A stretch of 46,395 nucleotides of DNA from a virus, in the IMG/VR virus record IMGVR_UViG_3300027736_000075, positions 1 through 46,395 of that record; one strand, given 5' to 3'. The notes under the pieces are model-generated. The model saw nothing but the letters and a program-made list of their open reading frames with translations, was not told the origin of the DNA and searched no databases. Positions 1 to 46,395 of this stretch are shown one piece after another. The stretch's first letter is position 1. Every line of letters begins with the position of its first letter. The position numbers were made by a program, and so were the translations under genes.

Positions 1-248
1 ACAATTATTGTTTTAAGTGCTGGGAAGATTTCTTTAAGGAATACTCTCCTTTGCTCACAGTAGAGCGAGTGTTCAATAAAGAAACAATAGACTTTACATT
101 GGCTAATGGCTTTATCTTACCAAAAAAATGGAAATCATGCTGGTATAATGCTGGATGGGGATGGAATGGTCGTGCTAAGAAAGCGTTAAATGCTTTAACT
201 ATACACAACAATGGTGTTGTTAATTGGGTTAAGGCTTTAGGAGTTTAA
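1..248 (+). CDS. Hypothetical protein, 5'-truncated by the window edge
   Basis: The reading frame is open from base 3 to a TAA at 246-248, giving at least 81 residues with no start inside the window. An internal TTG at 51 is possible, but the frame continues upstream without a stop, so the gene most likely begins outside the window. Near the start it has a CFKC pair, which could be half of a zinc site, and the C-terminal half is rich in Trp and Gly (WYNAGWGWNG). Family not recognised. It is followed one base later by a small zinc-ribbon gene, so it belongs to the same early operon. Confidence 0.6.
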   Translation, partial: NYCFKCWEDFFKEYSPLLTVERVFNKETIDFTLANGFILPKKWKSCWYNAGWGWNGRAKKALNALTIHNNGVVNWVKALGV

Positions 249-249
249 T

Positions 250-420
250 ATGAAATGTGAAGCGTGTGATGTTATCTTATCAACTAAAGAGTCTGTACGT
301 AGATTTAAGGTAAGTAAGGATTTTGTAAATCTATGTAATAAATGTCTTTCCACAATCTCTGATGAAGTGGAGGTAATAGAAGGCAAGACAGAGGAACAGG
401 AAGAAAATGAATATGAATAA
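250..420 (+). CDS. Small zinc-ribbon protein, 56 aa
   Basis: A 56-residue ORF beginning MKCEACDV and ending in a Glu-rich tail. Two CxxC pairs (C3/C6 and C29/C32) are spaced like a zinc ribbon. The stop codon overlaps the ATG of the primase gene (TAATG), a sign of translational coupling. The molecular role is unknown. Small CxxC proteins are common next to phage replication genes and may bind nucleic acid or protein partners (inference). Confidence 0.6.
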   Translation: MKCEACDVILSTKESVRRFKVSKDFVNLCNKCLSTISDEVEVIEGKTEEQEENEYE

Positions 421-1139
421 TGGCTAAATTTGTTAAGCATGAAAGTTGTCCTTCTTGCGGAAGCAGAGACAATCTTGGCAGATATTCAGATGATTCCGCA
501 TGGTGTTTTGGATGTGGCTATTTTGAACGTAGTAGCCTTAGCCCTTTTGTAGGAGAACGTGATGGGCAAATTGAAATCAATGATAACGGAGTTGAATTTC
601 CCAGAGATTCAGAAAGCAATTTGGACAGCAGAGGACTTGAATGGCTTGCTAGGTATGACATCAGAGCAGAGGAAGCTCTTCGTGCAGGCTTTAAATGGAG
701 TCCCTACTGGGAACAACTCCTCATGCCCTTCAGAGACAGAGATGGACAACTCTGTTGTATCCAAGCCAAAAACTTTAACCCTAAACGAGCCAGCAAAGCC
801 AAGTACTACAACGTTGGTAACAAAGCGGAACATCACACCATTTATGGTAAACAAGAAAAAGGACAACTTGTCTTAACTGAAGATGCTGTTTCTAGCCTCA
901 AGGTAGGGCGTCAGAGCGATTCAATGCCCCTCCTTGGTACATACATAGCCAAAGATAGGTTGGTCGCTTTAAAGGCGGTCTATCAACAATTGGTGGTGTG
1001 GCTAGATAGCGACAAGTGGCGTGAAGCCCGTAGTATAGCAGATGCTGCAAAACTGTTAGGCTTTGATGCTAAAACAATCTTAACATCTCTTGATCCAAAG
1101 GAGTATTCAGATAATGATATACGACATTACTATATGTGA
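420..1139 (+). CDS. DNA primase, zinc-binding and TOPRIM domains (T7 gp4 N-half-like)
   Basis: This 239-residue protein matches the primase half of T7 gp4, which makes RNA primers at the replication fork. The N-terminal zinc ribbon shows C10, C13, C29 and C32 (CPSC...CFGC). The TOPRIM fold follows, with E154 in VLTEDAVSS and the DxD pair D196/D198 in VVWLDSD, the expected metal-binding residues. T7 fuses primase and helicase in one chain. Here the primase ends near the TOPRIM domain and the helicase is a separate gene from about 2159, with four small genes between. The start is the ATG overlapping the upstream TAA. The primase assignment is secure; priming specificity cannot be read. Confidence 0.92.
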   Translation: MAKFVKHESCPSCGSRDNLGRYSDDSAWCFGCGYFERSSLSPFVGERDGQIEINDNGVEFPRDSESNLDSRGLEWLARYDIRAEEALRAGFKWSPYWEQLLMPFRDRDGQLCCIQAKNFNPKRASKAKYYNVGNKAEHHTIYGKQEKGQLVLTEDAVSSLKVGRQSDSMPLLGTYIAKDRLVALKAVYQQLVVWLDSDKWREARSIADAAKLLGFDAKTILTSLDPKEYSDNDIRHYYM

Positions 1140-1293
1140 ACAAAATGACATATGGGAACAACAATCTCAAAATCGAGCAGATGGATGGTATAGAAGAGAG
1201 TTGTATGACCATTTTGATTGCAGAGACCCCGACCACATTGGTTGTGAATTGTGTGAAGACGAAGAAGACGAGGAACTTGAAGATGACTATTGA
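1114..1293 (+). CDS. Small acidic Cys-containing protein, 59 aa
   Basis: The ATG at 1114 lies 10 nt after a good Shine-Dalgarno (AAAGGAG at 1097-1103), so it is preferred over an upstream in-frame TTG at 1090. The product starts MIYDITIC, has a CELC pair and ends in an almost wholly acidic tail (EDEEDEELEDDY). The gene overlaps the end of the primase by 26 nt in another frame. Acidic phage miniproteins often act as DNA mimics or host inhibitors, but nothing here proves that. Family not recognised. Confidence 0.55.
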   Translation: MIYDITICEQNDIWEQQSQNRADGWYRRELYDHFDCRDPDHIGCELCEDEEDEELEDDY

Positions 1294-1540
1294 GAAAACA
1301 CCTGAAGACGAAGCCTTTGACAATTTAGCAAATGTTATTGAGTTAAACAAAAAACTTAATACCTTTAGTACTGGCTGGCGTAAGCGTCAAATACTTCAAG
1401 TTGACGACAAACTTACAAATGAATGTATTGTGGAAAAATGGGGAAGTTTCATGATACCTTACATTCGAACCATTGAGATAAGTCACACCATTGTCCCTAA
1501 AGAACTTACTGTATACGAGCAACATGAACAAAAGAATTGA
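1283..1540 (+). CDS. Hypothetical protein, 85 aa
   Basis: It begins MTIEKTPEDEAF at an ATG overlapping the previous gene by 11 nt. A longer version from a GTG at 1136 is open, but it would lie almost entirely inside the preceding gene in another frame and has no ribosome site. The protein is a mix of charged and hydrophobic residues with no recognised motif, signal or membrane segment. It sits in the run of small genes between primase and helicase. Confidence 0.55.
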   Translation: MTIEKTPEDEAFDNLANVIELNKKLNTFSTGWRKRQILQVDDKLTNECIVEKWGSFMIPYIRTIEISHTIVPKELTVYEQHEQKN

Positions 1541-1748
1541 ACACTTGGCTACGCAAGCAGGATTAAAACTTGATGAGTTACCCGATGAAGTGTACCTGCC
1601 ACTTGAACAGTTTGCCAAACTGGTAGCAGAGCATGAGTGTGAGGCTTGTGCAAAGTTGGCTGAGGAATACGTCAATGGGTTGGAGCGTAATTACTCTGAA
1701 ATCATTGCAGACGCAATCAGAGCAAGGAGAAGAACACGTGAGTCATAA
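1524..1748 (+). CDS. Hypothetical protein, 74 aa
   Basis: A probably all-helical protein, MNKRIEHLATQAG to RARRRTRES. It carries the pattern of short phage proteins that begin with a helix of the type RIxxLAxQAG and continue with an EQFAKLV segment and a CEAC pair. Start chosen at the ATG at 1524, which overlaps the previous stop by 17 nt; an upstream TTG start at 1491 is less likely. Function unknown. Confidence 0.6.
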   Translation: MNKRIEHLATQAGLKLDELPDEVYLPLEQFAKLVAEHECEACAKLAEEYVNGLERNYSEIIADAIRARRRTRES

Positions 1749-2082
1749 TGTTTACACTCCAGACAAATGGATGATTGTGCATATCAATGATATATACAAA
1801 GTGTTTGGAAGTTGGTATGGTGGGTATCTAAAGTCAGATAGATGGCGACTCAACTCAGGCATAGCAAAAGTTGTTGAGAAAGAACAGTATTATTCTTTTG
1901 AGGGGTATTCAGGGTCAATGTACAATTGTAATAAAAATCTATATGGTGTTAATAGTTATGGGTCAGCAGTGTTACAAGACATGGTGCAAAGACTCCAACA
2001 AGCAGGCAATAATATAGAAGTTTTGACAAACAAACAAGCCCTTGAGTATGTTGCTAAAAAACAACTTGACAAACAAGAATAA
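1738..2082 (+). CDS. Hypothetical protein, 114 aa
   Basis: I place the start at a GTG at 1738, five nucleotides after an AGGAGAAG stretch and overlapping the preceding stop. The first residues then read (M)SHNVYTPDKWMIV. The upstream extension in the same frame is just the shadow of the neighbouring gene. The protein is rich in Tyr, Trp and Gly (VFGSWYGGYLKSDRWRLNSG), which resembles small phage proteins of unknown role. The sigma-70 promoter for the helicase begins inside its last codons. Confidence 0.6.
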   Translation: MSHNVYTPDKWMIVHINDIYKVFGSWYGGYLKSDRWRLNSGIAKVVEKEQYYSFEGYSGSMYNCNKNLYGVNSYGSAVLQDMVQRLQQAGNNIEVLTNKQALEYVAKKQLDKQE

Positions 2083-2094
2083 ATGTGTTATAAT
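2066..2094 (+). promoter_or_regulatory. Consensus sigma-70 promoter with extended -10
   Basis: TTGACA at 2066-2071 and TATAAT at 2089-2094, separated by exactly 17 bp, with TGT immediately before the -10 (extended -10). Both hexamers match the consensus perfectly. It points into the helicase gene. The predicted transcript starts near 2101 and is followed by an alternating AT tract (about 2095-2146) that could fold, then AAGGAG at 2147-2152. Confidence 0.85.
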
Positions 2095-2158
2095 ATAAAT
2101 ATATATACATATATATATAATAATATATATATTATATAATATATATAAGGAGTATTCT

Positions 2159-3397
2159 ATTCTTCCAGAATTAAGTGTAATTAAATTACTACTTTCATAT
2201 CCTGTTTGGGAGATGTACAAGGACAAACTTAAACTTGCTGACTTAACCAAAGAAGTACAGCCTGTTTATTCTGTTCTTGACAACTTTCATAGGCAGAATG
2301 AAAATAAAATATCACTTACGACAAATGATCTAGCAAACCTTCTATTTGTTTCTTCTGTCAAAGATAAAGATTATTATCTTGGCGTGTTAGATCAATTAGA
2401 AAAGTTAGAAGTGAGTGAGGACACAACTCTAAAACTTGTTCAATCAATTCTTGCTAACAAACGACTTAAAGAAATATCTCTTGCTGCCTATGATGTAACT
2501 GAAGGCAAACTTGAGATGTCTAAGATGCGTGAGATGTTTCAAGAGTTTATGGAACAAGAAGAACAAGCCGAGAAAGGTGAGACATTTGATTTCATTACAG
2601 ACGATTTAGAAATATTGGTCAATGACGCAATCAAACAAGTAGGACTTCGTTGGAGACTTACAACTCTTAACCACATGCTTGGAAGTTTGCGTAAGGGAGA
2701 TTTCGGATTTATCTTTGCAAGGCCAGAAACAGGTAAAACCACTTTTCTGGCATCGGAAACTACGTTTATGGCAGAGCAGCTTGCGTCTGATGCTGGACCA
2801 ATCATATGGTTTAACAACGAGGAGCAAGGTTCAAAGGTAAAGCTTCGCTGCTATCAAGCTGCCCTTGGTTTGAACATGACTCAGCTCATGGCTAACCTAC
2901 CCAAGAATCGTGATGCGTACATGGATAAAACCAAAGGTAAGCACATGATCTTTGATGCAGGTATGATACATAAGAACACGGTTGAACGTGTCTGTAAGCA
3001 ATACAAGCCTTCTCTTATCATCTTTGATCAAATAGATAAAATCTATGGATTCAATAACGATAGGGAAGACTTGCGTTTAGGTGCTATGTACAACTGGGCT
3101 AGGGAACTTGCAAAAGACTATTGCCCTGTCATAGCAGTGTGCCAAGCAGATGGCACTGGGGAGGGTCAGAAATGGCTCACAATGTCCAATGTAGCCAATG
3201 CCAAGACCTCTAAACAGGCAGAGGCAGATTGGATTTTAGGGTTGGGTAAGATACATGACCCAGGATATGAAAATTTGCGATTCCTCCATGCTAGTAAGAA
3301 TAAACTTATGGGTGACGCAGACACACTTCCTGACATGAGACATGGCAGACGTGAGGTTTTAATAAATGCAAACATAGCAAGGTATGAAGATATATGA
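2159..3397 (+). CDS. Replicative DNA helicase, DnaB/gp4-like RecA-fold ATPase
   Basis: A replicative helicase that unwinds DNA ahead of the polymerase using NTP. Counted from the ATG at 2213, the Walker A motif is ARPETGKTT at about 169-177 and the Walker B is SLIIFDQID at about 267-275. An N-terminal helical region precedes the RecA core. The first ATG (2213) gives 394 aa, but its only SD-like bases (GGGAG) touch the ATG. The frame continues upstream as PELSVIKLLLSYPVWE, which looks like the usual N-terminus of phage DnaB-type helicases. An AAGGAG lies 6 nt before an in-frame ATT at 2159, giving 412 aa. I therefore place the start at the ATT, a rare initiation codon. The helicase call is secure; the start is tentative. 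Confidence 0.88.
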   Translation: MLPELSVIKLLLSYPVWEMYKDKLKLADLTKEVQPVYSVLDNFHRQNENKISLTTNDLANLLFVSSVKDKDYYLGVLDQLEKLEVSEDTTLKLVQSILANKRLKEISLAAYDVTEGKLEMSKMREMFQEFMEQEEQAEKGETFDFITDDLEILVNDAIKQVGLRWRLTTLNHMLGSLRKGDFGFIFARPETGKTTFLASETTFMAEQLASDAGPIIWFNNEEQGSKVKLRCYQAALGLNMTQLMANLPKNRDAYMDKTKGKHMIFDAGMIHKNTVERVCKQYKPSLIIFDQIDKIYGFNNDREDLRLGAMYNWARELAKDYCPVIAVCQADGTGEGQKWLTMSNVANAKTSKQAEADWILGLGKIHDPGYENLRFLHASKNKLMGDADTLPDMRHGRREVLINANIARYEDI

Positions 3398-3603
3398 AAT
3401 TTCCAAAGCACAGGGCTAATTGTTTTGTAGTGGAACGACGTGTGTTAGATAAGATCGTTTCCTACTCAACCGTGGGTGTATTTCCCACATACGAATCAGC
3501 AGACAATTTTGCTGGTGCTTGTCAACAAGAGTTTTTAGAGAAAGGCTACCTTGAAGATGACTTTTCATTTAAGGTGTGTATGACAACCTACTATGACGCA
3601 TGA
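3394..3603 (+). CDS. Hypothetical protein, 69 aa
   Basis: A small protein (MKFPKHRANCFVVERRV...) whose ATG overlaps the helicase stop (ATGA), and whose own stop overlaps the ATG of the polymerase gene in the same way. It has two Cys residues far apart, no membrane segment and no motif I recognise. Its position between helicase and polymerase and its tight coupling to both suggest a replication-linked role (inference only). Confidence 0.6.
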   Translation: MKFPKHRANCFVVERRVLDKIVSYSTVGVFPTYESADNFAGACQQEFLEKGYLEDDFSFKVCMTTYYDA

Positions 3604-4724
3604 ATATTTTAGCATTAGACACAGAAACAACAACCCATAACAAAGGAAACCCTTATGACGGACGTAATGAATTGGTATGTATCTCTTTTGCCACAGATAC
3701 TGGCAGTGGTGCTGTGCGTGTGGACAATCTTGGGGCTATCTTACCTAGGATTGAAGCTAGCGACTTGGTTGTGGGATTCAATTTCAAGTTTGATCTCCAC
3801 TGGATCAAAAATTATAAGGTCTATCAACTAAACGACAAACACATTTGGGACGTACAGATTGCTGAATTTATTCTGTCTAACCAAACCAACAGATTCCCAA
3901 GCCTTAATGAGACATGTGAGCGTTATGGGCTGGAAGCAAAGTTGGACGTAGTTAAAACAGAATATTGGGACAAGGGAATTGATACAAAAGACATACCTTG
4001 GGACATCCTGTCATCATATGCAACTAAAGATGCCGAGCTAACACTTGCTTGTTACCATGCTCAGAAGAAGTTTATGACCCCTGCACAGATTAAGCTGTGC
4101 CATTTGATGTGTGAAGATTTAAAAGTATTACAGGAGATGGAAGCCAACGGCATTCCATTTAACGAAGAGTTATGTGAACAACGAGCCAAGGAGGTTGATG
4201 ACAAAATATCAGAGATTAAAGGAAAACTCACCAATATCTATCCTAACACTCCTATTAACTTTGCCTCTAATGATCATCTTTCTGCCTTTCTATATGGCGG
4301 CACAGTTAAAGAAGATGGTAAAGAGCATACTGGGTTTTTTAAGACTGGGATAAAAGCGGGTCAACCTAAATATAAAAATATTATTATTGAGCACAAGCTA
4401 CCACGGCTATATGAACCCCTCAAAGGTTCTGAGATGGCTAAACAAGGCAATTATGCCGTAGATGAAGGGACACTACGTAAACTCAAGGGTAAGAAAGATT
4501 TAGTAAATACTTTGTTAGAACTTTCCAAATTGGAAAAATTAAACGGGACATACTACAATGGTCTTATCAAACTTCGTAAAGAAATGAATTGGGAACAAGG
4601 AATATTACATGGTAACTTTAACCAAACGACAGCGCAAACAGGTCGGCTATCGAGTTCTAGACCAAATTTGCAGAATTTTGCTAGCGAACTCCAAGACATC
4701 TTTATAAGTAAATACAATGAATGA
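3600..4724 (+). CDS. DNA polymerase family A, N-terminal fragment: 3'-5' exonuclease and thumb
   Basis: This cistron carries the proofreading exonuclease and the first part of the polymerase domain of a T7/Pol I-type enzyme. Exo I is LALDTETT (D7, E9), Exo II is GFNFKFDLHW (D65) and Exo III is SYATKDAE (Y140, D144). The thumb follows, then TAQTGRLSSSRPNLQN at 344-359, the conserved stretch just before the palm. The chain stops at FISKYNE, where intact relatives run directly into motif A. The rest is encoded in frame from 4902, after an inserted small gene. The two products must presumably assemble to give an active enzyme, since neither has all the catalytic motifs. Confidence 0.92.
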   Translation: MNILALDTETTTHNKGNPYDGRNELVCISFATDTGSGAVRVDNLGAILPRIEASDLVVGFNFKFDLHWIKNYKVYQLNDKHIWDVQIAEFILSNQTNRFPSLNETCERYGLEAKLDVVKTEYWDKGIDTKDIPWDILSSYATKDAELTLACYHAQKKFMTPAQIKLCHLMCEDLKVLQEMEANGIPFNEELCEQRAKEVDDKISEIKGKLTNIYPNTPINFASNDHLSAFLYGGTVKEDGKEHTGFFKTGIKAGQPKYKNIIIEHKLPRLYEPLKGSEMAKQGNYAVDEGTLRKLKGKKDLVNTLLELSKLEKLNGTYYNGLIKLRKEMNWEQGILHGNFNQTTAQTGRLSSSRPNLQNFASELQDIFISKYNE

Positions 4725-4902
4725 AAATGATCAACTGGAATATAACGACGCCCTTGTTTACTTTGCTTCTATGATTCAGAAATATGGAAGTAAACGAGTC
4801 CTAATGGATTTTCAAACAAGTTATCCTGCTTATTTTCATCAACTTAAACAAGACATAAATATGTTTCCAGTAAAACCAATAGCAGCTTTGCTTAAACGCT
4901 AA
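4717..4902 (+). CDS. Small ORF inserted between the two halves of the DNA polymerase, 61 aa
   Basis: MNENDQLEYNDALVYF to AALLKR, a soluble, probably helical protein with no nuclease motif. Its ATG overlaps the stop of the N-terminal polymerase fragment by 8 nt, and its TAA overlaps the ATG of the C-terminal fragment (TAATG), so all three are translationally coupled. It resembles in style the short phage proteins of the form YNDALVxFASMIxKYG, but I cannot assign a function. It carries no HNH or GIY-YIG signature, so it is not an obvious homing endonuclease. It is too short for a group I or II intron or an intein. It could be a passenger gene, or a linker subunit of a three-part polymerase. Confidence 0.7.
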   Translation: MNENDQLEYNDALVYFASMIQKYGSKRVLMDFQTSYPAYFHQLKQDINMFPVKPIAALLKR

Positions 4903-5615
4903 TGCTTATTCAATGTGATGCTGCACAATTAGAGTGGCGAACTCTCTTAGAGCTTGCTAAAGACGATATAGGTATACAAGAAATATTAGGAGGCGAAGAT
5001 ACCCATGCAAAGAATCAAAAAGCTTTTGGACTCCCCTCTAGGCTCATCTCTAAGATTTTTTTGTTCCGCACTATTTATCGGGGTAATGGTTGGAGTTTTG
5101 CCAATGATCCTGATTTTATGCATGTATCATCTTCTTCCCAGTTTTGGGATGAGATGAATGAGAAGTTTTATACCAAGTACAAAGGTATAAACAAATTACA
5201 TAACCAATGGAAAGACACGGTTATGAAAGGTCAGCCCATAATTGGTCCAATGGGTAGGTCATGGAAATTGGAAATGAAACGAGACTTCAAAGGAGAACTC
5301 AAGATTCCTTGGACAACGTTAACCAATTATCCTGTCCAAGGTACAGGGGCAGACGTTATGATGATGGCTAGAATTATGGCTAAGAAAAGGATTCAACGTG
5401 CTAATATTGCTTGTGATTTTATTTCTACAGTGCATGACAGCATCGTGGTTGACACGAGAAAACAGCACCTTGAAGCTATCAGAGAAATTTTTACTAGCGT
5501 TTTCGATGACTTGCCAAGTAGGATTAACTCTGTATTTGGTTATTCCTGGACTGTACCAATGGCTTGCGAAAGTAAGTTTGGACCTGATATGAAGAATATG
5601 CAGAAATTTGCTTGA
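4902..5615 (+). CDS. DNA polymerase family A, C-terminal fragment: palm and fingers
   Basis: Contains the nucleotidyl-transfer centre. Motif A is IQCDAAQLEWR (D6). The O-helix motif B is R47xxxK51xxxF55xxxY59, followed by RG. Then come NYPVQGTGAD (142-151) and motif C VHDS (H178, D179). F55 occupies the place of Phe762 of E. coli Pol I, the residue that discriminates against dideoxynucleotides, where T7 has Tyr. The start ATG at 4902 overlaps the stop of the inserted gene and has no clear Shine-Dalgarno, so translation probably depends on coupling. It is in the same reading frame as the N-terminal fragment, with a 180-nt insertion between them that contains in-frame stops. Confidence 0.92.
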   Translation: MLIQCDAAQLEWRTLLELAKDDIGIQEILGGEDTHAKNQKAFGLPSRLISKIFLFRTIYRGNGWSFANDPDFMHVSSSSQFWDEMNEKFYTKYKGINKLHNQWKDTVMKGQPIIGPMGRSWKLEMKRDFKGELKIPWTTLTNYPVQGTGADVMMMARIMAKKRIQRANIACDFISTVHDSIVVDTRKQHLEAIREIFTSVFDDLPSRINSVFGYSWTVPMACESKFGPDMKNMQKFA

Positions 5616-5640
5616 CAAGTGAAGTTATCTGTGTTATACT
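5612..5640 (+). promoter_or_regulatory. Strong sigma-70 promoter upstream of the SSB gene
   Basis: TTGACA at 5612-5617 and TATACT at 5635-5640 with a 17-bp spacer, and TGT just before the -10. The -35 overlaps the last codons of the polymerase fragment. It should give separate, high-level transcription of the SSB gene and the genes after it. Confidence 0.82.
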
Positions 5641-5650
5641 AGAAGTATGG

Positions 5651-5666
5651 GGAGTTGAAAAACTCC
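5651..5666 (+). other. 5'-terminal mRNA hairpin with GAAA tetraloop
   Basis: GGAGTT-GAAA-AACTCC forms a six-base-pair stem with a GNRA-type loop, starting only a few bases after the expected transcription start (about 5647). Hairpins at the extreme 5' end are known to protect mRNA from 5'-dependent decay, so this probably stabilises the SSB message (inference). The SSB ribosome site (AAGGAAAA) lies further down, outside the stem. Confidence 0.6.
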
Positions 5667-5691
5667 ATGTTTAGAAACTATTAAGGAAAAT

Positions 5692-6219
5692 ATGAATATC
5701 ACAATTTTATCTGTTGACATTAAAACAACACCTACAGCCAAAGGCTCTTATCAAACTGCTGATGTTGCTTACAAAAACAATTCTTTCCAAGGAAAAGTTG
5801 AAGGTAAGAAGGTTATGTCTTTCGGTGCAACAGCTAAATCTTTTGGCGTATTGGCTACTGCTCAATCAGGCGAGTCATACGAAGTAGAAATTATTAAGAA
5901 CGATAAGGGTTACAATGATTGGGTATCTATGGTTAAGGCTCAAGCAGGTGCTGCTAGCCCTGCAACAACCGCTAGCAAGGCTACTACGGCCTCTCCTCGT
6001 AGCACGTATGAAACCCCCGAAGAACGGGCACAGCGTCAAGTACTCATTGTTCGTCAATCTAGCCTTAGTGCTGCTGTCAACATGCTTCTTGCTGGTGCTA
6101 AGTCTCCTCCTACTGTAGACACAGTAATTTCTGTTGCTAAACAGTTTGAGGCTTATGTGTTTGGTTCTGCCACAGAGGGCATTGCTCAAATGGAAAACGA
6201 TTTCCCTGAAGTAGATTAA
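5692..6219 (+). CDS. Single-stranded DNA-binding protein
   Basis: A 175-residue protein with a beta-rich N-terminal half suited to an OB fold (MNITILSVDIK... SYEVEIIKNDKGYNDWVSM), an Ala/Thr/Ser linker at about residues 95-115, and a C-terminal helical part ending in the acidic tail MENDFPEVD. The order OB fold, linker, acidic tail is that of phage SSBs such as T7 gp2.5, which coat single-stranded DNA and contact polymerase and helicase through the tail. The gene has its own strong promoter and AAGGAAAAT ribosome site, as expected for a protein needed in large amounts. The call rests on layout and residue pattern, not on a catalytic motif. Confidence 0.75.
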   Translation: MNITILSVDIKTTPTAKGSYQTADVAYKNNSFQGKVEGKKVMSFGATAKSFGVLATAQSGESYEVEIIKNDKGYNDWVSMVKAQAGAASPATTASKATTASPRSTYETPEERAQRQVLIVRQSSLSAAVNMLLAGAKSPPTVDTVISVAKQFEAYVFGSATEGIAQMENDFPEVD

Positions 6220-6225
6220 TTTGGA

Positions 6226-6498
6226 ATGAGGATTCCCAAGACGTTTCAATTGGCTGGTGCTGAATGGGTTGTGCTACAAATACCTGACTATAATGTGTTG
6301 GGTTTATGTAGCAGAGACAACAGAACCATAACCTTAAAACAAAATATTCCGCAAGAACTAAAACAACAAACGTTTTGTCATGAGCTTGTTCACGCTATCA
6401 AATTTATGATGGGTGAAGCAGAAGGACATGACGAAAAAGAGGTTGATGTTTTTGCGACTTTCTTACATCATTTTTTAATATCAGCGGAGTATAAGTAA
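6226..6498 (+). CDS. Small zinc metallopeptidase-like protein (HExxH)
   Basis: A 90-residue protein with HELVH at 52-56, followed by HDEKEVDVFATFLHHFL, where E72 is placed to be the third zinc ligand, as in minimal gluzincin folds related to ImmA/IrrE or SprT-type proteins. It consists of little more than the catalytic core. It lies in the early operon, so it may cut a host or phage regulator (inference). Start: ATG at 6226, six bases after the SSB stop, with GGA of TTGGAATG as the only SD-like bases. Confidence 0.7.
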   Translation: MRIPKTFQLAGAEWVVLQIPDYNVLGLCSRDNRTITLKQNIPQELKQQTFCHELVHAIKFMMGEAEGHDEKEVDVFATFLHHFLISAEYK

Positions 6499-6638
6499 TG
6501 CCTTTAAATAAATCTAAATCTAAAAAAGCTTTTGAAGAAAACATTAAGACAGAAGTAAAAGCAGGCAAGCCTGTTAAACAAGCTGTTGCAATTGCGTATG
6601 CAACCAAAGGCGAAAAAAAACCTAAGAAAGGCAAATAA
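6498..6638 (+). CDS. Small basic phage protein, 46 aa
   Basis: Sequence MPLNKSKSKKAFEENI ... KPVKQAVAIAYATKG, ending in a Lys-rich tail. The pattern S-K-KAFEENIKTE-GKP-KQAVAIAY is that of a frequent small family in phages of water bacteria, function unknown. The charge suggests nucleic-acid binding. The start overlaps the previous TAA (TAATG) and the stop overlaps the next start in the same way, so three genes are chained. Confidence 0.65.
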   Translation: MPLNKSKSKKAFEENIKTEVKAGKPVKQAVAIAYATKGEKKPKKGK

Positions 6639-6934
6639 TGGTAGCTGCATGGCAAAAGAAAGAAGGCAAGAATCCTAAAGGCGGTCTTAACGCTAAAGGA
6701 CGAGCTTCATATAAAGCAGAGACAGGTGGTACATTAAAAGCTCCTGTAAAAACAGGAGACAACCCTAGACGAGCTTCTTTTCTAGCACGTATGGGTGGTA
6801 TGCCTGGACCTGAAGAAAAAGACGGTAAACCAACGAGACTTAAATTGTCTTTGCAAGCTTGGGGAGCTTCTTCTAAGGAAGACGCTAAGTCTAAAGCTAA
6901 AGCAATTTCTGCTCGTAACAAAAAGAAACCATGA
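6638..6934 (+). CDS. Conserved phage protein, DUF6321-like, 98 aa
   Basis: A basic protein with the recognisable blocks GGLNAKGRASYKAETGG, GDNPRRASFLARMGGMPG and LKLSLQAWGASS. These are very well conserved in many podoviruses and in some pelagic phages; I connect them with the DUF6321 group from memory. No enzyme motif is visible. High Arg/Lys content and placement ahead of the exonuclease suggest a nucleic-acid-linked role. The stop overlaps the ATG of the exonuclease (ATGA). Confidence 0.7.
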   Translation: MVAAWQKKEGKNPKGGLNAKGRASYKAETGGTLKAPVKTGDNPRRASFLARMGGMPGPEEKDGKPTRLKLSLQAWGASSKEDAKSKAKAISARNKKKP

Positions 6935-7617
6935 CCACTGCTTTAATAGACGCAGACATTGTATGTTATAGATGTGCTGCTGCTTCCGAGAATGAAATCA
7001 AAGAAGTAGCAATACTTAGAGCATCAGAGTTGATGCAAAGAATTATAGATGATACAAAAGCTGAAACATATGTTGCTTATCTTACTGGTAGTGACAACTA
7101 CAGGTATACTTACAACCCTGAGTATAAAGCTAATCGAAAGGATGTCGTCAGGCCCCGATGGTTACAAGATATTAGAGAACATATCGTTGTTGACTGGAAA
7201 GCTTCCGTAGAAGACGGACAAGAAGCCGATGATGCTATGGGCATCCATCAGATGAGTAATCAAGACACTGTCATTTGTTCAATAGACAAAGACATGCTGA
7301 TGATTCCTGGTGATCATTATAACTTTGTACAAGGAATATATCGTGAACAGTTTGCTATTCCTGCTATCCGTCATTTTTACTGGCAGCTTATTATGGGCGA
7401 TCGGGCTGACAATGTTTTTGGTTTTGATGGAAAAGCCAGACAAACTGTCCCCAAAAAACTTGAAGGTGTTATGGCTGAGTTGGAAAGTTACGATGATGAG
7501 CTTGATATGTTTCAGTTCGTTCGTTCTCTTTACAATGATGATCAGCGTCTTCAGATAAATGGCATATGTCTGTGGATTAGACGACAACCAGACGAAATCT
7601 GGAAGTTCCCCACATGA
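6931..7617 (+). CDS. 5'-3' exonuclease, T7 gp6/FEN-like
   Basis: A 228-residue protein of the flap-endonuclease/5' exonuclease superfamily, which removes RNA primers and degrades DNA for recombination and host breakdown. Visible metal-binding blocks are LIDADIVCYR near the N-terminus, YKANRK, EADDAMGI, CSIDKDMLMIPG and GDRADNVFGF. Its length is shorter than T7 gp6 (about 300 aa), with a reduced C-terminal part. ATGA overlaps link it to the DUF6321-like gene and to the HNH gene that follows. Confidence 0.85.
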   Translation: MTTALIDADIVCYRCAAASENEIKEVAILRASELMQRIIDDTKAETYVAYLTGSDNYRYTYNPEYKANRKDVVRPRWLQDIREHIVVDWKASVEDGQEADDAMGIHQMSNQDTVICSIDKDMLMIPGDHYNFVQGIYREQFAIPAIRHFYWQLIMGDRADNVFGFDGKARQTVPKKLEGVMAELESYDDELDMFQFVRSLYNDDQRLQINGICLWIRRQPDEIWKFPT

Positions 7618-7997
7618 CAGAAAGAAATGGCGGTAAATGGACTGACGGAAGATACCGTAGTTTTATAACATCCACATTACGAGCAGGCAGTAGACGCTGG
7701 CCTCCTAAATATGAATGTTTAAATGCTGCCAAAACCGAAAAGAAAGTTAACAAAGCATCAGGACGTATAGCTCAGCATTATAAATGCTCTTCCTGTAAGA
7801 ACGAGTTTACATCTAAGAATGTCCAAGTTGATCACATCAAACCAGTCATTGACCCTAAGAAAGGGTTTATTAGTTGGGATGAATATATCGACAGAATGTT
7901 TTGTGAAACTAAAAATCTACAAGTCTTGTGCACAGAGTGTCACAAAGTTAAAACACAAAAAGAGAAAGAGATTTCTAAAAAATATGCTAGTAAGTAA
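7614..7997 (+). CDS. HNH endonuclease
   Basis: A 127-residue protein with a zinc-stabilised HNH fold: CSSC at C58/C61, the catalytic VDHIKPV (D73, H74), NLQVLC with N101, and CTECH (C106, C109, H110). The N-terminal 55 residues are basic. HNH proteins of this type next to the exonuclease in T7-like phages may act on branched or host DNA; free-standing homing endonucleases are the alternative. Position inside the replication operon, with ATGA overlap on the exonuclease stop, favours a regular phage function. Confidence 0.82.
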   Translation: MTERNGGKWTDGRYRSFITSTLRAGSRRWPPKYECLNAAKTEKKVNKASGRIAQHYKCSSCKNEFTSKNVQVDHIKPVIDPKKGFISWDEYIDRMFCETKNLQVLCTECHKVKTQKEKEISKKYASK

Positions 7998-8172
7998 AGT
8001 ATTAGAAACAGGACGAGGAACAGTTAAGTTTGAGGGTGAATTAGAAGCCAGTGAACTTGACTTTGTACTTAAAGTAGGACTAAACACTTTGTTAGAATGG
8101 GGAGCTATTCCCTTTACATCTAAAAAAGAAGAGTCATCCATTGCCCCCGTAGAAACACCGTTACAACAATGA
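7984..8172 (+). CDS. Hypothetical protein, 62 aa
   Basis: The ATG at 7984 lies inside the last codons of the HNH gene; an upstream TTG extension would only mirror that gene. The product, MLVSKVLETGRGTVKFEG to ETPLQQ, looks like a compact alpha/beta protein and contains the block ELDFVLKVGLNTLLEWGAIPF, a pattern I associate with conserved small proteins in T7-like phages. No motif allows a function. Confidence 0.6.
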   Translation: MLVSKVLETGRGTVKFEGELEASELDFVLKVGLNTLLEWGAIPFTSKKEESSIAPVETPLQQ

Positions 8173-8330
8173 ACAACTGGTTGTTAGCATTAGTAGGATT
8201 TGTATATCTAGCAGTGTCGTACGACTACTTCATTCAACATAACATGGGCATGGCGGTTAGCTTTTTTGCCTATTCATTAGCAAACGTAGGATTTATAATA
8301 GCAAATGTCAAAAGTTTTAGTACTACCTGA
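8169..8330 (+). CDS. Small membrane protein with two helices, 53 aa
   Basis: Begins MNNWLLALVGFVYLAV and contains a second hydrophobic stretch GMAVSFFAYSLANVGFII. The two segments, divided by a short polar turn (YDYFIQHN), predict a helical hairpin in the inner membrane. It starts in the previous stop (ATGA) and overlaps the next gene by 26 nt. Its size and topology would allow a holin or a superinfection-exclusion role, but a separate 3TM holin lies in the lysis module, so this is more likely an early membrane protein. Confidence 0.65.
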   Translation: MNNWLLALVGFVYLAVSYDYFIQHNMGMAVSFFAYSLANVGFIIANVKSFSTT

Positions 8331-9072
8331 TGTACAGGCAAAACCAGGAATAGATTTTACATACCTTACCAAAATAGGAACATATGCAGTTGAGAAAAAA
8401 CCAAATACAATCGTATGTATCGGAGACTTTGCAGACATGCCGAGTCTCTCTAGCTATGATGTGGGAAAAAAGAGTTTCGAAGGCAGACGTTACATTGCTG
8501 ATATTGAAGCAAGCAAGCAGGCTATGGACTGCTTCTTGTCTCCTATATACGAATTTAACGCTAAAGCTAAAAGAAATAAAGAAAAGCAGTACAAACCGAG
8601 GCTGGTACTAACGTTAGGTAATCATGAAAACAGAATCAACAGAGCAGTCAACGACGACCCGAAACTTGAGGGAGTTCTTTCAATATCTGATTTGGGATAT
8701 GAAAAACATGGTTGGGAAGTTATACCTTTCCTTGATGTTATTGTTATCGACGGTGTTGCTTATTCCCATTACTTCACTTCTGGCCTTATGGGTCGGCCTG
8801 TTACTACTGCTGGAGCTTGTCTTTCGAAAAAGCACATGTCATGTGTCCAAGGTCATCAGCAAGGACTTCAAATAGCAACAGGATATAAAGCAGACGGTAG
8901 TTTGCTTACATCTGTTATTGCTGGTAGCTGTTATGAACATCAAGAAGACTACATGTCAAGCCAAGGAAATAACCATTGGCGTGGCTTCTTAGTTTTACAT
9001 GATGTACGTGATGGTCAATTTGATTTAATGCCAGTATCACTTTCTTATTTAAATAAAAGATATGATAAATGA
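8305..9072 (+). CDS. Calcineurin-like metallophosphoesterase
   Basis: A 255-residue protein showing the metal-site blocks of the calcineurin-like superfamily in order: LPDVQ near the N-terminus, CIGDFADM, LGNHENR, YSHYF and QGHQQG. The first block has DVQ where DxH is typical, as in several phage members. Such phage enzymes could cleave a phosphodiester or phosphomonoester in nucleic acid or nucleotide metabolism; the substrate is not visible. It overlaps the membrane-protein gene upstream and the DUF3310 gene downstream. Confidence 0.82.
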   Translation: MSKVLVLPDVQAKPGIDFTYLTKIGTYAVEKKPNTIVCIGDFADMPSLSSYDVGKKSFEGRRYIADIEASKQAMDCFLSPIYEFNAKAKRNKEKQYKPRLVLTLGNHENRINRAVNDDPKLEGVLSISDLGYEKHGWEVIPFLDVIVIDGVAYSHYFTSGLMGRPVTTAGACLSKKHMSCVQGHQQGLQIATGYKADGSLLTSVIAGSCYEHQEDYMSSQGNNHWRGFLVLHDVRDGQFDLMPVSLSYLNKRYDK

Positions 9073-9313
9073 ACATGACATAAGGGACATGAAGCCTGAT
9101 TACGTAGAACGTCCTCCCCATTATACTAAACATCCTTCAGGTGTTGAATGTATACAAATAACAGAACACATGGGATTTAATTTGGGGAACGCTTTAAAGT
9201 ACATATGGCGCTGTGATTTAAAACACGATGCTGTAGAAGACTTACGTAAGGCTTTATGGTATATTAACAGAGAAGTGAGTAAACGTGAAAATAATAAAAC
9301 TGACGGAGAATAA
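9062..9313 (+). CDS. DUF3310 protein (T7 gp1.7-related family)
   Basis: The 83-residue protein has the signature of DUF3310: PPHYTKHPSGVECIQITEHMG, then NLGNALKYIWRC, then DLRKALWYINRE. As I recall, T7 gp1.7, a nucleotide kinase, contains this domain, which would point to nucleotide metabolism. The copy here is only the core domain, so kinase activity is not certain. Its ATG overlaps the phosphoesterase stop by 11 nt. Confidence 0.8.
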   Translation: MINEHDIRDMKPDYVERPPHYTKHPSGVECIQITEHMGFNLGNALKYIWRCDLKHDAVEDLRKALWYINREVSKRENNKTDGE

Positions 9314-9431
9314 AGATGGTTCTTGTTCTTTAGAACTAGACATGTCTTTAAAAGAAAAAGAAATGCTTCTTGAATATGCATTTGTTGAATTGATTAAAAT
9401 ACAAATAAAAAAAGAAGAAAATGGACGTTGA
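9285..9431 (+). CDS. Small acidic/helical phage protein, 48 aa
   Basis: From a GTG at 9285, inside the end of the DUF3310 gene, the product reads (M)KIIKLTENKDGSC, then LELDMSLKEKEMLLEYAFVELI. This beta-then-helix pattern fits short phage proteins whose N-terminus is KVIKxTENxDGS, which is why I prefer the GTG to the internal ATG at 9342. The stop overlaps the next ATG region by 11 nt. Function unknown. Confidence 0.55.
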   Translation: MKIIKLTENKDGSCSLELDMSLKEKEMLLEYAFVELIKIQIKKEENGR

Positions 9432-9579
9432 AAAAGAAGAACTTAAACAATTAATAATTCATGCCCTTGACGTAACAGATTTGTTAGACTTGCTTGGACT
9501 AGATATAGCCGACGTTGTCGAGAAATTTGAAGACGAGATTATGGAAAATTACTCAATGGTTGCTCGTGCTGTGTTATGA
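9421..9579 (+). CDS. Hypothetical acidic protein, 52 aa
   Basis: MDVEKEELKQLIIHALDV followed by TDLLDLLGLDIADVVEKF and ending SMVARAVL. It is almost entirely helical and acidic, rich in Leu and Asp. There is no motif with known function. ATGA overlap joins it to the next gene. Confidence 0.55.
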   Translation: MDVEKEELKQLIIHALDVTDLLDLLGLDIADVVEKFEDEIMENYSMVARAVL

Positions 9580-9767
9580 AGAAGCAGACGCACAACATCT
9601 CTGACCCTGTCGAAAAGCAACATTACAAAAAGAAATATCTTGAAAGAAAGTTGCAAGAAAGAGAAGCTAATAAGGAAATAAAGGTATACGATGAAACTAC
9701 AACCAATATCGACACTAGTCAGTCCTTATATATGCAGAAAGCACAGACAGTGGATGCGAAGGGGTGA
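9576..9767 (+). CDS. Hypothetical charged protein, 63 aa
   Basis: Begins MKKQTHNISDPVEKQHYKKK and continues with a strongly charged stretch (ERKLQEREANKEIK), probably a helix or coiled coil, then a Thr/Ser-rich tail. A second gene starts within its 3' third in another frame. Weak evidence beyond an open frame, ATGA coupling and dense gene packing. Confidence 0.45.
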   Translation: MKKQTHNISDPVEKQHYKKKYLERKLQEREANKEIKVYDETTTNIDTSQSLYMQKAQTVDAKG

Positions 9768-9864
9768 ATGCATTCTTTGCCGAGACGAGCAAGAAAAACA
9801 AAAGAAACTTAATGAACTACAAGGAGGTAGCAATAAACCTCCTGTCAAAATTGGAAAAGTATGA
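9691..9864 (+). CDS. Small Cys-containing protein, 57 aa
   Basis: MKLQPISTLVSPYICRKHRQWMRRGECILCRDEQ. The arrangement CxxH then CxxC (C15, H18, C27, C30) could bind zinc. It overlaps the preceding gene by 77 nt in another frame and its stop overlaps the RNR start (ATGA). A purine-rich GAAGC...AAGGA stretch precedes the ATG. Because it has the zinc-site pattern and directly couples to the RNR, I consider it the more likely real gene of the overlapping pair. Confidence 0.55.
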   Translation: MKLQPISTLVSPYICRKHRQWMRRGECILCRDEQEKQKKLNELQGGSNKPPVKIGKV

Positions 9865-11531
9865 TTGAAAAAAATAGATTTAGAAACACCTTTGGGGAAA
9901 ACATTTTCCGTTATAAATATGCTCAAGGTCCTGGAGACACTTGGGACAAGCTTGCAGAACGTCTTGTAGAGGATGTATGTGGCACTAAAGAGAACACTGC
10001 TCAGGCCCTTATGTCTACAGAAGACCGTAAACAGCTTATAGAATATATTAAGGAAATGAAGTTTCTTCCTGGTGGACGTTACATCTACTATGCAGGACGA
10101 CCATATAAAGCGTATAACAACTGTTATTTATTGCGAGCAGAAGAAGATACGAGAGAAGAATGGAGTGCTGTTACATGGAGAGCAATGTCTTGTTTAATGA
10201 CTGGAGGCGGAATTGGAATTGACTATTCGAGACTCAGACCTGCTGGAAAAACTCTACGCAGAACAGGTGGCACTTCAAGTGGACCTCTCCCTCTTATGTA
10301 TGCGATCAACGAAATTGGACGCAACGTTATGCAAGGAGGCTCAAGACGCAGTGCAATCTATGCAAGTCTCAATTGGAAACATGAAGACGTTGATAAATTC
10401 TTGCATGTTAAAGATTGGTCAGCTGACGTAAAGGCAGCAAAGGAAAAAGATTTTAATGCGCCAGCTCCGTTGGACATGACTAACATCTCTGTTAATTATG
10501 ACGACGCAGCTTTTCATATGAATCCTAATGAAGCTGGAACTTATAGCTTAGCCCACAATCCTGTATTTATTGAGAATTGTAAACAAGCTTTGATGACGGG
10601 TGAACCTGGGTTTAGCTTTAACTTTGGAACTAAACAAAATGAAACTCTTCGTAATGCTTGTACTGAGGTTACCTCTGAGGATGATTCTGATGTGTGTAAT
10701 CTTGGTTCGATCAATATGGGAAATATTAGTTCTATTGCGGAATTTCAAAGCGTGGTGGAACTCGCCTCTAAATTTCTGGTCTGTGGAACGCTTAGAGCAG
10801 ACCTTCCTTATGAAAAGGTTTACAAAGTTAGAGAGAAGAATCGCCGACTTGGATTGGGCCTTATGGGTATCCATGAATGGTTACTCAAACGCAATCAATC
10901 GTATGAGGTAACTCCTGAGTTACATAAGTGGTTAAAAATTTACAAAGAAGAAAGTGAGAGAGCAGCAAATGAACATTGTGAGAGATTTTACATCAGCAAA
11001 CCTGTGGCATACAGGGCGATCGCCCCAACTGGTTCTATTGGAATCTTGGCTGGCACAACAACAGGCATTGAACCATTGTTTGCAGTCGCTTATAAAAGAC
11101 GATTCCTTACAGAAGGAACTAAATGGAAGTACCAATACGTGGTTGACGGAACAGCTCAAAACCTTATTCAAGAATATGGAGTCGATCCCTCCAAAATCGA
11201 AAGCGCCATTGACCTCAGTGAAAACTACGAGCAACGAATCAAATTCCAAGCAGACATACAAGACTACGTTGACATGTCAATTAGTTCTACAATCAACCTC
11301 CCATCTTGGGGAAGTCGAGGAAACAATGAGTCGAGAGTGCAATCATTTACTGAAACGCTTGCAAGATACGCACCCCGACTTAGAGGTTTCACATGTTATC
11401 CAGACGGTAGTAGAGGAGGACAACCCCTCACCTCAATCCCCTACGAAGAAGCCATCAAGCACAAAGACGTAATCTTTGACGAGGTGGATGTCTGTGAATA
11501 TACGGGCCACGGCGGAAGCTGTGGAGTATGA
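9861..11531 (+). CDS. nrdJ: Ribonucleotide reductase, adenosylcobalamin-dependent class II
   Basis: Converts ribonucleotides to deoxyribonucleotides for phage DNA synthesis. At 556 residues it is a compact catalytic subunit. The site cysteines are visible: C88 in NNCYLL and C279 in DVCNLGS form the reducible pair. C267 in NACTE is the thiyl-radical position, with N265 and E269 completing the active site. The tail CEYTGHGGSC (C545, C554) is the redox shuttle. No NrdB radical subunit or glycyl-radical motif is present nearby, and there are no allosteric ATP-cone residues at the N-terminus. This supports class II (B12-dependent), as is common in aquatic phages. It is the last large gene of the left operon, so the phage depends on a host with cobalamin. 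Confidence 0.88.
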   Translation: MIEKNRFRNTFGENIFRYKYAQGPGDTWDKLAERLVEDVCGTKENTAQALMSTEDRKQLIEYIKEMKFLPGGRYIYYAGRPYKAYNNCYLLRAEEDTREEWSAVTWRAMSCLMTGGGIGIDYSRLRPAGKTLRRTGGTSSGPLPLMYAINEIGRNVMQGGSRRSAIYASLNWKHEDVDKFLHVKDWSADVKAAKEKDFNAPAPLDMTNISVNYDDAAFHMNPNEAGTYSLAHNPVFIENCKQALMTGEPGFSFNFGTKQNETLRNACTEVTSEDDSDVCNLGSINMGNISSIAEFQSVVELASKFLVCGTLRADLPYEKVYKVREKNRRLGLGLMGIHEWLLKRNQSYEVTPELHKWLKIYKEESERAANEHCERFYISKPVAYRAIAPTGSIGILAGTTTGIEPLFAVAYKRRFLTEGTKWKYQYVVDGTAQNLIQEYGVDPSKIESAIDLSENYEQRIKFQADIQDYVDMSISSTINLPSWGSRGNNESRVQSFTETLARYAPRLRGFTCYPDGSRGGQPLTSIPYEEAIKHKDVIFDEVDVCEYTGHGGSCGV

Positions 11532-11680
11532 TGGGTTTATCATTCTCATTTATCATGGGTTTTGCTTTAGGTATAGAACATGTAACAGGGGATGAAGATG
11601 AGGAATATCATTGGCTTATTTCCATCCATTTAGGTATTCTTCGTGCTATAATTATTAACTACAATGTAGAAAACATGTAG
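11528..11680 (+). CDS. Hypothetical protein, 50 aa, with hydrophobic N-terminus
   Basis: The ATG overlaps the RNR stop (ATGA). Sequence begins MMGLSFSFIMGFALGIEHV, a short hydrophobic stretch that could be a membrane anchor, then an acidic loop (TGDEDEEYHW) and a second nonpolar stretch (LISIHLGILRAIIINY). It is the last + strand gene before the terminator. Similar short proteins follow other phage metabolic genes; function unknown. Confidence 0.55.
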   Translation: MMGLSFSFIMGFALGIEHVTGDEDEEYHWLISIHLGILRAIIINYNVENM

Positions 11681-11689
11681 GCAAAAAGA

Positions 11690-11725
11690 AAGCCGCCAGG
11701 ACTTAACATCCTAGGCGGCTTTTTT
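11690..11725 (+). terminator. Intrinsic terminator between convergent operons
   Basis: AGCCGCC at 11691-11697 pairs with GGCGGCT at 11714-11720, extended by AGGA/TCCT inside, and a T run of six follows (11720-11725). On the opposite strand the stem is followed by a partly T-rich stretch (TTTCTTTTT), so it can stop transcripts from both sides. It sits exactly where the + strand replication operon meets the end of the - strand virion operon. Confidence 0.88.
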
Positions 11726-12465
11726 CATTTGGAAAATAAATTTTTTATTGCGTCAATATGCTTGCTCATCCAAGAAGGTTCGTTACTTTTAGCTTCCTGT
11801 GCTTTCCTTGCACGTTCTGCTAAATCTATTAAGATGGCTGTTTCAGTTGCTATAGAAGGGTCAAGATGCTGTACACCTCTTATTGTCTCTAAATCGCCTC
11901 TATAACCATAGGAAGGCCAGTCAGCTCCTTTAGGGTGTATAGAATTGGCTGTACCAAAAGCTCTAAGTTCTCCTGAACTACCTCTATATTTATTACCTCT
12001 TCTGTCCTCATCAGCTAACATGTTAAAAGCATCGGCTTCCCTATTTGCCCTTTTAAGAGAAGGGTTTTGACGGTTTATTTTAGCTAAACTATCTGCCATT
12101 GTTTCTAACAAAGCACGTGGATCTAGTTTACTATAAGCATCTGAAAATCTTTGTTCTTCAGGAGTACCTCCCTTAGAAAACCTAGCCTGTAAAGCTAAGT
12201 CATTATCTAAAGCATGAATTAATTCATGATGAAGAACGTTGTTCATCTTGCTTTGAGGATCTCTAGTGTTTATGATTTGTTGTCTATCTATAACCACTTG
12301 AGGATCAGAACCAAAACTAGTAGTAGTTTGTCCAATTGCATTATCAAGACGCCCTTCTCTTACAGAAAAGCCAGGCATCCTTTCTTTAACCATATCAGCC
12401 AAAGAATTAAACTCAGGATTCTGTCTAGCTGTATCCCACATTCCTTGCAAACTAAAATCAGCCAT
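11725..12465 (-). CDS. Virion-associated zinc metallopeptidase
   Basis: A 246-residue protein with HELIH at 80-84 (NVLHHELIHALDND), the zincin motif, inside a mostly helical, soluble sequence. It is the last gene of the virion operon and its start overlaps the stop of the giant internal protein, so it may be packaged and ejected with the DNA, or may process a virion protein (inference). The remainder contains many charged residues and a conserved-looking block SYGYRGDLETIRGVQHLDP. The family beyond HExxH cannot be named; a toxin-like or anti-defence protease is one alternative. Confidence 0.7.
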   Translation of the reverse strand: MADFSLQGMWDTARQNPEFNSLADMVKERMPGFSVREGRLDNAIGQTTTSFGSDPQVVIDRQQIINTRDPQSKMNNVLHHELIHALDNDLALQARFSKGGTPEEQRFSDAYSKLDPRALLETMADSLAKINRQNPSLKRANREADAFNMLADEDRRGNKYRGSSGELRAFGTANSIHPKGADWPSYGYRGDLETIRGVQHLDPSIATETAILIDLAERARKAQEAKSNEPSWMSKHIDAIKNLFSK

Positions 12466-15400
12466 TATTGCATCCTTCTTTGTAAAGCTCTCAATTGAGG
12501 AATGCGCTGAGAGGCAGCTTCCCTAAGCATGGCTGCTTGTTGTGGAGACATGTTTAAACTAATAGCTGTTTGTTGCAACTCACGTTCAAACGTTTGTGGA
12601 TCTCCTTGACCAATCCTAAAGTATTTGTCAATAGCGCCAGCATTTATAGGCTTGTTACGGAAAATGTCTTGTGCCATGTCGTTCATAGCAGCAGTACGAT
12701 ATTCAGCATAAGCTTTGGTAAGCTGATCTAAACGATAATTACGTTCCTTTTGAACAGACTCATTAATACCAGTAAGTCCCCATTGTTTAAGGGAAGTATC
12801 TAATGGAGTACGTTCTGCTACAACACGTAGTTTGTTAGGGTCTTTGCTATAAGCCAAGTTTCCTTTTTGATACCAAGACACATCTAATGGGCCTTGAGCA
12901 CTTGGAGGAGCCATGTTATAAGCAAAAGCTTTAGCAGTTTGTTCACTAGGACGAGCAGCTAAATCAATACCACTTCCCACCATTTGACCTATTTTACCGC
13001 CTCCTGGGAAGGCTACGTCAGCTGCATTGCTAGGCATTACATCACCTAGTCCAAGACGTTTAGACACGTCTACACCAAGCATTGAAGGTGCTCCATGGGA
13101 CAGAGCATACGTTCCGTTATCCCCTAACACCGACTTAGCTTGTCCAGACAGTTGCATAACATCTAATGCCAATGAACGTGGTTTACCCAGTTTCTTGGTA
13201 ATGTAGTCATATATGGATTCCCATTGTGAAAAGAGGGGAAGTCCCATTATTCCAGCAAGGGCTATGGTTGTAGCCATTTGAGTAAGTAAAGGGGCAGGAT
13301 TGCCTGTATTACCTATCTCACGAGCATACATTGACCAACGGCTCATCTCATTATGTCCAAAACTCTTTAAGTTGTATGCCAAGCTTCCTATAGGACCCAT
13401 GGCATTGTAAATAGCAGGCTTTTCCATAGCACTGTAATTGGTCATGGCGAAGTCTGTAAAACGATCAGCTTGTTGGAACAAGTTGGTTTCTTTGGTATAG
13501 CCATTGTCTTTTAACATGTGTGCTATAGTTAAAAACATTTGTGTACGAGTACCTGTTTCTAACAAAGCTGCAGGAGTTTGTGTAATCTTTGTAGTGTAAT
13601 AGCCCAAACCTTTTTGGGTTTGTGTGGCATGTTCAATGGTGTCTGAGGCAGCTACATGGTATTTCTTGATGTAAGAAAATGCATCTTTCTCAAACGGACT
13701 AAGCTTTTCAGGAGATATAACAGCTTTAGCCATAGACATAGAAGCCTTAGCAGCGCTATCAAAACCCTGTGTAAGCCACGTGTGAGCACCTGCTGCACCC
13801 CTACCCCTAAGCAAGGCAGTTAAACCTGGCAAAACAGAAGGAACTTGCATCAATTGTAAAGCAAGGAATGTGTGGTTTAAACTGAGTAACGCTGTGTTAG
13901 CTGTTGCTTTCATCAGTTGTAAACCTGTCCTAGGAATAGAACTTCCAATACCCACACTAGAAAACAATGTGTCAAATGCCTTGTCTACCAACACACCAAA
14001 CTTATTAGGATTGAGTCCTAAAGCATTCTGCATATAAGCTTCTGACATTTTAATGGCATTGTCTTGTTTGCCTACAACATCCTTATCTCTTAAAGCAGTG
14101 TTAACTTCTCTTGCTGCTTCAGCCAAATGACTCCAAGTGTATGCACTTTCGATGTATTTAACTTGGTTTTCAAAAAACGCAGTGGCATTCTCTTTTTCAG
14201 ACATCCACGGTTTGCGTCCTTCCATCCCCCATACACCTTTCTTTTGCATAGTATGTTTTTGCATACCCATGTAATTGGCAGGGTCGTCTTTAGCAACTTC
14301 AGCAAGAGTGTTTAAAAACTCTTTAATGTTGGGATTGTCATCTCCTAATATCTTTAAAACATCCATAAATGCTTCGTGAGGAGAACCTTTTAAAGACCGT
14401 GTAGACACAGATACATCTTGCATTGGACCAAATTCCAATGTAGGATCTTTTTCTAACACTTTCTTTTCTAAAGAAGACAAACTATTTTTACCAACATTTT
14501 TTGTATTAGCACCAATAACTCCAACTACTTGTTTTTCTCCATCAACTGTTTTATAAACAACCTTACGGAAATCACCAGACATATTCATTGCTGAATAGGC
14601 ATCACGGGCAGCAACTGGTTTTTTACCTGTGGCTTCTCTAGCAATGTTAATTTTATCCAACACATCTTTCATCATTTCTTGATGTGTTTTAATAAACGTC
14701 TGAACATTATCAGAAAAACCATGTTTAGCTAAAAATTCTGGAGTAAGTTGTTTTTTATTTAAGTCAGCCGCATTAAGCAATTCAAAGCTGTGTTGATATT
14801 CTTCTTTAGACAAAGAACGTAAAGCAGTGAGGTATTGACCTTGAAGTTTTTCAAAAACTTCTGATTTAGCTAAACGGTCTGCTTCAATAAATTTGTCAAC
14901 AGTAAAATGAACTAAGGGATTGTTAACCTTAGCTTTTAAATATAAACCACCTTTAGTTAAAAGGTTTATTGTTTTTTGAACACTATTTTGTGAAACATCG
15001 GGAGCCTGCTTAGCCAAGTCAATGGCAGCTTGTGGAGACTCAATCATGGCATTGCCAATAGACTTCAAACGGTCACCAATACCTGGAACATTAAGCAACG
15101 GGGACTTACCAAACTGAGCACGCAGTCCTGCCATCTTAAAAGAATCGGGATCAAAGTTTGCGTGTAAGTTTACAACTTTATTTCCATAGGGAGTTTTGGA
15201 AGGAGTATTCCATTTAGCTAAGAATTCTTTAGCTGCTTGTTTAGCAGCAGTATCAAAGAATTCAGCAGAACGTTGAATGTCTCCCAAATTAACCATAGAC
15301 CAATCACGGTCAAATACTTCAGACGGAGTTAGGCCCGTTTTGCTACCGATCCTGTAAGCATCCATATCTTTCTCAGAAGCTTCTTTTACAAGTTTCTTTT

Positions 15401-17330
15401 CAGCACGAGTCAGTTCTTTATAACGCTTTTCACCGACTTGATTGTAAACAGCGACTGCTTCAGCGCTTAAACGTCTTGCAGTGTCCGACACCTGACGTTG
15501 CAGATTATAAGTCTTACGCAATTCAAAAGGCATTTCTGCTGTCTTCTTAATGCGATCATACTCAGTGGCAGCTTTAGTCATTTCCTTAAAAGCATTGGTA
15601 ACACTTTCAGGATAGCCTGCTGCTTTAAGTTCTTGACCTGCATAGTGCAACACGACAGGCATGCCAGTATCCAAGTACATCTGGATATCTTTTGCCACTT
15701 CAGTGTAAACGTCTTGTTTATGGATATCCACAGAACTCATAGTACGTTTTACATCTTCAAAAGCAAGTCCAACTTTACGCCATGCTTCGGTAACATCTTC
15801 TTTGGTAAAACCAGAACGTAATTCAGTAGTTCCGTTTTTACCACCAAAGATTTGATTGAGCATGTTTTGCTCTACATTCTTTTTAGTATCAGCTTCAAGC
15901 TTTTCTAAACTTTTTAATTCGTTTAAAGCTCTAGTTAAATGAGTTGCTACAGGTTTCCCTGCTTCCAATTGCATTTGTATTTTAACAACAAGCTGTTCTT
16001 GTTTAGAAACTTTGTCAGAAAGTTTAATAACAGCAGGATCAAACATAGCCTGTGCAGGCACTTTATCAGCTTCTGATGATTTTTGGAAAGCTTCTTGTCT
16101 ACTACCAATGTCAAACAAACCACCTTGTTTTTCATTCAAGCTATCAAGATATTGCTTATAAGCAACTAACATATCTTCAGGTTTTTGGAAACGTGTTCCT
16201 TCTTCCTTAGCTAAATTGTCAACAGTGGTTTTAAATTCAGAAAGTGATAGCGGACGTTCCCCTGTACCTTCAGCAGCACGTACATCAGTATATGCTCGGT
16301 ACATATTAGTTTGTGGTTCAAACAAATCGGCTTGTTCAGCTTCACGAAATGATTGATTGGTTTGTTCGTTACGAAGTCCTGTAGTTGTTTCTGCTCCTTG
16401 CTTACGAGCAAGTTCTGTAGAAGCAACATCTTCAGCACGTTCAGGGTAAAACACTTGACCTTGACGGTCAACTTGTAATGGGGTTTCACTAGCAGGAGCA
16501 GGCTCACGCTCAGCTCGTCTAACCTGACGGTCAAACGATGACATAGCTTCCAAGCTACTTTGCATTCCTGGCATTTCTACACCACTAGGACCAACAGTAA
16601 TGGGACGTTGTCCTTGAGCTGTTTGAGCGTCTATAGCAGCTTGTTGTTTAGCTTCTGCTTGTGCTTTGTAATAGGCAGCATTAGGATCTGGAGGAACTTC
16701 AGAAGATTTAAGTTCATCCAATGCTCCTGTTATTTTAGAAACAGGCTTTGGAATTTCATTTAAAACATTCTGAGGAAGTCTTGTTGGCATTCTTGATCTT
16801 GCAGCTGATACAGCCTCATTTATTCCAATAGAAGGAATATGAGCCATAGGAGCAAGAGGAAGAAGATAACGATTGATTATTTCTCCAGCATTGCCAGCCA
16901 TTTCTTTGCCAGTTTCTGTGCTAGGTTCATAAGTCATGCGTTGCATAGCATTAGCATACTCTTTACCAAAGTCAGGAGTATTGCCTGCAAGCGCTTCCCT
17001 TGCTGTTTGAATAGCACCAACAGGAATACCACCAACCATTGCACCAACACCTGTTAATAAATGTAAACCTGTCTCTGCAGCACCTTGTAAACCTTTGTTC
17101 CAGTTTTCTCCGCCTTGACGTAAAGCAGCATACTGTTCTTCTATTTTATTAGAAAAATCACTGGTAGGTTTTGTAGTTTTAGACAATCTACCACGCAGTT
17201 CTTGTAAAATTTCATCGTCAGAATAACCGTCGGCTTTAGCTCCTGTTAAATTAAATCCAGCACGTTTAGCTGCTTCAGCATTAATTTCTTCAATAGAATA
17301 CCCATCTTTCAGAGCTGCGTCGATGTCCAT
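12465..17330 (-). CDS. Large internal virion (DNA ejection) protein, 1621 aa
   Basis: By size and place this is the counterpart of the giant ejection proteins such as T7 gp16: last but one gene in the virion operon, after two smaller internal proteins. The N-terminus has two copies of a short motif, DGYSIEEINAEAAKR and DGYSDDEILQEL, separated by about 18 residues. A hydrophobic segment follows (HLLTGVGAMVGGIPVGAI, about 90-107), then long charged, Gln/Ala/Lys-rich helical regions, and more hydrophobic stretches in the last third (for example TIALAGIMGLPLF). I see no lysozyme or transglycosylase motif. Function is inferred from context. The start is ATG at 17330 behind an AAGGAAAAT ribosome site. 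Confidence 0.75.
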   Translation of the reverse strand: MDIDAALKDGYSIEEINAEAAKRAGFNLTGAKADGYSDDEILQELRGRLSKTTKPTSDFSNKIEEQYAALRQGGENWNKGLQGAAETGLHLLTGVGAMVGGIPVGAIQTAREALAGNTPDFGKEYANAMQRMTYEPSTETGKEMAGNAGEIINRYLLPLAPMAHIPSIGINEAVSAARSRMPTRLPQNVLNEIPKPVSKITGALDELKSSEVPPDPNAAYYKAQAEAKQQAAIDAQTAQGQRPITVGPSGVEMPGMQSSLEAMSSFDRQVRRAEREPAPASETPLQVDRQGQVFYPERAEDVASTELARKQGAETTTGLRNEQTNQSFREAEQADLFEPQTNMYRAYTDVRAAEGTGERPLSLSEFKTTVDNLAKEEGTRFQKPEDMLVAYKQYLDSLNEKQGGLFDIGSRQEAFQKSSEADKVPAQAMFDPAVIKLSDKVSKQEQLVVKIQMQLEAGKPVATHLTRALNELKSLEKLEADTKKNVEQNMLNQIFGGKNGTTELRSGFTKEDVTEAWRKVGLAFEDVKRTMSSVDIHKQDVYTEVAKDIQMYLDTGMPVVLHYAGQELKAAGYPESVTNAFKEMTKAATEYDRIKKTAEMPFELRKTYNLQRQVSDTARRLSAEAVAVYNQVGEKRYKELTRAEKKLVKEASEKDMDAYRIGSKTGLTPSEVFDRDWSMVNLGDIQRSAEFFDTAAKQAAKEFLAKWNTPSKTPYGNKVVNLHANFDPDSFKMAGLRAQFGKSPLLNVPGIGDRLKSIGNAMIESPQAAIDLAKQAPDVSQNSVQKTINLLTKGGLYLKAKVNNPLVHFTVDKFIEADRLAKSEVFEKLQGQYLTALRSLSKEEYQHSFELLNAADLNKKQLTPEFLAKHGFSDNVQTFIKTHQEMMKDVLDKINIAREATGKKPVAARDAYSAMNMSGDFRKVVYKTVDGEKQVVGVIGANTKNVGKNSLSSLEKKVLEKDPTLEFGPMQDVSVSTRSLKGSPHEAFMDVLKILGDDNPNIKEFLNTLAEVAKDDPANYMGMQKHTMQKKGVWGMEGRKPWMSEKENATAFFENQVKYIESAYTWSHLAEAAREVNTALRDKDVVGKQDNAIKMSEAYMQNALGLNPNKFGVLVDKAFDTLFSSVGIGSSIPRTGLQLMKATANTALLSLNHTFLALQLMQVPSVLPGLTALLRGRGAAGAHTWLTQGFDSAAKASMSMAKAVISPEKLSPFEKDAFSYIKKYHVAASDTIEHATQTQKGLGYYTTKITQTPAALLETGTRTQMFLTIAHMLKDNGYTKETNLFQQADRFTDFAMTNYSAMEKPAIYNAMGPIGSLAYNLKSFGHNEMSRWSMYAREIGNTGNPAPLLTQMATTIALAGIMGLPLFSQWESIYDYITKKLGKPRSLALDVMQLSGQAKSVLGDNGTYALSHGAPSMLGVDVSKRLGLGDVMPSNAADVAFPGGGKIGQMVGSGIDLAARPSEQTAKAFAYNMAPPSAQGPLDVSWYQKGNLAYSKDPNKLRVVAERTPLDTSLKQWGLTGINESVQKERNYRLDQLTKAYAEYRTAAMNDMAQDIFRNKPINAGAIDKYFRIGQGDPQTFERELQQTAISLNMSPQQAAMLREAASQRIPQLRALQRRMQ

Positions 17331-17338
17331 AATTTTCC

Positions 17339-18334
17339 TTAATAATCACTTAAAGGTTTCCGATTAAGATTGGTTTGTTTACCAACTGACGGAATAGCAG
17401 GTCTGTTTTCAAGTGTAATGCCATCAGGACCTGTTTGAGGAACAATGCCTCCTTTATCTTTAGCAGCATTAGATGCATTTATTGTGTTAACATCTTGATT
17501 GTATATTGCTTGATAAATCTTACGTTGTTCTTCAGTAAGAAGTTCGTTTGTTTCAGGATCCATACCAGAAACTAAAATACCTTGAACTGCTCCTAAACGT
17601 TTATCAGGAGAAAGTTTAGACAACATATTTATATAAGGAACGGCTTTAGCATTAACAGCGTTTACTCTGCTTGTAGCATAAATGTTAGCAACATTTGTTT
17701 GATTTTTACCTGTTTCTTTAATGCCTTCTAAATGCTGTAGTTGTTTCATCAATTCTGTTTGAAACGCAGCACTAGTTTTAATTGCATGATCTCTAGCATC
17801 TGCTAAATATTTAGGAAGTTGTTCTGAAGGCATAGATTGAAAATGAGCCATGTCTTCAGGAGTCATGGGCAAATTATTAGATTTTGAATATTCCATTAAT
17901 ACACTATGTCTTGCTGCAGGAGGAGTAGCTTGTAATCTAGGAATCAAATCATTAAGCATTGTTTGCGTATACTCAGATTGTTTTAATTTTTCACCTAACA
18001 CTATAGAATTGTTTTTAGCTATAGAAGTTGCAATATCACTAGCATTGGTTGCAGATTTGTTTTCAGCTGTAAGACGTTTAACTAAAACATCGGCTGTTAC
18101 ACCAGGAAGTTCTTCTTGTAATTTATTAACTCCAAGCCTTTTTTGATCTATGTCATAAGGCATTGTTGCTTCAGTGAATTTGTTTTTTAACAACGCTTCT
18201 TGAATTTGTTGTTGACGAAAATCGTTATCAGCTTGAGCATTAAGCTGAGCCTGTCCAAATTGTTGTCCTGCAGACATAGAAGCTGCAGTAGGACCTAAGT
18301 TTTGAAACAATGTTTCTAAGCCAGGATATGCCAT
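17339..18334 (-). CDS. Internal virion protein, 331 aa
   Basis: Gln/Ala/Asn-rich, strongly helical (AQLNAQADNDFRQQQIQEALLKNKF and similar), without Cys-rich or catalytic motifs. The composition is that of small ejection proteins of podoviruses (T7 gp14/gp15 or P22 gp7/gp20 type), and it lies directly before the giant internal protein with 8 bp between them. It begins MAYPGLETLFQNLGP after an AAAAGGAAT ribosome site. Exact equivalence to a T7 or P22 protein cannot be set. Confidence 0.6.
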   Translation of the reverse strand: MAYPGLETLFQNLGPTAASMSAGQQFGQAQLNAQADNDFRQQQIQEALLKNKFTEATMPYDIDQKRLGVNKLQEELPGVTADVLVKRLTAENKSATNASDIATSIAKNNSIVLGEKLKQSEYTQTMLNDLIPRLQATPPAARHSVLMEYSKSNNLPMTPEDMAHFQSMPSEQLPKYLADARDHAIKTSAAFQTELMKQLQHLEGIKETGKNQTNVANIYATSRVNAVNAKAVPYINMLSKLSPDKRLGAVQGILVSGMDPETNELLTEEQRKIYQAIYNQDVNTINASNAAKDKGGIVPQTGPDGITLENRPAIPSVGKQTNLNRKPLSDY

Positions 18335-18346
18335 TAGAAATTCCTT

Positions 18347-19741
18347 TTAAGACGTTCTTGCTGGAGCGGGATTAACATTAGGGTTTCGTACTCCATAATT
18401 GTAGAATAAACTATTCAAACCACCCCATTGATTATTAAGATAATTGTTTTGTAAAGCTGCTTGTGGACCTAATGTGCTAGCAAGATTTTGGGCTTTTATT
18501 GCAGCAATTCTTGCAGCTAAGTCTACAGCACGAGCACCATATTGACTATTGCGCCCTGCTGAGGCATCTTTACGAGCCATGGCTTGTTCCATCAAATTGT
18601 ATTCTGGACTGCCTGGGGCATACATATTATTAATTTGATTATTAACATCGTTGTATCTTTGTTCTTGAGCAGCAGCAATGTTCTTTTTAGCTTTGTAATC
18701 ATACATACTAGACAAAGCATTAAGTCCTAAATTAGCAGCACTAAGAGTTGTTCCAGGATTGTCCCATGCTTTAGAGGCTAAACCGCTAGCTGTATAACCC
18801 ATTCGTTCAAGAAAACTAGGACTATATGCACCAGCTCCTGTAAGATTACCAGAAACCCCCGCTCCTTCTAAAGCATTAACATCACTCATATTATTTAAAT
18901 AAGGAGTTGCTGCTTCATATCCTGGGGCATAAGACATTTGATTTGCATTACCTGCCGCACCTAAACTTGAGTCTGTTGCACTTAAATCAAATTGACCATA
19001 TGGAGATCCTGCTACATTCATTCCACCTTGAAACCCCATTACATTATTCATGCCATTAGGATTGACAGATGGTGGACCATAATCTGAAACTATGTTAGAA
19101 CCACTAGAAATAGTGTTTGGAGTAAAATTTGAAGCTCCTGACATTAAACTAGCAGTATTTGAAGCAGCTCCAGCCATTCCTCCAGCCGTAGAAGGATTAA
19201 GAACCATTCCACTAGATTCGTAAGCTCCAGGACCACTCATAGCCACTGTATTAGGAAGCTGAGTACCAGCATCTACAACAGGAGCCATATTAGATCCTGA
19301 TCCAAACAAGTCTCCTAAACTCATGCCATTATAAGCGCCTGCCGCTCCAGTACCAAGCTGAGCAAGTCTACCTAAACTACTGTTTAATTGTTCTTGAGAA
19401 CCTTTACTAGTTAAATTTGAAGTGACTAATGCAGATCCAGGCAAAAAATAATTGCCAGCTAATACTGCTGCAGTTTCAAGATTGTCTCGTATACCTGTCC
19501 ACAAACTACCCGTATTATCACTACCACCTTCTGTACCACCACCAATACCCAAATCGGCCAATGAGTTTTGAGCTTTAGCAAGAAGTCCCCATTTATATTC
19601 ACGCAAACCTGTATGTGGATTTATAGTGCCAGATCCACCCATGCGTTTTAATACTTCGGCTTCTTGTGAATTAATATGAGCCAGTATGGTATCACCATCA
19701 CGGCCTTTTTTTGCAATACTTGGTGCATTAACTATTTTCAT
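18347..19741 (-). CDS. Virion (ejection or tail) protein with conserved N-terminal block, 464 aa
   Basis: The N-terminus has the block ILAHINSQEAEVLKRMGG followed by SGTINPHTGLREY, which I recognise from many phage proteins near the tail genes. The middle is Gly/Ser/Asn/Ala-rich and probably flexible, with a short hydrophobic stretch (AAVLAGNYFLPGSALV). The C-terminal part is helical and Gln/Asn-rich. Placement between the tail genes and the two internal proteins suggests it is one of the proteins ejected with the DNA. AAAGGT precedes the ATG. Confidence 0.6.
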   Translation of the reverse strand: MKIVNAPSIAKKGRDGDTILAHINSQEAEVLKRMGGSGTINPHTGLREYKWGLLAKAQNSLADLGIGGGTEGGSDNTGSLWTGIRDNLETAAVLAGNYFLPGSALVTSNLTSKGSQEQLNSSLGRLAQLGTGAAGAYNGMSLGDLFGSGSNMAPVVDAGTQLPNTVAMSGPGAYESSGMVLNPSTAGGMAGAASNTASLMSGASNFTPNTISSGSNIVSDYGPPSVNPNGMNNVMGFQGGMNVAGSPYGQFDLSATDSSLGAAGNANQMSYAPGYEAATPYLNNMSDVNALEGAGVSGNLTGAGAYSPSFLERMGYTASGLASKAWDNPGTTLSAANLGLNALSSMYDYKAKKNIAAAQEQRYNDVNNQINNMYAPGSPEYNLMEQAMARKDASAGRNSQYGARAVDLAARIAAIKAQNLASTLGPQAALQNNYLNNQWGGLNSLFYNYGVRNPNVNPAPARTS

Positions 19742-19800
19742 TTTTTACCTTTCGTGTTGATGTCCACAAACTCATAATATATTCCTTTATTTAATAATAC

Positions 19801-20520
19801 TTACGTGTGAACATAAGTCATTGTTGCTATCACAGAAGCAGTTGAAGGTCTTGTTGGACTGGTTCCTGCTGCAGAGTAATCAATAAATGCGTCCACATGT
19901 TCTGTACACCACACAAGTTCAACATAATCAGCAGCACTTAGACTTATAAAGTAGTTCCATCCAGCTATAGTATGTCCAGTGACTCCTCCATGTGTGTTAT
20001 GTATTGCTACAATACCATTAGTGCCTGTTACATCAGTTCCATTTTTTCTAAGCCATATATTAATATCTTTTATTGCTGCTGTATTGTTATTAGCCAGTTG
20101 AGCACTAAATTGTAAATTGTATACACCAGCTGTAGCCACTGTAAGTCTAGAACCACTAACAAGAGAAACACCGCCAGAATAATCTGTTGTGTTAAATGTT
20201 ATTGGATAGGCTACAGTAGTAGAAGCTGCCACTTGATCAGTATAATCAGAAAAAGCTCCATAACTCATTAAACCAGTTAAACTGGAATATTGGGCAGAAG
20301 TTAAATGATAATATTCATTTGTTGTTCCGCCTTGCATACTTGTTAACAAGTTGTGATTCTTGTTTTGTAAGTCAGCTATAGAGCTGCCTGCTTTGTCTAT
20401 TAATGCCCATGCAACAGCACCAGAAGTAGACAACAATCTGTACAATTCATTGTTCCAAGCAGTCCAAGCAAAGTCGCCTGATGCCGCCCTTGTTGGGGGT
20501 GGAGGTAGTCCGCCTGCCAT
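19801..20520 (-). CDS. Virion surface protein with C1q/TNF-like jelly roll, 239 aa
   Basis: After a Pro-rich start (MAGGLPPPPTRAAS) and a helix of about 60 residues, the rest is beta-rich with the pattern TVATAGVYNLQFSAQLANN, ... DINIWLRKNGTDV, ... WNYFISLSAADYVELVWCTEH. This corresponds to the strands of a C1q/TNF-like jelly roll, common in phage decoration or fibre-tip proteins that bind receptors or the capsid. It starts one base after the upstream gene's stop. Function inferred from fold pattern. Confidence 0.65.
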   Translation of the reverse strand: MAGGLPPPPTRAASGDFAWTAWNNELYRLLSTSGAVAWALIDKAGSSIADLQNKNHNLLTSMQGGTTNEYYHLTSAQYSSLTGLMSYGAFSDYTDQVAASTTVAYPITFNTTDYSGGVSLVSGSRLTVATAGVYNLQFSAQLANNNTAAIKDINIWLRKNGTDVTGTNGIVAIHNTHGGVTGHTIAGWNYFISLSAADYVELVWCTEHVDAFIDYSAAGTSPTRPSTASVIATMTYVHT

Positions 20521-20521
20521 A

Positions 20522-21973
20522 TTAATTAGCTCCCTTGTTAATGTCCACTTCCACAGCTTCTATACGAAACAAATAAGGAAGAGAATAACTAATTTTAAAT
20601 GCCCGTCGTCTAAAACTTCCTAATTGGAATATAGCAGGCAAGTCAGCATTAAATGTTAATGTTCTGGCTGTATTAAATGTTTTGTAATCGTCGTCTGACC
20701 ATTGAACAGATACAGCAGTGTTAACCAATGTATCATCAGGAACATCACCTACAAGAGTAAACCTGTTCATAAACTTTCTGTTCATGCTGTCAAAATCAAG
20801 TTTAGCAGAAATTATAGAACATGTAAAAGCTGTACCAGCATCTGTAAACAAAGTTTCATTCATTAAATAAACGTTACCGTTAGATTTATCTAAGACATAA
20901 GCACTACCATTTGGACCGTCTGTACCTTTACTTCCTGTAAATATTGTGCTACCGCTTTGCCACTCACTCCACATTTGTGTATCAAAGCTATACACTAAAG
21001 TTCTAGCTGTTAAACAAATAACATAAAGTTTTTGATTTGCTACACGAATACAGAAAGCAGTAGCAGTAGATAATGTAGCTCCTTCAGCAAACAATGCTTG
21101 TTTTACTGAGGGAATACCTATTTCTTTTTCTTTAAAGCCATCAATAGTCCAGACAGTGTGTCCACCATTACCCGTTTCACCAATAAAAACTACTTCTTTT
21201 TCTGTTTGTACCACTGAAGACGCTGACACTGTACCAAACTGTTGAACAGCTGAGTCATGGCGTCCTAAAGGACTTCCTGTAGCATTAGCAGCATCGTATA
21301 AATATTCGACGCTGTTAGAACCAATAGCATACAAATAGTTGTTGTTTTTGGACAACGCTACAATTTTATCAGGATACATTTCAGCAGAAATGAAATTACC
21401 TGCTGTCCATAAAAGAGGATTGTCTAAATCACTGTTGTAAATGTCTTGAGTATTTGCTTTAGCAATAAACAAATAAGCATCTACAAAGATAGGAATAGGA
21501 ATGTGAGGTGTTGGGAAATCAGCATCAGTTATTTTAGTGTAAGTAGATTGATTACTAAATACATACCCGTCTGTTCCATCTAATAAAATTAAACTCACTG
21601 TTCCTGTACTACTTACAAACTCAGTAAAACCACAAAGTCCTGTTGATCCTGCCAATGTAAGTGAAGGAACGGCTGTGCCGTTATAATAAACTTTATTGCC
21701 TACCACTGTCATTGCATAACTAACACCACTAATAACCCAAGAGTATATGCCCCTACCTGCTCCACTTGCTGTGGTATATGATGTTGATAGACCTGGCCTA
21801 CTCTTGACATAATATTTTTTACCCTCTCCTAATGGGCTAACAACGGCTTCCGTCATCATATTAACAAGACGAAAGTCTTTATCAGCAGAACTACTACGTT
21901 GTTGTGGATTGGAGATGAAGTTAATTCGTTTTGTTTCGTATGTTTGTAAAGCTGGTTGTTTGCTATATGCCAT
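20522..21973 (-). CDS. Tail hub / DNA stabilisation protein, P22 gp10-like
   Basis: A 483-residue, beta-rich protein with repeating short strands (GRGIYSWVISGVSYAMTVVGNKVYYNGT and similar blade-like units). This pattern is typical of the P22 gp10-type tail accessory factor, which plugs the head after packaging and carries the needle. It directly follows the gp4-like adaptor gene with a shared base at the ATG/stop, the same order as in P22-like phages. The propeller-like repeats support the call; there is no catalytic residue to check. Confidence 0.72.
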   Translation of the reverse strand: MAYSKQPALQTYETKRINFISNPQQRSSSADKDFRLVNMMTEAVVSPLGEGKKYYVKSRPGLSTSYTTASGAGRGIYSWVISGVSYAMTVVGNKVYYNGTAVPSLTLAGSTGLCGFTEFVSSTGTVSLILLDGTDGYVFSNQSTYTKITDADFPTPHIPIPIFVDAYLFIAKANTQDIYNSDLDNPLLWTAGNFISAEMYPDKIVALSKNNNYLYAIGSNSVEYLYDAANATGSPLGRHDSAVQQFGTVSASSVVQTEKEVVFIGETGNGGHTVWTIDGFKEKEIGIPSVKQALFAEGATLSTATAFCIRVANQKLYVICLTARTLVYSFDTQMWSEWQSGSTIFTGSKGTDGPNGSAYVLDKSNGNVYLMNETLFTDAGTAFTCSIISAKLDFDSMNRKFMNRFTLVGDVPDDTLVNTAVSVQWSDDDYKTFNTARTLTFNADLPAIFQLGSFRRRAFKISYSLPYLFRIEAVEVDINKGAN

Positions 21974-22683
21974 TAACGTCTCCCAGATACATCAGGCTGA
22001 AGGAATAAAGAACCTTCTTCTGTGCCAAAGGATAAAGCATTGTCGTGATGTTGTTTTGCTTCTGCAGCAAGAAGTTGTCTGTCTTGCAAAGGCAATCCAT
22101 ATTCTGGAGATAATCTTTGAGCCAATCCATAAATGATGGCTTCTGTCCAATAGGACGGAAAGTCTACATTGTCTGCTGATGCCACCATGTCTTCAAAAGG
22201 ACGTTGGTAGCGAATTACTATGGATGTTGTTGCATCCGATGGCTTAGGCCATAAATTGATTACACCATACGTTGATAACGGCTGGTAGTATAAATTGATA
22301 GGAACGCCTGAAGATATGCTTAAAGGAAGAACATTGTAGTTGTAATCTGAATAAACGTTCATAGGAACGTTAGCAGAAGTGGTTGATACATTCCTCCAAG
22401 CTTGAGTCACTCTAAGCGGCATAGCCGTGTTTAAAGCCTGACTAACACCTATATTGTATGGAGCTTGATCTACAATGGTTGTAAAGGTGTAGCTTTTCAT
22501 TGCCCATAAAGGCATTCCGTCTGTTTGAAAACCCTTAAGCATTGCATTAAGGGCTTCTGTTGCATTGGTTGTTTGATACGTTTCTGGGGTGCTACCGCCA
22601 GATAAAACAGCTAACTTACGTAAAGCCGCTTTAATTATTTCGTCTCTTTGTAGAGACCAAGTAGTTGTTCCAGAAGTGCTCAT
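21973..22683 (-). CDS. Head-to-tail adaptor, P22 gp4-like
   Basis: A 236-residue protein starting with helices (RDEIIKAALRKLAVLSGG; TTNATEALNAMLKGFQTDGMPLW) and continuing with a beta region and the block YWTEAIIYGLAQRLSPEYGL. This is the pattern of the gp4/T7 gp11-type adaptor that binds beneath the portal. Its neighbour downstream is the gp10-like hub. Not to be confused with P22 gp4's own lysozyme activity, for which I see no motif here. Confidence 0.75.
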   Translation of the reverse strand: MSTSGTTTWSLQRDEIIKAALRKLAVLSGGSTPETYQTTNATEALNAMLKGFQTDGMPLWAMKSYTFTTIVDQAPYNIGVSQALNTAMPLRVTQAWRNVSTTSANVPMNVYSDYNYNVLPLSISSGVPINLYYQPLSTYGVINLWPKPSDATTSIVIRYQRPFEDMVASADNVDFPSYWTEAIIYGLAQRLSPEYGLPLQDRQLLAAEAKQHHDNALSFGTEEGSLFLQPDVSGRR

Positions 22684-22688
22684 AAATA

Positions 22689-23030
22689 TTATCCAACGTT
22701 ACGTTCAAAATGGGGGCAATCTACTAAACTTTTAAAGTTTCCGCCCCAACGATTTTTACTGTTTAAACTTTCCCAATAAACTCCCAAAGGAGTTAAAATG
22801 TTTTTGTCCCATATAATTTGACCACTCATAAAGAAATTCAGGTCAATGGCACATCTTTTTAGATGGATAGAATTTAGCGTTTTAGAACGCCCTGTTTTAA
22901 CGTATATGGCTTGTTGTTCTGGAGTACGAGCAAGCTCTCCCCCAGTTACAGTAAATCCCATATCTGTTGCATAGCGAATAAGTTTGCACATGTCTAGCAA
23001 AAACTCAGCTTGTTCATTCATTAAGCTCAT
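22689..23030 (-). CDS. Endolysin, M15-family D-Ala/L-Ala peptidase-like
   Basis: A 113-residue peptidoglycan peptidase. The zinc site of the M15 (VanY/T5 endolysin) family is visible: H56 and D63 in SIHLKRCAIDLNFF, and H107 in DCPHFE near the C-terminus, with RWGGNFKSL before it. Early helices contain ARTPEQQAIY, also typical. It lacks a signal peptide, so it needs a holin, and the 3TM holin gene lies directly upstream with a 4-bp overlap. It cleaves cross-bridge or stem peptides in the cell wall at lysis. Confidence 0.88.
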   Translation of the reverse strand: MSLMNEQAEFLLDMCKLIRYATDMGFTVTGGELARTPEQQAIYVKTGRSKTLNSIHLKRCAIDLNFFMSGQIIWDKNILTPLGVYWESLNSKNRWGGNFKSLVDCPHFERNVG

Positions 23031-23539
23031 TTTTTACCTTTCATTTCTGCAAGTTTCTCTATTGTTCTACCACCAAAATAAGCACCCATAATGAGCATTC
23101 CCCATTGTCCCAATAAGCTAACATAAGCTTCATTGGCATTAAGTCCAAAAGCAGACATCATGGCAAACAGGAAATAGCCCGAGAAAATGGCTACAAGGCT
23201 CATAGGACGTATATTTTTAGAAAGCCAGGAGTCACTAGCCATGTCAGCTTTCCAACGGTCTGAGACGTTGTTATCCTCGTTGGCAGCGGCATTAGCTAAC
23301 ACCTTCATCTCTTCCATTTCCATTTTGGCTTTTTCAATGCCAAGTTCTAAAAGACGTTCTTCATGGTCATATTGCAATTGACGCAATTTAGCAACTTCTT
23401 CAGGACTAGGATTGTCACTAATCTTTACACCAAGCTTTTCTTCTACAACTTGTTTGCCTTTAGCTTGTATGGCACTGGACAACAGTCCTAAACCATTTTC
23501 AGCCAACGTTCCCAACAGGGAAGCGATAATTGGAATCAT
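23027..23539 (-). CDS. Holin, 3TM family
   Basis: A 170-residue protein of the Holin_3TMs type. It has a weakly hydrophobic N-terminus (MIPIIASLLGTLAENGLGLL), a long charged helical domain (residues about 50-100), the characteristic NVSDRWKADMASDSWLSKNIRPM, then two hydrophobic segments (SLVAIFSGYFLFAMMSAFG and LGQWGMLIMGAYFG). Holins form pores in the inner membrane at a set time and let the endolysin reach the wall. It overlaps the endolysin gene and the upstream membrane-protein gene by 4 bp each. Confidence 0.85.
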   Translation of the reverse strand: MIPIIASLLGTLAENGLGLLSSAIQAKGKQVVEEKLGVKISDNPSPEEVAKLRQLQYDHEERLLELGIEKAKMEMEEMKVLANAAANEDNNVSDRWKADMASDSWLSKNIRPMSLVAIFSGYFLFAMMSAFGLNANEAYVSLLGQWGMLIMGAYFGGRTIEKLAEMKGKK

Positions 23540-24180
23540 CTCATGTCCTTTAAACAGTATTTGGGAATATTCCCCGTGCTTTGATATTCAAGCCAACATT
23601 CTTTTGTACGTTTGTCTGTAACCCAACGTTTTTCAAATTCCACATGGCTAAACCTATCTTTCTTTCTATCCTGTGCTTCTTGATGTATATAATACATAAG
23701 ACCAGAAAAGAAGATAAGAACAACAAAAACGGCTACAATTGCTACAACCCTAAGTTCCCATTTATACCAGAGTTGCTGTCTTTCTACAGCTTTTAACTTT
23801 CCTTTATATTCTTCTAGTTGTTGCTGTTTTGTAAGTTTTGCCAACTCTATTTCAAAGTTTCTCCACATTGTATTAAAAGTTTCATCAGCTTCATATATAA
23901 GAAACTGACGGAGTTCAGCGGCTTGACGCTTAAGTTCCATTTCTTTCATTACATTGTCTAAAGCTTGTTTTCTTAATGATTTAGCTTTAGGAGGATTTTT
24001 CTTGTCTTTAACGACAGTTTCTTTAACTTGTTCTTGTGCATGGAAGAAATTGCCTATTGCCCCAGATATTTCCATGGCAATGTTTGATACATCTTTTCCT
24101 GTTGATTTAACTTCTTTGTATAAAGCTACCCCCTGTTTAATAGCAGCTATAGCTCCTAGGGCTATTGTAAAGGGGTCCAT
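23536..24180 (-). CDS. Lysis-module membrane protein, 214 aa
   Basis: Starts MDPFTIALGAIAAIKQGVAL, has long charged helices (residues about 60-135) with likely coiled coil, one strong transmembrane segment at about 145-167 (VVAIVAVFVVLIFFSGLMYYI), and a C-terminal tail of about 45 residues with two Cys. Its place between the holin and the XhlA-like gene points to lysis. The topology (large N-domain, TM near the C-terminus) differs from a normal i-spanin, whose TM is N-terminal. It could be an antiholin or a pore modulator; undecided. Confidence 0.6.
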   Translation of the reverse strand: MDPFTIALGAIAAIKQGVALYKEVKSTGKDVSNIAMEISGAIGNFFHAQEQVKETVVKDKKNPPKAKSLRKQALDNVMKEMELKRQAAELRQFLIYEADETFNTMWRNFEIELAKLTKQQQLEEYKGKLKAVERQQLWYKWELRVVAIVAVFVVLIFFSGLMYYIHQEAQDRKKDRFSHVEFEKRWVTDKRTKECWLEYQSTGNIPKYCLKDMR

Positions 24181-24183
24181 ACA

Positions 24184-24360
24184 TTACCTATGCATTAAAA
24201 AAGTAACAATTATACCAGCCATACTAGTTATCATAACTCCAGAAGCAGCCATAAGGATGCTTTCTATTCGTTTAAGCCTAGCATTAATTTGTGAATAGCG
24301 TTCTGCACAAACTTGTTCATGTGCTGACAGTTTTGCGTCTGTTGCATCAATTGTTGTCAT
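24184..24360 (-). CDS. XhlA-like small membrane protein, 58 aa
   Basis: MTTIDATDAKLSAHEQVCAERY, then an amphipathic helix (SQINARLKRIESIL), then one transmembrane segment (MAASGVMITSMAGIIVTFLM) and a short end. This layout is that of haemolysin XhlA-type or holin-like proteins found next to phage lysis genes. It starts in the stop of the 29-aa ORF (TAATG) and ends 3 bp before the next gene. Confidence 0.65.
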   Translation of the reverse strand: MTTIDATDAKLSAHEQVCAERYSQINARLKRIESILMAASGVMITSMAGIIVTFLMHR

Positions 24361-24449
24361 TATTTAACTCCTGCGCTTTCAGTAATAATTGAATCATTTT
24401 CTTTTTCCGTGTTGACAGCCAGCTTTGTTTCAGTGTCTTCAAGCATCAT
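24360..24449 (-). CDS. Very short acidic ORF, 29 aa
   Basis: MMLEDTETKLAVNTEKEN to ESAGVK. It overlaps the previous stop (ATGATG) and its TAA overlaps the next ATG, so it fills the space between two genes exactly. A ribosome reading through the operon would translate it. The size makes it uncertain; it may only serve translational coupling. Confidence 0.3.
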   Translation of the reverse strand: MMLEDTETKLAVNTEKENDSIITESAGVK

Positions 24450-24607
24450 GCCAACTGCTCATCTGTTGGTTTAGGTAGCGTATGCTCCCATTTGGCTATG
24501 TAGTCGCCTTTTCCATCGCTGTCGTTTTGCAAACGAATGGTGTCCAAGAATTCTTTATCTTCAAGTTGAGGATAGAGTGCTTTAATTTTGTTGTATAAAG
24601 TCATCAT
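24446..24607 (-). CDS. Tail-fibre assembly/XkdW-like protein, 53 aa
   Basis: MMTLYNKIKALYPQLEDKEF, then TIRLQNDSDGKGDYIAKWEH and LPKPTDEQLA. The sequence YP-L---F---I-LQNDSDGKGDYI-KW fits the XkdW-like family found after tail-fibre genes. A strong ribosome site (AAGGAGCGC) stands before the double ATG. Its start overlaps the stop of the fibre gene (ATGA). A role as chaperone or tail component is inferred from place. Confidence 0.65.
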   Translation of the reverse strand: MMTLYNKIKALYPQLEDKEFLDTIRLQNDSDGKGDYIAKWEHTLPKPTDEQLA

Positions 24608-25173
24608 GCGCTCCTTGCTAAAAAGCCACTTGCAAAAGTATTGGCTGAACCTTGATTATAAGCAGGCGCTGAACCTCCAATAGCATAAACATAAAATTCT
24701 ATGTAGTCAGTTGTTCCATTCATAGATATTAAATCTGTTACCGATATTGACCCATAAACTGTATTTCCAGTAGAAATACCGCCTGTTTTGTATGAGCTAC
24801 CATTTTTATATATTAGTGGTTGAAAAGCAGTCCATTGCGTTGTATTCCAAGTTGAAGCTACTACAATTTGTATTTGATAATATCCTGCTACTGTTGGTGT
24901 AAATCTATAATTTGTTGTGCTATCAAAATTACTATTTGTATCAAAAGTTTCTGTATCCATTAATATTTTTGTATACGTCGATAAAGAAAAACCAGTATTA
25001 CCTGTGCCTGATTTATAAACACTAAACGCAGGGGCGGCAGTTGCACCCACAGTAAAGCCACCTGTTAGTGTAGATACACCCGTGACCGACAATGTTGTGG
25101 CAACAGTCCCTGCCGCCGTGTTAACAACGCCTGGGGTGTTAATTCCCGTTGTGCCATTTAGCGTGATAGTCAT
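24604..25173 (-). CDS. Tail-fibre-like protein, 189 aa
   Basis: I place the start at the ATG at 25173, six nt after AGGAG, giving MTITLNGTTGINTPGVVN; the in-frame extension upstream to 25209 is shadow. The first 60 residues are the Thr/Gly-rich fibre shaft (TLSVTGVSTLTGGFTVG). The rest has the beta strands of a C1q-like tip (FTPTVAGYYQIQIVVAS ... AFQPLIYKNGSSY ... DYIEFYVYAIGG). It is paralogous at its N-terminus (NGTTG) to the next fibre gene upstream. Confidence 0.72.
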   Translation of the reverse strand: MTITLNGTTGINTPGVVNTAAGTVATTLSVTGVSTLTGGFTVGATAAPAFSVYKSGTGNTGFSLSTYTKILMDTETFDTNSNFDSTTNYRFTPTVAGYYQIQIVVASTWNTTQWTAFQPLIYKNGSSYKTGGISTGNTVYGSISVTDLISMNGTTDYIEFYVYAIGGSAPAYNQGSANTFASGFLARSA

Positions 25174-25331
25174 ACGTTCTCCTCTGGTGTGTTGCCTTCT
25201 GCAAGCCACGCTAGGTATGCTTCAGCCGTTACAAGGCAAGATTCTTGACGACCGTCAGGCCATGTGCGTGTTACTGCATCAGCCTCAGTCTGACCAATGC
25301 GGACATAAAGTTTCCAAGTTGGCTCGTTCAT
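25170..25331 (-). CDS. Fibre-associated small protein, 53 aa
   Basis: MNEPTWKLYVRIGQTEADAV ends with the block AEAYLAWLAEGNTPEE. The same block (YLQWLSKGNTPQ) appears in the 91-aa protein at 26431-26706, which shows that the two are related and that both go with a fibre gene. It overlaps its neighbours by 4 bp on both sides. A chaperone or tail-fibre-assembly role is likely from the context. Confidence 0.65.
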   Translation of the reverse strand: MNEPTWKLYVRIGQTEADAVTRTWPDGRQESCLVTAEAYLAWLAEGNTPEENV

Positions 25332-26434
25332 AATTCGCATCCTGTAAAAAGCATTACTCCAGAAGCAGAGTTTGCGTAAAGTAAATAGGGCGCATCAGCC
25401 GCTAAACCAGAAGCTGCGCTTATTTGAATTTGACAAGCCTCAGTAGATGCTGCTGCAAAAGCTACTGCTGTTGCAACAATAACTCCTGTCGATGGTCGGC
25501 TACTTGTAAAGTGTGAGGCAGATGAAACAGTAACTCCTGTCGGAGAAACACGTGCTTGAACATCAAATTTAAATATACCAGACTGTGCAGTTGTAGTCGC
25601 ACCTGCTCCAACAAAGGGTAAAGTTGAAGTTGTAGATGAAGAAACAAAAGCTGGCAGATATCGCTGACACAAAGCTAACTCAGTACCATAAGGCCTGTAA
25701 TCAAACGATGTTGCGGTACTGCCTTTTTCTAGTTGAACGCCTGTGATGTAGAAGGTGTTGCTTATGGTGGCAAGCAAGTTTGCTTGTGCGCTAGTAGTGC
25801 GGTTGTTTGTAGCGCCCCAAGCACCAGCCGTTCCTTGAAAATTTGAACCGCCCATTACGCAAAATGCAATGCCCAAACCACGACCATTGTCTGTTAACCA
25901 TGTGCCTGTTGTGTCACCCGCAACAGTAATTGTTTTTTGTTCCCAAGTGTTTGCAGCATTTACTGTGTATGTTGAAACATAAATGCGATCAGAGGCAGAA
26001 TTTCTAAATGAAACTCCATAAGTTCCCGTAACACTAGAATTTACCCAAAACGAAACCGTAAAAGTTCCAGCGCTAGCGCTACCAAAGCTAAAGTCAGCCG
26101 TGTTGTATCCTTCAATCCAATGCCTAAATTCCACAATGTCTGAGGCTGCAACAGCGGCATCGGCTGTTGTTACAGTAATTTTTAATGAATTTGTAAAACC
26201 CGCAGGCGCAGTCGAATTTTGAGCAAACGAAACAGCACCAGATGTGGTGAGGTTGTCAACTTGCCAGCGGTCTGTAACATAGGTTGACGCCGTTGTTACT
26301 GTTGCGCCTCGCTGGTTAATAACTTGAGCACCATTAATAATGCGGTTCTTGAACCCAAAGCCTGTTGCGGCAGTTGCTTGCGTTGACGCATCGTTAAATA
26401 CTAAACCCGTTGTGCCGTTGATTGATACACTCAT
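25328..26434 (-). CDS. Tail fibre / receptor-binding protein, 368 aa
   Basis: Begins MSVSINGTTGLVFNDASTQAT, the N-terminal shaft type of many small phage fibres. A beta-sandwich typical of carbohydrate-binding modules follows (AGTFTVSFWVNSSVTGTY; NTWEQKTITVAGDTTGTW), then the widely shared block GVQLEKGSTATSFDYRPYG TELALCQRYLP, and a Thr/Ser/Ala-rich end. It probably recognises a host surface glycan. The last residues are VMLFTGCEL. Confidence 0.78.
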   Translation of the reverse strand: MSVSINGTTGLVFNDASTQATAATGFGFKNRIINGAQVINQRGATVTTASTYVTDRWQVDNLTTSGAVSFAQNSTAPAGFTNSLKITVTTADAAVAASDIVEFRHWIEGYNTADFSFGSASAGTFTVSFWVNSSVTGTYGVSFRNSASDRIYVSTYTVNAANTWEQKTITVAGDTTGTWLTDNGRGLGIAFCVMGGSNFQGTAGAWGATNNRTTSAQANLLATISNTFYITGVQLEKGSTATSFDYRPYGTELALCQRYLPAFVSSSTTSTLPFVGAGATTTAQSGIFKFDVQARVSPTGVTVSSASHFTSSRPSTGVIVATAVAFAAASTEACQIQISAASGLAADAPYLLYANSASGVMLFTGCEL

Positions 26435-26706
26435 TTTGGAAACTCCTCTTTAACTGCCGTAATTGCGGCTTTCCATGCGTCCATGCCACCGTGGTACAGC
26501 AAATCAAGTTGGTCAGGAATTGATGGGTATGCGGCTTTGCGGAGTTCTTGGTAAGTTGGTGTTGAAACTGGATTAGCAGATTGCGGCGTGTTTCCTTTTG
26601 AAAGCCATTGAAGATAAACTTTGTAGTCTGGATTTTGTGGGTCTTGAGGTATAAATGCAAAATCTTCTATGCGAAGAATACTTGTTGAATTTGTTAGTTT
26701 GTACAT
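26431..26706 (-). CDS. Fibre-associated protein with tail-assembly-chaperone-like block, 91 aa
   Basis: MYKLTNSTSILRIEDFAFIP ends with YPSIPDQLDLLYHGGMDAWK. The first part has YLQWLSKGNTP, shared with the 53-aa protein downstream; the second part (YPSIPDQLD-LYH) is common in phage proteins that follow fibre genes. It starts one base after the upstream fibre gene ends and overlaps the next by 4 bp. Structural or assembly role. Confidence 0.68.
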   Translation of the reverse strand: MYKLTNSTSILRIEDFAFIPQDPQNPDYKVYLQWLSKGNTPQSANPVSTPTYQELRKAAYPSIPDQLDLLYHGGMDAWKAAITAVKEEFPK

Positions 26707-26707
26707 A

Positions 26708-27268
26708 TTAAATTACCTTATAACTAAAGATAAATGAAGTTGCTGTGTTTGCAGTAAATAAAACATTTCCGTAAACGGCGGCTCTATCGTTTGTTGCGTC
26801 TGCATAAATACCAAAAGCAGACATTGGGCCACCAACAGATTCGCCAGTTGTTAAAATACCACCGCATTGTGTTCTTGACGCAAAATTAGATGCAACAGGT
26901 AAAGAAATACCAAAAGCGGTGTCACCCGTTGAAGTTGGGTCAAGATTTATTTGGCCAGAAACAGTAACAACATCTCCAAGTTGCACATATTGGCATACAA
27001 ATGCAGTTAGTGCTTGAATATTTGTAACCCCCGTTAGTGTCGGGGTATACGTCCCTGATACTGATGTTGCCCCAGTACCGCCGTTTGCAACCGCCACAAT
27101 ACCTGTTAACTGAGTTGCAACAATGCTTTTATTTGTTAACGTCTGTGTTGCTGAATCAATTACAACATTACCCGTAACGGCAGGCATCGTAGCGGTAAAG
27201 TTTGACGCAGTTGTAGGTGCAACAATCTCGACAGACCCTGCACTTGCTGAGACGAGTTTAACTCCCAT
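26708..27268 (-). CDS. Tail-fibre-like protein, 186 aa
   Basis: A Thr/Val/Ala/Gly-rich, beta-dominated protein. It begins MGVKLVSASAGSVEIVAP, continues with the fibre-shaft phrase SATQTLTNKSI and IVAVANGGTGATSVSGTYTP, typical of phage tail-fibre repeats, and ends in a compact beta domain. There is no enzymatic motif. It stands between the Ala-rich fibre protein and the 91-aa associate protein. Confidence 0.7.
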   Translation of the reverse strand: MGVKLVSASAGSVEIVAPTTASNFTATMPAVTGNVVIDSATQTLTNKSIVATQLTGIVAVANGGTGATSVSGTYTPTLTGVTNIQALTAFVCQYVQLGDVVTVSGQINLDPTSTGDTAFGISLPVASNFASRTQCGGILTTGESVGGPMSAFGIYADATNDRAAVYGNVLFTANTATSFIFSYKVI

Positions 27269-27277
27269 ACATACTCC

Positions 27278-28075
27278 TTATAGAACCACCCAAGTGCTAC
27301 CACTTGGAACGGTTACAGTTATTCCCGAATTAAGCGTCAATGGGCCTGCGCTCATGGCATTTTTGTTTGTCGTAATGGTGTAATCCACGCTAATCGTAAT
27401 GTCGTTTTCGTACATAATTGGATTACCACCACCACCACTAGCACCACCAACTCCAGACCATGTTGTCCCATTATAGCCTTCAAATTGAGTGTTTGTGCTG
27501 TTAAATCTAAAATAACCAGCAAGAGCAGAAACATCTCTCTGTGCTGTTGTACCAGTAGGAGTGATTAATGATCCTGTGGTAGATGTTCTAAAAAGCGTTG
27601 AAGCAGCGGAAGCTGCTGCTGCTGCAGCACTTGCAGAAGCATTAGACGCTTGTGTTGTTGCTATACCAGCTTGTGTAGTTGCTGTAGAAGCACTAGTAGA
27701 AGCAGAAGTTGCGCTAGAAGCTGCAGCAGAAGCCGAAGTACTAGCAGCTGCTGCTGAAGCAGCCGCACCAGTGACAGAATCACTTAATGTGGCTTTGTTT
27801 ATCCGCATTTCTACGGTAGAGCCTAAAGCCCAAATAGTAGCAGATGTTCCGTCTTGTGCTCGAACAATTGTTAATGTATTGCTACTACGTGAAGTACACT
27901 TGACAATTTCTCGAATAGTTTTTGTAGAATCTTCAAGTGTTACATAAAAATAATCCATACCAGTTGGAGAAGGAAACAATGTTTCTGTTCCAAGGGTAAC
28001 GGTTAGAGTGGTGTCTAAAGCACCAATAGCTGCAGCTAATAAGCTTTTAGCATTGTTTGCAAAGAGAAGAGCCAT
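27278..28075 (-). CDS. Tail fibre protein with Ala/Ser-rich repeat, 265 aa
   Basis: The first 95 residues (MALLFANNAKSLLAAAIGAL DTTLTV...) correspond to a fibre N-terminal domain that attaches to the tail. Residues about 100-165 are an Ala/Ser/Thr repeat (SASAAASSATSASTSAS), as in phage tail repeats that form a long coiled shaft. After that comes a small domain with YFRFNSTNTQFEGYNGTTWSG, common in fibre proteins, and a final beta domain. It is the first of four fibre-like genes and could be the anchor for the others. Confidence 0.75.
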   Translation of the reverse strand: MALLFANNAKSLLAAAIGALDTTLTVTLGTETLFPSPTGMDYFYVTLEDSTKTIREIVKCTSRSSNTLTIVRAQDGTSATIWALGSTVEMRINKATLSDSVTGAAASAAAASTSASAAASSATSASTSASTATTQAGIATTQASNASASAAAAAASAASTLFRTSTTGSLITPTGTTAQRDVSALAGYFRFNSTNTQFEGYNGTTWSGVGGASGGGGNPIMYENDITISVDYTITTNKNAMSAGPLTLNSGITVTVPSGSTWVVL

Positions 28076-28368
28076 TAATTAATTCCTACAAAATTCATTC
28101 CAGAACCGTTCCAAGTTAAATCTGTTTCGTCGTTTACAGGATTCATTGGATCAGGCACAAAGGTGTCCGTTGCTGGATACGGACGGGAAAATGCAACTGC
28201 TATTTTTTCTTTTTGCACTCTAAGAAAATCAGAAGGATGACGCATCTCCCAATCTTCCTTGCAAACCATTAAACCATCCCATCTTTGTTTTAGGTCTAAG
28301 GCTTTAAATTTTCTTCCACAACTGTCGCACAACGCATTCCAGTTACCTAAAATTAGATGGTTTTTCAT
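28075..28368 (-). CDS. Conserved phage zinc protein, 97 aa
   Basis: The block GNWNALCDSCGRKFKALDLKQRWDGLMVCKEDWEMRHPSDFLR has a CDSC pair and a later Cys, and belongs to a family widely found among phage virion genes ahead of the fibres. Its function is not known to me. A zinc site of three Cys and a His (RHP) is plausible. It shares a base with the next gene (start/stop overlap). Confidence 0.65.
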   Translation of the reverse strand: MKNHLILGNWNALCDSCGRKFKALDLKQRWDGLMVCKEDWEMRHPSDFLRVQKEKIAVAFSRPYPATDTFVPDPMNPVNDETDLTWNGSGMNFVGIN

Positions 28369-28371
28369 GTA

Positions 28372-28737
28372 TTACTTTAAAAAACGAAGTTTATAAAGAG
28401 TAGATTGGAACAATGCAACAACTTCATCAATAGCGTTTTGCAACGCTGTTTCTGATTTTTCGCATACATCGTAACGATTGTCCTCAATCCATTTTAAAGT
28501 TTCTTCAAAATACTTAACAGGTTCTGTTAATTCTTTTGCAGCTAAAAAAGGAATATCTAAAAGCTTTGCATAAGCTCCCTGATATTGCTCAGCAAAGCCG
28601 TCAGCAAGTTCCACTATACCCTCATAAAACTCTTGTAAAGCTTTATGTTCGGCATAGCTTGTTGTTTTTAAATGAAGTTGATGTGCAACTGTTCTACTTA
28701 AAAACAATACACCAACAAATTTACCAGCTATTTTCAT
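28372..28737 (-). CDS. Ferritin/Dps-like small helical protein (DUF5856-like), 121 aa
   Basis: All-helical: VLFLSRTVAHQLHLKTTSYA, then EHKALQEFYEGIVELADGFAEQYQG and long C-terminal helices. The residues H19, H22, H31, E38 and E41 are spaced as in Dps/ferritin-type four-helix bundles; phages have small proteins like this (I connect them with DUF5856 from memory). It may be a structural or metal-binding protein. It is not normally among structural genes of T7-like phages, which makes it worth noting. Confidence 0.6.
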   Translation of the reverse strand: MKIAGKFVGVLFLSRTVAHQLHLKTTSYAEHKALQEFYEGIVELADGFAEQYQGAYAKLLDIPFLAAKELTEPVKYFEETLKWIEDNRYDVCEKSETALQNAIDEVVALFQSTLYKLRFLK

Positions 28738-28740
28738 TTG

Positions 28741-29031
28741 TTAAGCACCGTAATACACAATAAAGTTTGCGCCAGTGCCTGTCAAACTATTATAAATTCC
28801 GTTTTCCATGTATACAGGTTGTGTAAAAATTACATGGTTTTGATAATCTGCAGCTTTTACTTGAACTTTAACTGCAATTTTACCAGCAGCTGATGTGTTA
28901 TCATATATATTTAATGTAGCTGCATTAGTACCATCTCCAAAAAGAGATACGGCATTAATACGGTTGCGGCCAGTAAAAGTTAAAGCACTTGCGTTTAATA
29001 CGCCAGTATTTGCTGATGAAGTGGATGCCAT
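28741..29031 (-). CDS. Putative virion (decoration) protein, 96 aa
   Basis: A small beta-rich protein, MASTSSANTGVLNASALTFTG ... VYMENGIYNSLTGTGANFIVYYGA, with the composition of head-decoration or fibre proteins. It follows a strong terminator and is the second gene after the major capsid protein. Function inferred from place and composition only. Confidence 0.5.
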   Translation of the reverse strand: MASTSSANTGVLNASALTFTGRNRINAVSLFGDGTNAATLNIYDNTSAAGKIAVKVQVKAADYQNHVIFTQPVYMENGIYNSLTGTGANFIVYYGA

Positions 29032-29044
29032 TTTTGTTTCCTTA

Positions 29045-29075
29045 TTAAAAAAAGGGATTCCGAAGAACCCCTTTT
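29045..29075 (-). terminator. Intrinsic terminator with UUCG loop
   Basis: On the - strand, GGGGTTC (29071-29065) and GAATCCC (29060-29054) pair with one G-T pair, around a TTCG tetraloop, and a run of seven T follows (29053-29047). The UUCG loop makes the hairpin unusually stable. It would reduce transcription of the genes after the capsid region. Confidence 0.85.
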
Positions 29076-29079
29076 CAAT

Positions 29080-29514
29080 TTAACGTACGTATGTAACGGT
29101 AAAATACCATGGACCACCTGTTGTAGAGGCAGTGCCTGTTTCAGCGTAGGTTGCTGAAATCTTAATATCGCCCAATAAAGGTAAAGGCTCAAGATTAGGC
29201 AAATTAGGCATTTGAACAATAGCAGCAGTTGTGCCTGCTGTTTTTACGTCATATGCCGTTCCTGTTGAAATTGCTCCTGAATTGTTAGAAGCAACAATGG
29301 TAACAGTTGCAGTTGTGGCTGCATCTGAATTTGTACCAACAGATTTTACAACAGTTAATATAGAAGCATCAGCGGGTAACACAGCTTTTAATGTAGAAGA
29401 CGTTTCCGTGCGACTTACAGTAAAAGTTTTAGTTATCACATCTTTTGATGCTGGAATATTAGTTGTTGGTCCTGTCGTAGAGACTGGGGTGATGTCGACT
29501 GCTTTTAAACCCAT
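29080..29514 (-). CDS. Putative virion protein, 144 aa
   Basis: A Thr/Ala/Ser/Val-rich beta protein (MGLKAVDITPVSTTG ... SRTETSSTLKAVLPADASILTVV ... GPWYFTVTYVR). Such proteins directly after the major capsid gene are often decoration or minor capsid proteins. It lies between two terminators, so its level is set separately from the capsid protein. No motif supports a more detailed call. Confidence 0.5.
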   Translation of the reverse strand: MGLKAVDITPVSTTGPTTNIPASKDVITKTFTVSRTETSSTLKAVLPADASILTVVKSVGTNSDAATTATVTIVASNNSGAISTGTAYDVKTAGTTAAIVQMPNLPNLEPLPLLGDIKISATYAETGTASTTGGPWYFTVTYVR

Positions 29515-29526
29515 ATAATTTCCTTT

Positions 29527-29556
29527 TAAAAAGAAAGAGGAATATTGCTACTCCCC
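29527..29556 (-). terminator. Intrinsic terminator after the major capsid gene
   Basis: On the - strand, GGGGAGTA (29556-29549) pairs with TATTCCTC (29544-29537) through G-T and Watson-Crick pairs around a GCAA (GNRA) loop, followed by TTTCTTTTT. It is placed 11 bases after the capsid stop. Since the genes beyond it have no separate promoter that I can see, it is probably partly leaky, which would give the capsid gene the highest transcript level. Confidence 0.75.
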
Positions 29557-29566
29557 TTTAGGGTTA

Positions 29567-30475
29567 TTAAGCGCCTGCAGAACCGTACAAACCACGGGGA
29601 TCTGTCCAGCCGAAAGAATAACGAGCAGTGGCTTTGAACTTAGCGTTCTCAGTGTCCCAGTCGTTGTCCATGTCAAACTGATCAGCACGACGCTCAAAGT
29701 ACTTCATTCCATGAGGCACATTGGTACGGATAAACCATGCATCTGTGTCTGTCAAGTAATGGTTTACTACTACTTGAGGAATCAAACCCATAGTTTTGAT
29801 TGCGTTGATGTCATTGTTGTCTGTGCCAACACGACCATCGCTACCCAAAATACGCTTTGCTTCAAAAATCAATTGACGTGGAATAACCAATGTTTCAGGT
29901 TTTACTGCAATGAGTAAACCAGCATCATTAGTGAAACCAGCAATATCAATACAAGCTTGCTCAATGGCTGCTTCTGACAAGTCAGATGCTGTAGCAATAA
30001 TGTTTGACCATGTACCACCTTTGATGTTGACGTGGGCATTGCTAAGCAATTCTTTACCGTCACCACCAGTGTACGATGCGTTAAACGCACGGTTGTACAC
30101 GTTAGCTGCAATAACTTCCTTAGTTTGGCGCATAGAGAATGCCAAACCTTGGGCTTTACGTTGACCAACTACATCATACTGGTCGTCTTCCATCATTTCA
30201 CGAGTGATGATGAAACCCAACGCAAATACAGCGTGTTGATAACGTGTAATGAAAGCTTGACGTTCGCTGTCATAAGAGATGGGCGCACCCTCGCTCTTTT
30301 GAACTGCTAAACCAAAAGAAGAGATACCAACATCTTCTTCAAAAGCTTTTGCTGAAGTAAATTTGTCGAACAATTGATCATATTCTGTATCATATTCGCC
30401 ATAAGCTTTACCGTACCATGCATTTACACCAGGCCATAAGGCCTTGGCAAATGAACCACTATTAATAATAGACAT
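29567..30475 (-). CDS. Major capsid protein
   Basis: A 302-residue protein with the pattern of the HK97-fold group that resembles the Mu gpT-type major head subunit: MSIINSGSFAKALWPGVNAW at the N-terminus, then EGAPISYDSERQAFITRYQHAVFALGFIITREMMEDD, RAFNASYTGGDGKELLSNAH and VIPRQLIFEAKRILGS. It follows the scaffold gene and two small genes, and has a good ribosome site (AAGGTAG). There is no maturation-protease motif next to it. It forms the shell of the head. Confidence 0.9.
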   Translation of the reverse strand: MSIINSGSFAKALWPGVNAWYGKAYGEYDTEYDQLFDKFTSAKAFEEDVGISSFGLAVQKSEGAPISYDSERQAFITRYQHAVFALGFIITREMMEDDQYDVVGQRKAQGLAFSMRQTKEVIAANVYNRAFNASYTGGDGKELLSNAHVNIKGGTWSNIIATASDLSEAAIEQACIDIAGFTNDAGLLIAVKPETLVIPRQLIFEAKRILGSDGRVGTDNNDINAIKTMGLIPQVVVNHYLTDTDAWFIRTNVPHGMKYFERRADQFDMDNDWDTENAKFKATARYSFGWTDPRGLYGSAGA

Positions 30476-30494
30476 ATTCTACCTTTCCTTAAGA

Positions 30495-31118
30495 TTAAAC
30501 GCCTGCTGAGCCAGTACCTGTAGCCATAGTAGAACTGTTGAGTTTTACATAATAACTAAAGTATACGTCGCCAGGGATATTGTCAGGACGATTGGGGAAG
30601 CCAACAATCTTCAAAGGAAGAGTAGCAGTTGTTGCCAAACCAGAGCTATCCAATTGCATACCAGATGAGCCTGATGTAGTGTTACCAGCAGTCGTAGTAA
30701 ATTGTCCGTTTTGTCCTACGTTAGCTGTAATAGTGGCAGCAGATACAGAAGTACCTGCATACTGAACTTCATACACTATGTTTGGATCATCAGCAACCAT
30801 GACGTAACGGTCAGTAGAAGCGCGACGATACACAGGAGTGTTTAAGTCGTTAACAGGAGGAGTGTTAGTTAAATCACCCACGCCTGTGAATACAATACCA
30901 ACAACGATACCAATTGGAATATCGGTAGCGCCGCTTCGAGTTACTGTAGGAACACCTGTAGCGGCACGAGCGTCGCCCAAGAGTTTAACAGCATCGCCAA
31001 CCATGACTACAGTAGAGTCAGAGGCTGGAATGAAATACATATTGGCTTGACCAGAATAAGGTGAGCCAGTAATGGTTTTAACAGGACGAAACCCGTTAAT
31101 ACGAGATACACTTGCCAT
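30495..31118 (-). CDS. Putative capsid-associated (head) protein, 207 aa
   Basis: The start is set at ATG 31118 (MASVSRINGFRPVKTITGSP), which follows GGAGAATTGCTA; an upstream in-frame start at 31160 would add 14 residues without a better ribosome site. The protein is beta-rich and soluble, and the residues SPYSGQANMYFIPASDSTVVMVGDAV resemble phage proteins placed before the capsid gene. Probably a structural protein of the head; the evidence is place and composition. Confidence 0.6.
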   Translation of the reverse strand: MASVSRINGFRPVKTITGSPYSGQANMYFIPASDSTVVMVGDAVKLLGDARAATGVPTVTRSGATDIPIGIVVGIVFTGVGDLTNTPPVNDLNTPVYRRASTDRYVMVADDPNIVYEVQYAGTSVSAATITANVGQNGQFTTTAGNTTSGSSGMQLDSSGLATTATLPLKIVGFPNRPDNIPGDVYFSYYVKLNSSTMATGTGSAGV

Positions 31119-31170
31119 TAGCAATTCTCCATTAATAAAATAGACATTTCCTAACGGCACTTAATTTCAG

Positions 31171-31581
31171 TTAGTCTCGAGAAAGTTCGAGCTTACCATA
31201 AGTACCATCAAGAGCTTTTGCTTTGGTGGCACTTTCCAGTTCATTGACACGGCGTTGTTTTTTGGCTTGATCTTCATCATACCATTCTTTTTTGATACGT
31301 ACAACGTACCCTTTTTGCCCTTGTCCAACGGAAAGTTGAGCAACAGTTCCTTCTGCCGTAGCAGAATTTACCCGTTTATCTCCCACCCTCACGGAATCTT
31401 TTTCTACTAGCTCATAACCAGCATCCATAAATTCCTGCACCCTGTCTCCAGAGTCATTAATAATTCTATATTCGTAATTGGGGTCTTTTCCCATTACAGT
31501 TAAAACATTTCGTGTTCCAACAGGAACACGCTGCGTACGACCACTCGGTGCTTTCGCAATAGCTTCTTTAATATTACTCAT
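31171..31581 (-). CDS. Conserved head-module protein, 136 aa
   Basis: The sequence RVPVGTRNVLTVMGKDPNYEYRIIND and VGQGQKGYVVRIKKEWYDEDQ belongs to a family often found beside scaffold and capsid genes. It has a beta-rich N-terminal domain and a charged helical C-terminus. Function unknown; assembly-related by place. It is separated from the scaffold gene by one base. Confidence 0.65.
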   Translation of the reverse strand: MSNIKEAIAKAPSGRTQRVPVGTRNVLTVMGKDPNYEYRIINDSGDRVQEFMDAGYELVEKDSVRVGDKRVNSATAEGTVAQLSVGQGQKGYVVRIKKEWYDEDQAKKQRRVNELESATKAKALDGTYGKLELSRD

Positions 31582-31582
31582 T

Positions 31583-32356
31583 TCAAGCTCCTTTAATTCG
31601 GTTAAGTTCTTTGATGTATTCTGTTTCAGACATTACACCAGTACGAACAAAACGCTGCATCACTCGACGCTCTTCCTCGGAAAGGGAGACAGAGGAATCT
31701 CCTTTTCCACCTTTATTAGAACTTCCTTCTACAGATCCAGGCTTATTGCGATTGGGATTTGTGAATTTATTTGGAAATTCTAGTTTAACATTTTTTTCTA
31801 CTTCTTGTAGAACAGCAGACGGTGTCAATCCTTTAAAGGCCAAGTCTCGGCCTAAAGCATCAGCATACGCCCTCATAGGTTGATTGGTATCATACCATTT
31901 GTTTTTATCAACCCAGGCAGTAAATTCTGGATCTATTGTTGGTTCTTGAACTATATCATTACGTTGTTTAAGTAATGTTTGTTGTTCTTTTACTAAATCA
32001 ATTTGATCGTCAAGTTTAATGACGCTATCTGCATCCCCTTCTTCAAGGGCAGTTTTCTTTTGGGATTTTAATACTTGCAAAGCTCGTGCATACTCTGTTT
32101 CACGGGTTTTAGCATGGTGTCCCTTAAGATCATCCAAAGCACGTTTAAATTCTTTAATTGTGCGGTTTTGATCTTCAATTTTTTTAAATAGTTCGCCTCT
32201 ATCGACAAACTCTTTTGCAGGTCTCCATTGATCAGGATCACCTTCCCATTGATCTTGGGGAACCCAACCAGCCTCCATAGCTTTTTGCTCTGTGGGGGAA
32301 AGTTCGGGTGCGGGAGCAGTAGTTTCTGTTGCTACTGCAATATTTTCTTCAGCCAT
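31583..32356 (-). CDS. Capsid scaffolding protein
   Basis: A 257-residue acidic protein dominated by predicted coiled coil (IEDQNRTIKEFKRALDDLKG, KLDDQIDLVKEQQTLLKQRND), with a Thr/Pro-rich N-terminus and a basic C-terminal helix (SEEERRVMQRFVRTG ... KELNRIKGA), where scaffolds normally bind the capsid protein. It lies between the portal and the major capsid gene, as in T7- and P22-like phages. The scaffold is expected to leave or be degraded during maturation. Confidence 0.82.
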   Translation of the reverse strand: MAEENIAVATETTAPAPELSPTEQKAMEAGWVPQDQWEGDPDQWRPAKEFVDRGELFKKIEDQNRTIKEFKRALDDLKGHHAKTRETEYARALQVLKSQKKTALEEGDADSVIKLDDQIDLVKEQQTLLKQRNDIVQEPTIDPEFTAWVDKNKWYDTNQPMRAYADALGRDLAFKGLTPSAVLQEVEKNVKLEFPNKFTNPNRNKPGSVEGSSNKGGKGDSSVSLSEEERRVMQRFVRTGVMSETEYIKELNRIKGA

Positions 32357-32367
32357 CTAGGGCCTCC

Positions 32368-32694
32368 TTATTCTTGTCTAAAAATACAAACAATATCTTC
32401 ATCGTTTAAAGCTACGAACTCATCATTAGTGTATGGGTCAGTTACTTGTTTACCAGCAAACCTGGCATAAGCAATGTAATCCCCTACTTCAATGGGAGAA
32501 GGTGAATTAAAATCTCTAAATGCCGTTGGGCCAATAGATATTACAACTCCTTTATCCACGCCTGCTTGTGCACGAGATTTGTCTGCCATTTCTGGTAGTT
32601 CAAGCCCCATTTGCTTAGCTCTAACGTATGTTTTGTCTGTTTCTTCTAACTTGTCTGCTTTGACAAGAATTCTATGAAGTGTTGGAATAATCAT
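32368..32694 (-). CDS. GroES-like co-chaperonin
   Basis: A 108-residue protein with the features of Cpn10. It begins IIPTLHRILVKADK, the start strand of GroES. Then come the mobile-loop region (residues about 15-40), GVDKGVVISIGPTAF, and VGDYIAYARFAGKQV ... EDIVCI, the dome and closing strands. Phage co-chaperonins such as T4 gp31 replace GroES on host GroEL so that the phage capsid protein can fold. Its place beside the scaffold and capsid genes supports that. It is a clear, specific match of the fold pattern. Confidence 0.85.
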   Translation of the reverse strand: MIIPTLHRILVKADKLEETDKTYVRAKQMGLELPEMADKSRAQAGVDKGVVISIGPTAFRDFNSPSPIEVGDYIAYARFAGKQVTDPYTNDEFVALNDEDIVCIFRQE

Positions 32695-32900
32695 TGAGTT
32701 TCCTCTTCATCAAAATAATCAATTGTAAGCATGTCTTTGTAAGCTTTAATTGCACCTACAAATGTAGCATCTTGGCGGGGGTCTGCTCCTGCCGATTCGC
32801 CTAACATTTCTTGTAAATCGTTTACTCGTCTACTTAATTGACCAAAAATTACCTGAGTTACAGGGTGTCTTTTCCAGTCTATAAAATCTGCTTTGTTCAC
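32691..32900 (-). CDS. Hypothetical head-module protein, 69 aa
   Basis: MNKADFIDWKRHPVTQVIFG and the helical GQLSRRVNDLQEML, with an acidic end FDEEETQ. It overlaps the start of the co-chaperonin by 4 bp and follows the portal. Small proteins of this kind follow portal genes in many podoviruses; the function is not known. Confidence 0.6.
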   Translation of the reverse strand: MNKADFIDWKRHPVTQVIFGQLSRRVNDLQEMLGESAGADPRQDATFVGAIKAYKDMLTIDYFDEEETQ

Positions 32901-32923
32901 TATTTCTTAGCTCCTGTTGATGG

Positions 32924-34936
32924 CTACTTAGCCTTTTGAGCTGCGGAATCTTTCATCTGCTGCATCTTAACGCCATGTTGAGCGTCTTGATGCATTAACT
33001 TTTGAATAAAAGCGGCTTGTTCTGTTGCCGAAAATACTCTCTGTTTATGAAGGGCTTCTGCAGCCTGAATGTTTGCCATGTCCGATGCATGTTGCATGGC
33101 TTGAGCATGCTCCTGCTGTTTCATGGCAAGTTGAACTTGTTTGTCTTGAGCTTCTAGCTCCATTTTATGTTGCAAGGCTTGTCCTTGCATACCAATCTTT
33201 TGTTGCTCCAATTGACCTTTCATCTGCATTTCTAACATTTTGGGGTCTGGAGGAGGTTGCACTTGTCCAGATTGCTGTACTTGTGCATTTAACAGTTCTT
33301 GCCAATTGGGTTGTTCTTGAGCATCTAAAATACGTTGTACAACCTTAACGGGGTCAAGAATACCTGTTGGAAGAAGTTCCATTAAACCTTGGGCTTTGAG
33401 CAATTTCTCTGTTTGAGACACTGCTGTAGGATCAGCTGCAGGAGTAATGTTGTGAGTAGTAATGTCAAAGTCATTTGGACCAATTTCCATATCTACAATA
33501 TCTACATATGTTTGAGGATTGAGATAAAGGTTATTAAGTCGTGCAAGTTTCTTAAATTCTTCTGTAAGAGAACGGTAGAGACGTTTGTAAACTGCCGTAA
33601 ACACCTTCATACCCTGTTCAATGGTAGCCATTGTAGTAGTAGCGGGAGTGTTTTGTCCTGGCATTTTACCAACAAAGATCTCAGCTACTGAAGCCAGTTC
33701 TTTACCCGAAGTAATGAGGCTGCCCATAAGTTGGAATAGCACTCCACTTGGTTCTTTTGTGGGAAGAGGTACAATTTGTTTCTTTAAGTCGTCGCCAGTG
33801 CTGTTAACTGCTTTCCATTCCCCTGGTAAAAACTTGGTATCGCCCATTTTAATGCGTAAACCCTTACCTAAGAATCCTGCCTGTAACGTGGCTAAGTGTC
33901 CAGCATCAAGAAGTTGGTTAATTAAGGTGTTAACGCTTTCATTTAATGGGCCTAAAAGGACACCAAAGCCTATATCGTAAAAACCACCGTCAGGATTGGG
34001 AATAAAACCAAACTTGGTGTAGTATTGAATAGGATCAATCTTTTGAATTTCACCTTTATCATTCATTTTGACGGTTGTTTCATCAAAACGGGCTACGATG
34101 CGGACAACTTTTTTACTTTCTTTATGAAAAGTAACAATGTAAGGTTCTTTGTACCCGTCATCATCCAAATCTAAAAAAGTATGTTGTTCAATTACTGTGT
34201 AAGGAGTGGTGTCATCCACCACTGGAGCATTCATATTGCCTTCTGGCATAGTAGGACGACCCAGTTCGATGTCCAACCACAAACCAGATTGCTGGCGCTC
34301 TTTAGCTTTACGAGGTGAAACCTCTAAAACTTCTGAAATTCGTTCTGCGTCTTTTAAACTACGTGCCCAATAGTTGACAATTAAGTTTTTAGGCATTACA
34401 AGGTGAGAACAATTGGCTTCCTTAAGAGGATCCCAATAAGTTTTCTTAAACATTGTACCTACAACTGGCAACATAATAAGCAGTTTATCCATTTCTTCTT
34501 CCCAACTGTCCATTTCTTCAAGGAGTTGGTAAGACATGTATGTGGATACAGCTTCTGCTACTTTGCTTTTAGCCCCATCAGGATCTTTTCCAATGGGCTT
34601 GGCGTTAACCAGTTTGCCATTAGAAGGAACTAAAGAGGGGTAGGCACGTGCTGCAAATTGCATAGCAGCAGTAGACAGCAAAGGGTATTTAATATTTGAT
34701 GCACGAGGCCAAGGATAGGTTTTAGGTTCAAGAGTTTGTTTAGCAAGCTTGGTCCAGTCATCAATGTTTCTTTCCCAATCTTTGCGGGAATCATGATCAA
34801 GCTCATATCCTTTGAAAGCATCCGTACCAATTTTACGTAATTGCTGCTCATCAAGGGATTCAGCAATGTTTACACTCTCCAGCATAGCTGCCAAAGGCTG
34901 TTGTTGTTCATCCATGTTAGTATCCAGTGAGTTCAT
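32924..34936 (-). CDS. Portal protein
   Basis: A 670-residue dodecameric ring component through which DNA enters and leaves. Visible are a helical N-terminus, YPWPRASNIKYPLLSTAAMQF (a typical phage portal block), the wing and stem (about 130-470), LLDAGHLATLQAGFLGKGLR, and a long Gln/Met/Ala-rich C-terminus (about 560-670), probably the coiled barrel seen in P22 portal. The start could instead be the ATG at 34915 (MDEQQQPLAAM), which avoids the 20-nt overlap with the terminase gene. Its place after TerL is standard. Confidence 0.88.
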   Translation of the reverse strand: MNSLDTNMDEQQQPLAAMLESVNIAESLDEQQLRKIGTDAFKGYELDHDSRKDWERNIDDWTKLAKQTLEPKTYPWPRASNIKYPLLSTAAMQFAARAYPSLVPSNGKLVNAKPIGKDPDGAKSKVAEAVSTYMSYQLLEEMDSWEEEMDKLLIMLPVVGTMFKKTYWDPLKEANCSHLVMPKNLIVNYWARSLKDAERISEVLEVSPRKAKERQQSGLWLDIELGRPTMPEGNMNAPVVDDTTPYTVIEQHTFLDLDDDGYKEPYIVTFHKESKKVVRIVARFDETTVKMNDKGEIQKIDPIQYYTKFGFIPNPDGGFYDIGFGVLLGPLNESVNTLINQLLDAGHLATLQAGFLGKGLRIKMGDTKFLPGEWKAVNSTGDDLKKQIVPLPTKEPSGVLFQLMGSLITSGKELASVAEIFVGKMPGQNTPATTTMATIEQGMKVFTAVYKRLYRSLTEEFKKLARLNNLYLNPQTYVDIVDMEIGPNDFDITTHNITPAADPTAVSQTEKLLKAQGLMELLPTGILDPVKVVQRILDAQEQPNWQELLNAQVQQSGQVQPPPDPKMLEMQMKGQLEQQKIGMQGQALQHKMELEAQDKQVQLAMKQQEHAQAMQHASDMANIQAAEALHKQRVFSATEQAAFIQKLMHQDAQHGVKMQQMKDSAAQKAK

Positions 34937-36434
34937 TGCGGCCTTGGTTGTTTAAATCGGAAGCTTCAAGTTCTTCCAAATAGTGTTCTTCTTCTGCTTC
35001 TTCGTTAGTAGGAGCTTCAATAAGGGTGTCAAGCATAAGTCCAAGATAAGCAAAAGCATCTACCTGGTCATCATGCTTACCTCTAGGAAACTGCAGACAC
35101 TCGTTTTCAAAGTTGGGATACCAATCTCCATGCTTATCAAACTTCAACCCATGTGCTCGCAACCTAGCTTGAATGCTACGTGCCCTGGTGGGTTTATCTT
35201 TACCCCCGTGTTTAAGGGGCAACAAAGAAATAAAAGTGTTATTTTTAATCATTTCTTCACGTAAGAAAGGACCAATGGCTTTAGAGATTTGCATGTCCTC
35301 TACACCCATGGCTACAGGATTGTACAGCTTTTGTAAGGCTAGGAACGTGTCCACAATTTCCTTACCGTCCATACGTTCTCTGATGACATTCTTAACGTGT
35401 ATACGTTTTTCCTCATCTACTCCAGCTATAACAAAAACAGAAAAGTCAGCCTTTTCGCTTTCTGAAATAGCCAAGTCAGCAGTGATATAGTAGTTGAGCC
35501 TAGTTTTACGATCTTCTTCTGAGATGTTTAGGAAGTCGCCTTTTTTAAAGAAAGACACTGATTCGTCAATAGGCTGGTTTAAATATTCCTGACTGTAGAT
35601 GTCTGTAGTGCCGTCTTTAACAGCTTCCTCATACAGCATCTTAAACTCTTCAGCACTCTTTTTAGAAGCCCAGAGGAGTTCTGTAAAATCACTATTATGA
35701 GCACGATATTTAACAGTTTTCCACATTCCCTTGCGTTTAGAATATTCTTTCAATCCTTCCACCACAGTAAGTTTGTCTGATGGATTGGGCATAACCCTTT
35801 CCAACAAGCTGTCAGCGTGAAGAATGGTTCCCACAATGCGGACAATACCGCTATCGCTACGACAGGGCAGCAAAGCTCCCTTAAACCATTTACGCATTTT
35901 TTCACGACGTTCTTTGTTCATGACAAGTTCATCGTTTTCCATATCGTCACACATAATGATGTCTGGACGAGACCCGTTCCAAATAAGTCCACGCAGCTTC
36001 TGTTCCGCTCCCTTGGCAATTATTCTGAATTTGTGTCCGTCCTGACAATCAACTATAATGTCTGTTTCGGTATCTTTAATAAAAGTTACAAGTCCTTTGT
36101 CATTGCGTTTGATTCCAAACAAATCAATGAGTTCTGGGTTGTCTTGTAATTCTTGTTTAAAAGTTCCTAAAAACAAACTTGCTTGTGCTTCTGTGTCAGA
36201 CACAAGCAACATAAACTTTCTTTCCCTAAACAAGAGGGTTGCTAGCCCATACCCAAGGGTAACGGCTGTAGATTTGGCATGCCCACGGGGAGCTGCAATG
36301 GCAACAAACTTTTCAGGGGAACAGCACAGTTCCCAACATTCTTTGTGAAACTGAGGTGTTACGGCTTGTCCGTCAAAACGAGAAGCAAGAACACTTCCTA
36401 CAAATCCAGCAATGACATCTGGTGTAAGTTTCAC
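34917..36434 (-). CDS. terL: Terminase large subunit
   Basis: A 505-residue packaging motor. The ATPase has Walker A APRGHAKST (about 48-56) and Walker B DIIMCDD (about 158-164). The RNase H-like nuclease shows D320 in YITADLAIS, E379 in GVEDMQ and D459 in DDQVDAFAYL, the three metal ligands. It cuts concatemeric DNA and pumps it into the head. The gene overlaps the HNH gene on the start side and the portal on the stop side. Key residues are complete, so it should be active. Confidence 0.93.
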   Translation of the reverse strand: MKLTPDVIAGFVGSVLASRFDGQAVTPQFHKECWELCCSPEKFVAIAAPRGHAKSTAVTLGYGLATLLFRERKFMLLVSDTEAQASLFLGTFKQELQDNPELIDLFGIKRNDKGLVTFIKDTETDIIVDCQDGHKFRIIAKGAEQKLRGLIWNGSRPDIIMCDDMENDELVMNKERREKMRKWFKGALLPCRSDSGIVRIVGTILHADSLLERVMPNPSDKLTVVEGLKEYSKRKGMWKTVKYRAHNSDFTELLWASKKSAEEFKMLYEEAVKDGTTDIYSQEYLNQPIDESVSFFKKGDFLNISEEDRKTRLNYYITADLAISESEKADFSVFVIAGVDEEKRIHVKNVIRERMDGKEIVDTFLALQKLYNPVAMGVEDMQISKAIGPFLREEMIKNNTFISLLPLKHGGKDKPTRARSIQARLRAHGLKFDKHGDWYPNFENECLQFPRGKHDDQVDAFAYLGLMLDTLIEAPTNEEAEEEHYLEELEASDLNNQGRNELTGY

Positions 36435-36739
36435 TTCTTTTTCTTCTTTCGTTCTATGGTGCTAAATTGGCTTCTTAAACTTCCATCCCCGTTTCGGGCA
36501 AAGCTTCTGTTGGCAGCAACTGTAGTAACTCGGGCATTGGCCATTGTGTTGGCTCCGCCCTTAGATAGGGGTTTAATGTGGTCAAGGTCTTTGCCATCAC
36601 CCTTACTGGTAATTCCTGCAGCATTGGCTTGTCTACGCAAGGTGGTACGTTCTGTTCTGTTTTTAATTTGTTCTGGCTTGGAGTTGTACAAAGCGTTTTC
36701 ACGTTTATAATCACGCTTGCCGTTCTTCATGTATGGCAT
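36431..36739 (-). CDS. HNH endonuclease beside the terminase
   Basis: A 102-residue basic protein with LDHIKPLSKGGANTMANARVTTVAANRSF, an HNH block (H54, then N-rich part), and long Lys/Arg-rich ends. HNH proteins adjacent to terminase genes occur in many phages and can be needed for correct cleavage of packaged DNA. It overlaps both terminase genes by a few bases, which speaks for a packaging role over a mobile element. Confidence 0.8.
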   Translation of the reverse strand: MPYMKNGKRDYKRENALYNSKPEQIKNRTERTTLRRQANAAGITSKGDGKDLDHIKPLSKGGANTMANARVTTVAANRSFARNGDGSLRSQFSTIERKKKKK

Positions 36740-37313
36740 CTGATTCCTCTTTTGGTTCTACATCAGAAATATCTTCCACAACGGGCAAGATTTCCTTTTG
36801 GGTTTTCTGGGTTACAAAATTGGCAAACTTTTCAGCCAGCTTAAGCAAACGTTCGTCGTCTTGTTCTTCTGCCTGAACAGGACCTGACTTCTTTTCCAGC
36901 AAGTCTTTTTTGTCCATGAGGTCAACAGCAACTTTATGAGCATCTTTTAAATTGACATGTTTACGGCGCATTTCACCAGATTTTTGGTCATACACCCAAT
37001 CTCCATTAGCAAGCCTGTCTTCCACAGCCCCAAGGCTGGCATCAACTATTTTTTTTAAACGGGAAGACATTTCCATGTTTTCCTGCATTTTAACTTCTTC
37101 AACTGCCACTCTCCACCATTCTGAAGCTTTCCACACACGTAAGGTTATTTCAGGAATTGACAGGATGCGGCTGGTTAAAGCTAAATTTCCAAGCAAGAGA
37201 TAGCTTTGCACTGCTTCTAGCTTTTGCTTGTCACTCCAGCGAATGTTGGTAGGAGCATCGACAGAACGTCGTTTGGGATTGAGTTCCTTACTTTTAGGAT
37301 TGTCTGATAGCAT
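36711..37313 (-). CDS. terS: Terminase small subunit
   Basis: A 200-residue protein with a predicted helix-turn-helix near residues 35-60 (LGNLALTSRILSIPEITLRVW), which binds the packaging site, a central helical region for ring formation, and a C-terminal acidic tail (EDISDVEPKEESDA) that contacts TerL. It is the first gene of the virion operon and lies about 50 nt after the predicted transcription start. The assignment rests on HTH, size and place. Confidence 0.78.
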   Translation of the reverse strand: MLSDNPKSKELNPKRRSVDAPTNIRWSDKQKLEAVQSYLLLGNLALTSRILSIPEITLRVWKASEWWRVAVEEVKMQENMEMSSRLKKIVDASLGAVEDRLANGDWVYDQKSGEMRRKHVNLKDAHKVAVDLMDKKDLLEKKSGPVQAEEQDDERLLKLAEKFANFVTQKTQKEILPVVEDISDVEPKEESDAIHEERQA

Positions 37314-37341
37314 GAATATTCCTTACAGGATGCTTTTAACA

Positions 37342-37360
37342 GCACACACTTTTTGTGTGC
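37342..37360 (-). other. 5'-terminal mRNA hairpin of the virion operon
   Basis: GCACACA (37342-37348) and TGTGTGC (37354-37360) form a perfect 7-bp stem around CTTTT. It begins a few bases after the predicted start (about 37364) of the - strand promoter, so the long structural mRNA would carry it at its 5' end. As for the SSB transcript, this suggests protection from decay. Confidence 0.6.
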
Positions 37361-37370
37361 CTATAACTAT

Positions 37371-37399
37371 ATTATAACATATATTTAAACAAAAGTCAA
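37371..37399 (-). promoter_or_regulatory. Promoter of the virion operon
   Basis: Read on the - strand: TTGACT at 37399-37394, a 17-bp spacer, and TATAAT at 37376-37371, with TGT before the -10 (extended -10). It drives leftward transcription into terS, and is the only recognisable promoter for the 25-kb virion block. Confidence 0.85.
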
Positions 37400-37431
37400 G
37401 CATTATATTAAATATATTTTAAACAGACATA

Positions 37432-37460
37432 TTGACAAAACAAGAAATGTATGTTAAAAT
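37432..37460 (+). promoter_or_regulatory. Divergent + strand promoter of the noncoding control region
   Basis: TTGACA at 37432-37437, 17-bp spacer, TAAAAT at 37455-37460 with TGT just before it. It is back to back with the leftward promoter, 32 bp between the two -35 elements. The first coding gene on this strand begins more than 1.1 kb away (38576), so the first product of this promoter would be a long untranslated leader or a noncoding RNA. Confidence 0.8.
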
Positions 37461-37553
37461 AAATATATATTATATATATTATATATATTATATATATATA
37501 TTATTATATATATTATATTATTATTATATTATATATTATTATAAATATATTTA
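37461..37553 (+). repeat. AT-only tract with TATATT/TTATA repeats
   Basis: About 90 bp made almost only of A and T, in alternating blocks such as ATATATATTATATAT. It can form a long self-paired hairpin and melts easily. This is the kind of sequence found at a replication origin, but also a strong barrier for polymerases. A similar tract occurs after the helicase promoter (2095-2146). Confidence 0.6.
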
Positions 37554-37560
37554 CGTACAA

Positions 37561-37601
37561 ACGAACAGAATGTTCGTAACATTTACGAATGTTCGTAACA
37601 T
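37561..37601 (+). repeat. Nested inverted and direct repeats (GTTCGTAACAT)
   Basis: ACGAAC (37561-37566) and GTTCGT (37572-37577) form one inverted repeat; TTACGAA-TG-TTCGTAA (37583-37598) is a near-perfect palindrome. A 15-bp direct repeat, GAATGTTCGTAACAT, occurs at 37568-37582 and 37587-37601, period 19 bp. The spacing of two turns suggests paired binding sites for one protein, or alternating RNA hairpins. Confidence 0.6.
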
Positions 37602-37700
37602 CCTCTTGTTCAAAAGAGCGTAAGCGAGGCCGACAAAGGAGGAGAGTTTGTTCCACAAACACGTCCGAGCCCCATGAAGGCCCTTAAACGGGCCTACAAG
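37602..37700 (+). ncRNA. Candidate structured RNA in the leader of the divergent promoter
   Basis: A segment with clearly higher GC than its surroundings and four possible hairpins: CTCTT/AAGAG (37603-37618), GTTTGT-TCC-ACAAAC (37646-37660), an outer stem between GGCCGAC (37628-37634) and GTCCGAGCC (37663-37671) with bulges, and GGCCC/GGGCC (37679-37694). Short AUG- and GUG-initiated frames are present (15-17 codons), but no convincing protein. I propose a noncoding or regulatory RNA. No match to a known family was recognised. Confidence 0.35.
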
Positions 37701-38552
37701 GAGATATTTTACTGTGGGTAATACCAAGGTAGCCATCCCTATAAAAAACAGCTTAAAACTCGTTTAAATCATTCCCCATAATAACGTCTCCTATTTCAAA
37801 AAATATATGCAGCGTAGTAAACTGTATTACGTCAAAATTCATTTCCCCAAGTTTTCCCCCCCCCTGTCTTAAATAATAAGGACAATGAGGGTCTTTGGTT
37901 TGAAATTATAAGTTTCAAATATAATCAAGCACTTATATACACCCGTTTCACAATATGAAATTGGTTTTCATTATATGAAATGTCGTCTTTTACCATGTAA
38001 ACTCACCCAATGCAACCCCTAGTTGTCACCTATGCGACACCCCATATCCAAAGCAACACCATATAAACCAGTTTGAAAACAAAAGTATTCATTTATCCTA
38101 TAAACCCCTGTAATGTAATACTTTTTCAGTACATCATGTTTGTTTTTGAAAACAAAGGTAGTAAGGGTAAGTCCCTAGTTGTAATACCAAAGTATTATCT
38201 GTCACACAATTTGCACCATTATGGTGCTATGATGCACCAATAAAGGGATTTATGCACCAATAAGGGGATGTTAGTAGACACTATGCACTAAAAAGGTGCA
38301 ATATTATTGGAAACAAAAGTACACATTTGAGTTTTTTGTAAGGCAAAAAGGTTACAAATAGGTGTAAAAATAAACCTTTTAGGTTACAAAAAGTGGGTTG
38401 GCATGATGCGTGCATAGTATTATTGTCCCGATTATCATGTTGGTGATGTTGCTTAAAAACAACAATGTTCTTTTTTAGTACAAATGTACTACATTGTGGG
38501 TTTCAATACTTATGGGCAAACTCATGCCTAAAATACTGGAACAATTCAAAAT
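37701..38552 (+). other. Long noncoding region with many inverted repeats
   Basis: No convincing gene in either strand. It holds a C9 homopolymer (37856-37864), several TTTCA/TGAAA palindromes (37946-37960, 37966-37980; also TTTGAAA/TTTCAAA at 37899-37919), two GGTTACAAA copies (38350-38358, 38382-38390) and the TGCACC cluster described separately. A sigma-54-like box, TGGCATG-N4-GTGCA, stands at 38399-38414. Together this looks like a control and possibly replication-origin region. Confidence 0.5.
38213..38300 (+). repeat. Iteron-like cluster of ATGCACCAATAA
   Basis: GCACCAT-T-ATGGTGC (38213-38227) is a perfect 15-bp palindrome. ATGCACCAATAA follows at 38232-38243 and 38252-38263 (period 20 bp), and TGCAC...GTGCA (38284-38300) forms another inverted repeat. 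Five TGCACY motifs within 90 bp in a noncoding area are compatible with iterons of an origin or with operators. Confidence 0.6.
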
Positions 38553-38565
38553 CTTAGAATCTAAG
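38553..38565 (+). promoter_or_regulatory. 13-bp palindrome overlapping a Shine-Dalgarno
   Basis: CTTAGA-A-TCTAAG at 38553-38565, directly before and overlapping AAGGA of the 288-aa gene. The same palindrome, with only the centre base changed, occurs at 39538-39550. It could be an operator or a translational control hairpin. Confidence 0.55.
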
Positions 38566-38575
38566 GAAAAGTAAA

Positions 38576-39442
38576 ATGTCACAAATCTTAAATGTATCGT
38601 TTTCGGATGATAAAATCACTTTTGTAAACCCGAAAACAAACAAAGCCATTGTTGAAACTCTAGGCGATAATCTTGTTGATAATGATGCCATTCGCATTGT
38701 TAACAATGAGATTAAGCATAGATCAAGTGTTTCAAACGCCTCAGTCGCATTGTTATCACGCATCCTCGACAATCCTAGATTAGATGGATACAAAGGGCAA
38801 ACCCCTATAAATGAGACAATCCCTAAAGAATTGAAACAAGCAATAAGAGACTTAGAAACCGAGTATTTAAAACCCTTGTTTGTGCAACCCCTAGTAGATA
38901 AAGGAAACAAACCAGCAACAATAGAATCTTTATGGCAAAATTTTGCTTCGGGGTTACGGGATGGTGGCGGTTATGCTAATGCAAAATCTAGGGTAGTGGC
39001 TTATTTTGCTCATTGTGGCAAATTACCAACACACAATAATAAATTGTTAACTATTGCAAGTATTGATAAATTGTTGGCAAATGCTAAAGCATTGGAAACC
39101 CCTAAAGAATCCGAAGGTATAGCGGGAAAACTCGTATCATTATCTATTGATATTGAAAATCGAACCGAGAAAACCGACCTAGGTGATTACCCTACGGCTA
39201 TTAGTGCATTGAAATCAATGCTTAATACTTATGAGGGGCTTTATCGTGAAACATTGGAAACACTCACAATGTTGCATCAAACCAATGGTGTTGCGACAAT
39301 AGCCAATAATGCTATACAAAAACCGAGTATAGAATCATTAGATGCTATGCACGAAAACGGGCAAATTGACGATACAACATTTGCCATTATGATGCTAGAA
39401 CATCACAATATTGAAATAGAATTTGAAGACACTTTAGTTTAA
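38576..39442 (+). CDS. Unknown 288-aa protein
   Basis: A soluble alpha/beta protein with no motif that I recognise. It begins MSQILNVSFSDDKITFVNPK, has helical charged regions (RDLETEYLKPL; SALKSMLNTYEGLYRETLETL) and the segment NFASGLRDGGGYANAKSRVVAYFAHCGKLP. It is the first gene right of the control region, has a self-contained ribosome site within a palindrome, and is followed by two terminators, so it forms a monocistronic unit. That layout fits a regulator or an abundant protein such as a virion or DNA-binding protein (inference). Confidence 0.7.
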   Translation: MSQILNVSFSDDKITFVNPKTNKAIVETLGDNLVDNDAIRIVNNEIKHRSSVSNASVALLSRILDNPRLDGYKGQTPINETIPKELKQAIRDLETEYLKPLFVQPLVDKGNKPATIESLWQNFASGLRDGGGYANAKSRVVAYFAHCGKLPTHNNKLLTIASIDKLLANAKALETPKESEGIAGKLVSLSIDIENRTEKTDLGDYPTAISALKSMLNTYEGLYRETLETLTMLHQTNGVATIANNAIQKPSIESLDAMHENGQIDDTTFAIMMLEHHNIEIEFEDTLV

Positions 39443-39462
39443 AACAAAAGTATTACATTATT

Positions 39463-39489
39463 AAGCCCGCTATATGCGGGCTTTTTTTG
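39463..39489 (+). terminator. Intrinsic terminator 1 after the 288-aa gene
   Basis: AAGCCCGC (39463-39470) pairs perfectly with GCGGGCTT (39476-39483) around a TATAT loop, and seven T follow. One of the strongest terminators in the window. Confidence 0.92.
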
Positions 39490-39492
39490 TTG

Positions 39493-39516
39493 CCTGATTT
39501 TTATCAGGTTTTTTTT
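39493..39516 (+). terminator. Intrinsic terminator 2 in tandem
   Basis: CCTGAT (39493-39498) and ATCAGG (39503-39508) form a 6-bp stem with a TTTT loop, followed by eight T. With terminator 1 it isolates the 288-aa gene from the operon downstream. Confidence 0.85.
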
Positions 39517-39537
39517 GTTGCTTGTTTTTTGTAAAAC

Positions 39538-39550
39538 CTTAGACTCTAAG
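39538..39550 (+). promoter_or_regulatory. Second copy of the 13-bp palindrome
   Basis: CTTAGA-C-TCTAAG; identical to 38553-38565 except at the centre base. It lies just behind the tandem terminators, where a promoter of the right-hand operon would be expected. No clear -35/-10 pair could be found beside it. Confidence 0.5.
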
Positions 39551-39571
39551 AAAAACCTTGAGCATAAGCAA

Positions 39572-39595
39572 AAGGTCTATCATCAAGGTCTATCA
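39572..39595 (+). repeat. Direct repeat AAGGTCTATCA, two copies
   Basis: Copies at 39572-39582 and 39585-39595 with a 13-bp period, directly before the ATG of the next gene (39603). May be tandem binding sites, or the result of a small duplication that also doubled a purine-rich ribosome site. Confidence 0.5.
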
Positions 39596-39602
39596 ACTGC
39601 CC

Positions 39603-39812
39603 ATGCACCTATGTAAAACACTCTCTTGCGTTAACGAGGTCAATCCTAAGCGTATAGCCCTTGGGTTTATGGTATGTCTATCGTGTGGCGAAAAAGCATC
39701 TAAACTTGTTAAACACACAATAGTGCCTATGCCCAAGAGTAACTACATTTTAGTTACCGACATGACACTACTAAAGGGACTCAACTCATCACACAAAGGT
39801 GGACAATTATGA
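39603..39812 (+). CDS. Conserved phage zinc protein, 69 aa
   Basis: MHLCKTLSCVNEVNPKRIAL, then FMVCLSCGEKASKLVKHTIVP, then NYILVTDMTLLKGLN. The pattern C-x4-C ... CLSCGEKA ... VKHTxVPMxKSNY is that of a small protein found in many aquatic T7-like phages, with two Cys pairs for zinc. Function unknown. The in-frame TTG at 39558 would add 15 residues but lacks the family pattern. First gene of the right-hand operon. Confidence 0.7.
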   Translation: MHLCKTLSCVNEVNPKRIALGFMVCLSCGEKASKLVKHTIVPMPKSNYILVTDMTLLKGLNSSHKGGQL

Positions 39813-39916
39813 CTAAATCACTTATTCGCGAAGCATTTTGGCAATCAACTCAAGCATTTTTTGCGGCTGAGGTTGACACTTATACCGATTGGCATCCTGT
39901 TTTCGGCATTTTGTAA
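39809..39916 (+). CDS. Small ORF, 35 aa
   Basis: MTKSLIREAFWQSTQAFFA to HPVFGIL. Its ATG overlaps the previous stop (ATGA). It is short but coupled and starts exactly where a gene is expected. No motif. Confidence 0.4.
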   Translation: MTKSLIREAFWQSTQAFFAAEVDTYTDWHPVFGIL

Positions 39917-39941
39917 ACAGTTCACATAAGGGGAATATGGT

Positions 39942-40064
39942 ATGATACATTTCATTAAAATTATCGTTAAACGCAGTCGTTTAAGGGGTAAACCTGTGTC
40001 TTATTCATTGTATGCTAACAATCATGCGGTATCTAATGCACCGTTGGCATGGTGGAAAAAATGA
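39942..40064 (+). CDS. Small basic ORF, 40 aa
   Basis: MIHFIKIIVKRSRLRGKPVS to PLAWWKK, strongly basic, Trp-rich end. AAGGGGA lies 6-12 nt before the ATG. Its stop overlaps the ATG of the next gene (ATGA). Possibly a nucleic-acid or membrane-binding peptide; unproven. Confidence 0.45.
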   Translation: MIHFIKIIVKRSRLRGKPVSYSLYANNHAVSNAPLAWWKK

Positions 40065-40204
40065 ATATTTGCCCTGATTGTTATGAATATTCATTGTGCT
40101 TAGAATGTAAACAACTCTTTGAGGAGGAAAATGAGAAAAAATATATTGGTTCGGGTGAGGATGTTGTGTTAACTGATGAGGGAGAAACAGAATGTTTATC
40201 TTAG
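40061..40204 (+). CDS. Small zinc-ribbon protein, 47 aa
   Basis: MNICPDCYEYSLCLECKQLF and an acidic C-terminus. Two CxxC pairs (C4/C7 and C13/C16) make a compact zinc knuckle. Its end overlaps the next gene by 13 nt. A partner- or nucleic-acid-binding role is likely but not shown. Confidence 0.55.
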   Translation: MNICPDCYEYSLCLECKQLFEEENEKKYIGSGEDVVLTDEGETECLS

Positions 40205-40614
40205 AATGGGATAAGAAAAACGACACTAGTTCAGGTAAAAATGGCACTATACGAGAAGACAACGATCAATACATCTGTCGTGTGCAAACATGGCTTATGT
40301 ATAGTTGTGCGTCATTGTCTTTGCATGACTTTAGTTCAGGCATTAGACAACTAGACTCTGCTGATAAAGTGGACAAATTCTTTAAGTTTGTTGAAACCAT
40401 CGACGATAAAGATTGGACACCTAAAGAATTCTATTTCTTGTTATCCGATTATCAACTGAGATATGGCAATATTGGCTATAAATTGTTAGTTCGTAATAGC
40501 CATGTGCGTAAGCGTGATGTGTACAAAAACAAATCCCATTCAGGCAATCGTGTGCATTTATTCCGCTATTCTGCGGATAAAGACTTTCCAAAGGTGTTGC
40601 AATGCAAATATTAA
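40192..40614 (+). CDS. Unknown protein, 140 aa
   Basis: A soluble helical protein: MFILEWDKKNDTSSGKNG ... VQTWLMYSCASLSLHDFSSG ... TPKEFYFLLSDYQLRYGNIG, with a basic C-terminus (NSHVRKRDVYKNKSH). I do not recognise a family. It precedes the amide-ligase genes in the same operon with short overlaps, so it may belong to the same pathway. The ATG at 40192 follows GAGGGAGAAACAGA. Confidence 0.6.
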   Translation: MFILEWDKKNDTSSGKNGTIREDNDQYICRVQTWLMYSCASLSLHDFSSGIRQLDSADKVDKFFKFVETIDDKDWTPKEFYFLLSDYQLRYGNIGYKLLVRNSHVRKRDVYKNKSHSGNRVHLFRYSADKDFPKVLQCKY

Positions 40615-40976
40615 CAGCATATTTAGGAGTAGATCCCTATGATTTCAACAGTATAAATCATTGGACAACTAAAATTGATCCTGATCAAGCCCTCATTGAT
40701 GAGATAATTGAGCGTTTTCGCATGATGCTCAGTAAAAAAGACATTGGCTATTGGCTCATTACAATTCAGGAATTCAATCCCCATTCCTTAGAGTTAAAAG
40801 AAGTTAAAGTCTATCATGGTGGCGTGGAACAGCGAGAACGCATCATCTTAAATGCCCCTGCTAAACATGAGAAAAAGAAATACACCACTTTGCAGGAAAC
40901 ACTTAACAACTTAAACCTCAACTTTGATGATTTGCATCATGAACTAGAGGAAAATGAAGAGGAACACGAAGAATGA
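40602..40976 (+). CDS. Unknown protein, 124 aa
   Basis: MQILTAYLGVDPYDFNSINHW, then a helical region with an IDPDQALIDEIIERFRMMLSKKDIGYW block, a beta stretch (LELKEVKVYHGGVEQRERIIL), and an acidic, Glu/His-rich end. No recognised motif. Overlaps both neighbours. Confidence 0.6.
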   Translation: MQILTAYLGVDPYDFNSINHWTTKIDPDQALIDEIIERFRMMLSKKDIGYWLITIQEFNPHSLELKEVKVYHGGVEQRERIILNAPAKHEKKKYTTLQETLNNLNLNFDDLHHELEENEEEHEE

Positions 40977-41365
40977 TTTCATTAACATTTCCATCTAAAC
41001 GACCCCAACCTGTGCCTGTCTTAGAAAAGACATGGTACAATTCTCCGCAAGACTTAATGAGTTTGGGTATAACTTCTCAGGAATACAGCAGACGAGACAG
41101 CATTATTAAAAACCTCTATACTGAGTTTGGTCTTGCTGTCGGTGATACCTGTTATCCAACAACCAAGGATGGTTACAAACAATATGACGGATGTCTCATC
41201 CAATATATTTGTAAATCATACAAAGATTTTGGTAAAGAACCTTGGCCCAAGAATGACAATCCCATGATCGTTACATTTTCTCCAATCAAAGACCCTTCCA
41301 CAACTGTGTTCTGTACTACTAATTATCTTAGTAAGAAAAACACTCACATGAATGTTTGCTCATGA
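40973..41365 (+). CDS. Unknown protein, 130 aa
   Basis: MISLTFPSKRPQPVPVLEKTW, with SRRDSIIKNLYTEFG, CYPTTKDGYKQYDGCLIQYIC and PWPKNDNPMIVTFSPI. The pattern resembles a small mixed alpha/beta domain with several Cys. It starts in the stop of the preceding gene (ATGA), and its stop overlaps the ATG of the glutamine amidotransferase. I cannot assign a function; physical coupling to the amidotransferase suggests it belongs to the same pathway. Confidence 0.6.
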   Translation: MISLTFPSKRPQPVPVLEKTWYNSPQDLMSLGITSQEYSRRDSIIKNLYTEFGLAVGDTCYPTTKDGYKQYDGCLIQYICKSYKDFGKEPWPKNDNPMIVTFSPIKDPSTTVFCTTNYLSKKNTHMNVCS

Positions 41366-42015
41366 GTATATTAGCATATAGCCCATGGGGTAATGGCACA
41401 AGTTGCTATCCCTTTGATGAATTGTATGGCAATTGCGTAGATGCCTCTGTCATTGGACTGAAAAAGGCCGATGCTCTCCTGTTATGGGGTGGTACAGACA
41501 TCCATCCATCCTATTACAGTCAGAAACACAACATTAACAACCATGCCCCTGCCAACCCATCTGAACGAGATGTATGGGAGTGGCAGGCTATGAAGTATTG
41601 TAAAGCAAACAATATACCTATCATTGGTGTGTGTCGTGGTGCTCAGTTTCTATGTGCCTTTGCAGGTGGTTCTTTGATACAACATTGCACAGGACATGGA
41701 GTTGACCATTACATAACAACCAACACCGATGAAAATTTTATTGTGACATCGTCGCATCATCAGATGTTAAATCTTAGAGGCACAGACTATGAGTTAATAG
41801 CGTGGTCTTCTAAGAATTTGAGCGATAGGTATGAAGCAGAAACTAAGAAAAATATACAACTATTAGAGTGGAAAGAACCTGAGATTGTATATTTTCCTAA
41901 AGTTAGAGGCTTGGCTATACAGGGTCATCCCGAATGGGCGTCTCCAAATAGCAAGTTTGTAGCATTTTGTTTAGAACTTGTATCAGATTATTTGTATGAG
42001 GAAACCACACCATGA
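41362..42015 (+). CDS. Class I glutamine amidotransferase-like hydrolase (peptidase C26 type)
   Basis: A 217-residue protein with the triad of class I amidotransferases and gamma-glutamyl hydrolases: C91 in IIGVCRGAQFL (nucleophile elbow), H189 and E191 in IQGHPEW. The N-terminal WGGTDIHPSYY is typical for the C26/PuuD-like branch, which cleaves gamma-glutamyl bonds. It may therefore trim or release a gamma-glutamyl product, or supply ammonia to a partner ligase. The start is the ATG overlapping the upstream stop; an earlier TTG at 41356 adds only two residues. Confidence 0.87.
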   Translation: MSILAYSPWGNGTSCYPFDELYGNCVDASVIGLKKADALLLWGGTDIHPSYYSQKHNINNHAPANPSERDVWEWQAMKYCKANNIPIIGVCRGAQFLCAFAGGSLIQHCTGHGVDHYITTNTDENFIVTSSHHQMLNLRGTDYELIAWSSKNLSDRYEAETKKNIQLLEWKEPEIVYFPKVRGLAIQGHPEWASPNSKFVAFCLELVSDYLYEETTP

Positions 42016-42761
42016 GACTAGGCAGCGACCCCGAAGTATTCTTGCAAGACAAGAAAGGCAATCCAGTTAGTGCAATTGGATATATCAACGCAGACAAATG
42101 GAATCCTTTGCAGATTCCTGATATGCCCCAAGGGTATACATTACAAGAGGACAATGTATCGTTAGAGTATGGCATCCCTCCAGCATCCGATGCTGATGAG
42201 TTTGTTCAACATATTCAGGCGGTAATGGAAAAGAGCAAAGAATATGTCAAAGGTCTATCATTCTCTAAGTTGTCGTGCATTGTGTTCCCTGAGAAACAAA
42301 TGCGTCATCCGTTAGCCCATGTTTTCGGTTGTGAACCTGACTTTGATGCATGGACTAAAGAAACAAACAAAAAACCTGAGCCTCCTCATCCTTTCATGCG
42401 TAGTGCAGGCGGTCACATCCATGTGGAAACTAAAAAAGATCCCGTTGATGTCATCAAGGCTATGGATTTATTCCTAGGTGTGCCCTCTGTATTGATGGAC
42501 AATGGTGATATGCGTAAGCAATTGTATGGCAAAGCAGGTGCTTTCCGTGCTAAGGCTTATGGTGTAGAATATCGTACACTATCCAACTTTTGGATATTTG
42601 ATGAGCAACTTATTCGTTGGGCTTGGCACAATAGCCAACGAGCAGTAGATTGTGAGTTTGATGTGTCAGTTGAGCAAACTCGTATACTTGAGGCTATTAA
42701 CAATAACAATAAACAAGTAGCAAAAGATTTGGTAAATGACTACAACCTTGAGGTAATTTAA
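42012..42761 (+). CDS. COOH-NH2 ligase, glutamine-synthetase-fold amidoligase (type 2)
   Basis: A 249-residue ATP-dependent ligase of the phage COOH-NH2 ligase type-2 group. The nucleotide and metal blocks of the fold are visible: GSDPEVF (D6, E8), EDNVSLEY (E46, D47, E52), AGGHIHVET (H135, H137), and YGKAGAFRAKAYGVEYRTLSNFW (R179, E186, R188). This family joins a carboxylate to an amine, making an amide or peptide-like bond through an acyl phosphate. Substrates are unknown. Overlaps the C26-type gene by 4 bp. Confidence 0.85.
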   Translation: MRLGSDPEVFLQDKKGNPVSAIGYINADKWNPLQIPDMPQGYTLQEDNVSLEYGIPPASDADEFVQHIQAVMEKSKEYVKGLSFSKLSCIVFPEKQMRHPLAHVFGCEPDFDAWTKETNKKPEPPHPFMRSAGGHIHVETKKDPVDVIKAMDLFLGVPSVLMDNGDMRKQLYGKAGAFRAKAYGVEYRTLSNFWIFDEQLIRWAWHNSQRAVDCEFDVSVEQTRILEAINNNNKQVAKDLVNDYNLEVI

Positions 42762-43367
42762 ATGTTATTCCATTCATCCAACTATGATGACATAATCAAG
42801 TATTACAAGAATACTTATGTCAAATTTAAAGAAACTGGAGACCGTCTGTTCTACATTCGTACAGTAGACAGACATTCAGTACGAGGCATTGACCAAGACG
42901 ATACAGAGTTTGAGTTGTGGCTTTCCGATGACCATCCGTATGAAGTAGACTACATCCTGCCCAATAAGAGTTTCTTCCAGTTCAACAAGCGAGCCTGTCT
43001 ATTGCAACGCATCCCAGCCAAGCAATTTCAACGAGGTCTCTCAGGAAACAACACAAAAATCACTGCTCTAACTAAAGCAGGTTCTAATAATAACTTAGAT
43101 CTGAATTTTGAACTTCTTAAAAGTTTTGTAGCCAAACAACATTTCCCTGATTTCATCACAGCAGTTAGAAACAAAGGCAGATTTGCTTCTGTGGCATTGT
43201 CGTCTAGGTTTGCATATGTTCCTGATCGGGCATCCATCATGTTAGACAACACAATTGTTGCTCAAGTAGACAAAGACAACAAACGAATTGTTATGAGTTA
43301 TAAGATTTTTTATCCCGAAGTGTGTAAGTTAACCGAAGATAGCAACTATGAGGTAGTATATGCATAA
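42762..43367 (+). CDS. Conserved unknown between the two amidoligases, 201 aa
   Basis: MLFHSSNYDDIIKYYKNTYV, then SVRGIDQDDTEFELWLSDDHPYEVDYILPNKSFFQFNKRA, LLQRIPAKQFQRGLSGNN and RFAYVPDRASIMLDN. It is a soluble alpha/beta protein with no catalytic motif that I recognise. The blocks VDYILPNKSFFQ and RIPAKQFQRGLS look strongly conserved, as in a binding or scaffold protein. It follows the first amidoligase without spacing and overlaps the second by 8 nt. It could be a substrate carrier or recognition subunit of the pathway (inference). Confidence 0.65.
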   Translation: MLFHSSNYDDIIKYYKNTYVKFKETGDRLFYIRTVDRHSVRGIDQDDTEFELWLSDDHPYEVDYILPNKSFFQFNKRACLLQRIPAKQFQRGLSGNNTKITALTKAGSNNNLDLNFELLKSFVAKQHFPDFITAVRNKGRFASVALSSRFAYVPDRASIMLDNTIVAQVDKDNKRIVMSYKIFYPEVCKLTEDSNYEVVYA

Positions 43368-44127
43368 AATCCATGACATATTTCAACTACGCAATAGCGA
43401 GTTGGATGTTGCTAGCAACTTTATTGCTGGCATAGAATGTGAGATTGAGTCTGTTCGTAGTAAAATTGACTTCCCTAATTTCCGTGTAACGGAAGATGGT
43501 AGTTTGCGTAATGATGGTGTAGAATTTATTTCTACTCCATTAGAACAAGAGATGTTGTTACGATCATTCAAGAATCTACACGCAACGATTGAACATTACG
43601 AAGTAGATGAAGCATTCTCTCCTCGTACATCAACTCATGTACACATCAACTGCCGTTCATTGAACGCTGACCAAACCAAGCAATTGGTATTGTTGTATGC
43701 TTTATTCGAGGAATTCTTTTTCCTCATGGTTGATAAGAATCGTCGTGCCAATGTGCATTGTGTTCCATTAACAGAAACATACCTACCAGTTACCTATCGT
43801 AATGCTATCACTAGCATGGTAAATCACTGGCACAAGTATACTGCATTGAATCTCTTACCGTTGGCTAAACAGGGTTCAGTAGAGTTTAGACATTTACAAG
43901 GTACTAATAGTTTTGAAGATTTGGCAGCATGGCTCACTTGTCTTAACAATCTATGGTCTCTTGCTAAAACAGAGCGAGTAGATGAGCAATCATTAACCAA
44001 TGAGGTACAACTGTATGATTGGTGGTTTAAAATCTTTGGTCACTCCCCTAAGATTATGACATTGCAACCCGCAATGAAGAACATCATTGGGAATTCTCTC
44101 CTTGATGTAAAATTCTCTTTGATTTAA
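43360..44127 (+). CDS. Second amidoligase, amidoligase_2-like
   Basis: A 255-residue protein of the same glutamine-synthetase-like fold, but from a different subfamily than the first. Conserved blocks: FIAGIECEIES (E26, E28), EDGSLRNDGVEFIST (D46, E55), STHVHINC (H93, H95) and GSVEFRHLQGT (E175, R177). All metal- and ATP-binding residues are in place. Two different ligases in one operon suggest two successive condensations. The start ATG lies in the end of the preceding gene. Confidence 0.85.
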   Translation: MHKIHDIFQLRNSELDVASNFIAGIECEIESVRSKIDFPNFRVTEDGSLRNDGVEFISTPLEQEMLLRSFKNLHATIEHYEVDEAFSPRTSTHVHINCRSLNADQTKQLVLLYALFEEFFFLMVDKNRRANVHCVPLTETYLPVTYRNAITSMVNHWHKYTALNLLPLAKQGSVEFRHLQGTNSFEDLAAWLTCLNNLWSLAKTERVDEQSLTNEVQLYDWWFKIFGHSPKIMTLQPAMKNIIGNSLLDVKFSLI

Positions 44128-44136
44128 GGAACTGTT

Positions 44137-45363
44137 ATGTGTGGTATTGTTGGTGTGATAGCCAAAAATAAATCGGGAATCGTTAAACAAATCGAGGACT
44201 CGTTCTTTCAACTGTTGTATGCTGATGTGTTGCGTGGTGATGATTCTACGGGCATCATAGGTGTAGAACAAGACACAACTTTTCATATCTCTAAAGATAC
44301 GACAAGTGCGTATGAGTTTCTCCCTGAGTTTGATGAGTCTCCTGTATCCAAGTCAATGTGGCGTGATGGTCGTGCCTACATTGGTCACAATCGTAAAGCA
44401 ACCATGGGTAAGGTTGATGCAGAGTCAGCACATCCGTTTGTTGTTAACAATGAGTTTGCTATGGTACATAACGGTACATTGTACAATCATAAACTATTAG
44501 CAGACACCGAGGTAGATAGCGAAGCCCTCACCATGGTGTTAGCCAAAGCCTTTGAGACAGCCAATTATCGTAATGCATTAGAAGATACCTTGGGTAAGGT
44601 TACTGGTGCATATGCTGTAGCAATGTATGACCAACGATCTAATTGTGTTAGGTTGTTACGCAACAGAGAGCGTCCAATGGCTTTTGTTGAGACAAACAAT
44701 GCTTGGTATTTTGCTAGCGAAGCGGCTATGCTCTATTGGATATTGTCTCGTAATGGTTATCTAACAACAGACTTAGACATTAAGCCTGTTGCTGAACATT
44801 CTTTAATGACATTCAACTTAGATGACATGACTCTGACAAGTGAGTTCATTACACCAAAAAAGATTTTGCCTCCTATGAAACCTTATACAGCTCATGGGGG
44901 GCAACAGCCTACGATTACCTCTCTTATTACGAAGACGCCTTTTGATGATGGAGTATCTAAGAATAGGTTTAAGAAATTTCGTAAGGAGTATCTTCATCAA
45001 GGAATTGAATTTTGGTGTGAGGATTTTGTTGAAACAAACTTTCCTAAAACTATTGAAATGGGTGAAACAAAAATAACACTTATGGGGGTATGTGATTCGT
45101 TGTTTTTAGACCACATAATAGCGACTGATGTGGATATTACTGAACTATATCTACGTGAAAATGACTTGACAGATAGGCTTTGGTATGGTAAAATAGTAGA
45201 TATGTCGTATGATTCGACAACCAAACGAATACATATTAAACTCCAGAATGCTTCCCCATTACCTGTATCGTATAGGAAAAATTCTCCCCTACCTGTAATT
45301 GATGCTGAATACATCAGAAAGAAATTAGATGAAGAAGAAATTGAATTCCATTCTTTGCACTGA
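44137..45363 (+). CDS. Class II glutamine amidotransferase (Ntn hydrolase) with unknown C-terminal domain
   Basis: The N-terminal 230 residues are a glutamine amidotransferase: C2 is the catalytic nucleophile after removal of Met, then RGDDSTG (33-39), GHNRKAT (83-89), HPF and VHNGTLYNH (110-118), as in the glutaminase domains of GlmS and asparagine synthetase. The remaining about 180 residues carry no synthetase motif and no isomerase domain; they contain a Lys/Arg-rich FRKEYLHQG helix. It could supply ammonia to one of the neighbouring ligases, with the C-terminal domain as a docking part. AAGGAACTGTT precedes the ATG. Confidence 0.87.
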   Translation: MCGIVGVIAKNKSGIVKQIEDSFFQLLYADVLRGDDSTGIIGVEQDTTFHISKDTTSAYEFLPEFDESPVSKSMWRDGRAYIGHNRKATMGKVDAESAHPFVVNNEFAMVHNGTLYNHKLLADTEVDSEALTMVLAKAFETANYRNALEDTLGKVTGAYAVAMYDQRSNCVRLLRNRERPMAFVETNNAWYFASEAAMLYWILSRNGYLTTDLDIKPVAEHSLMTFNLDDMTLTSEFITPKKILPPMKPYTAHGGQQPTITSLITKTPFDDGVSKNRFKKFRKEYLHQGIEFWCEDFVETNFPKTIEMGETKITLMGVCDSLFLDHIIATDVDITELYLRENDLTDRLWYGKIVDMSYDSTTKRIHIKLQNASPLPVSYRKNSPLPVIDAEYIRKKLDEEEIEFHSLH

Positions 45364-46033
45364 CAAAGGCTTAACAAGCATTAGTCTGCGTAAAATTGCT
45401 CGTGGTCTATCAACAATGGTAGGTCGCAAGATTTTTCGTACAACTAAACTAAATCACTTCCGTCCACAATTCAAGTATGGACAAAGTGTTAACAAACTGG
45501 TACAATACCAGTGGCTCAAAGACAATAACATTCCTTCATTAGAATTTACAACGGACATACATGAAGCACTAGAATGGTGCAATGAAGGTGCTGTAGTGTT
45601 TGGTCGTAAGTATCTGAATGCCTCATGTGGCAAGGGTATTGTTGTCATTGAAAAACCTGAAGACATGTTGTTGTGTCCTGTGTACACTAAGTACAAGAAA
45701 AAGAAACGAGAGTTTCGTGTTCATGTGTTTAAAAATCAAGTTGTAAGTGTTGTAGAAAAAAAACGTCGTAAGGAGTTTAATGGTGAACGAGATACCAAAA
45801 TTAGGAATCTTGCAAACGGTTATGTCTTTGTGCAAGCCGTGGTGGACGAACCTGTTGGTTTACGGGATTTGGCTATTCATGCTGCTCGTGTGTCTCCTTC
45901 CGATTTTCGTGGTGTTGACATTGGTTACAATAAGCTCAAAGACGAACTGTTTGTAATCGAAATCAACTCAGCCCCTGGCATTCAAGGTTCTAACATTCAA
46001 AAATATCTTGACAAAATGGTGAATTATGTTTAA
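45329..46033 (+). CDS. ATP-grasp ligase
   Basis: A 234-residue ligase of the ATP-grasp superfamily. In order: N-terminal strand LNSILCTDKG and TSISLRKIARG, the glycine-rich loop ASCGKGIVVI (99-107), KREFRVHVF (E128, R130), VVEKKRR and the metal-binding GVDIGYN (D197) and FVIEINSAPGIQG (E211, N213). It resembles the RimK/peptide-ligase type of small ATP-grasp enzyme, which adds an amino acid or amine to a carboxyl end. It overlaps the amidotransferase gene by 35 nt, and the next gene by 8 nt. Confidence 0.86.
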   Translation: MKKKLNSILCTDKGLTSISLRKIARGLSTMVGRKIFRTTKLNHFRPQFKYGQSVNKLVQYQWLKDNNIPSLEFTTDIHEALEWCNEGAVVFGRKYLNASCGKGIVVIEKPEDMLLCPVYTKYKKKKREFRVHVFKNQVVSVVEKKRRKEFNGERDTKIRNLANGYVFVQAVVDEPVGLRDLAIHAARVSPSDFRGVDIGYNKLKDELFVIEINSAPGIQGSNIQKYLDKMVNYV

Positions 46034-46395
46034 ACTAAGTATAACACACAAAAACTGTTACAATGAAATAGGTCAATCCAATCCTTTACGATGGAGAATA
46101 ATGTTTAAAGAAAAAGATACATTACATTCTCAAAGTGGATTACTGAAATGTAAAGACTTCTTTAACGATGTAGTAGCATGGAAAGTTAAGAAAGCAAAAT
46201 TCTGTATCTACAAATTTAATAATGCTATTAAGTTTAATCGTTTTGGTGTTTACTTATTGTTAACTAATGTGTATGATGCCGATAGGTTTATTGAAAGTGT
46301 TGAATGTGCTCTTAACTCTAAATTGTATAATGACTTGCAAGTGTCATTAAAGGTATACAAACAAGGTAAAGATAAAGTAGTAGTGCTTATTCCTA
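46026..46395 (+). CDS. Unknown protein, 3'-truncated by the window edge
   Basis: The ATG at 46026 overlaps the end of the ATP-grasp gene by 8 nt and the frame is open to the end of the window (at least 123 residues). It begins MFKLSITHKNCYNEIGQSN, has FFNDVVAWKVKKAKFCIYKF and ends with a segment rich in Lys and Val (KVYKQGKDKVVVLIP). No recognised motif. It is coupled to the amide-ligase operon and so may be part of it. Confidence 0.6.
   Translation, partial: MFKLSITHKNCYNEIGQSNPLRWRIMFKEKDTLHSQSGLLKCKDFFNDVVAWKVKKAKFCIYKFNNAIKFNRFGVYLLLTNVYDADRFIESVECALNSKLYNDLQVSLKVYKQGKDKVVVLIP

Follow-up and report, generated by a model that had tools for sequence, protein, structure and literature searches.

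Described cassettes and the locus in the window

The "peptidoglycan modification cassette" of the literature (LUZ24, PaP3, phiEco32, 7-11, RIO-1 and PSA-HP1; PMC5498523, PMC11945000) was first predicted in 2009 (Iyer 2009, according to these citing papers), and the peptidoglycan proposal in both rests on Iyer 2009 and Hardies 2013. The widespread cassette is predicted to join amino-acid groups onto some target within the infected bacterium. The ATP-grasp, class-II glutamine amidotransferase (GATII) and YtfP/gamma-glutamyl cyclotransferase (GGCT) proteins of the cassette were detected by mass spectrometry in a lysate concentrate of phage SU10 (PMC4281155). In the literature searched we found no demonstrated cassette product. 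A sequence-only reading of the present DNA had said the same and had recognized the kinship to phiEco32-like groups, which we confirm; it overlooked the existing name.

The window, which is the whole viral stretch of 46,395 nucleotides, carries ten overlapping genes on the + strand at 40192-46395. The open reading frame list gives gaps of -35 to +9 nt between neighbours, in line with the single operon of ten genes proposed earlier. Five of the products are enzymes (C26 gamma-glutamyl hydrolase, the amidoligases ligase 1 and ligase 2, GATII and a RimK-like ATP-grasp ligase), and five are unknown proteins (u1 to u5). The COOH-NH2 ligase type 2, Amidoligase_2, GATII, ATP-grasp and gamma-glutamyl-cleaving enzyme of a phiEco32/LUZ24/RIO-1-type cassette are all present. 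The locus is a further, complete-looking copy of an already described cassette, not a new system.

RIO-1, PSA-HP1, phiEco32, 7-11, LUZ24, PaP3, tf, PA11 and CW02 share with the window the COOH-NH2 ligase, a homologue of u4, Amidoligase_2, GATII and ATP-grasp. The gene order of the window is the same as in PaP3, tf, 7-11 and GAP52, and in both cases the cassette adjoins primase/helicase. Unlike these cassettes, the window has C26, and GGCT, which is named in the published descriptions, was not found in it. The pair of 300-aa genes that lies upstream of ligase 1 in PaP3, tf and 7-11 is replaced in the window by u1-u3 and u5. Alcaligenes phage vB_Af_QDWS535, which among cultured phages is nearest in portal (57%) and terminase, also has the cassette, but its ligase 1 is just 40% identical to that of the window and GGCT is present; a C26 gene is not listed in the fetched region of its record.

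Co-occurrence and gene order

Loci were gathered via ligase 1, and completeness thus applies to genes near ligase 1 only. Co-occurrence was counted in 49 well-flanked loci and residue conservation in 75-93 relatives. Ligase 2, GATII and ATP-grasp were each found in 48/49 loci, C26 in 45/49 and u4 in 37/49, and the gene order was identical in 58 of 93 loci. The survey sets the core parts as C26 or GGCT, ligase 1, u4, ligase 2, GATII and ATP-grasp. The catalytic residues of all five enzymes are near-invariant over the 75-93 relatives, in agreement with the earlier claim that all five are catalytically complete. Neither a scattering of the ligases without their partner genes nor a loss of catalytic residues, which that reading had named as arguments against it, was the outcome of the survey. 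The near-total co-occurrence and mostly fixed order across divergent viral loci therefore point to one pathway. Phage genomes are mosaic and dense, which could favour a chance cluster of unrelated auxiliary genes; the survey rules this out, leaving it a practically nil probability.

Carriers span several unrelated groups (LUZ24-like, phiEco32-like, RIO-1, crAss-like and a Leptolyngbya phage). The ligase 1 family occurs in 315 sequenced phage records and at least 591 viral loci, which gives the reach of the five-enzyme pathway and its conserved partners. Megablast of the region against phages gave no match, nor did PADLOC models of known anti-phage defence systems at 0.01. Searching with short peptide patterns returned no near relatives for either ligase 2 or u4; this absence reflects a limit of the method, because both genes are present at every near locus.

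The tenth gene, u5, had been taken to stop at the contig end, which we correct. Its first part lies at 46026..46395, where the end of the contig cuts the gene. The frame is open across the contig ends and matches both termini of nine relatives, with about 21 codons (63 nt) absent at the join. If the contig is circular, u5 would resume at 1..249 on the + strand. A toprim-type primase-like gene follows at 420..1139 (+), then a DnaB helicase at 2213. The gene order appears to run on across the contig ends, because the homologous primase-like family also lies downstream of the cassette in relatives (64 loci).

The three ligases

Ligase 1 (42012..42761) matches PF14395 (COOH-NH2_lig, 1e-13) and PHROG 3815 (3e-72), the phiEco32-like COOH-NH2 ligase type 2, and is at most 46% identical to that of any named phage. 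It is predicted to be a glutamine-synthetase-fold amide ligase; PDB profile searches against solved structures gave no confirmation of this fold for the ligases. Its HxH block is H135/H137, and H135 and E186 are kept in 93/93 relatives. Ligase 2 (43360..44127) matches PF12224 (Amidoligase_2, 4e-7) and PHROG 7469 (4e-38). Its HxH block is H93/H95, and E26, E28, H93, H95, E175 and R177 are kept in 88/88 relatives.

The ATP-grasp enzyme (45329..46033) matches the Pfam RimK domain with 6e-9 (36.1 bits against a cut-off of 21), and its best PDB profile match is RimK (1e-10). NCBIfam MptN was matched at 6e-9, under the family cut-off. The enzyme is considered a relative of RimK and is not filed as RimK, because the rimK_fam cut-off of NCBIfam was not reached (26.6 versus 143.4 bits). 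The RimK/MptN/CofF alpha-L-glutamate ligases are its best profile matches and share the ATP-grasp core with E211/N213, but the window enzyme is short (234 aa) and far under the family cut-offs. E211 is found in 82/82 relatives and N213 in 79/82, as had been claimed for these residues. Three ATP-dependent ligases, proposed earlier, are borne out by family membership.

C26 hydrolase and class-II amidotransferase

C26 (41356..42015) matches Pfam Peptidase_C26 with 2e-19 (70.4 bits against a cut-off of 20.5). The catalytic set is C91/H189/E191, the numbering used previously, when translation is read from ATG 41362, and C93/H191/E193 from TTG 41356. The Cys is conserved in 77/77 relatives and the His and Glu each in 81/81, which with the Pfam match places the protein in the class-I amidotransferase fold with its Cys, His, Glu set. 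PDB profiles matched SpuA/PuuD, and NCBIfam NF045546 (gamma-glutamyl-CDP-amidate hydrolase) was matched at 4e-15, under the family cut-off. Judged by these profiles, C26 appears nearest to the gamma-glutamyl hydrolases (SpuA/PuuD and gamma-glutamyl-CDP-amidate hydrolase). It had been suggested that the two amidotransferases supply ammonia or trim gamma-glutamyl links; this kinship makes trimming likelier for C26, and ammonia supply less likely.

Either C26 or GGCT was found in 46/48 loci; that nearly every cassette keeps a gamma-glutamyl-cleaving enzyme is new here. GGCT is not defining for the cassette, because the fetched region of the 7-11 locus (L005) yielded no GGCT although this phage is listed among the members. 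The Puu/Spu polyamine pathways (PuuA/PuuD, SpuA) likewise pair a ligase with a C26 gamma-glutamyl hydrolase, but their ligases are of other families and the window has an extra ATP-grasp and class-II amidotransferase. In the Puu/Spu and butirosin pathways, a gamma-glutamyl group is used for activation or protection and is then removed.

GATII (44137..45363) has an Ntn amidotransferase domain (GATase_6, 1.5e-18), matching GlmS/PurF structures, and a divergent C-terminal half. Its residues are C2, R86, N112, G113 and D127; C2, named earlier as catalytic, is invariant in 82/82 relatives. GATII could be a peptidase instead of an ammonia source.

Proposed pathway

The region would be best explained as one biosynthetic pathway, cytosolic and probably expressed early, that forms several amide bonds through glutamate/glutamine chemistry, a reading that we hold with slightly better than even confidence. 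Starting from the observed gene order, co-occurrence, family membership and conserved active sites, we infer every substrate and the sequence of reactions as follows. The RimK/MptN-type ATP-grasp would add an amino acid, probably L-glutamate, onto a carboxylate acceptor, and the two amidoligases would build two more amide or gamma-glutamyl links. GATII would free ammonia from glutamine to feed one ligation. C26, or GGCT in other cassettes, would take off a gamma-glutamyl group serving activation or protection. u4 and u5 may be scaffold, carrier or specificity proteins.

The single most likely acceptor is, tentatively, a cytosolic peptidoglycan precursor, as published (PMC5498523, PMC11945000). 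Unusual peptide links on wall precursors might then serve superinfection exclusion or provide sites for the phage's own endolysin. The endolysin encoded in the window belongs to the M15 peptidases, which agrees with this, but endolysin types vary among cassette phages (7-11 and GAP52 have another annotated endolysin). To our knowledge, all named hosts encountered are Gram-negative or a cyanobacterium, which also counts for the wall. However, no Mur-type or lipid-II gene was linked to the cassette among recurrent neighbours, and the lytic cycle is short for rebuilding a wall. The ATP-grasp is closest to glutamate ligases (RimK/MptN), nearer these than D-Ala-D-Ala ligase, and therefore a wall-precursor acceptor is not favoured by this enzyme.

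A small diffusible metabolite for counter-defence, signalling or nitrogen handling is a possible but doubtful product. The pairing of C26/GGCT with ligases resembles the Puu/Spu, butirosin and CDP-amidate routes, PncB/PrsA genes adjoin the cassette in the Leptolyngbya phage, and 7-11 has a nicotinamide phosphoribosyltransferase gene in that position; virocell omics of PSA-HP1 are publicly available for this reading. Yet genes for exporters, carrier domains or tailoring enzymes do not recur beside the cassette.

An acceptor in the virion or in DNA, taken jointly, is unlikely, and amide groups placed on modified bases are highly improbable. Phages are capable of base amidation, since CmoY amidates carboxymethylcytosine (PMC12783734), and the cassette adjoins primase/helicase. 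The CmoX/CmoY system resembles the window in using a phage ATP-dependent amide ligase, but CmoY is an asparagine-synthetase homologue, of another family than the ligases of the window. CmoA/CmoX were not seen in the window, and a base-handle enzyme is absent from the window ORFs examined and from recurrent neighbours.

Unknown proteins and Cys-motif proteins

The proteins at 40192-41365 had been proposed as carriers or specificity factors, which is not supported. The families of u2 (40602..40976, 124 aa, acidic C-terminus) and u3 (40973..41365, 130 aa) are confined to the nearest relatives of the window (9 and 14 loci). Pfam and PHROG searches with u1 (40192..40614, 140 aa) gave no match; by phmmer it clusters with upstream proteins of other cassettes bearing CCG/CAS motifs (loci L008, L011, L013, L014, L064 and L073).

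That u4 (42762..43367), between both ligases, is a core cassette part is new here. Homologues are found in PaP3, tf, GAP52, RIO-1 and 7-11, with the motif RxPAxQ[YW]xRG. The AlphaFold model (pLDDT 95) has weak likeness to tandem SH3/KOW-like barrels (best Foldseek E 0.04). A role as GGCT substitute was considered and rejected: the two are anti-correlated (p 2e-5), possibly a lineage effect, and the model gives SH3/KOW-like matches alone.

Relatives of u5 have 224-242 aa and an invariant Cys44 in a KC[KR]D motif. The L008 homologue was modelled at high confidence and the model had no match in the PDB. A u5 with an invariant cysteine, predicted with high confidence and unmatched in the PDB, is also new. 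A papain-like triad was raised by the order Q19/C44/His and rejected, as no fold match backs it. Every named cassette examined is headed by a divergent protein with an N-terminal CFG/CCG motif, and this start of the known cassettes is likewise described here for the first time.

These Cys-motif leaders, with u5, suggest tagging of host or phage proteins with a peptide or amino acid, in which they might be carrier or acceptor; a protein acceptor is possible, with the same doubt as the metabolite. The best match of the ATP-grasp profile, RimK, ligates glutamate to protein, and in two loci (L092 and L095) u5 is accompanied by ligase 1 and C26 alone. Against this, a candidate acceptor site was not identified, the Cys-motif proteins are not demonstrably homologues of u5 (hhalign E 0.7), and PADLOC and Pfam searches with u5 gave no match. 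An amino-acid/peptide conjugation system instead of wall modification, with u5 and the CFG/CCG leaders as its own carrier or acceptor and u4 as adaptor between the ligases, would be an improbable form of the pathway.

Working out the amide-bond pathway that we prefer would uncover either a new phage strategy for remodelling the wall of the host or a conjugation chemistry that is itself new. The cassette is open to direct testing in E. coli phages that carry it, namely Bas88, a Kuravirus of the BASEL collection that infects E. coli K-12, and its relatives.

The second Foldseek match of u5, in the viral library, was a 290-aa protein of GAP52 (E 0.09), which equals in length gp028, an upstream CFG protein.

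Results and Discussion

The ten ORFs at 40192-46395, proposed in a sequence-only reading to be an operon for amide-bond synthesis, are real; all lie on the plus strand and are closely packed, with intergenic gaps of -35 to +9 nt. Enzyme families could be assigned to five of them: Peptidase_C26 (C26), COOH-NH2_lig (ligase 1), Amidoligase_2 (ligase 2), GATase_6 (the class-II glutamine amidotransferase, GATII) and RimK (the ATP-grasp protein); the others are called u1 to u5. The catalytic residues named in that reading were found in place in alignments, and they are almost invariant among 75 to 93 relatives from viral and bacterial contigs. Because no signal peptide was apparent at the N-termini on inspection by eye, and because Cys2 of GATII is required at the N-terminus, the cassette enzymes are probably cytosolic.

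The region was confirmed as an operon. The co-occurrence survey covered the 49 loci whose sequence extends at least 4.5 kb ahead of ligase 1 and at least 6.5 kb from its start. Ligase 2, GATII and ATP-grasp were each present in 48 of these, C26 in 45, u4 in 37 and u5 in 17, in a set picked by ligase 1 similarity, with several loci closely related to one another and with profiles iterated on the same ORFs (E 1e-3). Counting loci both with u5 and without it, 58/93 show the order C26 - ligase 1 - u4 - ligase 2 - GATII - ATP-grasp; only one locus (L022) had ligase 1 without other cassette genes. Several variants were seen. In one MAG contig (L090), u5 relatives are the sole cassette neighbours of ligase 1. 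Two others (L092, L095) carry reduced clusters of u5, ligase 1 and C26, with a cyclotransferase (GGCT) gene in the vicinity, as well as a similar-looking gene of 391/467 aa. One lineage (L023, L074, L076) has two tandem GGCT genes and C26, no u4, and the order ATP-grasp - C26 - ligase 1 - GATII - ligase 2. In another (L070:13966-14628, L063, L081, L083, L054), the GATII profile also matches a second, short ORF that follows ligase 2.

The u4 profile reaches PaP3 gp47, tf gp20, GAP52 gp031, 7-11 gp104, Bas88_76 and RIO-1 gp12. Since these homologues always lie between the two ligases, u4 is a core cassette part. Its predicted structure (pLDDT 95) weakly resembles tandem KOW/SH3-like barrels (best E 0.04). 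The u5 model, built from the L008 homologue (pLDDT 96, pTM 0.93), had no PDB match at E < 0.1; Cys44 of u5 is invariant (34/34 members).

The leading cassette genes were read in PaP3, tf, 7-11, GAP52, Bas88, cr108_1 and RIO-1, and at the head of all seven cassettes stands either a single divergent protein or a pair of them, each bearing a C[FYC][GA] motif. This motif, picked post hoc after the data were seen, falls within the first 52 residues of 13/13 leading proteins, against 0.2 expected by shuffling and 38/883 control ORFs. The leading proteins (CFG, CYG or CCF type) are mostly tandem pairs, as located at L004:5042-6972, L005:4982-6968, L006:5172-6985, L098:4146-5974, L101:4311-6487, L100:4442-6343 and L099:3220-4062. 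The window u1 groups with CCG-type proteins from other loci.

The closest characterised relatives of C26 in the PDB profile search are the gamma-glutamyl hydrolases Lin1909, SpuA (the 7d4r-series entries) and PuuD; an NCBIfam match to gamma-glutamyl-CDP-amidate hydrolase fell below the cut-off. The ATP-grasp protein is closest to RimK, MptN and CofF, all of which add L-glutamate. A C26 resembling gamma-glutamyl hydrolases, together with an ATP-grasp resembling glutamate ligases, is the best clue to the cassette chemistry. GGCT occurs in 12/48 loci, and C26 or GGCT in 46/48; no GGCT was found in the window, where C26 is present. The most likely mechanism would be a multi-step amide-forming pathway on a glutamate/glutamine basis, one step of which would remove a gamma-glutamyl group.

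The window cassette is a further member of an already described phage cassette. It is known as a peptidoglycan-modification cassette, a description that goes back to Iyer 2009 and Hardies 2013, with superinfection prevention or lysis preparation as its published purpose (PMC5498523; PMC11945000; for OM43 phages, PMC10580990). No demonstrated product was found in the literature searched. A wall precursor is slightly ahead as candidate acceptor, only because it is the standing published proposal. That cassette proteins are made follows from proteomics of an SU10 PEG concentrate, in which the ATP-grasp enzyme, the amidotransferase and a YtfP/GGCT protein were detected; the concentrate lacked gradient purification, and their detection is no evidence that they belong to the virion (PMC4281155).

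Ligase 1 matched 315 phage records and at least 591 viral loci but, in a set of 84,980 species of bacteria and archaea, only ten contigs, all MAGs; it is thus a phage family. Cassette-bearing genomes include LUZ24-like and phiEco32-like types, RIO-1, a crAss-like phage and a cyanophage. The closest cultured relative by terminase and portal, Alcaligenes phage vB_Af_QDWS535, also has the cassette.

The gene at 46026 (u5) overruns the contig end and is completed by an in-phase open frame at 1-249; both ends of the completed gene match expectation from nine relatives, and about 21 codons (about 63 nt) are apparently missing at the join. That the contig ends lie inside one gene, with the reading frame kept across the join, argues for a near-complete genome, circular or circularly permuted. 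Downstream of the cassette across the join lie primase (420) and helicase (2213) genes. DNA polymerase A is present as two ORFs (3600-4724 and 4902-5615), about 180 nt apart, which may reflect a split gene, an intron or an assembly error. An M15-type peptidase at 22689-23030 is an endolysin candidate.
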